Shown: positions 1-64,000 of the stretch, piece after piece
Position numbering within the stretch: position 1 is the stretch's first letter
Layout of the letters: the number at the start of each line of letters is the position of its first letter
Assembly: GCF_900115785.1 (NCBI RefSeq)
Contig: NZ_FOYS01000001.1
Location: 548,769 to 612,768, forward strand
DNA: 64,000 nt
Direction: 5' to 3'
Source: Halogeometricum limi
Lineage (GTDB): Archaea > Halobacteriota > Halobacteria > Halobacteriales > Haloferacaceae
Program-made: the position numbers and the translations under genes
The notes under the pieces: model-generated
What the model was told of the DNA's origin: nothing
Database searches by the model: none
The model's input: only the letters and a program-made list of their open reading frames with translations

Positions 1-1
1 G

Positions 2-1135
2 TTCTCCGCGAACGACCTCATCTCGAACCACCTGACGTTCTATCTCTTCCACCACGCGGAACTGTTCGACCGGCCGCAGTGGCCACAGGGAATCGTCATC
101 ATGGGGATGGGACTGCTGGAGGGCGAGAAGATGTCCTCCTCGAAGGGACACGTCGTCCTCCCCGGCAAGGCCATCGAGGAGTACGGCGCCGACACTGTCC
201 GGTTCTTCCTGCTCAACTCCGCGGAACCGTGGCAGGACTACGACTGGCGCGACGACCAGGTGGCGTCGGTCAAGAACCAACTGGAACGGTTCTGGAACCG
301 CGCCGACGAGCGTATCGAGGCGGGCGCACCCGACGAACGCCCCGAACTCGAACAGGAGGACCGCTGGCTCCTGTCGAAACTCCAGCAGACCGTCCGCGAC
401 GTGACCGAGGCGATGGAGGCGTCCGAGACGAGAAGCGCCAGTCAGGCCGCCTTCTACAACTTCGAAGAACAACTGCGCTGGTACCGTCGACGGACCGAAA
501 CCGAGCGTCCGGCCGCGCGGTGGACCCTCCAGCACGTGTTGGAGACGCGTCTGCGACTCCTCGCCCCGTTCGTCCCGTTCCTCACGAACGAGTTACACGA
601 GCGTCTGACGGGGACGCCGGCCGAAGACGCGCCGTGGCCCGACGTCGACGAGGAGTTCGAAGACGACGCCGTCGAGGCCAGCGAGGCACAGATAGAGCGA
701 CTCACCGAGGACATCAAAGGCATCCAGCAGTCGCTCGCGAACGCCGAGGAGGACGTGCCGGAGGCGGACCCCGACCGAATCAGAATCACCGTCGCCGCCG
801 ACTGGAAGCGCGACGTGTTCCACACCGTCGTCGAAGAGGGCGGCAACCAGGGCGCGGTGATGGGAACGGTCATGCAGGACCCGGACCTGCGCGAACGCGG
901 CAACGCCGTCAACGACCTGGTGGGCGAACTCGTCGACTTCGTCCGCGGCCGGGAAGAGAGCGAAGTCGCCGCCCTGTCGGAACTCGACGAGTTCGCGGCG
1001 TACGAGGCGGCGACGGCGTTCCTCTCGCGAGAGTTCGACGCCGACGTCGTCCTCCAACTCGAAGGCGAGGACACCGACGCGACGAAACACGCGATTCCGC
1101 TCCGTCCGGCCATCGAACTCGAAGCGGACGAGTAG
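2..1135 (+). CDS. leuS: Leucyl-tRNA synthetase, C-terminal part (5' truncated by window)
   Basis: Charges tRNA-Leu with leucine in the cytoplasm. The reading frame is already open at base 2, so the start and the catalytic N-terminal part lie outside the window; 377 codons remain. The segment begins in the class I catalytic core just ahead of the second signature: the KMSKS-type motif reads KMSSS at residues 43-47 of the visible part. The anticodon-binding helical domain follows, then an archaeal-type C-terminal extension. The phrase WPQGIVIMG before the motif and the archaeal-style tail favour LeuRS over IleRS, ValRS or MetRS. The stop is TAG at 1133-1135. A T-run lies about 50 bases downstream. 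The product is confident; its full length cannot be judged here. Confidence 0.93.
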   Translation, partial: FSANDLISNHLTFYLFHHAELFDRPQWPQGIVIMGMGLLEGEKMSSSKGHVVLPGKAIEEYGADTVRFFLLNSAEPWQDYDWRDDQVASVKNQLERFWNRADERIEAGAPDERPELEQEDRWLLSKLQQTVRDVTEAMEASETRSASQAAFYNFEEQLRWYRRRTETERPAARWTLQHVLETRLRLLAPFVPFLTNELHERLTGTPAEDAPWPDVDEEFEDDAVEASEAQIERLTEDIKGIQQSLANAEEDVPEADPDRIRITVAADWKRDVFHTVVEEGGNQGAVMGTVMQDPDLRERGNAVNDLVGELVDFVRGREESEVAALSELDEFAAYEAATAFLSREFDADVVLQLEGEDTDATKHAIPLRPAIELEADE

Positions 1136-1257
1136 CGTTCTCGAACCTGATATTCGAGAAGCGACACTCGAAAACGCTCTGAAGGGATTTTTCACCGCTT
1201 CAGACCACTTCCGTTCTGCTACCTAGATTGATACTATCACGCGAGATAACGAGTGGC

Positions 1258-1392
1258 ATGCGTTGTTCCGAGTGCGACGTCGAGATGTACCGGGTCACTT
1301 CCCGGCGCGGTTCCGACTGCGAGGACCACCGGACGTTCGAGTGTCCAGACTGCGGGGCGACGCGTCAGCGGACGCGGTGGCGACCGCTCTGA
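1258..1392 (+). CDS. Zinc-ribbon microprotein (44 aa)
   Basis: A 44-residue protein with two CxxC knuckles, CSEC near the N-terminus (residues 3-6) and CPDC at residues 29-32, separated by about two dozen mostly charged residues. This is the layout of a single treble-clef or rubredoxin-like zinc site. It starts with ATG at 1258 and ends with TGA at 1390-1392. Haloarchaea encode many such one-domain zinc-finger microproteins; their functions vary and cannot be read from sequence. It lies between leuS and a small membrane protein on the same strand and could share a transcript with either. Coding status rests on the spaced cysteine pairs and biased composition. Confidence 0.6.
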   Translation: MRCSECDVEMYRVTSRRGSDCEDHRTFECPDCGATRQRTRWRPL

Positions 1393-1438
1393 GCGGACGG
1401 CGAACGAGCTTTTACTCTCTGCGACCGTATCTACTGGT

Positions 1439-1660
1439 ATGGCGACAGATGAGTCTCCGAGTGCACTGACGCGCGCGTACAGGACGGTAACGCCGGGCTA
1501 TCGGTCCCACCCCGACGCAGAGATGAACTCCATCGGGTGGGCGATGTTTCTCGGCCTCCTCGCGCTGTTGCTCCCACTGCTTCCTTTCATCATCGTCACC
1601 TGGGTGGTGTCGAAAATCGTCGAGTTCTTCGCCGCACAGACTCGAAACACCGACGAGTAA
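1439..1660 (+). CDS. Small single-span membrane protein (73 aa)
   Basis: A hydrophilic N-terminus of about 30 residues is followed by one long hydrophobic stretch from about residue 34 to 60 (GLLALLLPLLPF then a second apolar run), and a short charged tail. This predicts one long or two closely packed membrane helices. ATG at 1439 is chosen because it follows an intergenic segment and gives a plausible N-terminus; upstream in-frame codons run through the zinc-ribbon gene in another frame. It converges on the cyclodeaminase gene with a gap of only 16 bases. The family appears to be a haloarchaeal protein of unknown function; I do not recognise a role. Confidence 0.7.
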   Translation: MATDESPSALTRAYRTVTPGYRSHPDAEMNSIGWAMFLGLLALLLPLLPFIIVTWVVSKIVEFFAAQTRNTDE

Positions 1661-1676
1661 GCGGAGGATTCGGTCG

Positions 1677-2678
1677 TTACTCGCTGCGGTCGCCGAGACC
1701 GAGGAGGTCGAACTCGTAGCCGTTGTCGTTCTCTTTTGCGTGTTCGTAGACGACGTGTGCGGCCGCGACGTCCTGAATCGCCAGGCCGGTGGAGTCGAAG
1801 ACGCTGATTCCGTCGTCGGCCGTTCGACCCTCTCTGTCGCCGACGACGATCTCGCCGATGTCGCCGTAGATGTCGTCGTCCGAGAGGACGCCCTCGTTGT
1901 AGGGGACGTTTATCTCGCCGGAGTGGGTGGTCTGTTCGTGGTCGTCGATGACGAGTTTCGCGTCGAGCAGAATCTCGTCGGCGAGTTCGTGTTTGCCCTC
2001 CGCGTCCGCGCCCATCGCGTTGATGTGGGTGTGTTCGCCCACGTCGTCGCGGGAGACGATGGGAGACTCGACGGGCGTCACCGTCGAGAGCACGTCGCAC
2101 GAGGCGGCCTCCGCGATGGACCCGGGGCGAACGTCGAAGTCGTCCTCGAAGGCGTCGATGAAGTTCGCGACGCGTTCTTCGTCCAAATCGGAGACGACGA
2201 CCTCTTCGATGTCGCGGACGGTGGCGATAGCCTCTAACTGCGTGTACGACTGGACGCCCGCGCCGACGATACCGAGAGAGGACGCGTCGGCGACGGCGAG
2301 GTGGTCGGTGGCGACGGCGGCGGCCGCACCCGTCCGCTTCATCGTCAGTTCGGTGCCGTCCATCACCGCGAGGGGGAACGCCGTCTCCGGCGAGGAGTAC
2401 ACCATCGTCCCCATCACGGTGGGGAGGTCGAACTTACTGCCGTTGTCGGGGTGGACGTTCACCCACTTGATGCCCGCGGCGTCCCAGTCGCCGGCGTCCA
2501 TGTAGGCCGGCATCGAACGGAAGTCGCCGTTGTACTGCGGCAGGTCGATGTACGACTTCGGCGGCATCTGCGCGTCGCCGCGTTCGAAGGCGGCGAACGC
2601 CTCCTCGATGGCGGGGACGAGGTCCGCCATGTTCGCGTTCTCGTGGACGTCGTCGCTGTTCAGCAGCAGTGTTTGCAT
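1677..2678 (-). CDS. Ornithine cyclodeaminase / alanine dehydrogenase family protein
   Basis: 333 residues, the usual length of the OCD/mu-crystallin family. These enzymes use NAD(P) to deaminate amino acids: archaeal members include alanine dehydrogenase, bacterial ones ornithine cyclodeaminase or pyrroline-carboxylate reductase. Visible marks are the N-terminal substrate half with MPPKSYIDLP and the KWVNVHPDN segment, the Rossmann motif GIVGAGVQ at about residues 135-142, and the family phrase HINAMGAD near residue 216. The C-terminal half carries the DSTG(L)AIQD signature. Substrate (alanine, ornithine, proline-type imine) is not resolved by sequence alone. A possible TATA-like element, TTTTAGTATG on the minus strand, lies about 35 bases upstream. 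Confidence 0.85.
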   Translation of the reverse strand: MQTLLLNSDDVHENANMADLVPAIEEAFAAFERGDAQMPPKSYIDLPQYNGDFRSMPAYMDAGDWDAAGIKWVNVHPDNGSKFDLPTVMGTMVYSSPETAFPLAVMDGTELTMKRTGAAAAVATDHLAVADASSLGIVGAGVQSYTQLEAIATVRDIEEVVVSDLDEERVANFIDAFEDDFDVRPGSIAEAASCDVLSTVTPVESPIVSRDDVGEHTHINAMGADAEGKHELADEILLDAKLVIDDHEQTTHSGEINVPYNEGVLSDDDIYGDIGEIVVGDREGRTADDGISVFDSTGLAIQDVAAAHVVYEHAKENDNGYEFDLLGLGDRSE

Positions 2679-2945
2679 CTCGTCCGTCTCTTCCGGGGTG
2701 CGTTACTTAGTTCATACTAAAACCGGACGAGATTCCACGAACGACGAACTATTCGAACACAATACACATTCGAGTACCTTTCTCGGACTCAACTCGAACA
2801 TCGGCGCTCGACTCGAACGCGAGCCGGTGCCGTCGCTCGGCGAGTCGGCGTCGAAAGAATATCCGGGTCGGCGTGCGGGCCGACGGTTTCGCGGCGATTC
2901 GAGACGAGTTGCGGCGGTCGGAGTGAGTTCAGGCCGTGCCCGAAT

Positions 2946-4610
2946 TCACATCGCGCCGCCCATGCCGCCCATGCCACCCATACCGCCGGCAGGAGCGCCA
3001 CCTTCGTCGTCGCCACCGCTGGTGCTGAGGTCGCCCGCAGCGATGATGTCGTCGATTTTGAGCACGAGGTTCGCCGCCTCGGTCGCAGAGGAGACGGCCT
3101 GTTCTTTCGCGTGCGCAGGCTCGACGATGCCCGCCTCGAACGTGTCCTCGACGTCGCCGGAGAAGACGTTCAGCCCGGCGCGCGACTCGCCGTCCTCGTG
3201 TGCCGCGCGGAGGTCGACGAGCGTGTCGATGGAGTCCAGACCGGCGTTCTCGGCGAGAACGCGGGGGACGAGTTCGAGTGCGTCCGCGAACGCCTCGACG
3301 GCCAGTTGCTCGCGGCCGGAGACGGAGTCAGCGTAGTTGCGGAGACGCGAGGCGAGTTCGACCTCGATGGCGCCGCCGCCGGCGAGGACGCGGCCGTCGG
3401 AGACGGTCGTCGCCACCACGTCGAGTGCGTCCTCGACGCCGCGTTCAAGTTCGTCGACCACGTGGTCGGTCGAACCGCGGAGCAGCATCGTGACGCCGTG
3501 GGTGGAGTCGCCGAGCCCTTCGACGTAGAACAGTTCGTCCTCGTCGTCGCGGCGGACGGAGGCCGTGCCGAGGTCGGCCTCGGTCACGCTGTCGAGGTCC
3601 GAGACCACGGAGCCGCCGGCGACGTTCTTGAGGAACTTGATGTCGGACTTCTTCGTCCGACGAACCGCGAGGATGCCCTCCTTCGCGAGGAAGTGCTGTG
3701 CGAGGTCGTCGATGCCCTTCTGGCAGAACACCACGTCGGCACCGGAGTCGACTATCTTCTGGACCTTGTCCTTCAGCTGCTTCTCCTCTTGGTCGAGGAA
3801 CTTCTGAAGCTGGTCCGGCGAGTCGATGCTGACCTGCGTGTCGACGTCGGCCTCTTCGACCTCGATGGGCTCGTTGAGGAGGAGCGTCTTCGCCTCGTCG
3901 AACTGGGTCGGCATGTCGTCGTGGACGGGGTCCTTGTCGATGACCGCGCCGTTGAGCAGTTCGGACTCCGAGGCGGAGCGACCCGTCTGGGTCTCGATGG
4001 AGATGTTCTCCAGGTCGACGACGTAGGAGCCGTCGTCGGCCTCGACGGTGACCTGCTTCACTGCGTCGACGATGAGCTGACCGAGGAGCTCTTTGTTGAG
4101 TTCCGAGCTCTTACCCGTCATCGACGTCTCGGCGACCTTCTGCAGAAGCTCTTCGTCGTTGGGGTCGACAGACTCCGCGATGTCGTCGATCTCTTCGCGA
4201 GCCTTCTGGCTGGCGAGGTGGAAGCCTTTGATGATGGCCGTCGGGTGGATGTCCTGTTCGAGGAGGTCCTCGGCGTTCTTGAGGAGTTCTCCCGCGATGG
4301 CGACGGCCGTCGTCGTCCCGTCGCCGGCCTCGCTCTCTTGGGTCTCGGCGACTTCGACGATCATCTCGGCCGTCGGGTTGTCGATGTCCATCTCCTTGAG
4401 GATGGTCACGCCGTCGTTCGTGATGGTGACGTCTCCCATCGAGTCGACGAGCATCTTGTCCATCCCTTTCGGGCCGAGTGTGGAGCGTACCGCCTCGGCG
4501 ACGGCACGGGCGGCAGCGATGTTGTACTCCTGCGCGTCGCGGTCCTTCACGCGCTGAGCGTCCTCACCCATGATGATCATGGGCTGTCCCTGTTGCATTC
4601 GCTGACTCAT
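2946..4610 (-). CDS. Thermosome subunit (group II chaperonin)
   Basis: ATP-dependent chaperonin subunit that assembles into a double-ring folding machine in the cytoplasm. At 554 residues it has the normal size, with three domains. ATP-site motifs include LGPKGMDKM near residue 46, GDGTTTAV near residue 97, and the C-terminal GGGA(I/V)E segment near residue 410. It ends in the glycine-methionine tail (repeated GGM, ending GGAM) that projects into the ring cavity in archaeal subunits. Haloarchaea usually have two or three paralogues (cct1-3 in Haloferax); which one this is cannot be settled here. A strong TATA box sits just upstream and the gene stands alone. Confidence 0.97.
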   Translation of the reverse strand: MSQRMQQGQPMIIMGEDAQRVKDRDAQEYNIAAARAVAEAVRSTLGPKGMDKMLVDSMGDVTITNDGVTILKEMDIDNPTAEMIVEVAETQESEAGDGTTTAVAIAGELLKNAEDLLEQDIHPTAIIKGFHLASQKAREEIDDIAESVDPNDEELLQKVAETSMTGKSSELNKELLGQLIVDAVKQVTVEADDGSYVVDLENISIETQTGRSASESELLNGAVIDKDPVHDDMPTQFDEAKTLLLNEPIEVEEADVDTQVSIDSPDQLQKFLDQEEKQLKDKVQKIVDSGADVVFCQKGIDDLAQHFLAKEGILAVRRTKKSDIKFLKNVAGGSVVSDLDSVTEADLGTASVRRDDEDELFYVEGLGDSTHGVTMLLRGSTDHVVDELERGVEDALDVVATTVSDGRVLAGGGAIEVELASRLRNYADSVSGREQLAVEAFADALELVPRVLAENAGLDSIDTLVDLRAAHEDGESRAGLNVFSGDVEDTFEAGIVEPAHAKEQAVSSATEAANLVLKIDDIIAAGDLSTSGGDDEGGAPAGGMGGMGGMGGAM

Positions 4611-4636
4611 AGTCGTCCCAGGATTGTTTGTGATTC

Positions 4637-4645
4637 TATAAAAAC
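4637..4645 (-). promoter_or_regulatory. TATA box of the thermosome gene
   Basis: On the minus strand the sequence reads TTTTTATAG preceded by a purine-rich CGAAGCG stretch that would serve as BRE. It is centred about 31 bases before the ATG at 4610, which predicts a very short or absent 5' leader. Such strong boxes are typical of heat-inducible archaeal chaperonin genes; a specific heat-shock operator is not visible. Confidence 0.6.
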
Positions 4646-4904
4646 GCTTCGCTTCTCGACGTCGTGAGATGTGTCACCACGATTCACGTATTCGGCCCTG
4701 AACTACCCGACGTACCCCGGTTCTCGCCGTATCCGGCCGCGCGATACCCGGCCGTTCGGCGGACGACTCCGTGTGGCTACCTGCTCTCTTTATATACTCT
4801 CGACGGTCGGTATCGCAAGCACGCACGGGAACGCGTCGTCCGCGACGGACGCCGCCGTCGCTCGCGGTTGTGGCGTGCGAAAGAAAGACACTGGTTCGGA
4901 AGGG

Positions 4905-5084
4905 CTAGTCTTCGTCCGGGAGTTCCTCGGCGAGGAACTCCTCGCCGCGAGTCTGCTCGGACTCGAACGGCGGAAGCTCGTCGTCGGTGTTCAAAGCGTC
5001 CATCTCGTCGTTGTAGAGGCTCTCTTGGAGTTGGTTTCGCTTGTTCCGACCCTTGCGCTCCCGGCCGTTCTTAGTGTCTGGCAT
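4905..5084 (-). CDS. Conserved-looking small hydrophilic protein (59 aa)
   Basis: A 59-residue soluble protein with a strongly basic first third (MPDTKNGRERKGRNKRNQ) and an acidic remainder ending in DED. No domain is recognised. The split basic/acidic charge and the clean ATG at 5084 make it look genuine, and similar short proteins are common in haloarchaea. It might bind nucleic acid through the basic segment, which is inference only. It lies between the thermosome promoter and the tRNA-Ser region, on the same strand as both. No signal peptide or membrane segment. Confidence 0.6.
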   Translation of the reverse strand: MPDTKNGRERKGRNKRNQLQESLYNDEMDALNTDDELPPFESEQTRGEEFLAEELPDED

Positions 5085-5268
5085 TGTCAACCGTGGTGAC
5101 GTAACCCATGGGTATGAATCTTTTGGAGCGACAGGTAGAACTGCCGCCTCGAAGTTTACGTGTCGGTGGCGAATCGGCGTGCTGGTACACAGTCTGTCAG
5201 AATACTCCCCATCGCCGTCTGCGGATTCGCGGCGACGAGACGCCTCGCTGGAGGGGTGAAGTCAGTAG

Positions 5269-5340
5269 AACGCCGGGACGGGGATTTGAACCACGGTCAC
5301 TCTGCTCGCTCCACTCGCGACGCTCCCTGATTCAAATCCC
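5269..5340 (-). repeat. Displaced copy of tRNA-Ser 3' end with inverted T-arm
   Basis: Bases 5269-5292 match the 3' end of the real tRNA-Ser (5411-5434) at 23 of 24 positions, covering discriminator, acceptor strand and half the T-arm. The copy lies 119 bases downstream of the tRNA in its direction of transcription. Its T-arm half GGGATTTGAA (5281-5290) is repeated in inverted form as TTCAAATCCC (5331-5340), giving a perfect 10-bp stem around a 40-base CGCTC-rich core. The rest of 5085-5268 and 5341-5412 holds no gene that I can see. Confidence 0.85.
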
Positions 5341-5412
5341 TTCGGAGTCGTTTCGTCACTCACGAACCGAGCACACGCTACGCGGTGCTCGGTACGTAGT
5401 TCGCGACAGAAA

Positions 5413-5493
5413 CGCCGGGACAGGGATTTGAACCCTGGATCCCAAAGGGAACACGCTTTCCAGGCGTGCGCCTTACCACTCGGCCATCCCGGC
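5413..5493 (-). tRNA. tRNA-Ser (anticodon GGA)
   Basis: Reads UCC/UCU codons. The acceptor halves GCCGGGA and TCCCGGC pair over seven bases, the D-arm contains GCCGAGTGGTAAGGC, the anticodon loop reads CTGGAAA, and a long variable arm typical of serine tRNAs (TTCCCTTTGGGAT) precedes the T-arm AGGG-TTCAAAT-CCCT. The 3' CCA is not encoded. No intron is seen. A partial copy of its 3' end lies downstream. Confidence 0.95.
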
Positions 5494-5521
5494 TCTATTC
5501 CACGGTACCGCGCTGACGCGT

Positions 5522-5725
5522 TTAAGTCCTTCCTTTCGCCGCGAGACGGTTCTCGGTGACGTACGACGCGCTACCGACGACCACACCGACGCCGACTGCC
5601 AGCGCACCCATCGTCGAGATGCCGACGCCGAGCGCCGCGACGACGAGTTGGTAGCCCTGCACGAGGACGAGGAAGGTGAGTGCGCCGACGACGCCCCACA
5701 GCGCCGCGGATTTTCGACGCGACAC
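5522..5725 (-). CDS. Small two-helix membrane protein (67 aa)
   Basis: A 67-residue protein beginning MSRRKS (GTG start at 5725) with two hydrophobic segments, about residues 9-31 and 35-55, and a basic tail ending AAKGRT. Positive charges at both ends with a short apolar turn predict a helical hairpin with both termini inside. It begins 4 bases after the RidA stop codon, so it is almost certainly the last gene of an ilvA-ridA transcript. No known domain; a role in amino-acid export or in protecting the pathway cannot be claimed from sequence. Confidence 0.7.
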   Translation of the reverse strand: MSRRKSAALWGVVGALTFLVLVQGYQLVVAALGVGISTMGALAVGVGVVVGSASYVTENRLAAKGRT

Positions 5726-5729
5726 GGCG

Positions 5730-6116
5730 CTACTCGTCGCTGACGTCCGCGATGGCCTCTATCTCGACGCCGACGCCCTTCGGGAGGTTGCCCACCTCGA
5801 CGGCGCTTCGCGCCGGCGGTTCGTCGCCGAAGTACGTCGCGTACGTCTCGTTCATCTCGTCGAAATCGTCGATGTCGCCGAGGAAGACGGTCACTTTGAG
5901 CACGTCCGACGCGTCGGCACCCTCGGCGTCGAGGATGGCCATCACGTTGTCCAGCGACTGCGTCGTCTGGGTCGCGATATCCTCGTCGTCCAGCAGTTCG
6001 CCGTCCGGCGTGAGCGGAATCTGTCCCGCCGTGAAGAGGAGCGAACCGTTCGTCGTCGCCTGACTGTACGCACCGACGGCCGCCGGTGCTTCGTCCGTCC
6101 CGATGACGCGCTTCAT
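5730..6116 (-). CDS. ridA: RidA family 2-iminobutanoate/2-iminopropanoate deaminase
   Basis: RidA hydrolyses reactive enamine/imine intermediates released by PLP-dependent threonine and serine dehydratases to 2-oxoacids and ammonia. The protein is 128 residues, the standard trimeric RidA length. It shows the family features AVGAYSQA near residue 13, FTAGQIPL near residue 29, the ARSAVEV segment with the substrate-carboxylate arginine (about residue 106) and the catalytic glutamate in GVEIEAIA. The gene lies 58 bases downstream of threonine ammonia-lyase on the same strand, so the enzyme sits beside the source of its substrate. The next small membrane gene follows after 4 bases. Confidence 0.93.
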   Translation of the reverse strand: MKRVIGTDEAPAAVGAYSQATTNGSLLFTAGQIPLTPDGELLDDEDIATQTTQSLDNVMAILDAEGADASDVLKVTVFLGDIDDFDEMNETYATYFGDEPPARSAVEVGNLPKGVGVEIEAIADVSDE

Positions 6117-6174
6117 GCCCCCGGGTCACGCGGACGCGACTTAAAACCGAGAGAGACGCCGTCGCGGTGCCGAC

Positions 6175-7386
6175 TCAGACGAGGACGTCGACCTTGTACC
6201 CGCGTTCGCGGAGAGAAGCGAGCAGTTGCTCTACGTGGTCGTGACCGCGCGTCTCCAGGTCCAGTTCCACGTCCGTCTCGTTCATCCCGATTTCCCGAGA
6301 GGTGCGGTCGTGGCGAATCGCGTAGATGTTCGCCTGCGCGTCGGCGATGACCGACAGGAGGTCGTAGAGCGCACCCGGCCGGTCCCGCAGAACCGTCCGC
6401 ACCTTCAGATACCGCCCCGTCTCCACGAGGCCGCGCATGACCACGGTGGTGAGTTGGTTCATGTCGATGTTGCCGCCGCAGAGTGCGGGGACGACCACCT
6501 CGCCGTCCTCGAAGTCGAACTTCTCGAAGATGAGGGCCGCGAGGGCGACGGCACCGGCACCCTCGACCAGCGTCTTCGTGCGTTCGAGCAGGTAGGTGAG
6601 CGTCACGGCTATCTCCTCGTCGGAGACAGTGACCACCTCGTCGACGTAGTTCCGGATGACCTCGAACGGCTTGTCGCCGACGCGGCGGGTCGCGATACCG
6701 TCGGCGATGGTGTTCACGCTGTCGAGTTCGTGGACCGACCCCTTCTGCAACGAGGTGGCGACGCTGGAGGCGCCCTCCGCTTGCACCCCTATCACGCGCA
6801 CGTCGGGGAGTTGTTCTTTCACCGCGGTGGCGATACCGGAGATGAGGCCGCCGCCGCCGATGGGGACGACGACCGTCTCCACGTCCGGGCAGTCCTCGAC
6901 GATTTCGAGGCCGATCGTCCCCTGTCCGGCCATGACGTAGTCGTCGTCGAAGGCGTGAACGTAGGTCCGGTCTTCGTCGGCCTCTATCTCGTGGGCACGT
7001 CGCTGCGCCTCGTCGTAGTCCGCGCCGTAGAGGACCGCTTCCGCGCCGTAGCGCCGTGTCGCCTTCACCTTCGAGATGGGCGCGTGTTCCGGCATCACGA
7101 CTTTCGAGTCGACGCCCGCCCGCGTCGCCGCGAGTGCGACGCCCTGCGCGTGGTTTCCGGCGCTCGCGGTGACGACGCCGGCCGCCTTCTCCTCGTCGGT
7201 GAGCACCGAGATGCGGTTCATCGCGCCGCGAATCTTGAAGGACCCCGTCCGCTGGTGGTTCTCCAGTTTCAGGTTGACGGACGCCCCGGTCATCTCCGAG
7301 AACGTGTGCGAGTAGTCGAGGGGTGTGTGCTTTGCGACCCCGTCGATACGGTCGCGTGCCGCCTCGATGTCGGCGAGCGAAATCAT
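6175..7386 (-). CDS. ilvA: Threonine ammonia-lyase (threonine dehydratase) with ACT domain
   Basis: PLP enzyme converting threonine to 2-oxobutanoate and ammonia, the first step of isoleucine synthesis by this route, or threonine catabolism. The start is placed at ATG 7386 (MISLADIEAARDRI), because the in-frame extension upstream is arginine-rich and unlike coding sequence. The 403-residue protein has the PLP lysine in GSFKIRGAMNRI (about residue 50), the asparagine loop SAGNHAQG, and the glycine-rich phosphate loop GGGGLISG near residue 179. A C-terminal ACT-like domain of about 80 residues suggests allosteric control. The length and single ACT domain fit the short (TdcB-like or archaeal) class. 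Confidence 0.93.
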   Translation of the reverse strand: MISLADIEAARDRIDGVAKHTPLDYSHTFSEMTGASVNLKLENHQRTGSFKIRGAMNRISVLTDEEKAAGVVTASAGNHAQGVALAATRAGVDSKVVMPEHAPISKVKATRRYGAEAVLYGADYDEAQRRAHEIEADEDRTYVHAFDDDYVMAGQGTIGLEIVEDCPDVETVVVPIGGGGLISGIATAVKEQLPDVRVIGVQAEGASSVATSLQKGSVHELDSVNTIADGIATRRVGDKPFEVIRNYVDEVVTVSDEEIAVTLTYLLERTKTLVEGAGAVALAALIFEKFDFEDGEVVVPALCGGNIDMNQLTTVVMRGLVETGRYLKVRTVLRDRPGALYDLLSVIADAQANIYAIRHDRTSREIGMNETDVELDLETRGHDHVEQLLASLRERGYKVDVLV

Positions 7387-7631
7387 ACGCCGCGCTACCT
7401 CGCCGCGCCGGGTAAGCGTTCGGTTTCTTCGTGAACGACCGTGATACATCTCCGCACGGCGGGAAACGGCGCGCAAACACCGTCGCTACGCGTCTCGGGG
7501 AATGGAAAGGGGGAATGCACGCGTGTGACGTGCAGTTGTTCTACTGTTCGGGTAGTATATAAATATCATGCAGGCGGAGTGAAAGTGTAATCGATAGACA
7601 GGTCGGCGACGATCGACTCGTCAGACGCCCG

Positions 7632-8036
7632 TCAGTCGTCTGTCGGATTCGAATCTGTCCGCCGAACGAGGACTGGATTCTCGTCCAGATACTCCGTCAC
7701 GCGTGTCCGTAGCGACCCGGTCCCGGACCACTCGGCGTCCGCCCCGAGTTCGGCCGCGTCGCCGACGTAGACGAACGCGCGACTCCCGTCCGATACCGGC
7801 ACCTCGGCGCGCACGTAGAGGCCGGACGCGACCCCTTCGTACCGGTCCAGCGTCGCCACGTCGTCGGTCCGGAGGAGACGGCCCGAGACGGACCCACCCG
7901 GTGCCAGCGTCGGGTACCGTCCCGTCTCTCGGTGGAGGCCGTCGAGTCGCGCGTCTCCCGCGAACGACCAGTCGTCGAGGAGCGTGTCCACTCGGTCGGG
8001 GTCGGTGAGCGTTCCGTAGACGAAGAACGTCGGCAT
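7632..8036 (-). CDS. Gamma-glutamylcyclotransferase-like (GGCT/AIG2 fold) protein
   Basis: 134 residues starting MPTFFVYGTLTDPDRV, with the diagnostic N-terminal VYGTL loop that binds gamma-glutamyl substrates. A DRYEG segment near residue 67 and GSRAFVYVG later in the chain complete the family pattern. GGCT-fold proteins release 5-oxoproline from gamma-glutamyl amines; haloarchaea use gamma-glutamylcysteine as a thiol, so turnover of such compounds is a plausible but unproven role. ATG at 8036 is preferred over upstream starts because the family begins directly at the VYGTL strand. It is divergent from the MATE gene, with 71 bases between starts, so the promoters must be very close. Confidence 0.8.
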   Translation of the reverse strand: MPTFFVYGTLTDPDRVDTLLDDWSFAGDARLDGLHRETGRYPTLAPGGSVSGRLLRTDDVATLDRYEGVASGLYVRAEVPVSDGSRAFVYVGDAAELGADAEWSGTGSLRTRVTEYLDENPVLVRRTDSNPTDD

Positions 8037-8107
8037 GACTCTCCGTTCGTGCTCGGTCCACCTTCCGGTTCCGGTATCGTCAAGCGCGCGACGCGACTGC
8101 TCTCGGC

Positions 8108-9490
8108 ATGAACGTCGGGCGACTCCGTCGCGTCTGGACGCGAGTGTTCGCACTCGCGTGGCCGGTGATGGCCGAACAGACGACGCGGACGCTCATGCGC
8201 ACCGTCGACGTGTTGGTGACGGCCGCCCTGTCGCCCGCCGCGGTGGTCGCCATCGGCCTCGCGGACCTGTTCGCCCGCTTTCCCCTCCGCATCGGCCTCG
8301 GACTCGGCGGGGCCGCCATCGCCCTCTCCAGTCAGGACACCGGGAGCGGTGCCGACGCCAACCGCGACGAGGCGGTGACGCAGGCCGTCCTCCTCGCGTT
8401 CCTCGCGGGCGTCCCGTTCGTCTTCGTCGGCCTCCTGTTCGGCGAGGCGGCCGTCGGCCTCTTTCCCGCCAGCGACGACGCGGTTCGACTCGGCGGGATC
8501 TACCTCGCGGTCGTCTTCGCCACCGCCCCCGCGCGCCTCGTCGCCCTCGTCGCCGCCCGCGCCCTGCAGGGACTCGGCGACACCCGCACCCCGATGTACG
8601 TCAACGTCCTCGCCAACGTGGTCAACGTCTCGCTCTCGGTCGGTCTGGGGTTCGGACTCCTCGGCCTCCCGGGCCTCGGCGTCTTCGGCGTCGGTCTCGC
8701 CACCTCGACGGCGAACGTGCTCTCTGCGGCCCTCTTGGTCGGGGCCACCTATCGCCCCGGTTCGCCCGTCGCGTTCGCGTGGCCGACGGACGCGACCATC
8801 GGCGCGCAACTCGTCCGCGTCAGCCTCCCCCGCGTCGCCGAAGGGTTCGCGGCCGAACTCGCCGAGTTCCCGTTCAACGCGCTTCTCCTCTCGTTCGGTG
8901 GGGACGTGGCGAACGCCGGCTTCCAAATCGGTCGCCGCGTCTACCAGCAGGTGACGGGGCCACTCGTCCGCGGCTACAACGTCGCCGCGAGCGTGCTGGT
9001 CGGACAGGCACTCGGCCGCGGCGAGACGGCGACGGCCCGGTACGAGGGGTGGGCGACGGCCGCACTCGCCGTCACCTCCGTCGGCGTCATCGGCGCTCTC
9101 CTCGTCGTCTTCGCCGACCCGGTCGTCGCCGCACTCGGCTTCGGCGGGTCCGACGCGGCCCTGACGTACGCCGCCGAGTTCGCCGTCGTCTACGGTCTCT
9201 CCGCGCCCCTCCTCGCGCTCTTCGTCTCGCTCTCCGGCGCGTTGCAGGGCGCGGGGGCGACGCGCCTCCCGTTCGTCGCTCGGCTGACGGGGATGTTCGG
9301 CTTCTTCGTCGGCCTCTCGTACGTCGCCGTCGAGTGGGTCGGCATGGGACTTCTCGGCGTCTACGTCGGCGTCTTCGCCGCCTACGCGTGGATGGGGCTG
9401 TTCGTCCTCGTCGCGTTCAGGTACGCCAACTGGGCGGGGACGGCCGCCGGACTCCTGCGAGAACGAGGGAGCGTGGACGGCGACGACTGA
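8108..9490 (+). CDS. MATE family efflux transporter
   Basis: A 460-residue polytopic membrane protein with about 12 hydrophobic segments, the usual MATE size. The N-terminal phrase WPVMAEQTTRTLMRTVD and the middle repeat RVSLPRVAEGFAAELAEFPFN show the twofold internal symmetry of this family: each half opens with a P-x-(M/V)-x-E motif. MATE proteins exchange Na+ or H+ for organic cations, drugs or metabolites across the membrane. The substrate is unknown. The ATG at 8108 gives a short basic cytoplasmic N-terminus. It converges on the citrate synthase gene with a gap of 51 bases. Confidence 0.9.
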   Translation: MNVGRLRRVWTRVFALAWPVMAEQTTRTLMRTVDVLVTAALSPAAVVAIGLADLFARFPLRIGLGLGGAAIALSSQDTGSGADANRDEAVTQAVLLAFLAGVPFVFVGLLFGEAAVGLFPASDDAVRLGGIYLAVVFATAPARLVALVAARALQGLGDTRTPMYVNVLANVVNVSLSVGLGFGLLGLPGLGVFGVGLATSTANVLSAALLVGATYRPGSPVAFAWPTDATIGAQLVRVSLPRVAEGFAAELAEFPFNALLLSFGGDVANAGFQIGRRVYQQVTGPLVRGYNVAASVLVGQALGRGETATARYEGWATAALAVTSVGVIGALLVVFADPVVAALGFGGSDAALTYAAEFAVVYGLSAPLLALFVSLSGALQGAGATRLPFVARLTGMFGFFVGLSYVAVEWVGMGLLGVYVGVFAAYAWMGLFVLVAFRYANWAGTAAGLLRERGSVDGDD

Positions 9491-9541
9491 CGGGCGAGCG
9501 GTGCCGTCGCTCGCGGCGCAGAAAAGGAGGAAGTGCCGCGT

Positions 9542-10681
9542 CTATCGCTCGTCTATCGGCGTGATGGTCAGGTCTTCCTCGCCGACGTAGCGCGCACGGG
9601 GTCGCATGATGCGGTTGTCCTCGTACTGTTCGATGACGTGCGCCGTCCACCCGGCGACGCGGGACATCGCGAAGATGGGCGTGTAGATGTCGACGGGGAT
9701 GCCCATCTGGTAGTACGTCGACGCGGAGTAGAAGTCGACGTTCGGCGCGAGGCCCTTCTCCTCGCCGATGTACTCCTCGATGGCGACCGAGTAGTCGTAC
9801 CACTTCATGTCGCCCGCGGCCTCGCCGAGCGCTTCGGACTTCTCGCCGAGAATCTTCGCTCGGGGGTCTTTGACGTTGTAGACGCGGTGGCCGAACCCGG
9901 GAACGCGACGGCCCTCCGCGAGGGCGTCTGTGACCCACTTCGTGGGGTCCTTGTCGCTCTCGTCTATCTCTTTGAGCATCTTCATCACGTTCGCGTTCGC
10001 GCCGCCGTGTAGCGACCCCGCGAGCGTGCCGACGGCCGACGTGACGGCGCTGTGGAGGTCCGACAGCGTGGACGCCGTGACCATCGCCGAGAACGTCGAG
10101 GCGTTCAGGCCGTGGTCCGCGTGGAGGACGAGTGCCATGTCCAGCGTGTCGGCGAGCACTTCGTCCGGTTCCTCGTCGTTGAGCATGTAGAGGAAGTTCT
10201 CGGCGTGGCTGAGGTCCTCCCGGGGACTCACCACGTCGTTTCCGTTGCGCAGGCGATTGAACGCCGCGAGCGCCGTCGGAATCTTGGCCGTGATGCGGCG
10301 ACTCTTCCGGACGTTCGCCTCGAGGTCCGTCACGTCCTCGTGGTCGGCGTCGTCGTCGTACGCCGAGAGCGTGGAGACGATGGTGCGCAGTGCGGCCATC
10401 GGAACCTCGTCGGCGTCGGCGAGTTCGCGAATCTCCGCTAGCACCCCGTCGGCGAGTTCGCGCTCCGTCGCCATCTCGGAGGAGAACTCCGCCAGTTCGT
10501 CCTGCGTCGGCAACTCCCCGTGCCAGAGGAGGTAGACGACTTCTTCGTACGAAGCGTCGCGTGCGAGGTCCTCGATGGTGTACCCCCGATACACGAGCTT
10601 CCCGGCGTCCCCGTCGATGAAACTCAGTTCGGACTCCGCAACGAGAACGCCTTCGAGGCCCCGCTTCAGGTCGTCTGACAT
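9542..10681 (-). CDS. citZ: Citrate synthase
   Basis: Condenses oxaloacetate and acetyl-CoA to citrate, entry step of the TCA cycle. The 379-residue length is that of the archaeal/Gram-positive short form. Catalytic residues are visible: the first histidine in LHADHGLNAST, the second in GFGHRVYN, and the aspartate in NVDFYSAST. The N-terminal GLEGVLVAESELSFIDG and YRGYTIEDLA segments are typical. The preferred start is ATG 10681 (MSDDLKRG); an upstream in-frame ATG would add seven residues. 2-Methylcitrate synthase is the main alternative and is not separable by motif alone, although the gene's housekeeping neighbourhood favours citrate synthase. Confidence 0.93.
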   Translation of the reverse strand: MSDDLKRGLEGVLVAESELSFIDGDAGKLVYRGYTIEDLARDASYEEVVYLLWHGELPTQDELAEFSSEMATERELADGVLAEIRELADADEVPMAALRTIVSTLSAYDDDADHEDVTDLEANVRKSRRITAKIPTALAAFNRLRNGNDVVSPREDLSHAENFLYMLNDEEPDEVLADTLDMALVLHADHGLNASTFSAMVTASTLSDLHSAVTSAVGTLAGSLHGGANANVMKMLKEIDESDKDPTKWVTDALAEGRRVPGFGHRVYNVKDPRAKILGEKSEALGEAAGDMKWYDYSVAIEEYIGEEKGLAPNVDFYSASTYYQMGIPVDIYTPIFAMSRVAGWTAHVIEQYEDNRIMRPRARYVGEEDLTITPIDER

Positions 10682-10907
10682 ACCTACGAGGTTCCCATCC
10701 ATCTCAAAAAAGCGTTATCGTTCACACCAAGGGACGCACACCGACGATTCGACGTCACGGAACTCGGATAGACGGGCGCTCGCTCCCGTTTTCCGGGTCG
10801 CCGCGCCGTCGGAGTGACCGACACGGAGATATCGGCTTGACACCTACTCTCCTCGACAGACGGTGTCGCTAACAAATCTTTTCACCGAACGGCGTCAAGC
10901 GCGGGGT

Positions 10908-12131
10908 ATGAACCCCGAGGACGTGGAGTACGAACCGGTGAGCGTCAAGGACGTGCTCGCCGAGATGAAGGACACGGCCGAACTCCTCATCGACCTGTCG
11001 TTCTCCGCGGTCCTCAACGGGAGCGACGACATCGCCCGCGAGGTGCTCGAACTCGAAGAGCGCATGGACGTGCTCAAACTCCAGGGACGGATGAGTCTCC
11101 TCATGGCCGCGCGCAGTCCCGAGGACGCAGAACAACTCGCACCCGTCGTCGGCGTCGTCGGCGCGGCGGAGAAGATATCGAACGCCGCGGGCGACATCGC
11201 GAAGGTGGTCATGGAGGACATCGGCCTCCCCGACGCCATCCGGTCTGCGCTCCCCGAGGCGGCCGAAGTGCTCGTCCGCGCCACCCTTTCGCCCGACTCC
11301 CCGTACGCGGGGCGGACGCTCTCGGACGTGAACGTCGAGACGGAGACGGGCGTCCGCGTCATCGCCATCCGCCGCCGGTCGGCGACGGGCAAGCGCCGGT
11401 GGATAACGAACCCCGGTCGCGAGACGACCATCGAAGCCGACGACATCCTCCTCCTGCGCGGCCCCCAGATGGGCATCCAGGGCGTCTACGAGACGGCGAC
11501 GGGCGAGACGTACGAACTCCCCGAGACGCGCGACCCGCCCATCGAGGACTTAGAACGCGCCGTCGACTCCATCATCCTGATGAAGGACATGAGCGAACTC
11601 GCCGTCGACTTAGCGTACGGGTCGGTGCTGTTCGACTCCGAAGACGTGGCCGAAGAGGTCGAAGAACTCGAAGCCGAGGTGGACGCGCTGAAGTCGCGGT
11701 TCGAGGCGTGGGTGCTCCGCGCGGCCGAACGCGTCGAGGACCCCGTCCAACTCCGCGGCCTCGTCCACATCGCCTCCGCGACGGAGGTCATCTCCGACGC
11801 GGCACTCGAAATCTCGGAGGGCGTCCTCCGCGGCATCGACGCCCACCCCGTCGTCGCCGCGGCCGTCGAGGAGTCCGACGAGGTCATCGTCCGCCTCCGC
11901 GTCGGGCAGACGAGTTCGCTCGCGAACGCGACGCTCGGTGACCGGATGGTCAAGACCGAGACCGGAATGCGCGTCATCGCCGTCAGGCGCGGCGACGGGA
12001 GCGAGTGGGTCGTCCAACCCGGCCCGACGACCGCACTCCGTCCCGGCGACGTCCTCATCGCCAAAGGGACCCGCGCGGGCGCGGAACGACTCGGCGACTT
12101 ACTCGAAGACCCGCAGACGTTCGAGGAGTAG
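10908..12131 (+). CDS. PhoU-like / TrkA-C (RCK-C) duplicated regulatory protein
   Basis: A 407-residue soluble protein built from two copies of the same module. Residues 1-105 and about 205-305 are helical PhoU-like segments (KDTAELLIDLSFSAVL in the first, KDMSELAVDLAYGSVL in the second). Residues about 115-190 and 315-395 are TrkA-C/RCK-C domains with near-matching lines TETGVRVIAIRR and TETGMRVIAVRR. No membrane span or nucleotide-binding TrkA-N domain is present, so it cannot be a channel by itself. TrkA-C domains sense ligands such as cyclic dinucleotides in K+ transport, and this looks like a cytoplasmic partner of a K+ uptake or other ion system. The start ATG 10908 skips 15 weak residues. 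Confidence 0.82.
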   Translation: MNPEDVEYEPVSVKDVLAEMKDTAELLIDLSFSAVLNGSDDIAREVLELEERMDVLKLQGRMSLLMAARSPEDAEQLAPVVGVVGAAEKISNAAGDIAKVVMEDIGLPDAIRSALPEAAEVLVRATLSPDSPYAGRTLSDVNVETETGVRVIAIRRRSATGKRRWITNPGRETTIEADDILLLRGPQMGIQGVYETATGETYELPETRDPPIEDLERAVDSIILMKDMSELAVDLAYGSVLFDSEDVAEEVEELEAEVDALKSRFEAWVLRAAERVEDPVQLRGLVHIASATEVISDAALEISEGVLRGIDAHPVVAAAVEESDEVIVRLRVGQTSSLANATLGDRMVKTETGMRVIAVRRGDGSEWVVQPGPTTALRPGDVLIAKGTRAGAERLGDLLEDPQTFEE

Positions 12132-12222
12132 ACGTATTCTGTTTGACACGAATTTCTCGATATCAGTACGTCTCCCAACGTGTTCGGTAACAGTTAACTC
12201 GGCCATCTTCTTTTGCCTGTAC

Positions 12223-12864
12223 GTGACTCTCGTCGCGGAATTCTCTCTCCCCCGACACGAACTCCTGTTGGCGGACCTACCGAGTGACTGGTCGGGTCGC
12301 GTCGAGTTCGAACGACTCGTGCCGACGCCCTCTCCGCTGTTTCCGTTCGTCCGGGTGACCGGCGACACCGACGCGTTCGCCGCGTCCGTCCGCGCGGACC
12401 CCGCGGTCGATTCGCTCGTCGAACTCGCCGTCGCCTCCACGTGGACGCGGTATCGACTCCGCTGGTCGCCGGCCACCGAGCGAGCGATTCGGTCGCTCCT
12501 CTCGGACACCGTCGTCACCCGGGCCGTCGCGACGAACGAGTGGACGTTCGGCTTCCGGTTTCGGGAGTTCGGCGACATGGCCGCCTTCCGCGAAGACATC
12601 GAGGCGTCTTCGTTCTCGTTCGAATTACGACGCCTCCGAGACGAGTCGCGCACGGAAGAGGCGGAAGCGAACCTCACGGCGATTCAGCGAGAGACGCTGT
12701 CGGTGGCCCTCAGCGCGGGCTACTTCGAGGTGCCGCGTTCGGCGACGCTCTCCGACCTCGCGGACGAACTCGGCGTCTCGAAACAGGCCGTCTCCGAACG
12801 CCTCCGCCGCGCGACGGGAATACTCGCCGAAGAAACTGTCGAAGGGCTGTCGGTCGTTCGCTGA
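12223..12864 (+). CDS. Bacterio-opsin activator-like HTH regulator
   Basis: 213 residues with the haloarchaeal bat-type layout: an N-terminal domain of about 145 residues (a small-molecule-binding-like fold) and a C-terminal HTH_10 domain. The latter has LTAIQRETLSVALSAGYFEVPR followed by LSDLADELGVSKQAVSERLRRA, the typical helix-turn-helix signature of the family. GTG at 12223 is chosen as start since the family begins about eight residues before the LPRHELLL segment. An A/T-rich CAGTTAACTC element lies upstream. These regulators control single target operons; the target here is unknown, and the neighbouring HalOD1 gene is a candidate by position only. Confidence 0.85.
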   Translation: MTLVAEFSLPRHELLLADLPSDWSGRVEFERLVPTPSPLFPFVRVTGDTDAFAASVRADPAVDSLVELAVASTWTRYRLRWSPATERAIRSLLSDTVVTRAVATNEWTFGFRFREFGDMAAFREDIEASSFSFELRRLRDESRTEEAEANLTAIQRETLSVALSAGYFEVPRSATLSDLADELGVSKQAVSERLRRATGILAEETVEGLSVVR

Positions 12865-12999
12865 CTTAAACTCCCGGACAAATCAAACCGGAGGCTCATC
12901 AGCTAGTCCGTGCATCTCTGTAGCAATGTCTTGTGTGGCATTTCGACGCGGGTACCACTGCCCGGCGCTCGGGGGAATGAACACGCGGGGGGCACTCCA

Positions 13000-13263
13000 G
13001 TGACGATTACCACGACGGACTCCTCGGGGACGGCGGTCGAACCGGAGGACTTGGACGTCCGACTCGTCCAGCGTATCGCGACGGTTCTCGACAGAGACCC
13101 GATAGACCTGCCGCCGTTGGCGCGGACGGTCGACCTCGACGCGTTGTCGACGCTGGCCGCCATCGAGGGGACGTCCGTCTCCTTCGAGTACGAGGGCTGT
13201 TCCGTCCACGTCGGTGACGGGGGGGACCTCACGGTCACGGAACTCGACGCGGAGTCGTCGTAG
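13000..13263 (+). CDS. HalOD1 output-domain protein
   Basis: The 87-residue product consists essentially of one HalOD1 domain: RLVQRIATVLDRDPIDLPPLARTVDLDAL, followed by an F-x-Y-x-G beta segment (SFEYEGCSVHV) and VTELD. HalOD1 is an output domain confined to haloarchaea, found alone or fused to receiver domains in signalling. The GTG at 13000 is preferred; an ATG at 12910 would add 30 residues of poor coding character. It lies on the same strand as the bat-type regulator 135 bases upstream. What it binds or regulates is not known. Confidence 0.75.
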   Translation: MTITTTDSSGTAVEPEDLDVRLVQRIATVLDRDPIDLPPLARTVDLDALSTLAAIEGTSVSFEYEGCSVHVGDGGDLTVTELDAESS

Positions 13264-13284
13264 GCGTCGACTCACCGCGCCGAC

Positions 13285-13575
13285 TCACGTCTCTTTTAGC
13301 AGTCCGTACGCCGAGACGAGCGTCAGCACGGCGGTCACGAGGAGCGCCGTCGACGACGCGAGGACGAACGCGAGGACGGCGAACCAGCCTTCGGGGCCGA
13401 GCACCGGGTACTCGCGAGTGCCCGCGAACGGGCCGAACAGTTCGAGGACGCGGAACGCGTAGACGGCGATGGCGAAGCCGACACCGGCGAGGACGCCGAG
13501 TTTCGCGTTTCGCGGAACCTGTAACGCTTGGGCGAGACCGCCCTGCGGCGGTCGTCCCGGAACCTCGTCGCTCAC
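13285..13575 (-). CDS. Small membrane protein (about 96 aa)
   Basis: Starting at GTG 13575 (MSDEVPGRPP) the product has a soluble N-terminus of about 25 residues. Two or three hydrophobic helices follow: NAKLGVLAGVGFAIAVYAF, then AVLAFVLASSTALL running into VTAVLTLVSAYGL. An upstream ATG at 13602 would add nine residues beginning MRSRSIEAN. It lies between the convergent HalOD1 gene (22-base gap) and the upstream MFS gene on the same strand; 48 bases separate it from the MFS stop codon, so co-transcription with the transporter is likely. The function is unknown. Confidence 0.65.
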   Translation of the reverse strand: MSDEVPGRPPQGGLAQALQVPRNAKLGVLAGVGFAIAVYAFRVLELFGPFAGTREYPVLGPEGWFAVLAFVLASSTALLVTAVLTLVSAYGLLKET

Positions 13576-13623
13576 GTTCGCCTCTATCGACCGAGACCGC
13601 AAAGCCTCGTCGGTCCCCGCGGT

Positions 13624-14952
13624 TCAGGCGTACGCCTCGAACTCGCGACCGAACAGGAGGAAGTAGCCCGTCCCGAGGAAGCCGACGACGGTGGCGACGA
13701 GGAAGGCCGTCCGCGGGTCCGTCGCGTACAACCAGCCACCGACGGCGGCCGAGGGGATGGTGACGACGTTCCGAACGAGGTAGTACGACCCGACGGCGCG
13801 CCCGCCCGCGTTCTCTTCGGCCGGACCGACGATGAGCGCCTTGTGTGCGGGGAGTCCCGCGAACCGAAGCCCGGAGAACGCGAACAGGATCGTCACGACG
13901 AGAGCGCTGTCGGGGGCGTTTATCAGGAGGACGGGGAAGACGGCGTAGACGGCGAAGCCGAGGCCGACGACGGGCTTCAACCCGACGCGGCGGGCGAGTT
14001 TGGCGACGGGAACCATCGTCGCGAGGGCGACGGCCATCTCGACGGACAGGAGGACGCCGAAGAAGGCGTCCGGCGAGAGCGACCCGACCACGGGGAACGT
14101 CGCGCCGACGGCGAGGAACTCGACGACGACGATGACGAAGAAGACGTACACCATCCCGTTGGCGAACCGGACGAGGGTGTCGCCGACGAGCAACGGTCTC
14201 AGCGCGGGCGGCATCTCGCGCAGGTCGGCGACGACGGTGGCGACGCCCTCGAAGGACTTGCCGATGCTGTCCGCGGAGGCGTCGTAGAGGACGTGTTGGG
14301 CCACCGTCGCCACGGCGGCGAACACGGCGGCGACGGCGAGGACGACGCGAAAGCCCGTCTCGAACGCGAACGTCGCGAGGACGCCCGCGGCGAACAGGGG
14401 ACCGAGGAGGAACGCGGTCCGTCGAAACGTCTCCGTGCTGGCGAACCCCGTCGCGAGTCGGTCCGGCGTGACGCTCTGCTTGACGATGGCGAACGTCGCG
14501 CCGAGACCGAACGACTTCCACGCCTGCGAGAACAGGAGTCCGACGAAGATGCCGACGGGAAGGAGAACCGGGTCGAGCGTGAACGCCCCCAGTTCGAGTC
14601 CCGGAAGCGTCACGACGCCGAACGCGTCGGCGAACAACCAGACGAGAAATCCGAGAGTCGAGGCGAGACCGAACAGCGTCAGCGCCGTCCGCGACCCGAT
14701 GCGGTCAGAGAGCGCACCGCCCGGATAGGGGTAGACGGCGCTGATGAGGTTCCCGAAACTCCCGTACAGCCCGATGGCGACGCTTCCGGCCCCGAGGACG
14801 CTCATATAGCGCGGCATGTAGCGGCCGGTCATCTGGAAGCCGAGGCTGAACGCGAACATCGACACCGAGAGGACGAGGACGTCGCCGTCCAAGGCGAAGA
14901 ACTGTCGGAACGTCGACAACGCGTCCGGCTCGTCGGTCTCTCCCCGAACCAT
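13624..14952 (-). CDS. MFS transporter
   Basis: 442 residues with about 12 membrane helices. The conserved loop between helices 2 and 3 reads PGGALSDRIGSRTALTLFG, the classic MFS motif A (G-x-L-[SA]-D-R-x-G). A central hydrophilic loop of modest size separates the two six-helix halves, and a second motif-A-like loop (PVAKLARRVGLKPV) opens the second half. Secondary transporter of unknown substrate. The acidic N-terminus MVRGETDEPDAL is typical of halophiles. A small membrane protein follows 48 bases downstream. Confidence 0.88.
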   Translation of the reverse strand: MVRGETDEPDALSTFRQFFALDGDVLVLSVSMFAFSLGFQMTGRYMPRYMSVLGAGSVAIGLYGSFGNLISAVYPYPGGALSDRIGSRTALTLFGLASTLGFLVWLFADAFGVVTLPGLELGAFTLDPVLLPVGIFVGLLFSQAWKSFGLGATFAIVKQSVTPDRLATGFASTETFRRTAFLLGPLFAAGVLATFAFETGFRVVLAVAAVFAAVATVAQHVLYDASADSIGKSFEGVATVVADLREMPPALRPLLVGDTLVRFANGMVYVFFVIVVVEFLAVGATFPVVGSLSPDAFFGVLLSVEMAVALATMVPVAKLARRVGLKPVVGLGFAVYAVFPVLLINAPDSALVVTILFAFSGLRFAGLPAHKALIVGPAEENAGGRAVGSYYLVRNVVTIPSAAVGGWLYATDPRTAFLVATVVGFLGTGYFLLFGREFEAYA

Positions 14953-15045
14953 ACCGACGTGTTCGGCCGACGGAAGTTGTTTCTCCCGGTCAGAGCGGTC
15001 TATCGCGGTACGGAGAGAGGGTGAATCGTACGGAACGGGCCGGGT

Positions 15046-15672
15046 CTACAGATGAAGCCAGCGCGTACTTCCCTGGTCGGGGAGGTGCCACCGCTGGTGG
15101 ATGGTCTCGCCGTCCGCACGCACTTCGACTTCGGCGTCGCAGGTGGAGGCGAGCGACTCTCGCACTTCGGTGTCGTCGGCGTCGACGTGGTAGTACGCCA
15201 TCCCCTTCTCTCCGAGGACGGAGTCGGTGATGCCGTTCGTCGCGTCGACCGTCAACTCGTTCCCGACGGCGTCGGCGAGTCCGCCAGCGGAGTCGAGACT
15301 GAGGCGGAGTTCGCCCGGCCCGAGCGTGTTCGACGCGCCGAACGTCTGGATGGCGTCGTCGACGCTCGTTCGCAGGCCGTCGACGCTCGCCGCCGGGTCT
15401 GAAGACTGCTCGAAGATGTCGTGAAAGTCCACTACCGAGAGGCCGTCGCTCTCGGGGCCGACGCCGCGCGGGAGGCGGTCACCGAGCGAGTCGCGGTCCG
15501 CCTCGTCGGTCAGGACGATGACCCGCGAGTACGAAGGGACTGCACCGAGCGTCCGACGACTCGCCCGTGCGGTGCAGAGGTCGTCGTCGCAACTAACGAG
15601 GATCGAACAACCGTCCTGCTTCAGCCGAAGGAGTGAGCGACGGAACGCCTCCGGTTGCAATTCCGCGGACAT
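15046..15672 (-). CDS. Uncharacterised haloarchaeal soluble protein (208 aa)
   Basis: A soluble acidic protein with an N-terminal alpha/beta segment (DGCSILVSCDDDLCTARASRR, then SRVIVLTDEAD), a middle of about 100 residues, and a beta-rich C-terminus ending RWLHL. The first 90 residues resemble the start of a P-loop-like core without the Walker A lysine, as in haloarchaeal proteins that look like KaiC/RadA relatives lacking ATP-binding residues. I recall similar proteins in a DUF7504-type family, at low certainty. It is driven from a clear TATA box and is divergent from the AstE-like gene. No catalytic residues can be named. Confidence 0.65.
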   Translation of the reverse strand: MSAELQPEAFRRSLLRLKQDGCSILVSCDDDLCTARASRRTLGAVPSYSRVIVLTDEADRDSLGDRLPRGVGPESDGLSVVDFHDIFEQSSDPAASVDGLRTSVDDAIQTFGASNTLGPGELRLSLDSAGGLADAVGNELTVDATNGITDSVLGEKGMAYYHVDADDTEVRESLASTCDAEVEVRADGETIHQRWHLPDQGSTRWLHL

Positions 15673-15689
15673 AGTGTCGGTAGATACCC

Positions 15690-15698
15690 ATATATTTC
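15690..15698 (-). promoter_or_regulatory. TATA box upstream of the 208-aa protein gene
   Basis: On the minus strand the sequence reads GAAATATATG, about 20-26 bases before the ATG at 15672, implying a leaderless or near-leaderless transcript. The divergent AstE-like gene starts at 15825; a weaker A/T element (ATCGATAAAG near 15791) lies on its side of the 152-base intergenic region. Confidence 0.5.
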
Positions 15699-15824
15699 AG
15701 GGCTTCTTGACTTGTTATAATCTCTCCTGTAGTATAACTGTTGTTGCCGGATACCTACCGTTTTTCCGAACGGGGGGAGGAAGATACCGAATCGATAAAG
15801 GGCGATGCTGCCCAGTCTCTGGTA

Positions 15825-16781
15825 ATGATTACCCTCGGAAGCGCGAGTGCGGCCCCCGGAGAGGTGGACACGGGCCGTCTCGAGGTGGGTGAGACGCGGG
15901 ATGGGACCGCCGTCGGTCTCCCGTGCGCCGTCGTCAACGGGGCGTCGGACGGCAAGACGCTCTACGTGCAGGCGGCCTCGGACGGCGACGAACTGAACGG
16001 CGTCGGCGTGATTCAGCGGGTCTTCCCGCAACTCGACGCCGCGGAGATTTCCGGACAGATTCTGCTCGTCGGCATCGTCAACTATCACGCGTTTCAGGTG
16101 GCCGAGCACCGAAACCCGATGGACGACACGAAGATGAACCGCGCCTATCCGGGCGACGAGAACGGGACGTCGTCGGAGCGAATCGCGGCCGCGACGTTCG
16201 GGGTCGCCCGCCGCGCCGACCTCATCCTCGACCTGCATCAGGGTTCTACCTCGAAGATGATAGACGAGGTCCGCGTTCGGTGTGGTCGCCACCACCGCCT
16301 CCACAAAGAGTGTCTCCGCCTCGCGAAGACGTTCGGCTGTGGCTACGTCTTAGACCAGAAAGGCCCCGACGGGCAACTCGCCCGCGCCGGGCCCGACGAG
16401 GGAATCCCCACCATCGACCCCGAACTCGGCGGCTGTGTCGGGTGGGACGAAGAGAGCATCCGAAAGGGGGTTCGCGGCGTCCACAACGTCCTCCGCGACT
16501 ACGGTTTCCTCGACGGCACTGTCGAGACGGAACGACAGACCCGCGCGAAGGGGTTCGACCAGTACGGTGCCCCGGCGGGTGGCCTCGTCCGCTTCAAGAA
16601 AGACCTCGGCGAACGAGTCTCGGCGGGCGACGTGGTCTTCGAGGTGACCGACGTGTTCGGCGGTCTCAAAGCCCGCGTCACCGCGGACGGCCCGGGTATC
16701 TTCTGGCGCTCTCGCCGCCTCCCGCAGGTCGCGACCGGCGAGTACGTCTGTTCCGTCGGCACCAACATCGACACCTTCTGA
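15825..16781 (+). CDS. Succinylglutamate desuccinylase/aspartoacylase (AstE/AspA) family protein
   Basis: 318 residues of the M14-like zinc amidase family that cleaves N-acyl amino acids. The core phrases NGASDGKTLYVQAASDGDELNG, DDTKMNRAYPGDENG and LILDLHQGS are present, and the C-terminal beta barrel ends VATGEYVCSVGTN. One oddity is visible: the first zinc-ligand loop, normally H-G-(D/N)-E, reads D-G-D-E (about residues 49-52), so the usual histidine is aspartate, while the glutamate and the histidine of DLHQ remain. ATG at 15825 follows a plausible leader. The stop TGA overlaps the next gene's ATG by one base, so the two are translationally coupled. Confidence 0.82.
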   Translation: MITLGSASAAPGEVDTGRLEVGETRDGTAVGLPCAVVNGASDGKTLYVQAASDGDELNGVGVIQRVFPQLDAAEISGQILLVGIVNYHAFQVAEHRNPMDDTKMNRAYPGDENGTSSERIAAATFGVARRADLILDLHQGSTSKMIDEVRVRCGRHHRLHKECLRLAKTFGCGYVLDQKGPDGQLARAGPDEGIPTIDPELGGCVGWDEESIRKGVRGVHNVLRDYGFLDGTVETERQTRAKGFDQYGAPAGGLVRFKKDLGERVSAGDVVFEVTDVFGGLKARVTADGPGIFWRSRRLPQVATGEYVCSVGTNIDTF

Positions 16782-17872
16782 TGACGCTCTCAGCGCTCTC
16801 GCTCCGGTGTTCGGCGTGCGGCGAGACGTACGAGACCGACTGGGCGTGGCGCTGTGACTGCGGCGCACCGCTCGACTTCCTCGCGGACGCCCGGCCGTCG
16901 CGGGACGCCCCCGACCCCCGCGGGTTCGACGACCGGCGCGGCCTCTGGTCGTTCGCCGACTTCCTCCCGGTCGGCCCGCACGTCACCCTCGGCGAGGGGA
17001 TGACGCCGCTCGTGGACGCGCCCGACTGGGACGCTTCGTTCAAGTTGGAGTACGTCTTCCCCACCGGGTCGTTCAAGGACCGCGGCGCGACGACGACGCT
17101 CTCCGTCGCCGCCGAACTCGGCGTCGAGAAAGTGGTCGAAGACTCCTCGGGCAACGCGGGGGCCGCCGTCGCCACCTACGCCGCCCGCGCGGGCATCGAC
17201 GCCGACATCTACGTCCCCGCTTCGGTCAAGGCCTCGAAACTCCGCGCCATCGAACGCGCCGGGGCCACGCCCGTCCGTGTCGAAGGCTCCCGCGAGGACG
17301 TGACCGACGCCTGCGTCGACGCCGTCGAGGCGGGGGAAGGCTGGTACGCCTCCCACGCGTGGAACCCCGCGTTCTTCGCCGGGACGGCCACGTTCGCCTA
17401 CGAACTCGCCTACCAGCGCGGGTGGTCCGCACCCGACGCCGTCGTGACGCCACTCGGACACGGAACGCTCTTCTTGGGCGCGTACCGCGGGTTCCGCGCC
17501 CTGCGGGACGCGGGTTGGATAGACGAGATTCCGACACTGCTCGGCGCGCAGGCGGCCGGCTACGCCCCGATTGCCGACGAACTGCACGGCCAGAACGAGG
17601 GACGGAACGACGTGGCCGACGGCATCCAGATTCGCGACCCGACCCGACGCGGACAGATTCTCGCCGCCATCGACGCCACCGACGGCGACGCTATCGCCCT
17701 CTCTGCCTCCGCGGTGGAGTCGGAACTGGACGCCCTCCACCGAAAGGGGTTCTACACCGAACCGACGTGCGCCGTCGCCCCCGCCGCACTCCGCGAGTAC
17801 CGCGAACGCGGCGTCCTCGCGCCCGACGACGACGTGGTCGTCCCCCTCACCGGGAGCGGACTGAAGGGCTGA
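16781..17872 (+). CDS. thrC: Threonine synthase-like PLP enzyme
   Basis: 363 residues of the threonine synthase family, which makes threonine from O-phosphohomoserine. The N-terminus has a zinc-ribbon-like start (CSACGETYETDW followed by CDCGAPLDF). The PLP lysine lies in TGSFKDRGATTTLS (about residue 101), the asparagine loop in EDSSGNAGAAVATYAARAG, and the protein ends in the family tail LTGSGLKG. Haloarchaea often carry two or three thrC paralogues; being fused in an operon with an acyl-amino-acid hydrolase, this one may act on a related substrate rather than in the main threonine pathway. The start ATG shares its A with the upstream TGA. Confidence 0.83.
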   Translation: MTLSALSLRCSACGETYETDWAWRCDCGAPLDFLADARPSRDAPDPRGFDDRRGLWSFADFLPVGPHVTLGEGMTPLVDAPDWDASFKLEYVFPTGSFKDRGATTTLSVAAELGVEKVVEDSSGNAGAAVATYAARAGIDADIYVPASVKASKLRAIERAGATPVRVEGSREDVTDACVDAVEAGEGWYASHAWNPAFFAGTATFAYELAYQRGWSAPDAVVTPLGHGTLFLGAYRGFRALRDAGWIDEIPTLLGAQAAGYAPIADELHGQNEGRNDVADGIQIRDPTRRGQILAAIDATDGDAIALSASAVESELDALHRKGFYTEPTCAVAPAALREYRERGVLAPDDDVVVPLTGSGLKG

Positions 17873-17919
17873 AGACGCGACTCGGCTCTCGGCGTCTCGA
17901 CCGGCACGAAAAAATCAGC

Positions 17920-18201
17920 TCAGCTCGGGCGACCCGCGTCCTTTCCGGGCGTTTCGGTCTCTCTCTCCGCCTCTCCTCCGAACGTGTCGATACCGAGGGC
18001 GTCGTTGAGCGGGCATTTCTGCGTGATGCCCGTCGCGAGGAAGACGGCGCCGACGAGGAGGGCGACACCCGCGACGACGAGACCGAGGGTCCCGGCCGCG
18101 ATGGTGAACATCCCTCCGAGCGCCGCGGCACCCGCGACGATGAGGAGCGGTCCGACGACGAGTCGGGCGATACGGTCGTAGCCACCGACGTTTTTCTGCA
18201 T
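17920..18201 (-). CDS. DUF2892 (YgaP-like) small membrane protein
   Basis: 93 residues beginning MQKNVGGYDRIARLVVGPLL, the hallmark N-terminus of DUF2892 proteins (N-x-G-x-x-D-R-x-x-R). Two membrane helices follow (about residues 12-35 and 40-60), then KCPLNDALGIDTF, in which the cysteine and the CPLN phrase are also family features. An acidic, disordered tail closes the chain. The fold is the membrane part of E. coli YgaP, which there is attached to a rhodanese domain absent here. The role is unknown. It converges with the threonine synthase-like gene at a gap of 47 bases. Confidence 0.85.
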   Translation of the reverse strand: MQKNVGGYDRIARLVVGPLLIVAGAAALGGMFTIAAGTLGLVVAGVALLVGAVFLATGITQKCPLNDALGIDTFGGEAERETETPGKDAGRPS

Positions 18202-18277
18202 GAGTTCTCCCGGTTCTACGTACGCCGTGTGACAGTATAACGGGAGAGTCTGGTTCTCGGAAACAGGGAACGGAGCG

Positions 18278-19039
18278 TCACCGGTCGTAGCGTCGCTGTC
18301 GGCCGCTCAACCGTTCGTCCCAGTCTATCCACTCCTGTTCCCACCCGTTCTTCGCGAAGTAGCCCGTGTCCGGACTGTCGAACTCGGCGTCCTCGCGCAT
18401 CGTCCGGTTCCGGGTGGGGCCGCCTCGCTGTTCGCCCTCCACGAGGAGCGGTTCGAAGGCGACGGGGCCGTGTTTCTCGACCACCTCGCCGTCGGCGTCG
18501 ACGCTCACGAGCGTCTGCTTCGGGCCGCCCATCGGGAAGACGAGTCGCCCGTCGGGGTCCAGTTGCGAGACGAGTCGTTTCGGCGGGGCGATAGCCGCCG
18601 CCTCGACCAGGATGCGGTCGAACGGGGCGTACTCCGGCAGGCCGTCCGCGCCGTCGCGCCGGTCCACGAGGACGGCCGCAGAGCCGACGGACTGGAGGTT
18701 CGACCGCGCCGCGTAGACGAGCGTCCGGTCGATATCGACGGCGTGGACGTGCGTCTCGCCGACTATCTCGGCCAACAGCGCGGCGGTGTAGCCGACGCCG
18801 GCTCCGACGACGAGCACGTCGTCTTCGGGGTCCGCTTCGAGTGCCGAGAGGAGTCGCGCGACGTCTGCGGGCGCGAGAACGGTCGAACCCTCGTAGTCGC
18901 TCGAACGGTTCTGGTACGGCGCGTCGTCGACGAACTCGTGACGGGGGACGGTTCGCATCGCGAGAGAGACGGGTTCGGCCACGTCCATCCCGTGTTCGAG
19001 GCCGTCGACCATGTCCTCACGCAGTACCGCGGGGTCCAT
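18278..19039 (-). CDS. pcm: Protein-L-isoaspartate O-methyltransferase family protein
   Basis: SAM-dependent enzyme that methylates isoaspartyl residues in damaged proteins so that they can revert to aspartate. At 253 residues it is slightly longer than the bacterial type. It shows the N-terminal substrate segment (AMRTVPRHEFVDDAPYQN), the SAM motif I as VLVVGAGVGYTAALLAE near residue 75, the acidic motif VHAVDID, and post-motif segments PFDRILVEAA and LDPDGRLVFPMG. The C-terminal 50 residues (EQEWIDWDERL) are a haloarchaeal extension. The signature G-x-G-(S/T)-G-Y appears as GAGVGY. It is followed on the same strand by nothing close; another methyltransferase lies 22 bases upstream. Confidence 0.87.
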   Translation of the reverse strand: MDPAVLREDMVDGLEHGMDVAEPVSLAMRTVPRHEFVDDAPYQNRSSDYEGSTVLAPADVARLLSALEADPEDDVLVVGAGVGYTAALLAEIVGETHVHAVDIDRTLVYAARSNLQSVGSAAVLVDRRDGADGLPEYAPFDRILVEAAAIAPPKRLVSQLDPDGRLVFPMGGPKQTLVSVDADGEVVEKHGPVAFEPLLVEGEQRGGPTRNRTMREDAEFDSPDTGYFAKNGWEQEWIDWDERLSGRQRRYDR

Positions 19040-19060
19040 ACGCCCTCTCGGAAGTCCGCA

Positions 19061-20005
19061 CTAATCAACCGCACGCTCCGGCCGTTTCGCGACGAGGAGC
19101 GACCGGTCGTCGCCCGGAATCGTCGAGACGGTCACGTCGTCGAACCCCGCCGATTCGAGCCACGACCGGAGCGTCGCTTCGGTGTAGACGTCGCCGTGGC
19201 CGACGCCCAGCGCCCGGATTCGGCCCCTGACCGCCGTCGTCGACCCGTCGCGGACGACGTCGACGACTGTGAGCGTTCCGCCGGGTTCGAGCGCTTCGAA
19301 CGCGCTCGCGAGGAGCGTCCGGTTCTCCGCGGCGTCGTAGCCGCTCGTCACGTCGGCGAGGAAGACGAGTCCGAACGCGTCGTCCACCGCGAAGTCGGGC
19401 GCGTCGGCGGCGACGGTTCGAACGCCTCGGTGCACGAGCATCGGTTCGACGGCGTCGACGACCGACGATTCGTCGAGGAGCGTCGCGTCGTACCCTCTGG
19501 CGGCGAACTCCGTCGCGTAGACGCCGGAGGCCCCACGGACGTCGAGGACGCGTTCTGCGTCCGGCGCCTCGCGGACGGCGGCGGTGACTCGTGCGCGAAC
19601 TCGCGCGTCGTCCGTCGCCGCGTGCGCACCCAACCGGTTCCGCGTCCAGTCGGCGGGGCGTTCCGGCCCCTCGCCCGTCCGCATCGTCTCGGGGAGGTCG
19701 ACCCACAGGTCGAACAGGTCGAGCGTGTGCGGGAGGCGGCCGATAGAGCGTACGTCTCGCTTCGCGAGGAACCCGAGCGCGCGGTTGGTTATCTCGTACT
19801 CGCCTCCCACTTGGCGGACGAACCCGAGGTCGGAGAGCGATTCGACGACGACTCGCGCGGCGTGTTCGGTGACGCCCGCGTCGGCGGCGACTTCGCTTGG
19901 CGTTCCGGCGGCGTCGAGGAGGGCGTCCAAGACGCCGCTTCGCCGGGCCGCCCACAGCAAGAACAGTTCCTCTGCGTCGAGCGACGACCGGTCTCGCGTC
20001 GGCAT
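19061..20005 (-). CDS. Class I SAM methyltransferase with N-terminal winged-helix dimerisation domain
   Basis: 314 residues from ATG 20005 (MPTRDRSSLDAEELFLLW). The first 90 residues form a dimerisation winged helix typical of O-methyltransferases (GVLDALLDAAGTPSEVAADAGVTEHAARVVVESLSDLGFV). The catalytic part runs from about residue 150. Its SAM motif I reads VLDVRGASGVYATEF, with the first glycine of the usual D-x-G-x-G-x-G replaced by arginine, then TLLDESSVV and a D-V-T motif IV (FLADVTSG). This layout is shared with small-molecule O-methyltransferases, including quinone and hydroxyneurosporene types. The substrate is unknown. It is separated by 21 bases from the pcm-like gene and likely forms an operon with it. 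Confidence 0.8.
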   Translation of the reverse strand: MPTRDRSSLDAEELFLLWAARRSGVLDALLDAAGTPSEVAADAGVTEHAARVVVESLSDLGFVRQVGGEYEITNRALGFLAKRDVRSIGRLPHTLDLFDLWVDLPETMRTGEGPERPADWTRNRLGAHAATDDARVRARVTAAVREAPDAERVLDVRGASGVYATEFAARGYDATLLDESSVVDAVEPMLVHRGVRTVAADAPDFAVDDAFGLVFLADVTSGYDAAENRTLLASAFEALEPGGTLTVVDVVRDGSTTAVRGRIRALGVGHGDVYTEATLRSWLESAGFDDVTVSTIPGDDRSLLVAKRPERAVD

Positions 20006-20232
20006 GGTTCGTCCCACGTCCCCCTGGACCAAAAGTCGGCCTACTCCGTCACGTCGGCCCGGTTTCGGGAGTCGAAACGTCCTCCTAACGCGTCCGAGCC
20101 GCTGACTGTTTCAGACTGTTTCAGCGGCCTAATCGCACGACTGCGGCGGATTCAATCGACGGCCGTTCGGACAGTAACGGTCCGAAACGTGACTCACTAT
20201 TTATGAGCGCAGAGCGGTTTTCTGTTGCTACG

Positions 20233-20718
20233 ATGGGCGCCCGAGATACCCCCGCACACGACTCGGCGAACGATACGCGTACGTCCGCTGTCCGAAGAGA
20301 TATGCACGGAACTGACCGATACGCACGCCTTCCACGTAACGACGCCTTCCACATCCTCAGAGACGACCGCCGCCGGGCGGTCCTCCGGTACCTCGCGACC
20401 GAACAGACCGACCGCCCGACGCCGCTCTCGACGCTGGCGGCGTTCGTCGCCGCCGTCGTCTACGACGCCGACGAGGAGTCGAAATCGGTCGGTGAGGTAC
20501 AGTCGCGCGTCCGCATCGCACTCCACCACGTCCACCTCCCGGTGCTCGAAGACCACGGTGTCGTCGAGTACGACGACGCGAACCGGACCGTGACACCGAA
20601 CCCCCTCCTCGCGGCACTGGTTCCGTTCCTCGGCGACGGACTCGCGGCCGACGCCGACCTGGTCGTCGATACGGTCGCCGTCGAACGACACGGATACCAC
20701 GACGCCGCACCCCGCTGA
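20233..20718 (+). CDS. Haloarchaeal winged-helix (DUF7344-type) regulator
   Basis: The 161-residue protein (from ATG 20233) contains one winged-helix domain in the middle: DAFHILRDDRRRAVLRYLATEQ, then an extended segment and VRIALHHVHLPVLEDHGVVEYD. This matches the haloarchaeal ArsR-like family with the 'D-x-x-F-x-x-L-x-x-x-R-R' opening. An ATG at 20203 overlaps an A/T element (ACTATTTATGAG) that looks like the TATA box, so the start is placed at 20233; MHGTDRYARL at 20302 is a further option. The protein has no sensor domain, and its targets are unknown. It converges with the zinc-finger gene, 48 bases apart. Confidence 0.72.
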   Translation: MGARDTPAHDSANDTRTSAVRRDMHGTDRYARLPRNDAFHILRDDRRRAVLRYLATEQTDRPTPLSTLAAFVAAVVYDADEESKSVGEVQSRVRIALHHVHLPVLEDHGVVEYDDANRTVTPNPLLAALVPFLGDGLAADADLVVDTVAVERHGYHDAAPR

Positions 20719-20766
20719 CCGCCGTTCACCGGCGACTCGGCTCTCCCCGTTCTTTCGACTCCTCAG

Positions 20767-21423
20767 TCACCACGCCGACCACGCGGACGTGGTCTTGTCG
20801 GTGCCGTACAGTCGATTGACGTCTTTGGCGTACACCATGTCGCCGTCGTGGTCGAGTTTTCCGTGGCGGTACTCCGGGGCGTCGTCGCGGACGTGAAGCG
20901 CCTTCACGAGGAACTTCTCGTCGCCGAACGACTCCGTCTCGCCGACGACGAACTCGTAGTCGCCGGGGACGTTCACTTTGAAGCTCCGGGTGTTCTCGCG
21001 GTAGCCCGTCCCCTCTTTCGGGTTGACCGTGACGCGGACGGAGACGTTGTCGACGGCGCGCGTCCAGATGGTTCGCGCCTCCGCTATCGTGGACTCCTCG
21101 GCACGCTGCTCGGGTCCGACTTCGATACCCGTGATTCGGACGAGCATGATGGCCTCCGGCGTGTCGACGATGAACTCCTCGCCGACGGCGATGGTCTCTT
21201 TCGGCGGCGCGTCGACCATCGTCGTGAACGAGTCGCCGTCCTGCGAGACGACGACTTTCTTCTCGACTTCCGTCTCCTCTTCGATGCGGACCTTGTGGAC
21301 GTGACTGCACTCCGTGCAGCGAACCGTCGCGTGACCGCCCGATTTCAGCACCTCGTGGACCGTCTCTTCCCCGGGCGAACAGGAGGGACAGGCGACCGCG
21401 ATGCGGTCTTGCGTGTTGCTCAT
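20767..21423 (-). CDS. HVO_0476-type zinc-finger protein
   Basis: 218 residues with an N-terminal zinc ribbon: CPSC at residues 12-15 and CTEC about 20 residues later, followed by HVHKVRIEE. The remainder is a beta-rich, acidic domain containing EEFIVDTPEAIMLVRITGIE and NVSVRVTVNPKEG and closing with DKTTSAWSAW. It matches the architecture that databases name after HVO_0476 of Haloferax volcanii. The function is not known; the zinc ribbon suggests binding of nucleic acid or protein. ATG at 21423 is the natural start, directly before MSNTQDRIAVACPSC. It is divergent from the 53-aa membrane protein gene. Confidence 0.83.
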   Translation of the reverse strand: MSNTQDRIAVACPSCSPGEETVHEVLKSGGHATVRCTECSHVHKVRIEEETEVEKKVVVSQDGDSFTTMVDAPPKETIAVGEEFIVDTPEAIMLVRITGIEVGPEQRAEESTIAEARTIWTRAVDNVSVRVTVNPKEGTGYRENTRSFKVNVPGDYEFVVGETESFGDEKFLVKALHVRDDAPEYRHGKLDHDGDMVYAKDVNRLYGTDKTTSAWSAW

Positions 21424-21543
21424 GCGGGCTTCTACCCCGTCACGCCGTAAATATCCGTGCTTCCACCGGCTCCGTGTGACCGCGTGACTCGCCGTCGCCA
21501 AAGCAGACAGGGGTTTGATATTTATGCCGGAGGACGGAGACGT

Positions 21544-21705
21544 ATGGTCTCTCGCCACACGAAAACCACCGCCGCGTTCGTCCTCCTCGCCACCGTCCTC
21601 TGGTTGTTCGCCCAACAGTACACCGACGACGCGTGGGTGCTGTGGGGTATCCTCGTCGGCGTCGGGGTCCTCCTCCCGACGGCGCTGAACGAGGCGAGGA
21701 CGTAA
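21544..21705 (+). CDS. Membrane microprotein (53 aa)
   Basis: A 53-residue protein with basic N-terminus MVSRHTKTT, one helix (residues 8-25), a short acidic turn (QQYTDDAW) and a second helix (VLWGILVGVGVLLPTAL). It is predicted to form a helical hairpin. A TATA-like GATATTTATG (21518-21525) and a purine-rich GGAGG (21529-21533), 11 bases before the ATG, support expression; an actual Shine-Dalgarno is uncommon in this window. Unknown function. It ends 17 bases before the convergent aminopeptidase gene. Confidence 0.65.
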   Translation: MVSRHTKTTAAFVLLATVLWLFAQQYTDDAWVLWGILVGVGVLLPTALNEART

Positions 21706-21721
21706 CTGGTCGTCTGGGGTC

Positions 21722-22672
21722 CTACTCCGGAAGTTCCACTTCCTCTCCATCCGCGTACACGGTCGGCTCTCGAATGATGCCGTCTAAGTGGAGCGGCGCG
21801 TCCGTGTCGCCGCCGATGCCCGCGTCGTCGCCGATGGCGATGTGGACCGTCCCCGCGGCTTTCTCGTCTAAGAGAACCGACCCCACCAACTCGTCGACGC
21901 CGACGTTCGTCCCGATTCCGAGTTCGGCCAGGTTGTATGCATCGCGGCCGACGTCCGCCGCGCCCGCTTCGACCTGTTCGCGCACGTCGTCGTCGGAGAT
22001 GTGGGTCACGAACCCGTCTTCGACCTCGAATCTGAGCCGTTGACCCTCTTCTAACAGACCGTGCGGCATCATCGTCCCGTCGACGACGTACGTGCCGTTC
22101 GCGTTCTCCGGCGAGACGAACACCTCGCCCGCGGGAAGGTTCGAGAAGCCGCCCGCCTCGTGGACGATGCCGGTGTCGGCCAACCAGTCTCTGTCGCCCG
22201 GTTCGAAGGTGATGTCCGTCCCCGCGGGCGTCGTCACGCGAATCTCCTCGGCCTCCGTGACCTGTTTCAGCACGTCGAGACAGTGCCGCGAGATGGCGTC
22301 GTAGTCGGCGTCGAGGCCGGTGAGAAACACGTCTTCCGTGATGCCGGGGAGCGTCGCGCCGCGCGCGCCCGCCTCGCAGGCGTCACCGCGGGCGCGGGTG
22401 TGACTGAGGCTCTTGGAGGTGGGCGCGAGGAACACGTCCGCCTCGGCCATCGCGGCGGCGACGGGTGCGGGCGGTTCCTCGCCGTGTTGGCTTCCGGGCG
22501 GGTAGCGAAGGAGCGTCGCGTCCGCGGTGACGTCCGAGGCGACGTCGTAGAGCGCTTCGCCGATACTGCGACGTTTGTCGTCGGTGACGACGACGCAGGA
22601 CTCGTCGGCCCCGAGGTCCATACACTGTACGACGGCCGTCTCCGCGGCGGCGCGTAACTCGCTCTCGGTCAT
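21722..22672 (-). CDS. Aminopeptidase-like (M29/leucyl aminopeptidase type) protein
   Basis: 316 residues. The N-terminal half is an alpha/beta domain (ESCVVVTDDKRRSIGEALYD) and the HTRARGDACEAGARGA segment matches the M29-like thermophilic aminopeptidase group. The C-terminal half contains the metal-site region: NLPAGEVFVSPENANGTYVVDG has the family glutamate, and later AYNLAELGIGTN and GTVHIAIGDD carry further ligands. M29 enzymes remove N-terminal residues from peptides using two cobalt or zinc ions. The family ends in a glutamate/aspartate-rich edge as here. ATG at 22672 (MTESELRAAAE) is preferred to an in-frame start 13 codons upstream. It is divergent from gapII. Confidence 0.8.
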   Translation of the reverse strand: MTESELRAAAETAVVQCMDLGADESCVVVTDDKRRSIGEALYDVASDVTADATLLRYPPGSQHGEEPPAPVAAAMAEADVFLAPTSKSLSHTRARGDACEAGARGATLPGITEDVFLTGLDADYDAISRHCLDVLKQVTEAEEIRVTTPAGTDITFEPGDRDWLADTGIVHEAGGFSNLPAGEVFVSPENANGTYVVDGTMMPHGLLEEGQRLRFEVEDGFVTHISDDDVREQVEAGAADVGRDAYNLAELGIGTNVGVDELVGSVLLDEKAAGTVHIAIGDDAGIGGDTDAPLHLDGIIREPTVYADGEEVELPE

Positions 22673-22861
22673 GTCTCGACGTCGGTCTCCCGGCTGGTTA
22701 GTCGTTCCCATCCCGCTTCGGACGGGCGGTCTCGGAGACGTGAGGAACCACAGATTAGTAACTCGCCTTCGTGAGAATCCGCCGCGTTACTCGCCGCGGA
22801 GTTAATTTCTAACAAAAAATCTCCGAAATAACTATTGTCTCCGGCCTTCGACAACTCACCG

Positions 22862-23947
22862 ATGATACGAGTGGGTGTCAACGGCTACGGGACGATTGGA
22901 AAACGCGTCGCCGACGCCGTGGACGCACAACCGGACATGGAAGTCGTCGGAGTGGCCAAGACGCAACCGAACTTCGAGGCGCACACCGCCGTCCAGCGCG
23001 GATACCAGATGTACGCCGCGATTCCAGAGCGGATGCCGCTCTTCGCGGAGGCGGGTATCGACGTCGCAGGCGCCGTCGACGAGTTGGTCGCCGACGCGGA
23101 CGTCGTCGTCGACTGCACGCCCTCCGGCATCGGCGCGAAGAACAAGGAACTGTACGAGTCCCACGACACGCCGGCCATCTTCCAGGGCGGCGAGGACGCC
23201 GACGTGGCCGACGTGAGTTTCAACGCTCGCTCGAACTACGACGCCGCCCTCGGCGCGGACTACGTCCGGGCCGTCTCCTGTAACACGACCGGTCTCTCGC
23301 GCATCATCGCCCCCCTGCGCGAGGAGTACGGCGTGGAGAAGGTACGGGCGACGCTCGTCCGCCGCGGCGGCGACCCCGGACAGAACTCCCGCGGCCCCAT
23401 CAACGACATCCTGCCGAACCCCATCAAGGTCCCCAGTCACCACGGCCCCGACGTGAAGACCATCTTCCCCGACCTCGCCATCGACACGCTCGGGATGAAG
23501 GTGCCCGCGACGCTGATGCACGTTCACAGCCTCAACGTCACGCTCGAAGACGACGTGACCGGCGCGCACGTCCGCCAACTGTTAGAGAAGGAGTCGCGCG
23601 TCTACGTCATCCCCGAGGGGATGGGCATCGACGGCGCGGGGAAACTGAAGGACTTCGCCCTCGACGCGGGCCGCCCGCGCGGCGACCTCTGGGAGAACTG
23701 CGTGTGGGGCGAGTCCATCGCCACCGAGGGTCGCGACCTCTACCTGTTCCAGGCCATCCACCAAGAGTCCGACGTGATTCCGGAGAACGTCGACGCCATC
23801 CGCGCGATGACGGAGTCCGCCAGTCAGGCGGACAGCATGGCGACGACCGACGAGTACCTCGGCGTCGGTATCACGGGTGACCCGTCGGGTTTTAGCCACG
23901 AGGACCGGTCCGAGACGGTCCCCGAGACGGAACTCGCGGACGACTGA
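22862..23947 (+). CDS. gapB: Glyceraldehyde-3-phosphate dehydrogenase, archaeal type II
   Basis: Phosphorylating GAPDH of the archaeal class, usually used in the gluconeogenic direction in haloarchaea. 361 residues from ATG 22862. The coenzyme fold begins [16 protein letters not shown]; after the second beta strand the chain reads GVAKTQP, with no acidic residue, which favours NADP. The catalytic cysteine is Cys140 in [12 protein letters not shown], the archaeal sequence context, followed by LVRRGGDP and [10 protein letters not shown]. It shares only the fold with the type I enzyme 3 kb downstream. It has its own promoter region, divergent from the aminopeptidase gene. Confidence 0.95.
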
Positions 23948-23978
23948 CCCCCCGACGACGCCCGTTTTCGCTGCCTCT

Positions 23979-24467
23979 TCACACCTCGTAGAACGCTACG
24001 TCGCCTTCCTCGGTGTCGAACAGTGCGACGTGGTACGTGTCGTCCGCGCCCGGTATCGGCAGTCCGCCGGGGTTGACGTGGACGGTGTCGCCCCGTTCCT
24101 CGTACGTTCGCTGGTGCGTGTGCCCGCGGAAGACGTAGTCGTACTCGCCCGAGTCTACCAGTGCGTCGACCAGCGTCTCGCTCGTCCCGTGGTAGACGGC
24201 GACCGAGTGACCGTCGAACTCCAACGCCGCGCACTCGCCGTGGTACGTACCGAACGACTCGATGACGGTCGAGAGGTTCCACTCGCCGTCGTTGTTGCCG
24301 CGGACGGCGTGGAAGTCGAACTCGGCGTCGAAGACGTTCGCCGTGAACGGCGACACCACGTCGCCGCAATGAAGCACCGTCTCAACTCCCGCCTCCTCGA
24401 ACGTCTCCACCGCGTCGCGGGCCAATTCGAGGTTGTCGTGCGTGTCAGAACAGATGCCGATTCGCAT
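23979..24467 (-). CDS. YfcE/MJ0936-type metallophosphoesterase
   Basis: A 162-residue calcineurin-like phosphodiesterase. All metal-ligand motifs are visible: ICSDTHDN (D-x-H) at residues 4-11, HCGDVVS (G-D) near residue 36, VRGNND (G-N-x-D) near 57, and GHTHQRT (G-H-T-H) near 108. The following NPGGLPIPG is also typical. Close relatives hydrolyse phosphodiesters such as 2',3'-cyclic AMP or bis-p-nitrophenyl phosphate; the physiological substrate is unknown. It sits between gapII and pgk on the minus strand, but no functional tie to glycolysis is evident. Confidence 0.92.
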   Translation of the reverse strand: MRIGICSDTHDNLELARDAVETFEEAGVETVLHCGDVVSPFTANVFDAEFDFHAVRGNNDGEWNLSTVIESFGTYHGECAALEFDGHSVAVYHGTSETLVDALVDSGEYDYVFRGHTHQRTYEERGDTVHVNPGGLPIPGADDTYHVALFDTEEGDVAFYEV

Positions 24468-24541
24468 GCTGGCGCGTTCGACGGCGGGTCAAAAAAGCGT
24501 GGCGCGATAGCGGGCCGTGAACCGAGCGAAATCGACCGCAG

Positions 24542-25753
24542 TCAGTTCCGCTGAAGCACTTCCACGCCGACCAGCGACGCGCCCGTCAGCGCGCGGATGT
24601 ACGCGCCGCCGGCGATGGAGACGTGGCCGAAGTCGTCCTCGTCCATCCCGTACATCTCGATGGCGCGGGAGGTGTCGCCGCCGCCGACGACGGAGAAGCA
24701 GTCCGTCTCGGCGATGGCTTTCAGGACGCCGACGGTGCCCTTCGAGAAGCGTTCGTCCTCGAACAGGCCGAGCGCACCTTTCACGAAGACGGCCTCGGAG
24801 TCGCGAATCACGGGGTCGTACTCAGAGACGGTGTCGGACCCGATGTCGAGGTAGCCTCGGTCCTTCTCGTCGATGTCTTCCACTCGGATTTCGGCGCGTT
24901 CGTCGTCAGCGTCTTCGTACGCCAAGTCGACGGCGAGTGTTATCTGGTCGCCGCGTTCTTCGATGAGCGACTCGATGGTCTCGTGGTTCGCCTCCCACTG
25001 GTCGTCGAACAGGTCCATCTCGCCCACGTCGTAGCCCACGTCGTGGCCGGCGGCGCGGAGGAACAGTTCGCCCGCGATGCCGCCCAAGAGGAACTGGTCG
25101 ACTTTCTCGCCGAGGTTGTTCATCACGTCGATGACGTCCGTCGCCTTCGTCCCGCCGACGACCATCGTCACCTGTCCGTCGAACTCTCTGGTCGCTATCG
25201 AGGAGTTCGCCTCGTACTCCGTCTCCATCACGCGCCCGGCGTAGGCGGGGAGTTCGAGGGGGAAGCCGACGAGCGACGCGTGCGAGCGGTGCGCCGCCGA
25301 GTAGGCGTCGTTGACGTACGCGTCGAACAGGGGTGCGAGCGTCCCGACGAACTCGGTGTCGGCCTTGTCTTCGGGCGACTCCTCGGGCAACTCCTCGTCG
25401 CACATCCGGGTGTTCTCCAAGAGGAGTATCTCGCCCTCTCCGAGCGACTGGATGGCCTCCGCGGCGTCTTCGCCGTAGGTGTCTGCGACGAATCCAACGT
25501 CGCGGCCGACGTGTTCTGCGAGGATGTCTGCGTGCTGTTCCAGAGACACGAAGTCGTCGCCGCCGGGACGGCCCTGGTGGGCCATCAGGACGACGCGGTC
25601 ACCGCGTTCGGCGAGTTCGCGGACGGTCTCCGCGTGGCGTTCGAAGCGGCGGTTGTCCTGCACTGTCCCGTCTTCGACGGGCGAGTTCAGGTCGAGGCGG
25701 ACGAGGACGAGTTGGCCGGGTTCGAGGTCGTCGAGCGTCTTGAACGTGGACAT
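24542..25753 (-). CDS. pgk: Phosphoglycerate kinase
   Basis: Transfers phosphate between 1,3-bisphosphoglycerate and ADP. The 403-residue protein has the substrate-binding N-terminal motif LVRLDLNSPVEDGTVQDNRRF, the VVLMAHQGRPGG segment, the histidine-containing YVNDAYSAAHRSHAS, and the C-terminal nucleotide loop VVGGGDTSRAIEMYG. In PGK the aspartate-glycine-glycine loop usually reads GGGD, as here. It is on the same strand as the type I GAPDH, whose stop codon lies 72 bases upstream, so the pair very probably forms a glycolytic operon gapI-pgk. Confidence 0.96.
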   Translation of the reverse strand: MSTFKTLDDLEPGQLVLVRLDLNSPVEDGTVQDNRRFERHAETVRELAERGDRVVLMAHQGRPGGDDFVSLEQHADILAEHVGRDVGFVADTYGEDAAEAIQSLGEGEILLLENTRMCDEELPEESPEDKADTEFVGTLAPLFDAYVNDAYSAAHRSHASLVGFPLELPAYAGRVMETEYEANSSIATREFDGQVTMVVGGTKATDVIDVMNNLGEKVDQFLLGGIAGELFLRAAGHDVGYDVGEMDLFDDQWEANHETIESLIEERGDQITLAVDLAYEDADDERAEIRVEDIDEKDRGYLDIGSDTVSEYDPVIRDSEAVFVKGALGLFEDERFSKGTVGVLKAIAETDCFSVVGGGDTSRAIEMYGMDEDDFGHVSIAGGAYIRALTGASLVGVEVLQRN

Positions 25754-25825
25754 GTGGGTATCAGATGAGGAAACGAAGAGCGGTCACTTAGTGGTGCGTG
25801 GAGTGGGTGCGGTCGACCCGGGCGC

Positions 25826-26878
25826 TCAGTCGTAGGTGATGAAGTGCGCCACGTCGAGCATCCGGTTCGAGAAGCCGTACTCGTTGTCGTACCACGTCAG
25901 AATCTTGTACAGACCGCCGTCGTTGACCTGGTTCGTGGACTTGAGGTCGACTGTCGAGGAGAACGGCAGACCGAGGATGTCTTGGGAGACGACTTCGTCG
26001 TCCGTGTAGCCGAGGACGCCCGCGAGGGGGCCGGAGTCGGCGGCGTCGCGGAAGGCGTCGTTTATCTCGTCGACCGACGGCGTCTCGTCGAGCGAGACGA
26101 CGAGTTCGGTGATGGAACCGTTCGGAACGGGGACGCGAATCGCCATTCCGTCGAGTTTGCCCTCCAACTGGGGGAGAATCTCGGTGGCGGCCTGCGCGGC
26201 ACCCGTCGAGGTGGGGACGATGTTCTCGGCGGCGGCGCGGCCGCGGCGCTTCTTCGCCTTCGGGCCGTCGATGAGGTTCTGCGACCCGGTGTAGGCGTGC
26301 ACCGTCGTCAGGAGACCGGAGTCGATGCCGAACTCCTCGTCCAGCACCTTCGCGACGGGCGTGACGGAGTTCGTCGTACACGAGGCGTTCGAGACGACGT
26401 CCTCGCCGTCGTACTCGTCGTGATTGACGCCGTAAACGATCTGTTTGACCTCTTCGTCTCCTTTCGGCGGCGCGGAGATGAGCACTTTGTCGGCACCCGC
26501 TTCGAGGTGCGCGGACGCGTCCTGCTTCGTGCGGAAGATGCCCGTACACTCGAGCGCCACGTCCACGTCGAGTTCGTCCCACGGGAGTTCGGCGGGACTC
26601 TGGATGTTGAACAGCGAGACGGAGGTATCGCCCGCGACGAGTTCTTCGCCCTCGAGCGACACCTCGTCGGCACGGCCCATCACGGAGTCGTACTTCGCGA
26701 GGTACTCCATGTCCTCGAAGTCCATCACGTCGTTGATACCGACGAGTTCGACCTTCGGGTTCTCCATGACCGCACGGAACACGTTCCGTCCGATTCGTCC
26801 GAACCCGTTCAATCCGACGCGCACCACGTCGTCGTCGTCGACGGCTGCGCCCGCAGCGAGGTACGATTTTTCACTCAT
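25826..26878 (-). CDS. gapA: Glyceraldehyde-3-phosphate dehydrogenase, type I (bacterial-like)
   Basis: 350 residues with a haloarchaeal N-terminal extension of about 17 residues before the coenzyme fold (VVRVGLNGFGRIGRNVFR). Asp50 in VGINDVMD follows the second beta strand and indicates NAD specificity. The catalytic cysteine is Cys167 in SNASCTTNSVTPV, and the phosphate-site histidine context is TTVHAYTGSQ. In Haloferax this enzyme works in glycolysis, opposite to the type II enzyme, which is also in this window. A TATA-like element (CAAGTATCTT on the minus strand, 26895-26905) lies about 20 bases upstream of the start. pgk follows on the same strand. Confidence 0.96.
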   Translation of the reverse strand: MSEKSYLAAGAAVDDDDVVRVGLNGFGRIGRNVFRAVMENPKVELVGINDVMDFEDMEYLAKYDSVMGRADEVSLEGEELVAGDTSVSLFNIQSPAELPWDELDVDVALECTGIFRTKQDASAHLEAGADKVLISAPPKGDEEVKQIVYGVNHDEYDGEDVVSNASCTTNSVTPVAKVLDEEFGIDSGLLTTVHAYTGSQNLIDGPKAKKRRGRAAAENIVPTSTGAAQAATEILPQLEGKLDGMAIRVPVPNGSITELVVSLDETPSVDEINDAFRDAADSGPLAGVLGYTDDEVVSQDILGLPFSSTVDLKSTNQVNDGGLYKILTWYDNEYGFSNRMLDVAHFITYD

Positions 26879-27161
26879 ATCCGAGTATCGTCGGCCAAGA
26901 TACTTGAATCCACGTGTCTCCGGCCAAAGTCAGTGAACGGCGATATCCGTGGGGTAAGAGAGCTGTACTGTCGCTTCTGTGTGAACGATGATTGACGATT
27001 TCGTGCGACCGAGTGCCAGATGCGGGCAGAGACGAGCACAGTCACACAGTATCAGGCACGCCGAGTTCGCGCCGCGACACCGCCCGAGACGGGCGTTCCG
27101 ACCGCTCTCGAAACCCACCGGGGGAGAAGGCTTTTGACCGGAACCAACCAAAGGCGGGTGT

Positions 27162-27524
27162 ATGAGAGATGAACGCGACGACCCGTTCGACAACATCTTC
27201 GACGAAATCGAACGGATGATGAGCGAGATGACCGGTGGTGACGCCACCGGGTTCGCCTCCGAAACCCACATCGACGTGTACGATGAGGGAGAGGCCATCC
27301 GACTCGTCGCGGACCTTCCGGGTGTGGAGAAAGACGCGATAGACCTCAAGTGCGACGGCGAGACGCTCACCGTCAGCGCCGCGGGCGACAGACGAGAGTA
27401 CGACGAACGAGTCACACTCCCCGTTCGCGTCGACGAGCACTCCGCGAAGGCGTCGTTCAAGAACGGCGTCCTGCAGGTCACGTTCCAGAAAACCGAAGAC
27501 TCTGCGGCCATCGACGTGGAGTAA
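27162..27524 (+). CDS. Hsp20/alpha-crystallin family small heat-shock protein
   Basis: A 120-residue ATP-independent holdase. After an N-terminal arm of about 30 residues (IFDEIERMMSEM), the alpha-crystallin domain runs from about residue 33 to 115. Marks are ETHIDVYDEGEAIRLVADLPGVEKDAIDLKC, the characteristic loop LPVRVDEHSAKASFKNGVLQVTF, with the A-x-x-x-n-G-V-L motif (SFKNGVLQV), and a short tail. The C-terminal I-x-I/V interaction motif is reduced to AIDVE. Upstream bases 26879-27161 contain the divergent gapI promoter and no gene. A second, more divergent alpha-crystallin-like protein is encoded at 36104. Confidence 0.9.
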   Translation: MRDERDDPFDNIFDEIERMMSEMTGGDATGFASETHIDVYDEGEAIRLVADLPGVEKDAIDLKCDGETLTVSAAGDRREYDERVTLPVRVDEHSAKASFKNGVLQVTFQKTEDSAAIDVE

Positions 27525-27547
27525 CTCGACGCCGTCTCCGCGCCGTC

Positions 27548-28408
27548 CTACTCGTTCTGTTCGGCGGTTCGCCGTATCAGCGCCGCGAGTCTGTCCCAGA
27601 AGTCGCCGTCGTACTTCTCGTGGTCTATCGTCGGCCGCGCGTTCGTCTCCGAGACGAGCGTCCGGTCTTCGGTGACGAGCACGTCGACGCCGAGATAGTC
27701 GATTCCGAGCGTCTCCGCCACGTCTAACGCCAACTCCCGATGCGCCTCCGAGACGGTCACCGCTCTCGCCTCCGCCCCGCGGTGGACGTTGTGCTTCCAG
27801 CGGTCTTCGCCGAGCGCGTTCGGGAGACGGCGTTCGACGCCGCCGACCACCCTGCCGTCGACGACCATCACGCGGTAGTCGCGGGCGTCGGGCACGTACT
27901 CCTGTATCAGGTAGGACTTGTCGCCCGTCGACCGGAAGTCGTGGACGAGGTTCAGGTAGTCGACGACGCCGAGAAGCGAGTCGACGTCGGACACCTTCGC
28001 GACGCCGACGCCGCGCGTCGCCGAGTTCGGCTTCACGACGAGTGGAAACGACAGGTCGGAGACGGCGTCGGCGACGACGCTCTCGTCCACCGGGTTCGAC
28101 AGCATCCGCGTCTCGGGAACGGGAAGCCCCGCCCGCGAGAGCGACGCGATTACGCCGCCTTTGTTCCGCGACGTGAGCACCGCCTCGCGGTCGTTCACCC
28201 ACGGAATCGGGTCGCGGGCGTCTATCGCCCCGCCCTCCATCAGCCGCGTCGGGTAGACGAACCCCACGTCGAAGTCGCCTCGCGACTCGGTGAGTCGAAT
28301 CGCGCGCGACTTCGCCGGGAGGTGTTCGACCGCGACGCCACGTTCGCCGAGTGGGTCCCGCATCCGCTCGAACGTCTCGCTCGACGTGGTGACCGCCAGT
28401 CGCAGCAT
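27548..28408 (-). CDS. RimK-type ATP-grasp ligase
   Basis: A 286-residue ATP-grasp enzyme that would join an amino acid or other amine to a carboxylate with ATP. The N-terminal preATP domain contains GFVYPTRLMEGGAID, the ATP-grasp core has FPLVVKPNSATRGVGVAKVSD (about residue 125-145) with the ATP-binding lysine, YLIQEYVPDARDYRVMVVDG, and the metal-binding ETNARPTIDHEKYD near the end. In the family, members modify ribosomal protein S6, coenzyme F420, LysW or tetrahydromethanopterin-like substrates. Close neighbours do not identify the substrate; the L10e gene 80 bases upstream is a positional hint only. Confidence 0.85.
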   Translation of the reverse strand: MLRLAVTTSSETFERMRDPLGERGVAVEHLPAKSRAIRLTESRGDFDVGFVYPTRLMEGGAIDARDPIPWVNDREAVLTSRNKGGVIASLSRAGLPVPETRMLSNPVDESVVADAVSDLSFPLVVKPNSATRGVGVAKVSDVDSLLGVVDYLNLVHDFRSTGDKSYLIQEYVPDARDYRVMVVDGRVVGGVERRLPNALGEDRWKHNVHRGAEARAVTVSEAHRELALDVAETLGIDYLGVDVLVTEDRTLVSETNARPTIDHEKYDGDFWDRLAALIRRTAEQNE

Positions 28409-28488
28409 CGGCTACGGAGAAGCGGCGATAGCGTAAAAATCGCCGGGTCGCGGCGAGGTGACCCGCGCCCGAAGCGTCCCTCGCTCAG

Positions 28489-29019
28489 TTACGAGACGAG
28501 CAGTTCTTCGCCCTTCTCGACGTCGATGCGGCACGGCGGCGACATCTTGTTGTAGGCGCGGCGCAGTGCGTCCTTCGCGATGGGCGCGTCCTCGACGCTG
28601 CAGTAGATGGTGAACACGCGCTCGCCATTCTGGATACGGGCGGCGGTGCCGACGACCTTACCGAACGACTGGCGCATTCCGTCGGAGACACGGTCCGCAC
28701 CCGCACCGGTCGCCTGCTTGTTCTCGCGCAGGACCTGGTGGGGGAACTTACGGAGGACCATCTTGTAGTTCGGCTGACCGACCTGCTTGAGCATCACGCG
28801 GTTGGCCGACAGGCGTGCGGACTCCAGCGAACCGTGTCGAATCTGGCACTCCTCTTCGAGACGGAGGCTGATCTGGACCGGGTAGTCCTCGGGACCCGTC
28901 TGGAGGTTGCCCATGTTGTGCTGTGCGATCTTCGAACCGGGAATTCCGGTGATGTACTCGCGTCGGGTGTACGACGGCTTGTCGATTTCGCGGTACATCG
29001 AGGCGGGTTTATCTGCCAT
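28489..29019 (-). CDS. rpl10e: 50S ribosomal protein L10e (uL16)
   Basis: 176 residues from ATG 29019 ([22 protein letters not shown]). This is the archaeal/eukaryal L10e form of uL16, which sits near the peptidyl-transferase centre and the tRNA elbow. Conserved segments are [41 protein letters not shown] and [21 protein letters not shown]. The length and motif order are standard. The start 18 codons downstream of another in-frame ATG is chosen because the family always begins M-x-x-K-P-(A/G). It is transcribed separately from the large ribosomal operons. Confidence 0.97.
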
Positions 29020-29159
29020 GGTTACTTGTGCAGAAGAACGTTCATGCGGCGTAAAAGCGCTTCGAAGCATCACCCGCCTGCGGTGCCGCGTGCCGCGTTC
29101 TCACGCGCCACGCCCGCGCGTCGAAACTATCAATCGACGGACGTTCGTACCACGAGACA

Positions 29160-30659
29160 GTGGCACGATTCACTCGGCGGACGGCCGGCCTCGTCCTCGG
29201 ACCCCTCGGGTACGTCACGGTCCGTCTCGCTCCCCCGCCGGGGCTCGACCCGGCCGGTGCGGCGGCGCTGGCGTGTACCGTCTGGGTCGCCGTCTGGTGG
29301 CTGACTGAGACGGCCCCCGTCGCGGTCACCGCACTGCTTCCCGTGGTCCTCTTTCCCGTCTCGGGCGTCACGGCGGCGGCGACGACGGCCGCCGCGTACA
29401 CTGACCCGGTCACGTTTCTCTTTCTCGGCGGCTTCCTCGTCGCACTCGCCATCGAACGGTGGGGACTCCATCGTCGTATCGCCGTCACCGTCGTCACCGC
29501 CGTCGGCGACGACCCCCGCCACCTGCTCGGCGGATTCATGCTCACCACGGCGGCGCTGTCGATGTGGGTGTCGAACACGGCGACGGCGATGGTGATGGTT
29601 CCCATCGCACTCTCCGTCGTCGGTGACCCCGACGAAGACCCGCGAAACGACGCGGCTCTGGACCGAACTCCCGCTCTCTTCGTCTCGCCGCAGGACTCAC
29701 TCCCGCCGTCCTCACCCGCACACACCCGCTTCGGGACCGCGCTCGTCCTCGGAATCGCGTACGCGGCCTCTATCGGCGGCATCGCCACGCTCATCGGAAC
29801 GCCGCCGAACGCGATTCTCGCGGCCGTCGTCGAGCGCTCGCTCGGCGTTCGACTCGATTTCGTCCGTTGGATGCTGTTCGGGGTCCCGTTCGCGGCCGTG
29901 TTTCTCCCCCTCACGTGGGCCGTACTGGTCGCCTCGTTCGACGTGCGCGGGCAGACGGCCACGCACTCGTTCTCGGTGGAGCGGACTGCACTCGGTTCGT
30001 TGTCGGTGCCCGAGCGCCGCGTCCTCGCCGTCTTCGCGCTCGTCGTCGCGGGGTGGCTCACTCGCCCGTTCCTTCTCGACCCGTTCGTCCCCGGTCTTAC
30101 GGACGGTGCCATCGCCGTCACGAGTGCGACGCTCCTGTTTCTCGTTCCGAACGGTGTCGACGGTGGCCGACTCCTCTCGTGGGAGGACACCGCCCGACTC
30201 CCCTGGGAAGTGCTGCTCGTCTTCGGCGGGGGATTCGCCATCGCGGACGCTTTCCGGACGACGCAACTCGACGCGTGGTTCGGCTCGACGTTCGGCGGTC
30301 TCTCAGGGCTTCCGACCATCTTCGTCTTGCTCGCCGTCGCCACCGCCGTCGTCTTTCTCACCGAGGTCACCTCCAACAGCGCAACGGCGTCGTTGTTCGT
30401 TCCGCTCGCGCTCGGGTCGGGGATAGCACTCGGCGTCTCGCCGTTCGTTCTGGGCGTCGTCGTCGCCGTGTCGGCCTCGCTCGCGTTCATGCTCCCGGTC
30501 GCTACCCCGCCCAACGCCGTCGTCTTCGGGACCGGCTACGTCACCGTTCCGCAGATGGCGCGCGTCGGCGTCGTGTTGAACGTCGTCGGTATCGTCCTCC
30601 TCGTTCTCGCGGTGACGCTCTGGATTCCGTTCGTCTGGGGCGTCTCCGTGTTCCCCTGA
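29160..30659 (+). CDS. SLC13/DASS-family sodium-coupled anion symporter
   Basis: 499 residues, about 11 membrane segments plus re-entrant hairpins. The two diagnostic S-N-(T/S) motifs of the family are present: MWVSNTATAMVMVPIA near residue 140 and TEVTSNSATASLFVPLA near residue 404, which build the Na+ and carboxylate-binding sites. A WLTETAPVAVTALLP segment near the N-terminus is also typical. Members import dicarboxylates, citrate, sulfate or phosphate. The second motif S-N-S rather than S-N-T is a mild variation. The start is a GTG at 29160; substrate is unknown. It is followed by a glutamine amidotransferase gene on the same strand. Confidence 0.88.
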   Translation: MARFTRRTAGLVLGPLGYVTVRLAPPPGLDPAGAAALACTVWVAVWWLTETAPVAVTALLPVVLFPVSGVTAAATTAAAYTDPVTFLFLGGFLVALAIERWGLHRRIAVTVVTAVGDDPRHLLGGFMLTTAALSMWVSNTATAMVMVPIALSVVGDPDEDPRNDAALDRTPALFVSPQDSLPPSSPAHTRFGTALVLGIAYAASIGGIATLIGTPPNAILAAVVERSLGVRLDFVRWMLFGVPFAAVFLPLTWAVLVASFDVRGQTATHSFSVERTALGSLSVPERRVLAVFALVVAGWLTRPFLLDPFVPGLTDGAIAVTSATLLFLVPNGVDGGRLLSWEDTARLPWEVLLVFGGGFAIADAFRTTQLDAWFGSTFGGLSGLPTIFVLLAVATAVVFLTEVTSNSATASLFVPLALGSGIALGVSPFVLGVVVAVSASLAFMLPVATPPNAVVFGTGYVTVPQMARVGVVLNVVGIVLLVLAVTLWIPFVWGVSVFP

Positions 30660-30726
30660 CCCGTCTGCTCTCGCTTCGCGCCGCGCAGACCGGAGGGTTC
30701 TCGTCGCCCGACGCGGATACACGCGT

Positions 30727-31386
30727 ATGATACTCGTCTTGGAGAACGAGGTGGACCCGGAGACGCGGTACTTCGTCCCCGAGATTCGTCGCCACCTCGA
30801 AGCCGCCGGTGCGACCGTCCGCGTCGACGAGTACGCCGACCACGGCGGCCGACCCGACGCGCTCTCGACGGCGGACGCCGTCGTCGTCTCGGGGAGCACG
30901 GCGGGCGTCTACGAGACGGACGACTACCCGTGGATGAACGACTTGCGCGAACTCGTCTCCGAACTCGTCCGCGAAGAGATTCCGACGCTCGGCGTCTGCT
31001 TCGGCCACCAACTCGTCAACGACGCCCTCGGCGGCGCGGTGGAACACCGCGGCCTCCGCGCCGGAATCGAACCGGTCCGGTTCGCCGACGACCCCCTGTT
31101 CGACGGCGTCGGAACCCGCGTCCCACTCGTCCACGGCGACTTCGTGACCGAACTCGGCGACGGCATGGAAGCCATCGCCTCGGCGGACTACTACCCCAAC
31201 CTCGCCAGCAGACACCGCGACGCACCGCTTTGGACCGTGCAGTACCACCCCGAGTTCACGGCGTCTCTGTTCCCGGCCATAGAGGAGGACTTCGGCTGGC
31301 CCGAGGACCCCGCTCACCGCGACTTCGGCGGCGTGACTCCGGAACGGACGTTCGAGAACTTCGTCCGACTCGCCGAGCGACGCTGA
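30727..31386 (+). CDS. Class I glutamine amidotransferase-like protein
   Basis: 219 residues of the stand-alone GATase1 type (GMP synthase glutaminase-like). The nucleophile elbow is PTLGVCFGHQLVNDALGG with catalytic cysteine at about residue 97, and the catalytic His-Glu pair is QYHPEFTAS at about residue 178. VVVSGSTAGVYETDDYPW matches the oxyanion loop of the family. The protein hydrolyses glutamine to glutamate and ammonia or cleaves gamma-glutamyl peptides; a synthetase partner is not adjacent. An alternative is a gamma-glutamyl peptidase; the sequence does not decide. Confidence 0.88.
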   Translation: MILVLENEVDPETRYFVPEIRRHLEAAGATVRVDEYADHGGRPDALSTADAVVVSGSTAGVYETDDYPWMNDLRELVSELVREEIPTLGVCFGHQLVNDALGGAVEHRGLRAGIEPVRFADDPLFDGVGTRVPLVHGDFVTELGDGMEAIASADYYPNLASRHRDAPLWTVQYHPEFTASLFPAIEEDFGWPEDPAHRDFGGVTPERTFENFVRLAERR

Positions 31387-31406
31387 ACTTCGGCGTCGCC
31401 GTCGAC

Positions 31407-32201
31407 TCAGTTTTCCTCGTTTCCGTCTTCCTCGTGCCCACCGTTCTCGTCTCCTCCCCCGTCGCCGCTGTCCGAACGCTCGTCACCCGCCACCGGTTCG
31501 ACGGCGACGAACGACAGTCCCTTCTCGTCCAGCAACGCCTCCGTTCGGTCGGTCACGGACGGGGCGACGAGGATTCCGCGAACCCCCTCGTCGGGGAACT
31601 CGGCGTCCACCGCTTCCACGTAGCGCTGGAGTTGACTGGCCGCCGAGGGGCCGACGCGCCGCCGTTTCAACTCCACGACGACCGGTCGGCCCGCCGCGTC
31701 CTCGCCGAAGATGTCCACCGGCCCCGCCGTCGTCTCTCGCTCCGTCGCCTGCGGAACGAACCCGTCTTCGACGAGTCCGGGGTCGTCGAGGATGCGCCGT
31801 CTGAGGTCCTCTTCGCTCCCGAGGAGTTCGAGGTCACTGCGGTCGGTCACCTCGTAGGCGGACAGTTGGTCGATTCGCTCGAACCGCACGTCGAGACGTT
31901 CCGCCGGCGTCGTCCGCTCGCTTCTCACGCGGAGACGGCCGTCGCGGACGCTCGCGCGGTGCGTACACCCCGGCGGTTGCCAGTTGACGGGCTTTCGCTT
32001 CTCGTCGGTGTGGACGAGGATGGTCCCGTCCGGTTTGCAGACGACGAGGCGGTCGCCCGGGCCGAGACTGGAGGTGGCGCGGCCGTCGTACTCGACCGTA
32101 CAGCGTCCGAACAGCGTCACCATGCGACCGTCGCCGAACGCCTCCTCCAAGAGGACGAGTGCGTCGCGGTGCGTCGGGCGGTGGAGGACGGTGGCCGGCA
32201 T
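31407..32201 (-). CDS. nucS: Mismatch/branched-DNA endonuclease NucS (EndoMS)
   Basis: 264 residues from ATG 32201. The N-terminal half is the DNA-binding beta domain (TVEYDGRATSSLGPGDRLVVCKPDG), the C-terminal half a RecB-like nuclease. Catalytic residues follow the NucS pattern: aspartate in GPVDIFGED (about residue 160), then VVVELKRRR with the Glu-x-Lys pair, and the SQLQRYVEAV helix. NucS/EndoMS cuts both strands around mismatches in archaea lacking MutS/MutL and may also cleave flaps. An acidic tail (GDGGGDENGG...) closes the protein; no clear PCNA-binding PIP motif is visible in it. Confidence 0.93.
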   Translation of the reverse strand: MPATVLHRPTHRDALVLLEEAFGDGRMVTLFGRCTVEYDGRATSSLGPGDRLVVCKPDGTILVHTDEKRKPVNWQPPGCTHRASVRDGRLRVRSERTTPAERLDVRFERIDQLSAYEVTDRSDLELLGSEEDLRRRILDDPGLVEDGFVPQATERETTAGPVDIFGEDAAGRPVVVELKRRRVGPSAASQLQRYVEAVDAEFPDEGVRGILVAPSVTDRTEALLDEKGLSFVAVEPVAGDERSDSGDGGGDENGGHEEDGNEEN

Positions 32202-32322
32202 GTGTTCGTAACCGTCCGTGATTGGGCGGGGACCGGTATAAGTCGCGTGACGCGGACCCGGTCGGACGCTCTCGACCCGAGCGGTGCGCGCACTTATGGA
32301 ACGTGACGACGAACTGTCTATC

Positions 32323-32769
32323 ATGGACGACGAATACAGTTCGTTCCGCGGGAACCGAATGGACGAGGCGGACGTCGACGAGTTCCTCCGCTCGCAGGGT
32401 GTGGGCGTGTTGTCGCTGGCCGACGACGGTGAGGCGTACGGCGTTCCGCTCTCGTTCGGGTACGACGGCGAACGCTTGTACTTCGTCTACCTCCGTCCCG
32501 AAGAGACGAGCAAGAAGGAGGCGTTCGCCGCGGAGACGCAGCGAGCGAGTTTCACCTGCTTCGACGCCGCCGGAAAGCACGACTGGCGCAGCGTCGTCGT
32601 CGAGGGCTCGATTCGGCCGATAGCGGACGACGAGTGGTCGACGCTCTCGGAGACGATGGCGGAGAACGCGTGGTTCCCCAGTCTGTTCTCCGAGGTGGAA
32701 CCGATGCAGGACATCCTGGGCTGGGTGTTGGACATCGAGTCCGCGACGGGCCTCCGGAACCGAGCATAA
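32323..32769 (+). CDS. Pyridoxamine 5'-phosphate oxidase-like FMN-binding protein
   Basis: 148 residues with the split-barrel flavin-binding fold. The ATG at 32323 is preferred, giving the N-terminus MDDEYSSF and then MDEADVDEFLRSQGVGVLSLADDGEAYGVPLSFGY, the standard PPOX opening. LYFVYLRPEETSKKEAFA and DWRSVVVEGSIRPI carry the remaining fold signatures. Haloarchaeal members of this group bind FMN, F420 or heme and are rarely characterised; they are not classic PdxH enzymes. A start at 32296 would add nine residues. It stands between nucS and an MFS gene. Confidence 0.82.
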   Translation: MDDEYSSFRGNRMDEADVDEFLRSQGVGVLSLADDGEAYGVPLSFGYDGERLYFVYLRPEETSKKEAFAAETQRASFTCFDAAGKHDWRSVVVEGSIRPIADDEWSTLSETMAENAWFPSLFSEVEPMQDILGWVLDIESATGLRNRA

Positions 32770-32818
32770 CCACCGGCCGACGCGAACGGCTTTGTACGTC
32801 CCGCGTGACCGTCCGGTC

Positions 32819-34084
32819 GTGCAATCCGCCGACGGCACCGACGACACGTCCGAGACGCGCACGCCCCGGGTCGTCCGCACGAAGTGGCACGCGCTCGCAC
32901 TGGTCTCCGTCGCCGAACTCCTCGCGATGTCGCTGTGGTTCAGCGCCAGCGCCGTCGCTCCGCAACTGGCCGCGCTCTGGGGTCTCGCGCCCGCGCAGGT
33001 CGGATGGCTGACGAGCGCCGTCCAACTCGGGTTCGTCGTCGGCGCACTCCTCTCTGCGGTGCTGACGCTCGCCGACGCCGTCGAGTCCCGGTACCTCGTC
33101 GCGGCGTCCGCCCTCCTCGGCGCGTCGACGACGGTTGCGCTCGCCGCCGTCGCCGACGGCCCACTCGTCGCCGTGGGACTCCGATTCCTCACCGGCGTCG
33201 CACTCGCCGGCGTCTACCCGCCGGGGATGAAACTCGTCGCGGGGTGGTTGCCGGAAGAGCGCGGACTCGCCATCGGGACGCTCGTCGGTGCGCTCACCGT
33301 CGGGTCGGCCCTTCCGCACCTCGTGCGCGCGTTCGGCGGCGTCGACGACCCGTTGTTCGTCCTCTACGTTGCCGCCGGACTCGCGACTGTCGCCGCCACG
33401 CTCGTCGTCTTCGTCCCGCCCGGCCCCGCGGCGGCGCCGGCGTCCCGATTCGACCCCCGCGCGGTCCGACGCCTCCTCCGCGACAGACCGTCGCTCCTCG
33501 CCAACGTGGGCTACTTCGGCCACATGTGGGAACTGTACGCCGTCTGGACGTGGATACCCGTCTTCCTCGCGTTCAGCGTCGAAGCCGGGTCGCTCTCGCT
33601 CGCGGCACCCGACAGGACCGTCTCGCTTCTCGCCTTCCTCACCATCGCCGTCGGCGGCGTCGGCGCGACGGTGGCCGGGCGACTCGCCGACCGCGTCGGG
33701 CGGACGGCGGTGACGAGCGTCAGCATGGTCGTCAGCGGTGCCGCGAGCCTCCTCGCTGGCGTCGTCTTCGGGGCGTCGCTCCTCGTGCTGACGCCGTTCC
33801 TCCTCGTCTGGGGCGTCGCCATCGTCGCCGACTCCGCGCAGTTCTCCGCCGCCGTCTCCGAACTCGCCGAGTCCGACTACGTCGGGACGGCGCTGACGCT
33901 GCAGACGGCCGTCGGCTTCCTCCTCACTATCGTCTCGATTCAACTCGTCCCGTTCGTCGCGGGCGTCGTCGGATGGCGCTGGACGTTCGCACCGCTGGCA
34001 CTCGGTCCCCTCGTCGGGACGGTGGCGATGCGACGACTCAGAGCGCACCCGGCGTCGTCGGCGATGGCCGGGGGCCGTCGTTAG
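32819..34084 (+). CDS. MFS transporter (nitrate/nitrite or sugar-type, uncertain)
   Basis: About 421 residues from GTG 32819, 12 predicted helices. The N-terminal half has WHALALVSVAELLAMSLWFSASAV, and the later line ERGLAIGTLVGALTVGSALPHLVRA fits the fifth-helix motif of MFS proteins. The central motif-A repeat reads AGRLADRVGRTAVTSVSMV. The N-terminus resembles cyanate/nitrate-type carriers, but the substrate is not defined. The stop overlaps the end of the convergent VanZ-type gene by 4 bases. An in-frame TTG at 32792 is the alternative start. Confidence 0.86.
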   Translation: MQSADGTDDTSETRTPRVVRTKWHALALVSVAELLAMSLWFSASAVAPQLAALWGLAPAQVGWLTSAVQLGFVVGALLSAVLTLADAVESRYLVAASALLGASTTVALAAVADGPLVAVGLRFLTGVALAGVYPPGMKLVAGWLPEERGLAIGTLVGALTVGSALPHLVRAFGGVDDPLFVLYVAAGLATVAATLVVFVPPGPAAAPASRFDPRAVRRLLRDRPSLLANVGYFGHMWELYAVWTWIPVFLAFSVEAGSLSLAAPDRTVSLLAFLTIAVGGVGATVAGRLADRVGRTAVTSVSMVVSGAASLLAGVVFGASLLVLTPFLLVWGVAIVADSAQFSAAVSELAESDYVGTALTLQTAVGFLLTIVSIQLVPFVAGVVGWRWTFAPLALGPLVGTVAMRRLRAHPASSAMAGGRR

Positions 34085-34503
34085 TCGTCTCCCGCCTCGC
34101 TCCCCAGTACGCCTTCCACGCCCCCGAACGCCGAGTACGCGCCCGCGCCGAGGGCGGCACCGACGGCGTTCGCGACGGCGTCGGCGACGCTGAACGACCG
34201 GGCCGGTATCGACGCCTGCACGAGTTCCACGCCGCCGCCGAGAGCGGTGGCGGCGACGGCGGCGAGGGCGACGCTCGCGGTGTCGCGCGCGCGGAGGGCG
34301 TCGGCCCCGAGAAAGGCCGTCGTCGCGTACGCGCCGAGGTGAACCCACTTGTCGACGCCGACACCGAGAAGCGTCGGAAGCGCCGTCGGCGTCGCTTCCG
34401 CGGGTCCGCTCCCGGGCGGCGAGACGACGGACGCGACGACGACGACGAGGCTCCAGCACGCGACCGGACCGACTCGTCTGAGATGTGAACGGGGGCGACT
34501 CAC
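34081..34503 (-). CDS. VanZ-like membrane protein
   Basis: 140 residues, four predicted membrane helices. The segment VDKWVHLGAYATTAFLGADAL is the VanZ-family signature (D-K-x-x-H-x-x-x-Y). The third segment has GGGVELVQASIPARSFSVADAVANAVGAALG, which contains the family's E-x-x-Q and D-x-x-x-N positions. VanZ-like proteins occur in bacteria and archaea with unknown role, apart from teicoplanin resistance in one case. The start is GTG at 34503. It overlaps the convergent MFS stop by four bases. Confidence 0.82.
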   Translation of the reverse strand: MSRPRSHLRRVGPVACWSLVVVVASVVSPPGSGPAEATPTALPTLLGVGVDKWVHLGAYATTAFLGADALRARDTASVALAAVAATALGGGVELVQASIPARSFSVADAVANAVGAALGAGAYSAFGGVEGVLGSEAGDD

Positions 34504-34552
34504 TGTGGAGTGAAGTCGCTCCGCGTTCCTGAGCGTTTCTCTTCGGGCGTCC

Positions 34553-35383
34553 TCAGTCCAGCATCCCGCGGACCATCGACGCCCCTGTCTTGAGCAAGGA
34601 CGGCCGCGTCACCTCGTCTACCTCCTCGCGGGTCAGTTTGAAGTCGAAGATAGCGAGGTTGTCCGCGAGGTGGTCGCGACTGGTCGACTTCGGCACGACG
34701 GCGACGTTTCGGTGCTGGGTCGCCCACCGGAGCGCCACCTGTGCGGGCGATTTGTCGTATCGCTCGCCGACCTCTCGGAGCGTCTCGTCGTCGAGGACGT
34801 CGCCGTGCGCGAGCGGACTGTACCCCGTCAGCACGACGTCCTCGTCTTGACAGTACCGGAGGAGCTTTCGCTGGGGGCGGAACGGGTGGAACTGCACCTG
34901 GTCCGTCAGAATCGGGACGTCGGCCACCTCTCGCGCGCGTTCCAGCATCGAGACGGGAAAGTTGCTCACGCCGACGTTGTAGACGCGGCCCTCGTCGACG
35001 AGCGCTTTCATCCCGCGCATCGTCCGCTCGATGCCGACGAGCGGGTTCGGCCAGTGGAGGAGCAACAGGTCGACGTACGGCGTGTCGAGTCGGTCGAGAC
35101 TCGCCTTCGTGGACTCGACGACGCCCTCGTAGTCGGCGTTGCGCGGGTTCACCTTCGTCGTCAGGAACACGTCGCTTCGGTCCACGTCGGCGTCGGCTAT
35201 CGCGCGCCCGACGTCGCTCTCGTTTCCGTACATCTGGGCGGTGTCGACGTGACGGTAGCCGAGTTCGAGTGCCGTCGAGACGGCGTCGTAACACTCCTCG
35301 CCGTCCATCTTCCACGTCCCGAGGCCGACTTTCGGGATGCGGACGCCGCGAACGTCGACGGTTGGTATCTCTTCGGTGGACAT
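34553..35383 (-). CDS. Aldo/keto reductase
   Basis: NAD(P)H-dependent carbonyl reductase of about 276 residues with a TIM-barrel fold. The catalytic tetrad is visible: Asp and Tyr in GYRHVDTAQMYGNE, Lys in FLTTKVNPRN, and His in LLLLHWPN. The nucleotide-binding end of the barrel shows VVPKSTSRDHLADNL, as in 2,5-diketogluconate reductase-like bacterial members. The start at ATG 35383 (MSTEEIPTVDV) avoids a 31-residue basic extension. The physiological substrate is unknown. Confidence 0.92.
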   Translation of the reverse strand: MSTEEIPTVDVRGVRIPKVGLGTWKMDGEECYDAVSTALELGYRHVDTAQMYGNESDVGRAIADADVDRSDVFLTTKVNPRNADYEGVVESTKASLDRLDTPYVDLLLLHWPNPLVGIERTMRGMKALVDEGRVYNVGVSNFPVSMLERAREVADVPILTDQVQFHPFRPQRKLLRYCQDEDVVLTGYSPLAHGDVLDDETLREVGERYDKSPAQVALRWATQHRNVAVVPKSTSRDHLADNLAIFDFKLTREEVDEVTRPSLLKTGASMVRGMLD

Positions 35384-35588
35384 GCGTGTCCGTACGCGGG
35401 TCGATTCCTTAACGTGTTGGCACGTTCCCGCGGCGTCGCTCGCCGGACGACGTTCGCCGCGGACACCGAACCGCATCGCTCAGAAAGTAAGTGGTTCAGA
35501 GAACTGCCGCATACGGACCGAACTCAATCGACCGTGTCGTCGTCAGCCTCCGTCCGCTACCGTTACTGCGTCGAAATTCTTCGCCGAA

Positions 35589-35783
35589 TTACAGACGGGT
35601 GACGTTCTTCGCGCGAGGGCCCTTGGGGGCGTCCTCGATCTCGAACTCGATCTCCGTACCCTCTTCGAGGTCCGGTCCGCCGACGTCTTCCATGTGGAAG
35701 AAAACGTCCTCGTCGTGGTCCTCGGTCTCTATGAATCCGTAGCCGCCCGTGTCGTTGAAGAAGTCGACTTTGCCTTTTGCCAT
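35589..35783 (-). CDS. cspA: Cold-shock protein
   Basis: A 64-residue single cold-shock domain that binds single-stranded nucleic acid. RNP1 reads GGYGFIE (KVDFFNDTGGYGFIETEDHDEDVFFH covers RNP1 and RNP2), then an acidic haloarchaeal surface follows, and the chain ends GPRAKNVTRL. It matches the conserved archaeal CspA length, and ATG 35783 is the only sensible start. The upstream gap to 36103 contains the promoter. Cold-shock proteins remodel RNA structure; no direct evidence for cold regulation is visible here. Confidence 0.95.
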   Translation of the reverse strand: MAKGKVDFFNDTGGYGFIETEDHDEDVFFHMEDVGGPDLEEGTEIEFEIEDAPKGPRAKNVTRL

Positions 35784-36103
35784 AGCCTCTGGACCAAGCC
35801 GTTCCCCATTGATAACCCTTCCGAGAACGTACTCAGACTCAGAAAACTCGAAACCGTCGTTTGGGTGGCTCTGTGTGGCGAATTCGACGGAATCAGTCAG
35901 TTGGTGTATGCTGACCCGACACACGGAGAGAGTCGCTTCTACGACGGCGTCGAGGACCGAAATTCCCCCTCGTTCCGCCGTTCTCTGCTCGCGCGCAGTC
36001 GCGTCTCTCACGAACGTGGCGAGAAGCGTGTGGCGAGAAGCGCGACGCCGCGAGTGAAGGGAGAAGCGCGACGCGGGGTCCGACACCGGCTGGCCAGCGC
36101 GTG
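35784..36103. other. Gene-free region between cspA promoter and GvpH-like gene
   Basis: No convincing open reading frame is present. Near the cspA end lies an A/T-richer stretch consistent with its promoter. The other end contains short direct repeats: GTGGCGAGAAGCG at 36016-36028 and again at 36030-36042, and GAGAAGCGCGACGC at 36035-36048 and 36061-36074. No tRNA, rRNA or clear hairpin terminator is seen. Confidence 0.5.
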
Positions 36104-36541
36104 TTACCGAGAGTCGGTTCCCGGTCGGAGACGAACCTGTAACACGCCGTTGTTGAACGACGTATCCGCGACGGTGACGGGGTCCCACGGGAGGGGGACT
36201 CTCCCGACGGCCCGGTCGCCGACGGCGACGACGAGTTCGCCTCGCTTCGCGTCGATACCGGCGGTTACGTCGTCTCGCTTCGTGCCGAGTAAGTCGGCGA
36301 CGATGGTGAGTTCGTCGTCCGTTCGGTAGCTATCGACGTGGTAGTCGTGGTCGTGGTCCGTCTCGTCGGGTCCGCGACTGGGTCGGCCCCGTGGCCGCGA
36401 ACCGGACGACCGTCGGGTCGAGTCGGCGCCGTCGAGGAGGTTGCTCAAGAGGTCGGTCACGGAGAAGTTGATGTCGATGCGCGTCTCTCTCGCGTTCTCG
36501 TCGGGTCCGTCTCGTTCGTCGTCGGGAGTGTGGCGTTTCAT
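36104..36541 (-). CDS. GvpH-like / Hsp20-type small heat-shock protein
   Basis: 145 residues from ATG 36541 (MKRHTPDDE). A charged, arginine-rich N-terminal region (GSRPRGRPSRGPDETDHDHDYHV) precedes an alpha-crystallin-like domain: DDELTIVADLLGTKRDDVTAGIDAKRGELVVAV, then VADTSFNNGVLQVRL, where SFNNGVLQV is the core Hsp20 signature. Databases often label such haloarchaeal proteins gas vesicle protein GvpH, but no gas vesicle genes lie nearby, so a general chaperone is more likely. A second Hsp20 lies 9 kb upstream. Confidence 0.75.
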   Translation of the reverse strand: MKRHTPDDERDGPDENARETRIDINFSVTDLLSNLLDGADSTRRSSGSRPRGRPSRGPDETDHDHDYHVDSYRTDDELTIVADLLGTKRDDVTAGIDAKRGELVVAVGDRAVGRVPLPWDPVTVADTSFNNGVLQVRLRPGTDSR

Positions 36542-36924
36542 GATGTGCGTCGTTCGCGGCCTCACCACCCGTAAGCCGGGCAGGGCAAAAAGCATCGTGA
36601 CCAGTTAAATTCGTCCGCGGGTCGTCGGGGTCCCTTCGCCTCGCAGTTCGTGACCTACTGCCCCGGACGACGACCGCACTCCGTGCGTGAATCACTCGTT
36701 GTAATCAGAACTGTGATAGTTCCAGTTCACACCTGTGGTATCCAGAGACGCACTCTCCACCCGTTTTCTCGCCGGTTCAACTCACCGGACGCTTAACGCC
36801 GCGTTTCGTTCTCCGTCGCCGAGGGGTCTCGTCTCCCAGCGGTGCGTTCGCGCGTCTCCGCTCCGAGTTCGGGACGACGCCGACCCAACCACTCTTTTCG
36901 GCTCCCGGTCTACTGGTCAGTATC
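36542..36924. other. Gene-free region upstream of GvpH-like gene and membrane protein
   Basis: This 383-base stretch separates two divergent genes and should contain both promoters. On the minus strand an ATGCTTTTTGCC element lies about 45 bases upstream of the GvpH-like ATG and is a possible TATA region. On the plus strand no clear TATA box precedes the gene starting at 36925. I see no coding segment with halophile-like composition. Confidence 0.45.
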
Positions 36925-37434
36925 GTGTCTCGTCACTCTCCGCTCCGCCGTCTGCGCGAGACGGGTCCGGTCGGACTGGTTCCCCTCGCGTGGGGATTCG
37001 CGGCGGCGGCCCACCTGCGAATCCTCGACGACAGAGCGGTCCTCGTCGGCCACCTCGTGATGGCGACCGTTCTGTTCTTCTTCGCCGTGCTCTCGTGGTC
37101 GGAGATGCGTACCCATCCCGTCTTACGGGCGTGGTTGGCCGTCGTGAGCGTCGGCTTCAGCGTCACGCTCGTCGGTGCGTACGCTCTCTTCGCCGGCGAC
37201 GAGACGCTGGCGGCCCTCGTCGTCCTCGGCTGGATGGTGCTTCCGACGCTCGCACTGTTGTACACCGGGCGACTCCTGCCGCGCGAGGAACGCGCGTGGG
37301 CGTACACGGTCGGTGGGGCGGTCTCGGGCGTCGGCGCACTCGCGTTCGCCGCGGGTGTCGCTCCGGTCGTCGCCCTCGCTCTCGCCGGTCTGGGACAGAC
37401 GCTCGGCATCGTCGTCGCCGTCGTGGAGTACTGA
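36925..37434 (+). CDS. Polytopic membrane protein of unknown function (169 aa)
   Basis: A 169-residue membrane protein with five to six predicted helices, for example GLVPLAWGFAAAAHLRI, VGHLVMATVLFFFAVLSW, AWLAVVSVGFSVTLVGAYAL and VAPVVALALAGLGQTLGIVVAV. The start is GTG 36925, giving the N-terminus MSRHSPLRRLRETG. Short charged loops include EMRTHPVLR and PREERAW. No family assignment from motifs. It is followed by a 31-codon mini-gene on the same strand. Confidence 0.7.
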   Translation: MSRHSPLRRLRETGPVGLVPLAWGFAAAAHLRILDDRAVLVGHLVMATVLFFFAVLSWSEMRTHPVLRAWLAVVSVGFSVTLVGAYALFAGDETLAALVVLGWMVLPTLALLYTGRLLPREERAWAYTVGGAVSGVGALAFAAGVAPVVALALAGLGQTLGIVVAVVEY

Positions 37435-37500
37435 GGTCGGAAGCCGGGGCGACGACGAACGGCCCGAACAGTTAGGTTCGACCCGAGTGGGACCGTACGT

Positions 37501-37596
37501 ATGCTCGGAACGATTCGCTCGATACTCCGCAGTCTGATAGACCTCGTCATCGCCGTCGTCACGTTCCCGCTCAGAGTGCTCCGGTCGCTGCTGTAG
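37501..37596 (+). CDS. 31-residue amphipathic peptide gene
   Basis: A very short open frame from ATG 37501 to TAG: a cationic amphipathic helix with basic residues (R6, R10, R25, R28) spaced along one face and leucine, isoleucine, valine and phenylalanine on the other, with a central proline at about residue 23. A GTTAGGTTC-like sequence lies upstream, giving a weak case for its own promoter. Such mini-proteins with the pattern 'LIDLVxAVxTFPLR' are recurring in haloarchaea as far as I recall, but it could also be chance. Confidence 0.45.
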   Translation: MLGTIRSILRSLIDLVIAVVTFPLRVLRSLL

Positions 37597-37766
37597 CGAC
37601 GGCACCAACTGTTTCTGGCGTGAACAGTATCTGAGACGGAATAAACAGCGAATTAAGAACTACCGATATTTGGGTATATAGTTTGTAACTAACCAGTCGT
37701 CCCACTGGCATTCAGGTGATGGTGGTCGGGGGGAACGTTCCTTTCGTCGGCCGCTGAACCCAACCC

Positions 37767-38711
37767 ATGTCCAACGAATCCGGTAGTCTGTCCCTTCGGG
37801 CAGAGAACGTGCAGTCGTCGTACCGCGCCCTCTTCGAAGTCGCCCTCTCGCTGTTCGAACGCGCCAAAGACGCGTTCTTCTACAGTTCGGCGTACCTCGT
37901 CTTGGTCGCCATCGCCGAGGTGGTGACCGTGACGTACGCGCTCTCCGTGGAACTGAACGCGGCCCCAGTCGTCGTCGGTCTGGTCACGTTCGCGGTGTAC
38001 ATGGGCGACCGAATCGCCGACGTCGACACCGACGAACTGTCGAATCCGGACCAGTGCGCGTTCGTGCGCCGCCACTACCGCGTCCTCTCCGTCCTCTCGG
38101 CCGCGTCGTACGGTCTCGCCATCGCGCTGTCGATGCTCGGCGGCCCCCTCGCCCTCGCGATTACGCTCCTCCCGGGCGCGTTCTGGATTCTCTACGCGTC
38201 GGATTGGCTCCCGTCGGTCGGCGCGCAGTTCTCCCGACTGAAGGACGTCCTCGTCGTCAACTCCGCCGTCGTCGCCGCCGCGTGGGCCGTCGCCGTCGTC
38301 TTCCTCCCACTCGCGTTCGCCGACGCGGCGTTCACCTCGACTGCCGCCGTCGTCTTCGCGTACTTCTTCGTCGATACGTTCGTCAACACGGAGATACCCA
38401 ACGTCGGCGACAGGGCGGCCGACGAGGCTATCGGCGTCTCGACGCTCCCCGTCGTCTTCGGCGTCGCGCGGACGAGACAGATTCTCCACGCGCTCAACCT
38501 CGCGCTCGTCCCACTGCTCGGGTTCGCGCTCTTGGCCGGACTGGTCTCGACGCCCGTCACCGTCGGCATCCTCGTCGGTGTCGCCGCCGTCTCCGTCGTC
38601 GTCTCGTTCCTCGGACGAACCGACAACGGCCGGCTCCTCTCCGTCGCGAGTGAGGCGAAGAGCCTCCTCGTCGTCGGCGTCGTCCTCCTCGCTTCGACGG
38701 CCGGTCTCTGA
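37767..38711 (+). CDS. UbiA-superfamily prenyltransferase
   Basis: 314 residues with about eight or nine helices. The two aspartate-rich motifs of UbiA enzymes are visible: YMGDRIADVDTDE near residue 78 and NVGDRAADE near residue 213, which bind the magnesium-diphosphate of the isoprenyl donor. The segment YASDWLPSVG also fits. UbiA enzymes attach isoprenyl chains to quinones, geranylgeranylglycerol phosphate or carotenoids (lycopene elongase in haloarchaea); this member's acceptor is not determined. Upstream TATA-like GGTATATAG (about 37672-37680) lies 87 bases from the ATG, so any leader would be about 60 bases. Confidence 0.82.
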   Translation: MSNESGSLSLRAENVQSSYRALFEVALSLFERAKDAFFYSSAYLVLVAIAEVVTVTYALSVELNAAPVVVGLVTFAVYMGDRIADVDTDELSNPDQCAFVRRHYRVLSVLSAASYGLAIALSMLGGPLALAITLLPGAFWILYASDWLPSVGAQFSRLKDVLVVNSAVVAAAWAVAVVFLPLAFADAAFTSTAAVVFAYFFVDTFVNTEIPNVGDRAADEAIGVSTLPVVFGVARTRQILHALNLALVPLLGFALLAGLVSTPVTVGILVGVAAVSVVVSFLGRTDNGRLLSVASEAKSLLVVGVVLLASTAGL

Positions 38712-38762
38712 AGTCGCTTCCGACGAGAACGTGATAATAGAATTTCATCAATGGAGGCGATA

Positions 38763-38773
38763 ATTCTTATATT
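38763..38773 (+). promoter_or_regulatory. TATA box of the 7TM histidine kinase gene
   Basis: The A/T-rich ATTCTTATATTTC is centred about 29 bases before the GTG start at 38798, which would give a transcript with little or no 5' leader. No operator symmetry is visible around it. Confidence 0.5.
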
Positions 38774-38797
38774 TCGACTGATTTAGGGACACTGTCA

Positions 38798-40477
38798 GTG
38801 CTCACCACGTCCGTACTCGTTCCGTTGCTGTTCCTCTCTATCGCGATGGGAGCCGCAGCAGCGATTCTCGCGTGGCGAGAGCGCCCCGAACCGGGAGCCA
38901 CGCCGCTCGTCTGGCTCCTGTTCGGACAGAGTTGGTGGTCGATGTGTCTCGTGTTCAAACTCCGCGCGTCGACGCTCGCGTCGAAACTGTTCTGGACCGA
39001 CCTGGAGTGGGTGGGCGTCGTCATCGTCCCCGTCGCGTGGCTCCTGTTCGCGCTCGAGTACACCGGCCGCGACGAGTACATCACGCGTCGCCGCATCGCG
39101 CTTCTCGCCGTCGTCCCCGTCCTCACGGTCGTTCTCGCGGTGACGAGTCAGTATCACGACCTCCTGTTCGTCAGACCGCAGACGCTCGAATCGACCGACA
39201 TCGTCCGGATAGAGGAGGGCGGCCTCTGGTACTGGGTCATCGCCGGCTACACCTACCTCCTCGGCGCCGCCGGCATCCTCCTCCTCCTCGGACTCCTCAG
39301 GAGCAAAGCCGTCACCTTCCGGAGTCAGGCGGTGGCGCTGTTCGTCGGCCTCCTCATCCCGTGGTCGACCAACGCGCTCCACATCGCCGGCGCTCTCCCG
39401 ACGTCCGGTATCGACCCGACGCCCATCGCGTTTTCCGTCTCCGGCGTCGTCTACGTCGGTGCGCTGACCCAGTTCCGACTGCTCGGGACGAGCCCCGCGC
39501 CCAGGAAGCGAGCGCGACAGTTCGTCTTCGACCGGATGCGCGAGGGAGCCATCGTCGTCGACGCCAACGACAACGTCGTGGACATGAACGACAGCTGCGT
39601 CGGCATTCTCGACGTCGACCCCCGGACGACGCTCGGTGCGTCCGCACAGGCGGTCATCCCGGAGTACGACCGCCTCCCGGACGACGGACCGCTCGACGGC
39701 CACCTGACGGTCGGCACCGAGGCGGGCAGTCACCCGTACGACGTGATGGTGACGCGAATCGACAACATCCGCGGCAACGAGATCGGACGGGTCATCACCT
39801 TCCACGACGTGAGTCGTCACCTCCGGCAACAGCAGCGACTGCAGGTGCTCAACCGCACCCTTCGGCACAACATCCGCACCGAGACGAACATCATCCACGG
39901 CTACGTCGACCGGTTCGCGTCCGACGAAGACGCCCAGATTGTCAAAAAACGGGCGCTCAGAATCGAAGAACTCGGCCGGAAGGGGCGGAAGGCCATCGAA
40001 CTGTTCGAGAACGGACGCGCCGGAGCGAACCCCCGACCGCTCGACGCCCTCGTCGCGCAGTGCGTCCGCGACGTCCGAGAGCGCTACCCCCGAGCGACGT
40101 TTTCGTACGACTCGTCGGCGGACGACGCCGCGGTCGCCCACTTTCTCGCCCCGGTCTTCTCGAATCTGTTAGAGAACGCCGCCGAACACGCTTCGGACGA
40201 CCCCAACGTCGACGTCACCGCGCGCGTCGAGGACGAGACTGCGGTCGTCGTCGTCGCGGACGACGGCCCCGGAATCGGCGAGTACGAACTCCAAGTCCTC
40301 GACGCCGGCAGCGAGAACGCCCTCCAACACGGAAGCGGACTCGGTCTCTGGATCGCGAAGTGGGGGACCGAAATCGCCGGCGGCGAGATTCACTTCACGG
40401 AGAACGAACCGTCGGGGTCTGTCGTCACGGTTCGGGTCCCGTGTCTCGCGGAACCCGCCGACGAAGACGGCGAGTAG
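38798..40477 (+). CDS. 7TM-PAS sensor histidine kinase
   Basis: 559 residues. The N-terminal 220 residues form seven membrane helices of the histidine-kinase N-terminal type, from VPLLFLSIAMGAAAAIL to FSVSGVVYVGAL. A PAS domain follows (about 245-345, GAIVVDANDNVVDMNDSC). The kinase core has an H-box TLRHNIRTETNIIHGYVD near residue 360, the N-box FSNLLENAAEHA near 460, G1 ADDGPGIGEYEL and G2 GSGLGLWIAKW. Such haloarchaeal kinases often lack a genetically linked response regulator; none is adjacent. GTG 38798 is the start. The ligand of the 7TM domain is unknown. Confidence 0.9.
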   Translation: MLTTSVLVPLLFLSIAMGAAAAILAWRERPEPGATPLVWLLFGQSWWSMCLVFKLRASTLASKLFWTDLEWVGVVIVPVAWLLFALEYTGRDEYITRRRIALLAVVPVLTVVLAVTSQYHDLLFVRPQTLESTDIVRIEEGGLWYWVIAGYTYLLGAAGILLLLGLLRSKAVTFRSQAVALFVGLLIPWSTNALHIAGALPTSGIDPTPIAFSVSGVVYVGALTQFRLLGTSPAPRKRARQFVFDRMREGAIVVDANDNVVDMNDSCVGILDVDPRTTLGASAQAVIPEYDRLPDDGPLDGHLTVGTEAGSHPYDVMVTRIDNIRGNEIGRVITFHDVSRHLRQQQRLQVLNRTLRHNIRTETNIIHGYVDRFASDEDAQIVKKRALRIEELGRKGRKAIELFENGRAGANPRPLDALVAQCVRDVRERYPRATFSYDSSADDAAVAHFLAPVFSNLLENAAEHASDDPNVDVTARVEDETAVVVVADDGPGIGEYELQVLDAGSENALQHGSGLGLWIAKWGTEIAGGEIHFTENEPSGSVVTVRVPCLAEPADEDGE

Positions 40478-40527
40478 GGCCCGCTTCCGCGGGTGCTCCG
40501 CCACGGGACGCGCGCGACGCCGTGCGC

Positions 40528-40947
40528 CTACGCCGACGCCGCCGTCGGTTCGGTGTACCACCACGCCCACGCGACGAGGAGCGCCTGCAACGGAAGCCGT
40601 GCCCACAGCGCCGCGTCCGACGGGTCGCGCAACCGCTCGGGGACGCCTCGAAGCTCCAGGTCGTCGCTCGTCGCCATGTAGACGTTCGCGGGGAAGACGG
40701 CCACGAGGAGGGCGACGAGCCCCCACGCCGACGCTCGGCGCGTCCGCTCGAACAGGACACCGACTCCGAGGACGACTTCGGCGACTCCCGAGAGCAAGAC
40801 GAGTGCGCGCGGCCGGGGGAACTGCGGCGGGACGACCTGTTCGTACACCGCCGGCGCGACGAAGTGGAGCACGCCGGCGACGACGTACGTGAGTCCCATC
40901 ACGTATTTGAGCGGGCGCTTCAACCGCGAAACTGAGCTTTGGTTCAC
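40528..40947 (-). CDS. DoxX-family membrane protein
   Basis: 139 residues with four helices, ending WWYTEPTAASA. The N-terminus LKYVMGLTYVVAGVLHFVAP and the segment VVLLSGVAEVVLGVGVLF match DoxX family membrane proteins (DoxX/MauE superfamily), which are often linked to respiration or redox stress. The family's characteristic G-x-x-H and P-x-x-x-V(L) residues are present. Convergent with the histidine kinase gene, 50 bases apart. Function unclear. Confidence 0.78.
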   Translation of the reverse strand: MNQSSVSRLKRPLKYVMGLTYVVAGVLHFVAPAVYEQVVPPQFPRPRALVLLSGVAEVVLGVGVLFERTRRASAWGLVALLVAVFPANVYMATSDDLELRGVPERLRDPSDAALWARLPLQALLVAWAWWYTEPTAASA

Positions 40948-41208
40948 AGTTTACGCTCACGTCGGGACGACGAAAGCGTTGCTCTCGGCTCGGGTTCCGC
41001 GGCCGATTGGCCCCCGGCACGTCACCCTGCCGGCCCGTCACCCCGCTGACGTCACCCCGACCGGTGCCGTTCGTCCCTGCACCGCGTGTGGGCAGGCCTA
41101 CGCTTCACTCGCACATTCGACGGACGCTCGGGGCATCAGTCGACGCGCCGAAGGCGTCGGCGCGGCAAATACGTTGATATGCCTGTGGCTTCTGCATTCG
41201 ATGACTGA

Positions 41209-42045
41209 ATGTCTCGTTCAGACTCTCCTCGGGCAGCGAGGGAAGCCGGAGAATCTCTCTACGAAGGAACGCTGGACGTCCTGATGCGGGGCGTCGGGAT
41301 AATTATCCCGTTCATCGTCACGCTGTACATCCTCGACGTCGCACTCGAGTTCATAACGTCGGCGCTCGGACCGGTGATTCGACTGCTCCGCTGGCTGGGT
41401 GTCATCGAACTCGTCGAGAGCGTCGGGTTCGTCCGCGTCCTGATAGAACTCAACGTCTACTCGGTCGTTATCGACTTCTTCACCGAACTCGTCGCCGTCG
41501 CCGTCCTCCTTCTCGTCATCGTCGTCGTCGGCTCCGTCGGTCGGAACCGCCACGGCGAGCGTATCATCGACCTCGTGGACCTCGCTATCGCCTCCATCCC
41601 CGGCATCGGTACGGTGTACAAGAGCTTTCGCCGCATGGGCGACGTGATGCTCGACCAGGAGGCCGAGAACTTCCAGGAGATAAAACTCGTCCAGTTGCTC
41701 GGCGACGAGGTGTACGCCATCGGATTCGAGACGAGCAAGTCGCCCGAGACGGTGACGACGGCCACCGGACACGACGACATGGTGACGATGTTCATTCCGA
41801 TGGCACCCAACCCGGTGACGGGTGGGTTTCTCACCTACGTCCCCGAGAGTCAGGTGTACGACATCGACATGACCATCGAAGAGGGCGTTCGAAGCATCCT
41901 GACCAGCGGCGTCGCGACCGGCGAGGGGGCCAATCAGACCACCGAAATCACCATGGGCGACCTGGACAAGATAACCGACATCGAACGGTTACAGGACGCC
42001 ATCGCCCGCGACGAGAACGTGGACGACGACTCGAAGCGGCGGTAG
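41209..42045 (+). CDS. DUF502 membrane protein
   Basis: 278 residues. Two membrane helices near residues 25-50 (MRGVGIIIPFIVTLYILDVAL) and 85-105 (LVAVAVLLLVIVVVGSVG) are followed by the DUF502 soluble domain: IPGIGTVYKSFRRMGDVML, VYAIGFETSK and MVTMFIPMAPNPVTGGFLTYVPE. The NPVTGGFL phrase is the strongest signature. Members are widespread in bacteria and archaea with unknown function. ATG 41209 starts MSRSDSPRAA. Upstream 40948-41208 has no gene; it holds three CGTCACCC repeats at 41020, 41036 and 41050. Confidence 0.88.
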   Translation: MSRSDSPRAAREAGESLYEGTLDVLMRGVGIIIPFIVTLYILDVALEFITSALGPVIRLLRWLGVIELVESVGFVRVLIELNVYSVVIDFFTELVAVAVLLLVIVVVGSVGRNRHGERIIDLVDLAIASIPGIGTVYKSFRRMGDVMLDQEAENFQEIKLVQLLGDEVYAIGFETSKSPETVTTATGHDDMVTMFIPMAPNPVTGGFLTYVPESQVYDIDMTIEEGVRSILTSGVATGEGANQTTEITMGDLDKITDIERLQDAIARDENVDDDSKRR

Positions 42046-42141
42046 GACCGTCGCGGCCGCAGACGCCCGACACGATTCGTCCCGCTCGCCGACCGGAGAT
42101 CAGGAGGACGTCGCTTCCCGAGCGTGTGGGCGGTGCGTCCG

Positions 42142-42807
42142 TCAGTCGTCGCTCGAGAAACCGATTTCCGCGTGTGCTCCATCGCAGAACGGCTTGTTCT
42201 CGGAGCCACCGCACCGACACAACACCGCCTCGTCGTGGTTCGATATCCGGCCATCGCCGCGAGCGAGTTCGAACGGACCCTCGAGGTGGAACGGGCCGTT
42301 CGGCCGCGCGGTCACGGTCAGCGTCTCGGGGGTGGTGTCCGTGTCCTCGGCGCGCTCGGCAGGGACGTCCCACATCTCCTCGTTGCCACCGTCGGCATCG
42401 AACACTCGTTGGTGACTGTTGTCACAGAGTGGCTTGTTCATCGAGTGTCCACACCGGCAGAGGCCGACGCGGGTGTCTTCGAGAGTGGCTCCGTCGGGTA
42501 CGGTGACGACGACGTTACCGCGGACGTACAGCGGGCCGTTCGGTGTCGCACGAACGGTGTTCTTAGCCGGGACCTGCTCCTCGGGGCTCCCGTCCGACCG
42601 CTCGTAGTGGAGTGCCCCCGTCGGGCACCGTTCGACGACTGCTGCCACCTCGTCGGCGTCGGCCGCGTCCGGGAGCACCCAGGGTCGGCGACTCACGTCG
42701 AACACGTCCGAGAGCCCCTCGACACACTCGCGAACGTGGATGCAGCGGTTAGAATCGTACACCACAGTGATATCTGTACCGCGATACTCGTGCCGGTCCT
42801 CTTCCAT
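42142..42807 (-). CDS. Ferredoxin-like / double CDGSH iron-sulfur protein
   Basis: 221 residues combining three cluster sites. Residues 1-65 form a mono-cluster ferredoxin-like domain (SNRCIHVRECVEG then VERCPTGALHY). Two CDGSH-type zinc-finger-like [2Fe-2S] motifs follow, CRCGHSMNKPLCDNSH and CRCGGSENKPFCDGAH, each with the three Cys and one His that hold the cluster. This fusion with an N-terminal divergent 4Fe domain and paired CDGSH repeats is found in prokaryotic CDGSH proteins. It likely carries electrons or clusters; the partner is unknown. The start ATG 42807 (MEEDRHEYRG) follows an A/T-rich leader. Confidence 0.88.
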   Translation of the reverse strand: MEEDRHEYRGTDITVVYDSNRCIHVRECVEGLSDVFDVSRRPWVLPDAADADEVAAVVERCPTGALHYERSDGSPEEQVPAKNTVRATPNGPLYVRGNVVVTVPDGATLEDTRVGLCRCGHSMNKPLCDNSHQRVFDADGGNEEMWDVPAERAEDTDTTPETLTVTARPNGPFHLEGPFELARGDGRISNHDEAVLCRCGGSENKPFCDGAHAEIGFSSDD

Positions 42808-43170
42808 GGGTTCGTATCTACCGATACGAGAATAAAGGTGCGCTATGACTTGGCATGACACGAATGGGGTGGAGGGGGCGCGGAGACGTTCTCGTCGGAG
42901 AGGCCTACGCAAGCCTTTCGCACACGCGTCACCCGAGCGAAGACAACTGCACGCCGTCATCGACTCGCGAGTGGCTTCAATCGTGCTTCGATAGAGAGAA
43001 CGAGCCCTTCGAATCGGACGGAGGATGTTCGTGTACATCCTGTCACGAGTATATTTACGTGACTCTTGTAGAATATCCTTCCAATTTTGAACGAATACAC
43101 GGCCAGAGTGGAACTACCCACGACCCCTGATACGAAGATGATGGCGTCGGACGCAGCCCACTGACAGTTC
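42808..43170. other. Gene-free region, partly A/T-rich
   Basis: Contains the promoter side of the CDGSH gene. A weak open frame from 42855 to 43130 encodes 91 residues, but its composition is unlike its neighbours and I do not count it as a gene. Bases 43045-43100 are markedly richer in A/T than the rest of the window. Around 42903-42935 is a segment whose translation (EAYASLSH) resembles that of 41095-41120 (QAYASLAH). Confidence 0.4.
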
Positions 43171-43291
43171 TCACTCGCTCACTGTGTTCGCTCGCTGGTT
43201 CAGAGTCCGGTCGTGTCGCACCTACAGAACCCGCCACGCTCGCTTCGCTCGGTGGTCGGGTTCAGAGAAGTGCCGCCTCCCGGATTTGAAC
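43171..43291 (-). repeat. 121-bp direct repeat, distal copy, next to tRNA-Phe
   Basis: Apparently identical over all 121 bases to 43437-43557. It begins with a TCACTCGCTCACTGTG block, carries CGCTCGCTTCGCTCGG-type palindromes, and ends in the tRNA-Phe acceptor plus half T-arm (GCCGCCTCCC then GGATTTGAAC). Between the two copies, 43292-43436 holds a 59-base palindromic segment, a near copy of the tRNA anticodon arm (43351-43378 versus 43559-43586, 26 of 28 bases) and a third acceptor/T-arm copy at 43415-43435. Confidence 0.9.
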
Positions 43292-43436
43292 TCCCGAAAG
43301 ACTCGCTGACGCTCGTCTTTCGACTTCCCGCTCGCTCCGCTCACGGGAACGGGGACGGCCCGATCTTCAGTCGAGTGCGACAGCTACTCGAATGGAAATC
43401 GTGTAGAAATCGGATGCCGCCTCCCGGATTTGAACC

Positions 43437-43557
43437 TCACTCGCTCACTGTGTTCGCTCGCTGGTTCAGAGTCCGGTCGTGTCGCACCTACAGAACCCGC
43501 CACGCTCGCTTCGCTCGGTGGTCGGGTTCAGAGAAGTGCCGCCTCCCGGATTTGAAC
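43437..43557 (-). repeat. 121-bp direct repeat, proximal copy, ending inside tRNA-Phe
   Basis: The partner of 43171-43291. Its last 21 bases are the genuine 3' end of tRNA-Phe (43537-43557), so the repeat unit extends from tRNA sequence into downstream DNA. Period between copies is 266 bases. Confidence 0.9.
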
Positions 43558-43610
43558 CGGGGACAGCTCGATCTTCAGTCGAGTGCTCTCCCAGTCTGAG
43601 CTAAGGCGGC
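43537..43610 (-). tRNA. tRNA-Phe (anticodon GAA)
   Basis: Reads UUC/UUU. Acceptor halves GCCGCCT and AGGCGGC pair; the D-arm is TAGCTCAGACTGGGAGAGC, the anticodon loop reads CTGAAGA flanked by paired CTCGA/TCGAG stems, and the T-arm is CCCCGG-TTCAAAT-CCGGG. Discriminator A; CCA not encoded. Downstream of it lie two further copies of its 3' end. Confidence 0.96.
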
Positions 43611-43666
43611 GCGTTTCGAGAGAGGCCGATGAATCAAAAAAGGGTTTCGATGTGAATCGCCGCGCC

Positions 43667-44137
43667 CTACATCACTTTTCGACGTTCGGAGAACGCCTCT
43701 TCGCCCGCGTCCCACGACACCGTCGTGTTCGCCGTCACGTAGCCGTCGTTCCGCATCACGGCGAGTGCGTCGAAGAACCCGACCTGCACGCGTTTCGTCA
43801 CGGTCACCGACTCGTTCGCGTCGAGGCTGTCGACCGTCTCGGTGCCGTTCCAGACGACGGTGTCGCCGGCGAGTAGCCACGTCGCGACGGTGACGTTCGC
43901 CGCCGCCTCGTCGCCCGTGTTGACCGCCGTAACCGTCACGTCGCGACAGGTCAGTCCACAGTTCGTGACGTTGCCGACGCTGAAGTCGAACTGCCGTTCG
44001 TCGGTGGCGTTCTCGGACTGGTCGGTCGGGGCTGATGGCGTCTCGGTCGTCGTCTGCACCGTCGCGTCGGCGGCGACGACACCGAAACCGGAGCAGACGA
44101 GGAGGAGGGCGACGCACAGGGTGAGTATTCGGACCAT
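43667..44137 (-). CDS. Secreted protein with CARDB-like domain (156 aa)
   Basis: Starts with a Sec-type signal peptide: MVRILTLCVALLLVCSGFGVVAADA, cleaved after the AADA region. The mature part has a Thr/Ser-rich linker and a beta-rich domain (DFSVGNVTNCGLTCRDVTVTAVNTGDEAAANVTVATWLL) of the immunoglobulin-like CARDB type. Two cysteines in NCGLTCRD may form a disulfide. The last residues SERRKVM are ordinary. Probably an exported or cell-surface protein of unknown role, lying between tRNA-Phe and tRNA-Val. Confidence 0.72.
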   Translation of the reverse strand: MVRILTLCVALLLVCSGFGVVAADATVQTTTETPSAPTDQSENATDERQFDFSVGNVTNCGLTCRDVTVTAVNTGDEAAANVTVATWLLAGDTVVWNGTETVDSLDANESVTVTKRVQVGFFDALAVMRNDGYVTANTTVSWDAGEEAFSERRKVM

Positions 44138-44213
44138 CGCCTCCTATTGGTCGCCAGATGTCGTCTATCTGCTGTTTTCGGTACGGAAACCTGATTGTCT
44201 GCGTCGTATTCGG

Positions 44214-44335
44214 TGGCTCGGGGGAGTCGAACCGGAGCAAGACGTGCTCACTCGCTCCGCTCGCTGCGCGCGACTTGCAGGGTTCGACTCGCCCTCACAG
44301 ATGTTTCTGGACTCACTTCGTTCGTCACAGAAACA
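44214..44335 (-). repeat. Displaced tRNA-Val 3' end and hairpins
   Basis: TGGCTCGGGGGAGTCGAACC (44214-44233) is a near copy of the tRNA-Val 3' end (44336-44357). Its GAGTCGAACC is mirrored by GGTTCGACTC (44281-44290), a perfect 10-bp inverted pair around a CGCTCCGCTCGC core. A second stem-loop, ATGTTTCTG (44301-44309) with CAGAAACAT (44328-44336), directly abuts the end of the real tRNA and could act in termination or processing. Confidence 0.85.
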
Positions 44336-44408
44336 TGGGCTCGGGCGGAGTCGAACCACCGATCTCTTCCTTGTAAGGGAAGCGTCATAACCACTAGACC
44401 ACGAGCCC
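44336..44408 (-). tRNA. tRNA-Val (anticodon TAC)
   Basis: Reads GUA/GUG. Acceptor halves GGGCTCG and CGAGCCC pair over seven bases; D-arm GTCTAGTGGTTATGAC; anticodon stem CTTCC/GGAAG with loop CTTACAA; T-arm CGGTGG-TTCGACT-CCGCC (one mismatch-wobble). Discriminator A, no encoded CCA. The 3' side carries the duplicated fragment and hairpins listed separately. Confidence 0.95.
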
Positions 44409-44498
44409 GCACTCTCACCGAATCCACACACGCGGATAACCGTTTCCAATCTCTCCGAACGCCGGAATCGTTAGGGCACGGGCGGCCGTCTCTGTGAT

Positions 44499-45002
44499 AT
44501 GGTCGTCTCCCGGTCAACGCTCGGGTCTGCGCTCCTCGCTGTCTTCGTCATCACCTCCGTCAGCGCACTCTACGTCGCCCTCCACCCGACGGCGCTCCCC
44601 GGTGGCGACGAGTACGACCGCACCACGGTTTCGCTCGTCTCGGAGGGCGACGTCGTCGCCGAAGTCGACGTCCGCGTCTCGGACACCTACGAGAAACGCT
44701 ACACCGGTCTCAGCAACACCGACTCGCTCGGCCCGAACGAGGGGATGCTGTTCGTCCACGACGCGCAGGGGCAGTACGCCTACGTCATGCGCGATATGGC
44801 GTTCCCCATCGATATCGTCTTCATCGACGCCAACGGCACCATCACGGCCGTCCACCACGCCGAACTGCCGCCCGAAGGAACCTCGAACGCCGAGTTGACG
44901 CGGTACCGCGGCACCGGAAAGTACGTTCTCGAACTCCCGTACGGCTACACGAACGAGACGGGCGTCGACGTCGGTGACACCGTCCGAATCGGCGACTACT
45001 GA
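44499..45002 (+). CDS. DUF192 exported/anchored protein
   Basis: 167 residues. An N-terminal hydrophobic segment (about residues 8-28, LGSALLAVFVITSVSALYVAL) acts as signal anchor. The DUF192 domain follows with VRVSDTYEKRYTGLSNTDSLGPNEGMLFVHDAQGQYAYVMRDMAFPIDIVFID; the Y-x-V-M-x-D-M-x-F-P-I-D-I-x-F phrase is the family signature. Role unknown; DUF192 proteins are small, exported beta-barrel domains. ATG 44499 lies shortly after tRNA-Val on the opposite strand. Confidence 0.88.
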   Translation: MVVSRSTLGSALLAVFVITSVSALYVALHPTALPGGDEYDRTTVSLVSEGDVVAEVDVRVSDTYEKRYTGLSNTDSLGPNEGMLFVHDAQGQYAYVMRDMAFPIDIVFIDANGTITAVHHAELPPEGTSNAELTRYRGTGKYVLELPYGYTNETGVDVGDTVRIGDY

Positions 45003-45041
45003 AAGCGAAACACCGAGGGACGACGAGCCGAGACTGTTGGT

Positions 45042-45386
45042 ATGACCGACGACGCGGACGCCGACGTCGACGCGGACGCCGACGCTCTTTCGTCTCCCGA
45101 CGCGCATCCGGACGACGCGACGAGCGACGTCGCCGCACTCGCCGCCTTGGAGGGATGGCACGCCGCGGGGTTCGCCGCCCGCGTCCACTACCGCGGGGCC
45201 GGTGACCAGTACAGCATCGAGTACTACGAACCCTCCCAGTGCGTCCTCTACTGGAAGGTGAAAGGCGACGGTGAGACGGCCGTTCCCGTCGGCCGCGACA
45301 CCGTCCCGGACCCCCTCCGCGCGCGCATCTGCGACGACCTGTCGCGAGCGGGTATCGACCCCGCCGTCGAGAGCCGTCACCTCTGA
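45042..45386 (+). CDS. Acidic haloarchaeal protein (114 aa)
   Basis: A strongly acidic N-terminal region rich in Asp-Ala (MTDDADADVDADADAL) precedes a compact domain of about 80 residues: LAALEGWHAAGFAARVHYRGAGDQYSIEYY, then VLYWKVKGDGETAVPVGRDTVPDPLRARICDDL. I recognise no characterised family. The acidic leader may be disordered. It is on the same strand as the DUF192 gene (39 bases apart) and the ABC exporter gene (75 bases), so they could be co-transcribed. Confidence 0.65.
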   Translation: MTDDADADVDADADALSSPDAHPDDATSDVAALAALEGWHAAGFAARVHYRGAGDQYSIEYYEPSQCVLYWKVKGDGETAVPVGRDTVPDPLRARICDDLSRAGIDPAVESRHL

Positions 45387-45461
45387 CCGGAGGAGACAGC
45401 CGCCGAAGTGTTTCGATTCGTAACGAACGCTTTAGTGCGACGGTCCCTTCGAGAGTGAATA

Positions 45462-47405
45462 ATGGTCACTCCCGCAGACGACGACGACCCGTTCGAGGCC
45501 CAACGGGAGAACGTCGACAACCCCATGCGACGGCTGTTCTCGGAGTACGGCCGCGACAACACGCTCGCGTTCGTGGTCGGACTCCTCTCCAGCATCGTCG
45601 CGCGCCTCCTCGATCTGATGCCGCCGGTGCTTTTGGCACTCGCCGTCGACTCCATCTTCTACGACGAGCGAGCGTTCAGCATCTGGTTGGTCCCCGACGC
45701 GTGGCTTCCGACGACGCGAACCGGACAACTGTACCTCTCGGCGGGCCTCATCTGCTTCGCGTTCTTCGGCGGCGCGGCCTTTCACTGGACGCGCAACTGG
45801 GGTTGGAACTCCTTCGCCCAACACATCCAGCACGCCGTCCGGACGGACACCTACGACAAGATGCAACGGCTGAACATGGACTTCTTCGCCGACAAACAGA
45901 CCGGCGAGATGATGTCCATCCTCTCGAACGACGTCAACCGTCTAGAGCGGTTCCTCAACGACGGGATGAACTCGGCGTTCCGCCTCGGCGTGATGGTCGT
46001 CGGCATCGCCGCCATCCTGCTGTACTGGAACTGGCAACTCGCCGTCGTCACCCTGCTCGTCGTCCCCATCATCGGCTACTTCACCTACCGGTTCATCCAG
46101 ACCATCCAGCCGAAGTACGCCGACGTGCGCTCCTCCGTCGGGCGGGTGAACTCCCGACTGGAGAACAACCTCGGCGGCATCCAGGTCATCAAGACGTCGA
46201 ACACGGAAGGCTTCGAGTCCGAACGGGTCGGCGACGTGTCGCAGGACTACCTCGACGCGAACTGGGACGCCATCGGCACGCGCATCAAGTTCTTCCCGGC
46301 GCTCCGCGTGATGGCCGGCGTCGGGTTCGTCCTCACGTTCCTCGTCGGCGGCGTCTGGGTGCTCACGTACCAGGCGACTGGCTCTGCTCCGCTGTTCTTC
46401 ACCGGCCGCCTCACGCCCGGCGAGTTCGTCGGCTTCATCCTCTTCACCCAGCGGTTCATCTGGCCGATGGCGCAGTTCGGGCAGATAATCAACATGTATC
46501 AGCGCGCCTACGCCTCCAGCGCGCGCATCTTCGGCCTCATGGACGAACCCTCCCGAATCGAGGAGGACCCGAACGCCGACGAACTCGTCGTCGGAAACGG
46601 CGACGTGGCGTACGACGACGTGACGTTCGGCTACGACGAGGAGACCATCATCGAAGACGTCTCCTTCGAAGTCGACGGCGGCGAGACGCTCGCACTCGTC
46701 GGGCCGACGGGTGCTGGCAAGTCGACGGTCCTCAAACTCCTCCTCCGAATGTACGACGTGGACGACGGTGCCATCGAGATAGACGGAACGGACATCCGCG
46801 ACGTGACTATCCCGAGCCTCAGACAGGCCATCGGCTACGTGAGCCAAGACACGTTCATGTTCTACGGCACCGTCGCCGAGAACATCAAGTACGGGTCGTT
46901 CGACGCCAGCGACGAGGAAGTCGTGGAAGCCGCGAAGGCCGCCGAAGCGCACGGGTTCATCTCGAACCTCCCGGAGGGCTACGACACCGAAATCGGTGAG
47001 CGCGGCGTGAAGCTCTCCGGCGGCCAACGCCAGCGTCTCTCCATCGCCCGCGCCATCCTGAAAGACCCCGAGATTCTCGTCTTGGACGAGGCTACCTCCG
47101 ACGTCGACACGGAGACGGAGATGCTCATCCAGCGCTCTTTGGACCGTCTCACCGAGAACCGGACGACGTTCAGTATCGCCCACCGCCTGTCGACCATCAA
47201 GGACGCCGACCTCATCTTGGTGCTCGAAGACGGCCGCGTCGTCGAACGCGGCGGACACGACGAACTGCTCGCAGAAGACGGTCTGTACGCACACCTCTGG
47301 GGCGTCCAAGCGGGGGAGATAGACGAACTCCCCGAGGAGTTCGTCGAACGCGCGAGTCGTCGCGCCTCGCGGACGACGGTCGAATCCGAGACGGACGACG
47401 ACTGA
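45462..47405 (+). CDS. ABC exporter, fused permease-ATPase (multidrug/lipid type)
   Basis: 647 residues. The N-terminal transmembrane domain has six helices (starting about residue 30, NTLAFVVGLLSSIVARLLDL) and loop motif DFFADKQTGEMMSILSNDVNRLE. The ATPase domain has Walker A GPTGAGKSTVLKLLL near residue 420, Q-loop YVSQDTFMF, signature KLSGGQRQRLSIARA, Walker B EILVLDEATSDVD and the H-loop IAHRLSTI. It should work as a homodimer. Family members (MsbA-, LmrA-like) export lipids or drugs; the substrate is unknown. A C-terminal acidic tail follows (EEFVERASRRAS). Transcribed with its own start at ATG 45462. Confidence 0.92.
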   Translation: MVTPADDDDPFEAQRENVDNPMRRLFSEYGRDNTLAFVVGLLSSIVARLLDLMPPVLLALAVDSIFYDERAFSIWLVPDAWLPTTRTGQLYLSAGLICFAFFGGAAFHWTRNWGWNSFAQHIQHAVRTDTYDKMQRLNMDFFADKQTGEMMSILSNDVNRLERFLNDGMNSAFRLGVMVVGIAAILLYWNWQLAVVTLLVVPIIGYFTYRFIQTIQPKYADVRSSVGRVNSRLENNLGGIQVIKTSNTEGFESERVGDVSQDYLDANWDAIGTRIKFFPALRVMAGVGFVLTFLVGGVWVLTYQATGSAPLFFTGRLTPGEFVGFILFTQRFIWPMAQFGQIINMYQRAYASSARIFGLMDEPSRIEEDPNADELVVGNGDVAYDDVTFGYDEETIIEDVSFEVDGGETLALVGPTGAGKSTVLKLLLRMYDVDDGAIEIDGTDIRDVTIPSLRQAIGYVSQDTFMFYGTVAENIKYGSFDASDEEVVEAAKAAEAHGFISNLPEGYDTEIGERGVKLSGGQRQRLSIARAILKDPEILVLDEATSDVDTETEMLIQRSLDRLTENRTTFSIAHRLSTIKDADLILVLEDGRVVERGGHDELLAEDGLYAHLWGVQAGEIDELPEEFVERASRRASRTTVESETDDD

Positions 47406-47432
47406 CGCGAGAGAAAGACGGTCGGTCCGGTT

Positions 47433-47732
47433 TCAGAACGACTCGGTCTCTTCGTCGGGGGCCGTCCCCGCCCCGCGGTCGCTGTGGCCTTCGTCGGTCG
47501 CCTCCTCTCCGACCATCATCATCACCGTCTCGTACACCTCTTCTGCGGACTGGAACTCGTCGACGCCGACGCCTTCGAGAACGTCACCGAGCGACTCCTC
47601 GCCGTCGTTGTACTCGACCGTTCGGTCGCCGAACTGCTCTCTCAGTTCCTCGGGCGTCGCCGGGTAGTCGTAGTTCTCGATTTCGTCCTCTACGTCGCCG
47701 AAGTCGACTCCTTGGCTTCGTTCGTCGCTCAT
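47433..47732 (-). CDS. DUF5789 family protein
   Basis: A 99-residue acidic soluble protein with the DUF5789 pattern: YDYPATPEELREQFGDRTVEYNDGEESLGDVL followed by FQSAEEVYETVMMMVGEEA. This is a haloarchaeal family of unknown function, often near DUF5790 as it is here (129 bases upstream on the same strand). The ATG 47732 gives MSDERSQGV. No catalytic motif. Confidence 0.78.
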   Translation of the reverse strand: MSDERSQGVDFGDVEDEIENYDYPATPEELREQFGDRTVEYNDGEESLGDVLEGVGVDEFQSAEEVYETVMMMVGEEATDEGHSDRGAGTAPDEETESF

Positions 47733-47861
47733 GGACCTGAGGGTTCTCCCGCCCCGTTGAATGCTCTTTGGGCCACCGTCCGGTCACGAGGACACTCTGT
47801 CCGCGACCACCGACCGAACCGCGCGAGTTCAGCGGTCCGTGAGGCTCGTCGCCGCCGCGGT

Positions 47862-48386
47862 TCAGTCGTCGGCTTCGGCTTCGTCGGCGGCGTCGTCGGC
47901 CTCCGCGGCGTCGTCGGCGTCGGCTTCCTCCTCGTCCGCTTCGTCTGCGTCCGTCTCGTCGGCTTCGTCGGCGGCGTCGTCGGCCTCCGCGGCCGCTTCG
48001 GCCTCCTGCAACTGGCCGCGGAGTTGCGGCATCGTGCTCGTGAGTTCGCCGACGAGTTCGCTCGCCTCGCGGACGGTGTCGAGCAACTCGGCGACGGCTT
48101 CGATGTCCTCTTCTAAGTCGTCGGCGTCCTCGAACGCCTCGGCGCGTTGGCCGATGATGAACGTCTTCTTCGCCTGCCGGAGATGTTCGTCGGCGTCGCC
48201 GACGTCGAGCGACGAGCGCAGACCGTTCAGGACGCCGAGGACGTTGTCGGCTTCGGCGGCCCACACGTCGTCGGCGTCCGGGAGCGAACTCCGAGCGGCG
48301 TCTAAGTGTTCTTGCACGTCCGCGCGCATCTCTGCAGCAGCCTCTCCGAACAGGTCGTCATCAGCGAGTGTGCTCTGGCTACTCAT
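47862..48386 (-). CDS. DUF5790 family protein with acidic repeat tail
   Basis: 174 residues. The first 125 residues are helical: LFGEAAAEMRADVQEHLDAARSSLPDADDVWAAEADNVLGVL and LEEDIEAVAELLDTVREASELVGELTSTMPQLRGQL, the DUF5790 domain. The last 50 residues are a low-complexity tail made almost entirely of Ala, Asp and Glu, mostly as AAD/EAD/DEAD steps. Such tails occur in halophiles, and the underlying GNC-type codon repeats could vary in length by slippage. It probably acts together with the following DUF5789 protein. Confidence 0.78.
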   Translation of the reverse strand: MSSQSTLADDDLFGEAAAEMRADVQEHLDAARSSLPDADDVWAAEADNVLGVLNGLRSSLDVGDADEHLRQAKKTFIIGQRAEAFEDADDLEEDIEAVAELLDTVREASELVGELTSTMPQLRGQLQEAEAAAEADDAADEADETDADEADEEEADADDAAEADDAADEAEADD

Positions 48387-48471
48387 ACCCGTGCGTTCGG
48401 CGTGGATTGATTTAAATACACGCCCGAAAGTGAAAGTGAAATCGGCTACGAGGGGGCGTCTCCGGTGCGAT

Positions 48472-48816
48472 TCACTCTCCTACGGAGACGAGTTTCATCA
48501 GCGGGTAGCCGTCCTCCATCTCCATCCGCGTCTGCACCCGCGTCCCCTCGTAGTCGACGTCCATCTCCACGACGAGAAACCGGCCGGTCAGTTCGGTGTA
48601 GTCCGCCGCGGAGTCGGCGAGTTCCGCCCGGAGAGCGTCCTCGTCGACGTCGACGCGCACGTCCTCGCAGTGCGGTTGGTTCTCGATGGCCTCTTCCATC
48701 GCACGAGCGAGGCTGTCCGCGCTCTCGGGGCTGACGGGCGTCCCGGCGAACTGGTGGTACAGCGACCCGAACTTGATTCCCGCCTCGAAGCAGGCGGTTT
48801 CGGCGTCCGAAGGCAT
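48472..48816 (-). CDS. mptD: Archaeal dihydroneopterin aldolase
   Basis: A 114-residue protein matching the MptD (DUF372) family, which cleaves 7,8-dihydroneopterin to 6-hydroxymethyl-dihydropterin for methanopterin or folate synthesis. Segments CFEAGIKFGSLYHQFAGTPVSP, then MEEAIENQPHCEDVRVDVDED, and DYTELTGRFLVVEMDVDYEG are those of the family, with a typical C-terminus LMKLVSVGE. ATG 48816 avoids an 89-residue unlikely extension. Haloarchaea make folates, so this role fits. It is divergent from the Azf gene. Confidence 0.85.
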   Translation of the reverse strand: MPSDAETACFEAGIKFGSLYHQFAGTPVSPESADSLARAMEEAIENQPHCEDVRVDVDEDALRAELADSAADYTELTGRFLVVEMDVDYEGTRVQTRMEMEDGYPLMKLVSVGE

Positions 48817-48916
48817 ACGTGACGCTTCGATGCGACGAGGATAGGCGTGTCGTCTCGTAGCGCACGGCGACGCGAATCGGACGTTTCTTAGCCGCCCTTC
48901 GCACAGTATCGACCGA

Positions 48917-49681
48917 ATGGACGACCCGGTTCTCTTGACAGGGGCGGGCGGACGTGTCGGCCAGGCCATCCTCCGACACAGCGGCGACCGGTTCGAGTGG
49001 CGACTCCTCGACCGCGAACCGCTGAGTTCCGAGAAACTCCCGGCCGGCGTGAGCAAAGACGACGTGTACGCCGTCGACGTCACCGACGAGGCGGCCGTCG
49101 AAGAGGCGATGGAGGGCGTCTACGCCGTCATCCACCTCGCGGGCGACCCGCGCCCGGAAGCGCCGTGGGACAGCGTTCTCCGGAACAACATCGACGGCAC
49201 GCACACCGTCCTCCAGGCGGCGGTGGACGCGGGCGTCGAGAAGTTCGCGTTCGCCTCGTCGAACCACGCCGTCGGGGCGTACGAGACGGACGAGCGGACG
49301 CCCGAGATGTACCGACCGGACGACGACTTCAAACTCGACGGGGAGGAACTCCCCCGTCCGAGCAACCTCTACGGCGTGAGCAAAGCCTCGGGCGAAGTGC
49401 TCGGCCGGTACTACCACGACCACGCCGGTATCTCCGTCGTCAACGTCCGAATCGGGAACCTCACCGAGGGACACCCGCCCATCGACTACGAACGCGGACA
49501 GGCGATGTGGCTCTCGTACCGCGACTGCGCGCACCTCTTCGAACGCTGTGTACTCGCCGACTACGACTACGAAATCGTGTACGGAATCAGCGACAACGAC
49601 CGCAAGTACTACTCTATCGACCGCGCGAGGGACGTGCTCGGCTACGAACCGACGGACAACTCCGCCGAGTTCGAGGGCTGA
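48917..49681 (+). CDS. azf: NAD-dependent glucose-6-phosphate dehydrogenase (Azf-type)
   Basis: 254-residue short-chain epimerase/dehydratase-type protein. The nucleotide motif is LLTGAGGRVGQAIL (G-x-x-G-x-x-G near residue 8) and the catalytic tyrosine-lysine pair lies in NLYGVSKASGEV near residue 152. In Haloferax volcanii the homologous, unusual protein (Azf) oxidises glucose 6-phosphate with NAD in an oxidative pentose phosphate pathway unlike the classic Zwf enzyme. The phrase CVLADYDYEIVYGISDNDRKYYSIDRA fits this class. Alternative: another NAD-sugar epimerase. Assignment rests on family likeness and remembered gene order. Confidence 0.72.
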   Translation: MDDPVLLTGAGGRVGQAILRHSGDRFEWRLLDREPLSSEKLPAGVSKDDVYAVDVTDEAAVEEAMEGVYAVIHLAGDPRPEAPWDSVLRNNIDGTHTVLQAAVDAGVEKFAFASSNHAVGAYETDERTPEMYRPDDDFKLDGEELPRPSNLYGVSKASGEVLGRYYHDHAGISVVNVRIGNLTEGHPPIDYERGQAMWLSYRDCAHLFERCVLADYDYEIVYGISDNDRKYYSIDRARDVLGYEPTDNSAEFEG

Positions 49682-49690
49682 ACCCTCTCG

Positions 49691-50311
49691 TCAGTCGAAC
49701 AGTCCCTCGACGTCCGCTTCTCGCCCCCGTCGGCGTTCGACGTGTTCTCGTAACCGCTGGTAGACGAGTCCTCGCCGTCTGCGGTCGCCGACGAACTCGA
49801 ACACCAACGCGACGAACCGCGTCGTCGACGTCCCCGACTCGACTTCCTCGCGGGCGTACGTCACCGCGTCGGCGACCACGTCGCCGTCGTACGCGTCCCC
49901 GTCGGCGGCGACGACGGCCGCCGCGTCGGCGATTTCCTCGAACGACAGGTCCTCGGCGTGAACGACGTCGCCGTCGACGCGAAGCGGAACCGGCGCGGCG
50001 CGTTCGGCGAACGCCGGGTCCGCGGCCAGACGCCCGAGGTACGACCGGACGGCCCCCACGTTCACCGCGCGGTAGTCGGTTGGGAGTTCGCCGAGGTACG
50101 CTTCGGCGCTGGTCGCGAGTCCCCGCGCACCGCTCCAGTTCCGGTTCCCCGCGTGGTAGACGGCCGCGGTGTACTGAATCAGTCCGTGAAGCAGTCGCTC
50201 GTCGGGCGTGCCGTCGTCGAGCGTCAGCCACTCGTCCTCCCACGCGTCGTGTGCGGCGTGGTGGTCGCCCGCGTTGAACACCGCCGCACCGACGCGGAGC
50301 GTTCGTCTCAT
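49691..50311 (-). CDS. DUF309 protein
   Basis: 206 residues from ATG 50311 (MRRTLRVGAAVFNAGDHHAAHDAWEDEWL). The FNAGDHHAAHDAWEDEW motif and the following LLHGLIQYTAAVYH are the DUF309 signature of an all-helical domain. The rest (about residues 95-206) is a separate domain with arginine-rich end REHVERRRGREAD. Function unknown; DUF309 is common in archaea, plants and bacteria. It converges on azf with a 9-base gap. Confidence 0.82.
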   Translation of the reverse strand: MRRTLRVGAAVFNAGDHHAAHDAWEDEWLTLDDGTPDERLLHGLIQYTAAVYHAGNRNWSGARGLATSAEAYLGELPTDYRAVNVGAVRSYLGRLAADPAFAERAAPVPLRVDGDVVHAEDLSFEEIADAAAVVAADGDAYDGDVVADAVTYAREEVESGTSTTRFVALVFEFVGDRRRRGLVYQRLREHVERRRGREADVEGLFD

Positions 50312-50396
50312 GTCTCGACGACGCGCTTCAGCGGGTAAATAGCTCACGCGTCGTGGTCGCCATCGCGCATTCCTACTGACATACTTATCTTCTCGC

Positions 50397-50468
50397 ATGA
50401 CGTATGCTAACTGGTACCAGATGAAAGCCCTCCAGAACACCTCCACGCTCCGCCGGGTGGTCGGATGA
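50397..50468 (+). CDS. Possible 23-residue leader peptide
   Basis: A short open frame from ATG 50397 (MTYANWYQ..., or 15 codons from ATG 50421) ends in TGA at 50466-50468 and overlaps the start of the zinc-ribbon gene by the 4 bases ATGA. A TATA-like CATACTTATC (about 50380-50389) lies just upstream. The overlap implies translational coupling if translated. Composition is unremarkable and it may be chance. Confidence 0.35.
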   Translation: MTYANWYQMKALQNTSTLRRVVG

Positions 50469-50719
50469 AGCGGATACCGCCCCTGCTCTGTGTCGACTGC
50501 GGAGAACCGTACTCGTTCACCAATACGTACAAGGGGAACTACTGCGGTGACTGCCACTCGGACTGGGCGGCCCGTCCGTCGCGGGCGCGCTCGCGTCCGC
50601 GACTCCGCTTCCGTTCGCCACCGGCCCCCGCCCCGCGTCCGCTCCGGTCTCAGACGACGCCGTCCGTTCGGCGTCTCGAAGACGAGGACGCCGGGTCGGT
50701 GCGATACAGAGACGAGTAG
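50465..50719 (+). CDS. Zinc-ribbon protein with basic C-terminal tail (84 aa)
   Basis: 84 residues. A zinc ribbon occupies residues 1-35: CVDC at residues 9-12 and CGDC at residues 27-30. The remainder is Arg/Pro-rich (RSRPRLRFRSPPAPAPRPLRSQ) then acidic (RLEDEDAG). A basic tail is unusual in a halophile proteome and suggests nucleic-acid binding. Start ATG 50465 overlaps a short upstream frame. No family recognised beyond the zinc ribbon. Confidence 0.6.
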   Translation: MKRIPPLLCVDCGEPYSFTNTYKGNYCGDCHSDWAARPSRARSRPRLRFRSPPAPAPRPLRSQTTPSVRRLEDEDAGSVRYRDE

Positions 50720-50741
50720 TCGATTTTTCGGACCTGCATAC

Positions 50742-51064
50742 GTCGCCGAGCGAACGCGTCACCGACGCTTCGCTCGTCGTATAGTTCCTCGCAGAAACGT
50801 CCTGACGGAGTCTCACACGAACGGAGTGAGTGTGAGGCACGTCGGACGTGTCCGACGGGAGATTTGAACTCGCTGAGACTCGCTCCGCTCGTCTCGTCTG
50901 CTCAAATCTCCGTGGCGTCCGTTTCGCGAGGAACAGACTTCTCGCTTCGCTCGTCGTGTAGTTCCTCGTAGAAACGTCCTGACGGAGATTTGAACTCCGG
51001 TCCCTGGCTCCGCAAGCCAAGAGGATAGTCCACTACCCTACCAGGACTCATCTATCGATACTGC
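50742..51064 (-). repeat. Duplicated tRNA-Arg block, copy 1
   Basis: 323 bases homologous to 51092-51429 and containing the complete tRNA-Arg gene. In tRNA sense, the tRNA is followed by an inverted T-arm copy (TCAAATCTCC, 50902-50911), a CGCTCCGCTCG core, a direct T-arm copy (GGAGATTTGA, 50858-50867) and a further acceptor fragment near 50799. The two 10-base arms pair perfectly. Confidence 0.92.
50975..51047 (-). tRNA. tRNA-Arg (anticodon GCG), copy 1
   Basis: Reads CGC/CGU. Acceptor halves GTCCTGG and TCAGGAC pair (one G-T wobble); D-arm TAGGGTAGTGGACTA; anticodon stem TTGGC/GCCAG with loop TTGCGGA; T-arm CCGGAG-TTCAAAT-CTCCG. Discriminator G. The 73-base gene appears identical to the copy at 51340-51412. 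Confidence 0.94.
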
Positions 51065-51091
51065 ACATCGACTTAAGACGGTTACGATGTA

Positions 51092-51429
51092 GTCGCCGAG
51101 CGAACGCGTCACCGACGCTTCGCTCGTCGTATAGTTCCTCGCAGAAACGTCCTGACGGAGTCTCACACGAACGGAGTGGGTGTGAGGCACGTCAGGTCGC
51201 GAACGAAAGTGAGCGTCCTGACGGAGATTTGAACTCGCTGAGACTCGCTCCGCTCGTCTCGTCTGCTCAAATCTCCGTGGCGTCCGTTTCGCGAGGAACA
51301 GACTTCTCGCTTCGCTCGTCGTGTAGTTCCTCGTAGAAACGTCCTGACGGAGATTTGAACTCCGGTCCCTGGCTCCGCAAGCCAAGAGGATAGTCCACTA
51401 CCCTACCAGGACTCATCTACCGATACTGC
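51092..51429 (-). repeat. Duplicated tRNA-Arg block, copy 2
   Basis: 338 bases; the main difference from copy 1 is a 15-base longer middle segment (AGGTCGCGAACGAAAGTGAGCG region near 51194-51215). It has the same order of tRNA, inverted T-arm (51267-51276), core and direct T-arm (51223-51232). Only 27 bases separate the two blocks. Confidence 0.92.
51340..51412 (-). tRNA. tRNA-Arg (anticodon GCG), copy 2
   Basis: Same sequence and folding as copy 1 at 50975-51047, with GTCCTGG/TCAGGAC acceptor and GCG anticodon. The two genes are 365 bases apart in the same orientation. Upstream sequences diverge beyond about 17 bases (AGTCGATGTG versus GGGGAGGGCA side), so their promoters may differ. Confidence 0.94.
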
Positions 51430-51553
51430 CCTCCCCTTGAAAGCGGTTGCGATACGCCCGACGTTCGCGGTGTGACACCCCGTCACGCAGAACACGATAA
51501 GAACTCTTTGTGCCTACGACACGGTTTTTGGCCCCCTCGCCCTCCGCTGTGGT

Positions 51554-52030
51554 ATGATGCGCCGAACGGTACTCGCAAGCGCTCTCACACTCGCCCTTCC
51601 ACTGTCGGGTTGTCTCGGCGGCACCGGTCCGGGGGACGACCCCGAGACGGAGACGACGACGGAGACGCGGACGGACGGCGGTCAGACGCTCTCGGTCGAA
51701 TCGACGTCGCTCTCGTCGCTCGACGACTGCCCCGAGGTGAGCATAGCCAGCGAGGGCGACTCCAGCGTCGTCTGTCGCGGGTGCGTCCGCGGGAAGAACG
51801 GCTGTACCGTCGCCAAACTCGGCGACGTGAGCTACGACGCCGACACGGACGAACTCCGCGTTCTCGTCGTCACCGAGGAGGAACGCGGCGAGGACCAGAT
51901 GTGCACGCAGGCGCTCGTCGACCTCGGGTACGAAGTCCGGGTCGAACTCGACGGCGGCCTCCCGACGACGGTTGCGCTTCGACACGACGACGTCGACGGC
52001 GAACAGGACGTCGCCACCCAGTCGCTCTGA
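51554..52030 (+). CDS. Exported lipoprotein with cysteine cluster (158 aa)
   Basis: A signal peptide with lipobox: MMRRTVLASALTLALPLSGC, lipid-modified cysteine at about residue 20, followed by a Gly/Thr/Asp-rich linker. The mature domain of about 110 residues carries five further cysteines, in DDCPEV, CRGCVRGKNGC and MCTQALVDLG. The CxxC-type spacing near residue 75 (CRGC) could bind metal or form disulfides. The family is unknown to me. Start ATG 51554 or 51557. It faces the outside of the membrane. Confidence 0.75.
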   Translation: MMRRTVLASALTLALPLSGCLGGTGPGDDPETETTTETRTDGGQTLSVESTSLSSLDDCPEVSIASEGDSSVVCRGCVRGKNGCTVAKLGDVSYDADTDELRVLVVTEEERGEDQMCTQALVDLGYEVRVELDGGLPTTVALRHDDVDGEQDVATQSL

Positions 52031-52252
52031 CCGCCCGCACGAACCCTTTTATTCGAGGAGGCGGCCAGCCTCGCTGTGCCACGCCCAGACGCCGAAATCA
52101 GGAGACAGCGGCCGAGTACTCCCGACAAGACAACGCTTAAGCGCGGGCCTACCATGGACCAAACTAGGATTATGGTCGCTTCGCTCCGAACCCCCGGTTT
52201 CTCTCTCCGGACAGCAGGGTGCCGCCGAATCGTCTCCGGAGGTGCCGCGTAG

Positions 52253-53698
52253 ATGGGTGCCATCGAAGACGTGTACGACGACCTCGACACCGACGTCTCG
52301 TTCGAGAAGTTCGAGGCCGCGGTGAAGGACAAAGTCGAGCAGATGGGCGGACTCGCCGACGAGGAGACGGCGGCGATGCTCATCGCGCACGAACTTCGCG
52401 ACGAGGAGGTCGAGGGCGTCGCCGACATCGAACCCGGTATGGACGACGTGAAGTTCCTCGCGAAGGTGATGAGCATCGGTGAACTCCGAACCTTCGAACG
52501 CGACGGCGAGGACGAGGACGGCCGCGTCGTCAACGTCGAAGTCGCCGACGAGACGGGCCGCGTCCGTATCTCGATGTGGGACGGGATGGCCGAAGAGGCC
52601 CTGGAGAACCTCGAAATCGGGCAGGTGCTTCGAATCGCCGGTCGACCGAAAGACGGTTACAACGGCGTCGAGGTCAGCGTCGACAAAGTCGAACCCGACT
52701 CCGAGGCCGAGATAGACGTGCAGACGCAGGACAGCTATCGCGTCGAAGACCTCTCGCTCGGTCTGTCGGACGTGAACCTCAAAGGTCGCGTCCTCAGCAC
52801 CGACAGCGTCCGGACGTTCTCGCGCGACGACGGCTCCGAGGGCCGCGTCGCCAACGTCACGCTCGGTGACCCGACGGGTCGCATCCGCGTCACCCTCTGG
52901 GACGACAAAGCCGACTTGGCCGACGAGTTCGACGTCGGCGTCACCGTCGAAGTCGTCGACGGCTACGTCCGCGAACGCGACGGGAGCCTCGAACTCCACG
53001 TCGGCAACCGCGGGACGGTCGAAGAACTCGACGAAGACGTCGAGTACGTCCCCGAGACGGCCGACATCGCCTCGCTGGAACTCGGCGCGACCGTCGACAT
53101 CGCGGGCGGCATCATCGAGACGGACCCCAAGCGGACGTTCGACCGCGACGACGGGTCGGAAGGACAGGTGCGGAACGTCCGCGTGAAGGACGACACCGGC
53201 GACATCCGGGTCGCGCTCTGGGGCGACAAAGCCGACGCCGACATCGACCTCGCGGACTACGTCGTCTTCACCGACGTCGAGATACAGGACGGCTGGCAGG
53301 ACGACCTCGAAGCGTCCGCCGGGTGGCGGTCGACCGTCTCCGTGATGGACGACGCGCCCGACGGGGCCGCGACCGGCGGCAGTGACGCCGACGGCGGCCA
53401 GTCGCAGGGTCTCGGCGCGTTCGAGGACGGGTCCTCGCCGGCGTCGGACTCCGAGTCGGCCGACGCCGACCCGTCTGCGTCCGGTTCGGCGGGAGACGGC
53501 GGACCCGCCGACGGCGACGTCGAGGAGTTCACTGGAACCGTCGTGCAGGCGGGCAGTCCGGTCGTCTTGGACGACGGGACGGAGACGCGGAGCGTCGAGA
53601 CGTCGGAGAGTCTCCAACTCGGCGCGGAGGTGACCGTCCGCGGACCGGTCCGCGACGGCCGCATCCAGGCGACCGAGATACAGTCGGTCACTCGGTAG
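52253..53698 (+). CDS. Replication protein A, multi-OB-fold ssDNA-binding protein
   Basis: 481 residues, an archaeal RPA that coats single-stranded DNA in replication and repair. After an N-terminal helical domain (EKFEAAVKDKVEQMGGLADEETAAMLIAHEL), three OB folds follow with near-repeated lines: VVNVEVADETGRVRISMWDG, VANVTLGDPTGRIRVTLWDDKAD and VRNVRVKDDTGDIRVALWGDKAD. A linker of acidic/Gly/Ser residues then leads to a C-terminal OB-like strand (VQAGSPVVLDDGTETRS). It resembles the single-gene RPA (RPA2) of Haloferax rather than the operon-type RPA1/3. No zinc-finger is seen. Confidence 0.92.
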   Translation: MGAIEDVYDDLDTDVSFEKFEAAVKDKVEQMGGLADEETAAMLIAHELRDEEVEGVADIEPGMDDVKFLAKVMSIGELRTFERDGEDEDGRVVNVEVADETGRVRISMWDGMAEEALENLEIGQVLRIAGRPKDGYNGVEVSVDKVEPDSEAEIDVQTQDSYRVEDLSLGLSDVNLKGRVLSTDSVRTFSRDDGSEGRVANVTLGDPTGRIRVTLWDDKADLADEFDVGVTVEVVDGYVRERDGSLELHVGNRGTVEELDEDVEYVPETADIASLELGATVDIAGGIIETDPKRTFDRDDGSEGQVRNVRVKDDTGDIRVALWGDKADADIDLADYVVFTDVEIQDGWQDDLEASAGWRSTVSVMDDAPDGAATGGSDADGGQSQGLGAFEDGSSPASDSESADADPSASGSAGDGGPADGDVEEFTGTVVQAGSPVVLDDGTETRSVETSESLQLGAEVTVRGPVRDGRIQATEIQSVTR

Positions 53699-53783
53699 CG
53701 GCGGACGGACGCCGCTTCCCTCGGACCGCCGAGCGACGGCGACGTCTCGGACGCGGAGAGACGCCGAGAGCCGTTACGGAAAG

Positions 53784-53791
53784 GATTATAC
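53784..53791 (+). promoter_or_regulatory. TATA box of the histone gene
   Basis: GGATTATACG lies about 28 bases upstream of the histone ATG (53816), which suits a leaderless transcript. Purine-rich GGAAAG precedes it as BRE. The same promoter should also serve the abutting deacetylase gene. Confidence 0.6.
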
Positions 53792-53815
53792 GCCGCACGC
53801 CCGGCATATGTGCGT

Positions 53816-54247
53816 ATGAGTGTCGAGCTACCGTTCGCCCCGGTCGACACGATCATCCGCCGCAACTCCGGTGACCTCCGGGTCAGCGCAGACGCGGCGG
53901 AGGAACTCGCCCGCCGCATCCAAGGACGCGGCTCGGAACTCGCCATCGACGCGGCCGAACACGCCCGCGAAGACGGCCGCAAGACGTTGATGGCGTCCGA
54001 CTTCGGCGTCGAACAGGTGGTCTCGCGGGACGACATCGAACTTCCCATCGCTCCCATCGACCGTATCGCCCGCCTCCGCATCGACGACCGGTACCGAGTC
54101 TCGATGGACGCCCGCATCGCACTCGCGGACATCCTCGAAGACTACGCCGACAACGTCGCCGGCGCGGCGGCGAAACTCGCTCGACACGCCGACAGACGCA
54201 CCGTCCAGGCGGAAGACATCGAGACGTACTTCGCCCTCTTCGAGTAG
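53816..54247 (+). CDS. hstA: Archaeal histone, fused two-fold dimer
   Basis: 143 residues made of two tandem histone folds, as in haloarchaeal histones. First fold: PFAPVDTIIRRNSGDLRVSADAAEELARRIQGRGSELAIDAAEHA and KTLMASDFGVEQV. Second: LPIAPIDRIARLRIDDRYRVSMDARIALADILEDYADNVAGAA and RRTVQAEDIETYFALFE. Each fold has the three helices and the R-x-T pairing (RKT in the first, RRT in the second). There are no N-terminal tails of eukaryotic type. ATG 53816 is the start; a GTG two codons earlier is possible. It is followed with no gap by the HDAC gene. Confidence 0.95.
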   Translation: MSVELPFAPVDTIIRRNSGDLRVSADAAEELARRIQGRGSELAIDAAEHAREDGRKTLMASDFGVEQVVSRDDIELPIAPIDRIARLRIDDRYRVSMDARIALADILEDYADNVAGAAAKLARHADRRTVQAEDIETYFALFE

Positions 54248-55258
54248 ATGCAGTTCGGCTACAGCGAGACCTGTCTCGCACACGACACCGGCAAGCGGCA
54301 CCCCGAGACGGCGGACCGTCTCCGCGCCATCCGACGCGCCCTCGCGAAACGCCACGGCGTCGACTACGTGGACGCCGACCCGGCCGACGACGGCGACGTC
54401 GCTTCGGTCCACGACGACGGCTACGTCTCCGAGATTCGCTCGTTCTGCGAGGGCGGCGGCGGCAACTGGGACCCCGACACCGTCGCGTCCGAGGAGACGT
54501 GGGACGCCGCCCTCGCCTCCGCCGGCCTCTCGCAGTGGGCCGCACGCGAGGCCGTCGACGGCGCGAACGGCCGGGACACCCCGTTCGCCATCGGCCGCCC
54601 GCCGGGGCACCACGCCGTCGAAGACGACGCGATGGGCTTTTGCTTCGTCAACAACGCGGCCGTCGCCGCGCAGACGGTGTTAGACGAGACGGACGCCGAA
54701 CGCGTCGCCATCTTCGACTGGGACGTTCACCACGGCAACGGCACGCAGGACATCTTTTACGACCGCGCGGACGTGTTCTACGCTTCAATCCACGAAGACG
54801 GCCTCTACCCGGGGACGGGAGCGGTCGAAGAAACCGGCTCGGGCGACGGCGAGGGGACGACGCTGAACGCCCCACTCGCCGCCGGTGCGGGCGACGCCGA
54901 CTACGACCACGTCGTCGAGTCGGTTCTCCGGCCGGCGCTCGAACGGTTCGACCCCGACCTCTTCATCGTCAGCGCGGGGTTCGACGCGCACCGACACGAC
55001 CCCATCTCGCGGATGCGCGTCTCCACCGAGGGCTACGCGCAGATGACCGACGCCGTCCGGGGCATCGCCGACGACGTCGACTCCGGCCTCGCGTTCGTCC
55101 TCGAAGGCGGCTACGGCCTCGACACGCTCTCTGAGGGCGTCGCTATCGTCCACGAGACGTTCGACGGCCGGTCGCCGATGGACGTCGAAGAGGACCCCGA
55201 CGAGAAGACGAACTCGCTCGTCGAGGAACTCCGGTCGGTCCACGCGCTGGACGACTGA
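54248..55258 (+). CDS. Histone deacetylase family protein
   Basis: 336-residue zinc hydrolase of the class II-like HDAC/acetoin-utilization/polyamine deacetylase superfamily. Zinc and catalytic residues are visible: the dyad PPGHHAVEDDAMGFCF, then FDWDVHHGNGTQDIF with Asp and His, and SAGFDAHRHDPI with the second zinc Asp. GYGLDTLSEG near the end matches the catalytic tyrosine loop (GGYG). In Haloferax a homologue (HdaI) is essential. The ATG directly follows the histone's TAG, so the two are co-transcribed and likely co-translated. Substrate could be an acetylated protein or a polyamine. Confidence 0.93.
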   Translation: MQFGYSETCLAHDTGKRHPETADRLRAIRRALAKRHGVDYVDADPADDGDVASVHDDGYVSEIRSFCEGGGGNWDPDTVASEETWDAALASAGLSQWAAREAVDGANGRDTPFAIGRPPGHHAVEDDAMGFCFVNNAAVAAQTVLDETDAERVAIFDWDVHHGNGTQDIFYDRADVFYASIHEDGLYPGTGAVEETGSGDGEGTTLNAPLAAGAGDADYDHVVESVLRPALERFDPDLFIVSAGFDAHRHDPISRMRVSTEGYAQMTDAVRGIADDVDSGLAFVLEGGYGLDTLSEGVAIVHETFDGRSPMDVEEDPDEKTNSLVEELRSVHALDD

Positions 55259-55317
55259 CCGCCCCGAGCGTAGGTCGCACCCGGCGTTCGGTCCTCTCGA
55301 CGTCCTCGTCTCCGTCG

Positions 55318-56334
55318 TTATTGTTGGTCTGCTTCGCTTTCGTCTCCGTCGCTCTCCGCCTCGTACGCGGACATCGTCCGAAGGTGGAGTCTGACGCCGA
55401 ACGCCGCACCCGCCGTCGCGAGTCCCACCGCGCCCGCTACCACTCCCGTTCCCATCGGCGTCAGCGTGTCGACAGGTCCCTCACCGACGACCACGGCCCC
55501 GCGCATCCCACGGTCGCTGTACGTCGTACACTCGTACGTCGAGACGCCGTCACCGTCGAACGATAGCGCGAAGTCGTGGCCGGTTCCGTGGTGCCGTTCA
55601 CTGGCGTACGACAGCGTCTCGTCGACGACGTCGTACGCGCCCGCCGTGCCGACCCACTCCCATCGAACGACGGTACCGGGGTCGACGTGAATCGCTGCCG
55701 GTTCGAAGGCGAACGCTCCGCCGTTCCCCATCGCTCCGACCTGTACGGTGACCTCGGACGCTCCCCTGTGGTCGACGACGCCGTCGTAGTTGTCGGTGTC
55801 GTCGAACCAGCCGTCGAAGGTCGGTGTCTTCTCGTTCTCTCCGTCGGCCGCCGTCGCTTCTCCGCCGCCGCCTCCACCGGGGAGCGTCACGGCGACGTCG
55901 CCGACGACCAGTGCGCCGCGCATCCCCATCGGACTGTGGGGCGTGCAGGCGTACGGGACGACGCTCGGCGAGGACGCCGTGTAGGCGAACGTGGCTCCCG
56001 CGTCGGTGTGGTACGGAGACTCGAACGCGCCGCCCTCGGCGACGACGTTGTGGCTTCCGCCAGCGCCGGTCCACTCCCAGGTCACTGTCGCTCCCGGGGA
56101 GACGCGGACGACGGGGGGCGAGAACGCGAAGTCACCGCCGTTACCCTCGGTGCCGACGCGAACGACGACGCTCGCCTGCCCGGTCGCGTCGGTGACGCCG
56201 TCCACGCTGTCCGTCTTCGCGAACCACTCCGTGAGGTCTACCGTCTCCGCTGCTCGGACCGGACGAGCGAGGAGCGCGGACCCGACCACTGCGCCGGTAC
56301 CCACGAGCATCTCGCGACGTGTGCAGGTTGCCAT
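55318..56334 (-). CDS. Halocyanin-like protein with two cupredoxin domains, one degenerate
   Basis: 338 residues, Tat signal TRREMLVGTGAVVG, two halocyanin-type domains and a C-terminal hydrophobic anchor (GVVAGAVGLATAGAA) then acidic tail. The first domain has the complete type 1 copper set: His in GGSHNVVAEGG, then Cys, His and Met in YACTPHSPMGM. The second lacks both histidines: GAYDVVDET (His to Tyr) and YECTTYSDRGM (His to Tyr), with only the cysteine and methionine kept. So only the first domain should bind copper. It begins 2 bases after the MCO stop codon and is probably its electron partner. Confidence 0.87.
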   Translation of the reverse strand: MATCTRREMLVGTGAVVGSALLARPVRAAETVDLTEWFAKTDSVDGVTDATGQASVVVRVGTEGNGGDFAFSPPVVRVSPGATVTWEWTGAGGSHNVVAEGGAFESPYHTDAGATFAYTASSPSVVPYACTPHSPMGMRGALVVGDVAVTLPGGGGGGEATAADGENEKTPTFDGWFDDTDNYDGVVDHRGASEVTVQVGAMGNGGAFAFEPAAIHVDPGTVVRWEWVGTAGAYDVVDETLSYASERHHGTGHDFALSFDGDGVSTYECTTYSDRGMRGAVVVGEGPVDTLTPMGTGVVAGAVGLATAGAAFGVRLHLRTMSAYEAESDGDESEADQQ

Positions 56335-56336
56335 GA

Positions 56337-57482
56337 CTACGCCTCGTACCCCGCGTAGGCCATCACCTGCGCGAACAGGTCGGTGTCCATCGCCGGCGTG
56401 TAAACGACCGCCGAGAGCATGCCGCCCGGGTACGACGACCCGTTACGGACGTGGTCGACCTTGTGACAGTGCATGAGGTAGATACCCGGATCGGCGTCCG
56501 CCTCGAACTCAACGGTGTACCGTTCTGCGGGGGCGACGTTCACCACGTCTTGGAGCAGTTGCATCGCCTCGGGGATGGGCGACCCGTCTTTTTCGACTAT
56601 CTTGAAGCGGTGGTTGTGCAGGTGCATCGGGTGCGAGTGGAACCCGGCGTTCACCCAGTGGATGCGAACGGTGTCTCCTGGGTCGACGATGACGGGCGAC
56701 CCCGTCTCGGGGTGGAACGTCGCGGGTGCGGACTTCCCGTTGACGGTGAACGTGTCCATCTGCCTGGCGGTGATATCGTAGGCCACGTCTTCGCCGCCGT
56801 ACTGCCGCGACAAGCGGGTGTCCCACTCTTTGACCGTCATGTAGTACTCCTTGTCGGCACGCTCGTACCCCTCCGGTTCGACCCGGAGGATTCCGTACAT
56901 CCCCATGTCCATGTGGCGAGGGGTCTGGTAGTGACAGTGGTACAGATGTGTCCCGGCCACGTTCGCCGTGAACTCGTAGGTGTGCTTTTGGCCGGGTTCG
57001 ACGGTGACGCCCGTCGTCGTCGGTACGCCGTCGTTCTCCCACGTCTTTCGAAGGCCGTGAACGTGGAGCGTGTGCGGCATGTCCATCGCGGAGTTGTCGA
57101 GGGTGACGGTGAACGTCTCTCCCTCGCGAACGCGGAGAATCGGTCCCGGGACGGACGGCGTCCCGTCGTCCGCCTGCCACGCCCACACGACTGGGAGCGT
57201 GATGGGACCGTTCATCGTCTCGCCCGGGTGGACGTGGTGAACCGCGTTCACCGCACGAAGCGTCACGTGGTTGTCTCGTTCACCCAACTCGACCACTTCC
57301 GGTCGACCGGTTGCCGGGAGGTCACTCGTGAGCGACCTGTTCCCGGTCGTCTCCACTCGCGTCACTGTGGGTGTCGAACTCGTCAGACAACCGGCCGTCC
57401 CGAGCACACCGGCGGTTCCGGTCGCTGCGAGGAACTCTCTTCGGGAAATTCCGTCTCCGGGGGCACCGACTTTAGTTGTCAT
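56337..57482 (-). CDS. Two-domain multicopper oxidase (laccase/nitrite-reductase-like), Tat-exported
   Basis: 381 residues. N-terminus has a Tat signal (SRREFLAATGTAGVLGTAGC) with a lipobox cysteine, so it is anchored outside the membrane. Domain 1 copper motifs are HTLHVHG, and HLYHCHYQTPRHMDMGMYG (H-C-H...H...M). Domain 2 has FHSHPMHLHNHRFKI and LMHCHKVDHVRNG, another H-C-H...H set. The size fits small laccases and is shorter than three-domain oxidases. The substrate might be phenols, metals or nitrite. The next gene in the operon encodes a halocyanin-like protein, an expected electron carrier. The start is ATG 57482. Confidence 0.85.
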   Translation of the reverse strand: MTTKVGAPGDGISRREFLAATGTAGVLGTAGCLTSSTPTVTRVETTGNRSLTSDLPATGRPEVVELGERDNHVTLRAVNAVHHVHPGETMNGPITLPVVWAWQADDGTPSVPGPILRVREGETFTVTLDNSAMDMPHTLHVHGLRKTWENDGVPTTTGVTVEPGQKHTYEFTANVAGTHLYHCHYQTPRHMDMGMYGILRVEPEGYERADKEYYMTVKEWDTRLSRQYGGEDVAYDITARQMDTFTVNGKSAPATFHPETGSPVIVDPGDTVRIHWVNAGFHSHPMHLHNHRFKIVEKDGSPIPEAMQLLQDVVNVAPAERYTVEFEADADPGIYLMHCHKVDHVRNGSSYPGGMLSAVVYTPAMDTDLFAQVMAYAGYEA

Positions 57483-57640
57483 CAATCTGTGGTTGTCGTG
57501 TGTCTCACATATCAGTGCGAGACGACTCTCACGAATCGAGAAATGGCCGACTGGAGGGGGCGTCTCCCTCTTCGACGCGAGAACGGCGTTCGACAGCGCT
57601 CGGTGCCGTCTCGCGCCGGAACTCTCCGCGGTGTCGCCCG

Positions 57641-59005
57641 CTACGGCCGCGGGTCGAAGTACCGCGCGAGTTCGACGCCGAACTCGTCGGCCAGTTCTGC
57701 GACGTCGTCGCCGACGAGAAGCGAGTAGTCTTCGCGGAGTTTCCGTTCGACGTTCGTCCCGAGTCCGACCTGAAACAGCGTCTCGCTCTCTAAGAGGGCG
57801 GCGGCGTCGGTGAACTCGCGTTCGCGTTCGACGGCGTACCGGCCGCCGTCGAGGAAGGGGCCGTAGTCGTCGCCCGCCGCGTAGGCGTCGTAGAACCCTT
57901 CGGCGTGCGGTCGGACGTGAACGGGCGGGCCGTCGTGGCGTTCGACGTTCGGGAGCGTTCGGTGAGACAGTTCGACGAGGAGGACTGCTCGGTCCGCGGC
58001 GAACGTGGCCGAACGAATCGGGGCGAACCCTCGTCGTGCCAGTTCCGACTCGACGCCCGCGATGGACTTGTACAGTTGGGGGTAGAGTTGGTCGTCGACG
58101 ACGTCGGGCGTGTCGAAGACGACGGCGATGGGGTGCGTGCCGCGTCGGCGGACGTGCCCGCGAACGCCCTCTTCGGAGAGCGAGTCGGGGTCGCTCCCGA
58201 AGAACACCGCTTCGCGTGGGTCCGAGAGCAGTTCGCGGGCGTAGTGTTGGAGGCGGGCGACGTTCTCCGCCGAGCAGACGGCGGCGACGTTGCGCGTGGG
58301 GTCCGTCGGGTCGACGACGACCAGAGGGTCGTCGAACGACCGGGTGCCGTGGTCCTCTGGGTCGAGTTCGACCGGCGGGTGCCAGTCGGCGGCCGCCCGG
58401 AGCAGTTCCTCGAACCCGCCGTGTTCGAGGACGAGCAGTTCCGTGAGGTAGCCCGAGAACCCTCTCGTCCGGAGGTCGCTGCCGTACGCGCCGATACCTT
58501 TCAGAAAGCGCTTGAAGACGCGCACGTCGGCGGCGAACTCGTCGTCCAACCGCGCCCGCAGGTAGTCGTTGTGGTGGGGCGTTCGGTCCACCGCGGAGCG
58601 AAGCGAGGCGCCGTCTTCGACGTCGAAACAGGGGACGAGGTCGACGTCGAAGCCGTCGAATCGGCCGGTGACGTAGGGGTGTTCGGCGTACTCCTCGTGG
58701 CCGTCGGGGAGGACGGCGTTGCCGACGGCGAGGCCGTAGCGTTCCAAGGAGTCGCGGTCGACCGACTCCGGGAACCGGACGAACAGGTCGATGTCGCGGT
58801 CACCGGAGAGCCACGTTCCGCGGGCCGTCGACCCGACTTGGAGGACATCGGCCTCCAGCGAACGGTCCGCGAGTTCCGCCTCGACGCGGGCGGTGAGTTC
58901 GTCGACGGCGTCGCGCAGTGCGGCGCGTTCGGCGGCGTCCGGGTCGATTCGCTCGCGAACGGTGGCGACGACGCGAGAGAGGTCCCCTGAGTCCGACTCG
59001 GCCAT
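57641..59005 (-). CDS. cca: CCA-adding tRNA nucleotidyltransferase
   Basis: Adds the 3' CCA to tRNAs. 454 residues from ATG 59005. The class I archaeal nucleotidyltransferase motif is VGSTARGTWLSGDRDIDLFVRFP (G-S and D-x-D catalytic acids) near residue 51. A third acid lies in FDVDLVPCF. The HHNDYLRARLDDEFAADVRVFKRFLKG region and the following substrate-binding domains fit the archaeal enzyme. The gene is immediately beside tRNA-Asn and the CAU tRNA cluster (divergent). No tRNA in this window encodes CCA, so this enzyme is needed for all of them. Confidence 0.95.
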   Translation of the reverse strand: MAESDSGDLSRVVATVRERIDPDAAERAALRDAVDELTARVEAELADRSLEADVLQVGSTARGTWLSGDRDIDLFVRFPESVDRDSLERYGLAVGNAVLPDGHEEYAEHPYVTGRFDGFDVDLVPCFDVEDGASLRSAVDRTPHHNDYLRARLDDEFAADVRVFKRFLKGIGAYGSDLRTRGFSGYLTELLVLEHGGFEELLRAAADWHPPVELDPEDHGTRSFDDPLVVVDPTDPTRNVAAVCSAENVARLQHYARELLSDPREAVFFGSDPDSLSEEGVRGHVRRRGTHPIAVVFDTPDVVDDQLYPQLYKSIAGVESELARRGFAPIRSATFAADRAVLLVELSHRTLPNVERHDGPPVHVRPHAEGFYDAYAAGDDYGPFLDGGRYAVEREREFTDAAALLESETLFQVGLGTNVERKLREDYSLLVGDDVAELADEFGVELARYFDPRP

Positions 59006-59152
59006 TGTCGACCCGAGGTTGTCTGCGACGCGGCGAAAGCGTGTCGATGCGGACGGCACCGGTTCCACGCTGACACCCCGCATCCGTCGGGTGAAAACGA
59101 AAGCCCTATCAAAGTTCCTCGGTGTACGATAGAGTGCAGACGCACGCCCCGA

Positions 59153-59225
59153 GCCGTCGTAGCTCAGTTGGTAGAGCACCTCGCTGTTAACGAGGTGGTC
59201 CCAGGTTCGAGTCCTGGCGACGGCG
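59153..59225 (+). tRNA. tRNA-Asn (anticodon GTT)
   Basis: Reads AAC/AAU. Acceptor halves GCCGTCG/CGACGGC, D-arm TAGCTCAGTTGGTAGAGC, anticodon loop CTGTTAA with CTCG/CGAG stem, T-arm CCAGG-TTCGAGT-CCTGG; discriminator G. No 3' copies of its sequence follow, unlike the other tRNA loci. Confidence 0.96.
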
Positions 59226-59331
59226 TCACTTCTCTCACAGACCGCGCCTCCAGTCGTGGCTCTGTCTGCCGGTTCCGTCGTCGACAACGGTAACGCTAAA
59301 GAGGTGGCCCCGGAAACTGGTGAACGACTGA

Positions 59332-59406
59332 GGGCCCTTAGCTCAGTCTGGTTAGAGCGCTCGGCTCATAACCGAGTGGTCGATGGTTCGAATCCGTCAG
59401 GGCCCA
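59332..59406 (+). tRNA. tRNA with CAU anticodon (Ile2 or elongator Met)
   Basis: 75 bases. Acceptor GGGCCCT/AGGGCCC, D-arm TAGCTCAGTCTGGTTAGAGC, anticodon stem TCGG/CCGA with loop CTCATAA, T-arm GATGG-TTCGAAT-CCGTC. CAU reads AUG as methionine or, if the wobble C carries agmatidine, AUA as isoleucine. The GGGCC acceptor start is more like tRNA-Ile2, but I cannot settle it. Three additional 3'-end copies follow. Confidence 0.85.
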
Positions 59407-59407
59407 T

Positions 59408-59568
59408 AAAGAAACCCGCGAGCGACAGCGAGCGGTGTTTCGCGTCCGCGCTGGCGGTTCGAACCGGGGAGCGAAGTGAGCCGAGCGAACGGAGTGACCG
59501 GGGTTCGAATCCGTCAGGGCCCATAGATTTCCTGCCAACGTCAGTGAGCAGTGAAATCGCTCTCGACC
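59408..59568 (+). repeat. CAU-tRNA 3' array, unit 1
   Basis: Immediately after the tRNA comes a 161-base unit: a spacer rich in GAGCG/CGAGCG motifs (GCGAGCGACAGCGAGCGG, AGCGAAGTGAGCCGAGCG), the palindrome CGGTTCGAACCG (59455-59466), a copy of the tRNA's 3' end (GGTTCGAATCC through the acceptor, 59502-59524), then 44 further bases. It is repeated at 59644-59804, with a period of 236 bases. Confidence 0.9.
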
Positions 59569-59643
59569 TGACGGGAGAATCGTACCAGACGCGCACAGCG
59601 AAGCGAGCACGTCTGGTAGTGGTTCGAATCCGTCAGGGTCCAT

Positions 59644-59804
59644 GAAGAAACCCGCGAGCGACAGCGAGCGGTGTTTCGCGTCTGTGCTGGCGGGTCGAAC
59701 CGGGGAGCGAAGTGAGCCGAGCGAACGGAGTGACCGGGGTTCGAATCCGTCAGGGTCCATGGATTTCCTGTGAACGTCAGTGAACAGTGAAACCGCTCTC
59801 GACC
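59644..59804 (+). repeat. CAU-tRNA 3' array, unit 2
   Basis: A diverged copy of 59408-59568, with a handful of substitutions, again ending its core with a tRNA 3' end (59738-59760). A further 3'-end copy at 59621-59643 closes the 75-base segment between the units. In units after the first, the acceptor changes from GGGCCC to GGGTCC. No gene lies in 59805-59947 except the znu promoter region. Confidence 0.9.
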
Positions 59805-59914
59805 GACGAGCGGTCCGACAACTGCCATCGAGCGACGCGAGATACGAGAGTCGACGGCGTCGCCCGATGACGGACCGGTCTCGGTATTACTAATCCGAAT
59901 CCCAGTTTAGCAAA

Positions 59915-59939
59915 ATCTATTAACTTAGGGTAAATAGAT
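59915..59939 (+). promoter_or_regulatory. Dyad-symmetric operator candidate upstream of znuA
   Basis: ATCTATT (59915-59921) is mirrored exactly by AATAGAT (59933-59939) with an 11-base centre (AACTTAGGGTA). The site ends 8 bases before the ATG of the substrate-binding protein and overlaps the A/T-rich promoter. Its position suits repression by a metal sensor of the DtxR/SirR type, though no such gene is nearby. Confidence 0.5.
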
Positions 59940-59947
59940 AATAACAC

Positions 59948-60979
59948 ATGGGACAGACGCGACGCGACGTGCTCTTCGGTACCGCGGCGGCCGTAGCGGG
60001 TTCGGTCGCCGGGTGTCTCGGAACGCCGACTGGCTCCACCGCCTCGGGGAACGACGACGGGGCCGTACAGGCATCGTTCTTCGTGATGTACGACTTCGCC
60101 AGTCACGTTGCACCGGACACGGACGTTCAGAGCCTCGTGCCCTTCGGACAGCACGGACACGGGTGGGAACCCGGCCCGGACGTTCAACGGGACGTGTTCG
60201 ACTCGGAGGCCTTCGTCTACGTCGGCGACGGGTTCCAGCCGTGGGCCGACAAAATCGTCCAGAACGTTCGGGCAGACGGCGCCGACGTGACCGTGGTCGA
60301 AGCGTGGCACGACATCGACTTACTGAGCGCCACCGAGAGTCACGAGAACGACCACGGTGGGGACGACGATGACGACCATGCTACCGAAGACAGTCACGAG
60401 CAGACGGCGGACGACGACCACGAGGAGTCCCACGGACACGAGTCGAAGGACCCGCATTTCTGGCTGGACCTGTCCCGAGCGAAACAATCGGTCGAGACCA
60501 TCGCCTCCGGTCTCGCGGAGGCCGACCCCGAGAACGAACGGGCGTACGCGGAGAACGCGTCGGCCTTCGCCGAACGACTCACTTCGCTCGACGACACGTA
60601 CGCGGAACGCCTTTCGGGACGGACGAGAGACACGGTTCTCGTCGCGGGGCACAATTCGTTCAGATATCTCGGCCGTCGCTACGACTTCGACATCGAGGCG
60701 TTGACCGGCCTCGCACCCGACGCCGAACCGACGCCGAAAGACATCGAGCGCGCGCAGTCGGTCGTCGACGAACACGACATCGAGTACATCCTCGCGCCGG
60801 TGTTCGAGTCGAACCGCGCCGCAGAGCAACTCGTCCGAGAGACCGACGCGACGGAGGCGCTTCCGCTGACACCGGTTCCGAGCCTCACCGACGAGTGGAG
60901 CGAGGAGGATTGGGGGTTCGTAGACGTGATGGAGAACGTGAACTTAGCGTCGTTGGCGACGGCGCTCGGAGCAGAATGA
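59948..60979 (+). CDS. znuA: Zinc/manganese ABC transporter, substrate-binding lipoprotein
   Basis: 343 residues of the cluster 9 (ZnuA/TroA) type. The N-terminus MGQTRRDVLFGTAAAVAGSVAGC combines a Tat motif with a lipobox. Metal ligands should be in PFGQHGHGWEPGPDVQRDV, SKDPHFWLDLSRA and VAGHNSFRYLGRRY. A His/Asp/Glu-rich loop lies at about residues 135-175 (DHGGDDDDDHATEDSHEQ...), as in bacterial ZnuA, favouring zinc. The protein would hold zinc outside the membrane and deliver it to ZnuB. The stop overlaps the znuC start (ATGA). Confidence 0.9.
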   Translation: MGQTRRDVLFGTAAAVAGSVAGCLGTPTGSTASGNDDGAVQASFFVMYDFASHVAPDTDVQSLVPFGQHGHGWEPGPDVQRDVFDSEAFVYVGDGFQPWADKIVQNVRADGADVTVVEAWHDIDLLSATESHENDHGGDDDDDHATEDSHEQTADDDHEESHGHESKDPHFWLDLSRAKQSVETIASGLAEADPENERAYAENASAFAERLTSLDDTYAERLSGRTRDTVLVAGHNSFRYLGRRYDFDIEALTGLAPDAEPTPKDIERAQSVVDEHDIEYILAPVFESNRAAEQLVRETDATEALPLTPVPSLTDEWSEEDWGFVDVMENVNLASLATALGAE

Positions 60980-61716
60980 GCGTCCTCGAACTCGCCGACG
61001 TCACGTACTCCTACGGCGACCGACCGGCGGTGGAGAACGTCTCCATGACGGTCGAACCGGGGGATTTCTTGGGTCTCGTCGGCCCGAACGGTTCCGGGAA
61101 GACGACGTTGTTGAAACTCATGTTGGGTCTGTTGCGTCCGGACAGCGGTTCGGTCACCCTCTTCGGTCGCCCGGCGCACGAGTTCGCCGACGGCACGCGC
61201 GTCGGCTACGTCTCGCAGGCGGCGACGAGGAAGGCGGGCGGGATGCCGGTCACCGTCCGCGAAGTCGTCACGATGGGGCGCTACCCGCACGTCGGACTGC
61301 GGCGGTTCAGAGAGCGCGACACCGAGCGTATCACCGAGGCGCTGGACATCGTCGGCGTCGCGGACCTCGCCGACCGGCGTTTCTCGACGCTCTCCGGCGG
61401 GCAGAAACAGCGGGTCGTCATCGCACGAGCGCTCGCGGCGGACGCAGAGCTACTCGCGCTGGACGAACCCACCGTCGGCGTCGACGCCGAATCGCGGGAA
61501 GCGTTCTACGACCTGCTCCGGAGACTGAACCGGGAGGGGCTGACGGTCCTGCTCGTCGAACACGACATCGGCGTCGTGACCGCGTTCGCCACTCGCGTGG
61601 CCTGTATCAACCGGCGTCTGTTCTTCCACGGGGACTCTATCGACTTCTCCGAGAGCGACGCGCTTCGGGAGGCGTACGGCGCGAATCAGCAACTCCTCGA
61701 CCATCACCACCACTGA
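60976..61716 (+). CDS. znuC: Zinc/manganese ABC transporter, ATP-binding protein
   Basis: 246 residues. Walker A is GPNGSGKTTLLKL near residue 38, Q-loop GYVSQAA near residue 80, signature STLSGGQKQRVVIARAL, Walker B ELLALDEPTVGVD, and H-loop VEHD. It shares a 4-base overlap with znuA, and znuB follows after 2 bases. The extreme C-terminus is LLDHHHH, four consecutive natural histidines, which might sense or bind zinc. Powers zinc import. Confidence 0.93.
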   Translation: MSVLELADVTYSYGDRPAVENVSMTVEPGDFLGLVGPNGSGKTTLLKLMLGLLRPDSGSVTLFGRPAHEFADGTRVGYVSQAATRKAGGMPVTVREVVTMGRYPHVGLRRFRERDTERITEALDIVGVADLADRRFSTLSGGQKQRVVIARALAADAELLALDEPTVGVDAESREAFYDLLRRLNREGLTVLLVEHDIGVVTAFATRVACINRRLFFHGDSIDFSESDALREAYGANQQLLDHHHH

Positions 61717-61718
61717 CC

Positions 61719-62585
61719 GTGCTTCCGCTCACTCAACTCGGCGGGTTCCTGGTCGAAATGCTCGGCTATCCGTTCATGCAGCGGGCGCTCGTCGCGGGCG
61801 TGTGCATCGGCATCGTCGCCCCGCTCGTGGGGTCGTTTCTCGTACACCGCCAACTCGCGATGATCGGAGACACGCTCGCGCACACCGCCTTCGCGGGCGT
61901 CGCCGTCGGTATCTTCCTGAGTAACCTCTTCGAGACGAACGTCTCGCCGTACCTCACCGCGCTCGTCGTCGCGGTGCTGTCGGCGCTTCTCATCCAGGTG
62001 TTGTCCGAGTACACCGACGTCTACAACGACGTCTCGATGGCCGTCGTCCTCGCCGGCGGATTTGCGGTCGGCACCGTCCTGATAAGCCTCACGAGCGGCG
62101 GCATCGCCGTCAGTATCAACCAGTACCTCTTCGGGAGCCTCTCTACGCTGACGCGAGGTGAGGTGGAGATTCTCGTCGGACTCAGCGTGCTCGTCGTCGC
62201 CGCGATAGCCGTGAGCTACCGGCAGTTGGTGTACGTGACGTTCGACGAGTCGGCCGCGCGAATCGCCGGTATAGACGTTCGCCTCCTGAACCGCCTGCTC
62301 GTCGTGCTGACCGCGATGGTCGTCGTCGGCGCGATGCAGATGATGGGCGTCATCCTCGTCGCGGCGATGCTCGTCGTCCCCGTCGCGGCGGCGACCCAGT
62401 TCGCGCGCAGCTTCAAACGGTCGATCGTACTCGCTATCGTCGCCGGACAGGTCGCCGTTCTCACCGGGACCACGCTCTCTTACGCCTACGGCATCGCCGC
62501 CGGCGGCACGATAGTCCTCGTCGCGATAGGGGTGTATCTCGGCGCGGCGGCCGTGACTCGACTCGGCCCGGTCCGGATGCGGTAG
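61719..62585 (+). CDS. znuB: Zinc/manganese ABC transporter, permease
   Basis: 288 residues with eight or nine helices of the ABC-3 permease type. The family marks HRQLAMIGDTLAHTAFAGVAVG (residues about 43-64) and VTFDESAARIAGIDVRLLN (about 175-195) are present; the second contacts the ATPase. The start is GTG 61719, two bases after znuC's TGA. It forms the membrane channel for the metal taken from the ZnuA protein. Confidence 0.93.
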   Translation: MLPLTQLGGFLVEMLGYPFMQRALVAGVCIGIVAPLVGSFLVHRQLAMIGDTLAHTAFAGVAVGIFLSNLFETNVSPYLTALVVAVLSALLIQVLSEYTDVYNDVSMAVVLAGGFAVGTVLISLTSGGIAVSINQYLFGSLSTLTRGEVEILVGLSVLVVAAIAVSYRQLVYVTFDESAARIAGIDVRLLNRLLVVLTAMVVVGAMQMMGVILVAAMLVVPVAAATQFARSFKRSIVLAIVAGQVAVLTGTTLSYAYGIAAGGTIVLVAIGVYLGAAAVTRLGPVRMR

Positions 62586-62617
62586 CCGACGCTCGCCGAC
62601 TCTGTCGCCGGCGTCCT

Positions 62618-64000
62618 TCAGTCGCTCTCGACGCCCGTAATCTCGAAGCGCGCGCCGCCCGACTCGCTCTCGGAGACGGCTATCTCCCAGCCGTGCGCGT
62701 CGACGATGCGGCTGACGATGGCGAGACCGAACCCCGTGCCACTGGTGTCCGTCGAGTATCCGGGGTCGAACACTCGGTCGCGGTCTGTCGGCGGAATCCC
62801 CGGTCCGTCGTCGGCGACGTAGAACCCGCCCGGCAGGTCACCGACGGTCACGGTCGACCCGCCGTGGTCGACGGCGTTTTTGAGGAGATTCTCCAAGAGC
62901 TGTCGGAGCCGGCTCCGGTCTGCACGCACCGACCGCGTCGCTTCGACGACGAGCGCCGTCTCGCCCATGGCGACGGACTGCTGGCAGTCGCCGACCGCCG
63001 CCGCGAGGTCGACGGCTTCCGAGTCGCGGACCTGTTCGCCGTCGCGCGCGAGCGTCAACAGGTCGTCTATCAGCGCCTGGCACCGTTCGAGCGCGCCCGT
63101 CGCGGCGACGAGGTGGTCGCTGTCGCACTCGTCCATCGCGAGGTGGAGTCGCCCTTCGACGACGTTCAGCGGGTTTCTGAGGTCGTGGCTGACGACGCTC
63201 GCGAACTCGTCTAACTGCTTGTTCTTCTGTTCGAGTTCCCGTTCGTACCGTTCGCGTTCGGTGATGTCGACGGCGACGCCGAAGATGGCGACCGGTTCGT
63301 CCGGGTCGGCGCGCTCTCCCGTGTCGTAGATGGGGACTTTCGTCGAGAGGAACGTCCGCTGTTCCCCGCCGACGTCGATGGACTCCTCTATCTCGATGGG
63401 TCGCTTCTCTTCGAGGACGATGCGGTCGTTCTCGGTCACTTCGTCGGCCATCGCTCGGGGAAACAGTTCGTGGTCGGTTCGGCCCACGACGTCGTCGTCG
63501 TCGTGGCCGAACAGTTCGCGGTGGCCCTGATTGACGAAGACGTACCGTCCGTCGGCGTCCTTCATGAACATCGGCGTCGTCGTGTTCTCGAGGATGGCTT
63601 CGAGTCGCCGCCGCGTCGCTTCTAACTCTCGCTCGCGCCGCTTACGGTCGGTGATATCTTGAAACTGCGAGAAGATGGCGACGACGGCGCCCGTCTCGTC
63701 GGTCACGACGCGGTTGTGCCACTCGACGGTGATTATCGTCCCGTCTTTGCGCCGGTTCTCGTCGATGCTGTGGAACCCACCTCGGTCCTCCGACAGGGCG
63801 TCCGTCACCGAGTCGACGTTCTCGTAACTGTTCTCCGTCACGAGTCGCTCCCACGTCTCGCCCCGTAACTCGTCCTCGGTGTAACCGAGAATTTCTTCGC
63901 CTGCGGGATTCAGACGGACGATTACGAAGTCTTTGTCGTACTCGATGACGCCGAGCGGCGACTGTTCGATGAACAGCGAGAGCCGTTTTTGGCTCTCTAC
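62618..64000 (-). CDS. PAS-PAS sensor histidine kinase (5' end beyond window)
   Basis: 461 codons are visible; the frame stays open to the edge, so the N-terminus and any further sensor domain are missing. The visible part begins in a PAS domain (LFIEQSPLGVIEYDKDF, LNPAGEEILGYTEDEL), then a PAC segment, and a second PAS (LEAILENTTTPMFMKDADGRYVFVNQ). The kinase core has H-box FASVVSHDLRNPLNVVEG, N-box LLENLLKNAVDHG, G1 ADDGPGIPP and G2 GTGFGLAIV. It looks cytoplasmic, with no membrane span in this part. Typical haloarchaeal orphan kinase; no regulator is near. Convergent with znuB, 32 bases apart. Confidence 0.9.
   Translation of the reverse strand, partial: VESQKRLSLFIEQSPLGVIEYDKDFVIVRLNPAGEEILGYTEDELRGETWERLVTENSYENVDSVTDALSEDRGGFHSIDENRRKDGTIITVEWHNRVVTDETGAVVAIFSQFQDITDRKRRERELEATRRRLEAILENTTTPMFMKDADGRYVFVNQGHRELFGHDDDDVVGRTDHELFPRAMADEVTENDRIVLEEKRPIEIEESIDVGGEQRTFLSTKVPIYDTGERADPDEPVAIFGVAVDITERERYERELEQKNKQLDEFASVVSHDLRNPLNVVEGRLHLAMDECDSDHLVAATGALERCQALIDDLLTLARDGEQVRDSEAVDLAAAVGDCQQSVAMGETALVVEATRSVRADRSRLRQLLENLLKNAVDHGGSTVTVGDLPGGFYVADDGPGIPPTDRDRVFDPGYSTDTSGTGFGLAIVSRIVDAHGWEIAVSESESGGARFEITGVESD

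Follow-up and report, generated by a model that had tools for sequence, protein, structure and literature searches.

Partial tRNAs are recognised as marks of integration (PMC9897764, PMC3119063), and the closest described systems fall into three groups. Archaeal tyrosine recombinases (treated in PMC8371274) that integrate at tRNA genes, of the SNJ2, pNOB8 and SSV types, duplicate the tRNA 3′ end and the tRNA stays functional, as is the case for the units described here. In contrast to these elements, the haloarchaeal arrays are gene-less and consist of no more than three units of 61–164 bp (median 104) with a 20-nt block copied from T54 and a common hairpin. Integron arrays and CALINs resemble them in their small tandem units, G|TT junction, terminal hairpin with an inverted core, and an order that varies between relatives, the terminal hairpin being scored on its inverted core and G|TT junction. 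The haloarchaeal arrays differ from integrons in having no cassette genes, a tRNA gene in the place of attI, and a tRNA-specific 20-nt core; haloarchaea are absent from the main text of the archaeal integron paper (PMC9668308). REP/BIME sequences (REPs in PMC12306157), RAYT-mobilised palindromes, and the haloarchaeal PATE/SMR repeats (PMC3119063) are likewise short, dispersed, intergenic hairpins without genes. PATEs as described make no target duplication (PMC3119063), whereas the units considered here are tied to tRNA 3′ ends, carry arms copied from the host tRNA, and duplicate its tail. We found no description of tRNA-anchored arrays of hairpin units in the open-access literature, and it seems that a structure found throughout a class behind essential genes has so far escaped notice.

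The window, a 64,000-nt stretch of Halogeometricum limi DNA, carries such an array at a tRNA-Phe (GAA) gene on its minus strand (43537–43610; ARAGORN, Rfam). Since the gene is on the minus strand, the repeat copies lie downstream of its 3′ end, and the order in the tRNA sense is tRNA-Phe, U2, exact tail copy, U3, exact tail copy, second U2, the gene's own tail being T54–N73 (43537–43556). U2 (102 nt; 43435–43536, minus strand as for all parts of the array) has a pyrimidine-rich start, a trailer hairpin, a degenerate inverted T-arm CCGGACTCTGAACC and the tip AGCGAGCGAACACAGTGAGCGAGTGAG, and ends at G|T54. The first and second tail copies (43415–43434 and 43271–43290) each match tRNA-Phe T54–N73 at 20/20 positions. 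Between them, U3 (124 nt; 43291–43414) comprises a flank, a tRNA-Phe remnant running from the anticodon arm to G53 (43350–43378), and a double hairpin CCGTGAGCGGAGCGAGCGGGAAGTCGAAAGACGAGCGTCAGCGAGTCTTTCGGGA (about 43292–43350) inserted at G53|T54 with GTTC (G53–C56) on each side. The distal second U2 (43170–43270) has no tail after it.

A first-pass annotation of the locus had reported two identical non-coding copies of 121 bases. Base-by-base alignment extends the identity by one base to 122 nt, U2 with its tail (43170–43291 and 43436–43557, 266 nt from start to start), a length and identity that rule out chance as the origin of the duplication. The anticodon-arm match between the copies, put earlier at 26 of 28, is 27/29 (43350–43378 against tRNA-Phe 43558–43586), and the acceptor/T-arm copy noted at 43271 is one of three 22-mers, at 43271, 43415 and, within the gene, 43537, the one at 43415 not having been listed separately before. 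A second tRNA-Phe 3′ half with its T-arm interrupted by a hairpin segment is indeed present, broken at the T-stem/T-loop border G53|T54, but the segment consists of two adjacent hairpins and not of the single 59-base palindrome that had been described. Neither is the repeat a simple local duplication: it represents two copies of one exchangeable unit in the order U2–U3–U2, with recent copying and gene conversion kept as alternatives for their identity. An assembly artefact is unlikely as its source because a sequencing read exceeds the repeat in length and the A-B-A pattern recurs in assemblies of other species.

The tRNA-Phe locus exemplifies an arrangement found behind many tRNA genes across the class. 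Among the 165 units collected, a unit is a copy of its own tRNA's T54–N73 (20 nt; perfect in 71) followed by a trailer hairpin, the reverse complement of the T-arm and a tip of GA/GNA type, and its end coincides with G53|T54 of the next tail. The common form at the unit end is rc(T-arm)–tip–T-arm, for which U3 substitutes its double hairpin. The suggestion that new material joins at the break in the T-arm is borne out: 141 of 165 units have their junction at G53|T54, and in a further 16 a T precedes T54 in place of the G, which a one-base shift would account for. In 162/165 units N73 is followed by a pyrimidine, none of the 165 starts with CCA, and no genes are recognisable inside units, which are too short for them. 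Each inverted arm follows the host tRNA: compared with their own tRNAs, the arms give 505 paired cells, whereas 2000 permutations average 388 and never exceed 424, as illustrated by His (GAGAATTGA with TTCAATTCTC) and Ser(CGA) (GAGATTTGAA with TTCAAATCTC).

In its folded form the tip consensus TCAGGGAGCGAACGNAGTGAGCGACCGTGG consists of alternating Watson–Crick pairs and tandem G.A steps with a closing GNA loop, and the unit hairpins have folding z values of −1.7 to −6.0. With the motif chosen by hand, tip loops are GNA in 75 cases, GNYA in 25 and never GNRA, and tips in trailers show a strand bias of 150:26. Selection for RNA structure in pre-tRNA trailers, acting in 3′ processing, as an exonuclease block, or by masking of the second tail, would fit the own-arm complementarity, the strong RNA folding, the fixed strand orientation and the class-wide spread. 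We nevertheless regard this explanation as very unlikely, given that most tRNAs of the same genome have no unit, that congeners gain or lose units at the same tRNA, and that the tetraloops are GNYA and not the GNRA typical of RNA. Rfam likewise returns no family at the array except tRNA, apart from a weak, sub-threshold antisense match of tRNA genes to Plastid-ycf2 (RF04354; 43536–43610, plus strand) that probably reflects chance or a tRNA-derived artefact in the plastid family. GNA and GNNA loops with a C-G closing pair are unusually stable in DNA, and this stability favours, rather than establishes, action at the DNA level.

To determine the extent of the pattern, 60 relatives were searched with the tRNA-Phe region and all 48 tRNA hits of the H. 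limi genome were scanned. Copies of the own tail lie downstream of 15/46 tRNAs in this genome, 19/47 and 12/48 in the full sets of two congeners (9/30 in a smaller set from a same-genus genome), and 7/31 in a genome of another family; tail copies are found at a quarter to two fifths of tRNA genes per haloarchaeal genome examined. Upstream, own tails occur at only 2/46 tRNAs, from tandem tRNAs, and tails of other tRNAs recur downstream in 1/1754 mismatched comparisons. These two controls exclude chance recurrence of the tails. No tail copies were present at 23 tRNA loci of non-halobacterial members of the phylum (0/23). When 84,980 species genomes were scanned with a pattern for the inverted arm plus tip, 91 matches were obtained in 89 stretches, mostly from Halobacteria, and 69 of the 91 lie on the same strand 27–298 nt downstream of a tRNA of nearly all isotypes. 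Bacterial matches have no tail and look like chance.

Comparison of relatives reveals that the units are shuffled. Behind tRNA-Ser(CGA), 15 Haloferax genomes carry arrays of the form X, Y, Y-X, X-X or X-Y-X, or none at all, built throughout from two bodies that are recombined with several tips, and there are pairs of genomes that stand one unit and one tail apart (G126 and G124, for example). The U2–U3–U2 order of the window can therefore be read as one such sandwich. In Halogeometricum, A-B-A or A-B-A-B orders are found at Ser(TGA) and Lys in G003, at Met and Phe in the genome of the window, and at Tyr in G002. A constant anatomy and junction are combined in these arrays with tRNA-specific arms, and units are gained, lost and permuted between relatives. 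We propose that in each array the tRNA anchors a series of small, exchangeable units that enter at the T-arm and are shuffled by tail exchange, a reading to which we assign a probability of about 0.55, the agent being either an integron-like tyrosine recombinase or recombination between tails. Given an existing array, every permutation seen could be the product of general recombination between tails.

The double hairpin of U3 bears on whether the pattern might arise with no dedicated system. Together with the tRNA remnant it also adjoins tRNA-Phe in G011 and G033, and a related double hairpin stands behind tRNA-Tyr in G002 and G012. The same annotation had named the palindromic segment without a tRNA flank in a relative as evidence against its reading, and this is in part what we find: double hairpins stand without tRNA flanks in G008, G027, G059 and G010, with one hairpin only in G051 (L382, L384, L388, L393, L394). 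The double hairpin therefore did not arise from tRNA sequence but belongs to a dispersed kind of hairpin that made its way into the T-loop. In G030, behind tRNA-Gly (L385:1400-1600), the GNA loop of a separate hairpin holds a 57-nt double hairpin that has GGAGT on both sides, whereas the GNA loop is uninterrupted in L405. At L382, CCGGA flanks a related double hairpin on both sides. From these few examples, hairpin loops, including the T-loop, look like entry points.

In a rival account with no dedicated system, dispersed haloarchaeal hairpins insert or grow at hairpin loops, T-loops among them, and tandem copies are then made and rearranged by replication slippage, by template switching and by homologous exchange between tails. 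The flankless double hairpins and the insertion into a GNA loop with a 5-bp direct repeat speak for this explanation, as do identical tandem trailers after tail copies at Lys, Leu-TAA and Ser-TGA and inverted-arm fusions in Haloferax G117 that look like deletion products. We hold it to be possible but on balance unlikely, because, whatever the isotype or genus, units are invariably bounded by N73 on the far side and by G53|T54 on the near side, a conserved tip throughout the class is unexpected from slippage, and the body ..GAGCACCGCGTAGCGTGTGCTCG.. stands behind Asp, Ser(GGA), Ser(TGA) and Thr(CGT), each time with the host tRNA's own tail.

An element integrated at tRNA-Pro(TGG) allows the units to be compared with a true insertion. 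It spans 31.6 kb (G000:C8:371226-402886; L280, L281), and its gene for a 342-aa tyrosine recombinase ends 0.2 kb from the displaced tRNA-Pro tails and 31.6 kb from tRNA-Pro. The core common to this one provirus and tRNA-Pro is 13 nt, compared with 20 nt in the units. A complete unit lies beyond the provirus core, and in G003 it directly follows tRNA-Pro, uninterrupted, in a shortened form. Integration of the provirus therefore separated the tRNA from a unit that was already there, and the 13-nt core together with the splitting off of that unit indicates that units are not scars of the tRNA-Pro provirus integrase. Were the tail copies attR remnants of other viruses or plasmids once integrated in tRNA 3′ ends and since lost, the tRNA 3′ end should recur as a direct repeat, as it does; duplication of the tail is a hallmark of tRNA integration (Reiter and Williams, cited in PMC9897764), and an element with a tyrosine recombinase gene is present at tRNA-Pro in the H. 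limi genome. Decayed, unrelated elements would, however, hardly leave a class-wide common tip and permuted arrays, nor repeats only 61–164 bp apart with no integrase or other genes between them, and two unit tip patterns, taken as a sign of an attP with the unit structure, gave 0 hits among 2.9 million viral contigs. We judge this origin quite unlikely.

How an exchangeable unit might enter and move can be outlined from the junctions. Because each unit starts with a copy of the host T54–N73, the upstream tRNA is left intact after unit addition. Entry would occur at a T-arm, either the gene's own or one in a tail copy, with the hairpin extruded as single-stranded DNA, and would most likely be catalysed in trans by a tyrosine recombinase following an integron-like logic in which the tRNA acts as attI and the T-arm hairpin as attC. 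Once two tails are present, units may be deleted, duplicated or fused by crossing-over, for which both the 20-bp tails and the inverted arms provide matching sequence. The 122-bp repeat of the window would then reflect recent placement of a second U2 beyond U3, or an identity kept by gene conversion. A retro-type origin from mature tRNA, with its 3′ end as primer-binding site, was rejected because no unit starts with CCA and the copy spans T-loop positions that are usually modified.

A stronger form of this outline, in which Halobacteria have their own integron-like system whose recombinase acts on folded single-stranded T-arm hairpins to insert, excise and reorder gene-less cassettes while restoring the tRNA 3′ end, is rather doubtful and is put forward tentatively. 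No recombinase linked to the units was found. No integron integrase is present among nine tyrosine recombinases tested from the genome (best TIGR02249 score 28 bits, cut-off 265), and the two Y1_Tnp genes of the genome are both on contig C3, away from the tRNA-Phe locus. With neither IntI nor cassette genes found, the arrays are not classed as an integron. The arrays document in their sequence that insertion has recurred at a single, defined tRNA junction; they offer natural recombination events that are easily typed, and they may explain why genomes change so actively at haloarchaeal tRNA loci. Should a recombinase be identified, they would constitute a cassette system parallel to integrons with tRNA genes as its platform.

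Further arrays are found in the window. The unit behind tRNA-Val(TAC) (44212–44335, minus) contains a hairpin A, an inverted T-arm and a class-iii tip AGTCGCGCGCAG...GCACGTCT, together with a tail copy that has decayed (44212–44231). Behind tRNA-Met(CAT), an array P-Q-P′ (59407–59759, plus) has tail copies at 59504, 59623 and 59740, followed by a Q′ trailer, and the unit behind tRNA-Ser(GGA) (5271–5412, minus) has a tail copy at 5271–5290 (19/20). Two tandem tRNA-Arg(GCG) genes are followed by near-identical trailers with T-arm hairpins (50860–51339, minus), and the unit behind the tRNA-Arg(GCG) at 51340–51412 has a terminal exact tail copy. As the trailers are near-identical, hairpins included (50860–51412), either gene and unit were duplicated together or gene conversion has acted. 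Tails on contig C6 (L044) that seemed to be orphans were discarded as such, for they adjoin an apparent intron-containing tRNA-Trp, read by eye and without an ARAGORN call. Two tandem units of ~147 bp lie behind an apparent intron-containing tRNA-Trp at G000:C6:257140-257600 (L282). Elsewhere in the H. limi genome, outer arms CTTTTTGGTCnAGnTTTTTnC ... GTAAAAAG/GCAAAAAGCTC enclose several perfect hairpins (L041:1500-1720 and L033:1400-1500), and these stretches look like a separate dispersed element or a structured RNA.
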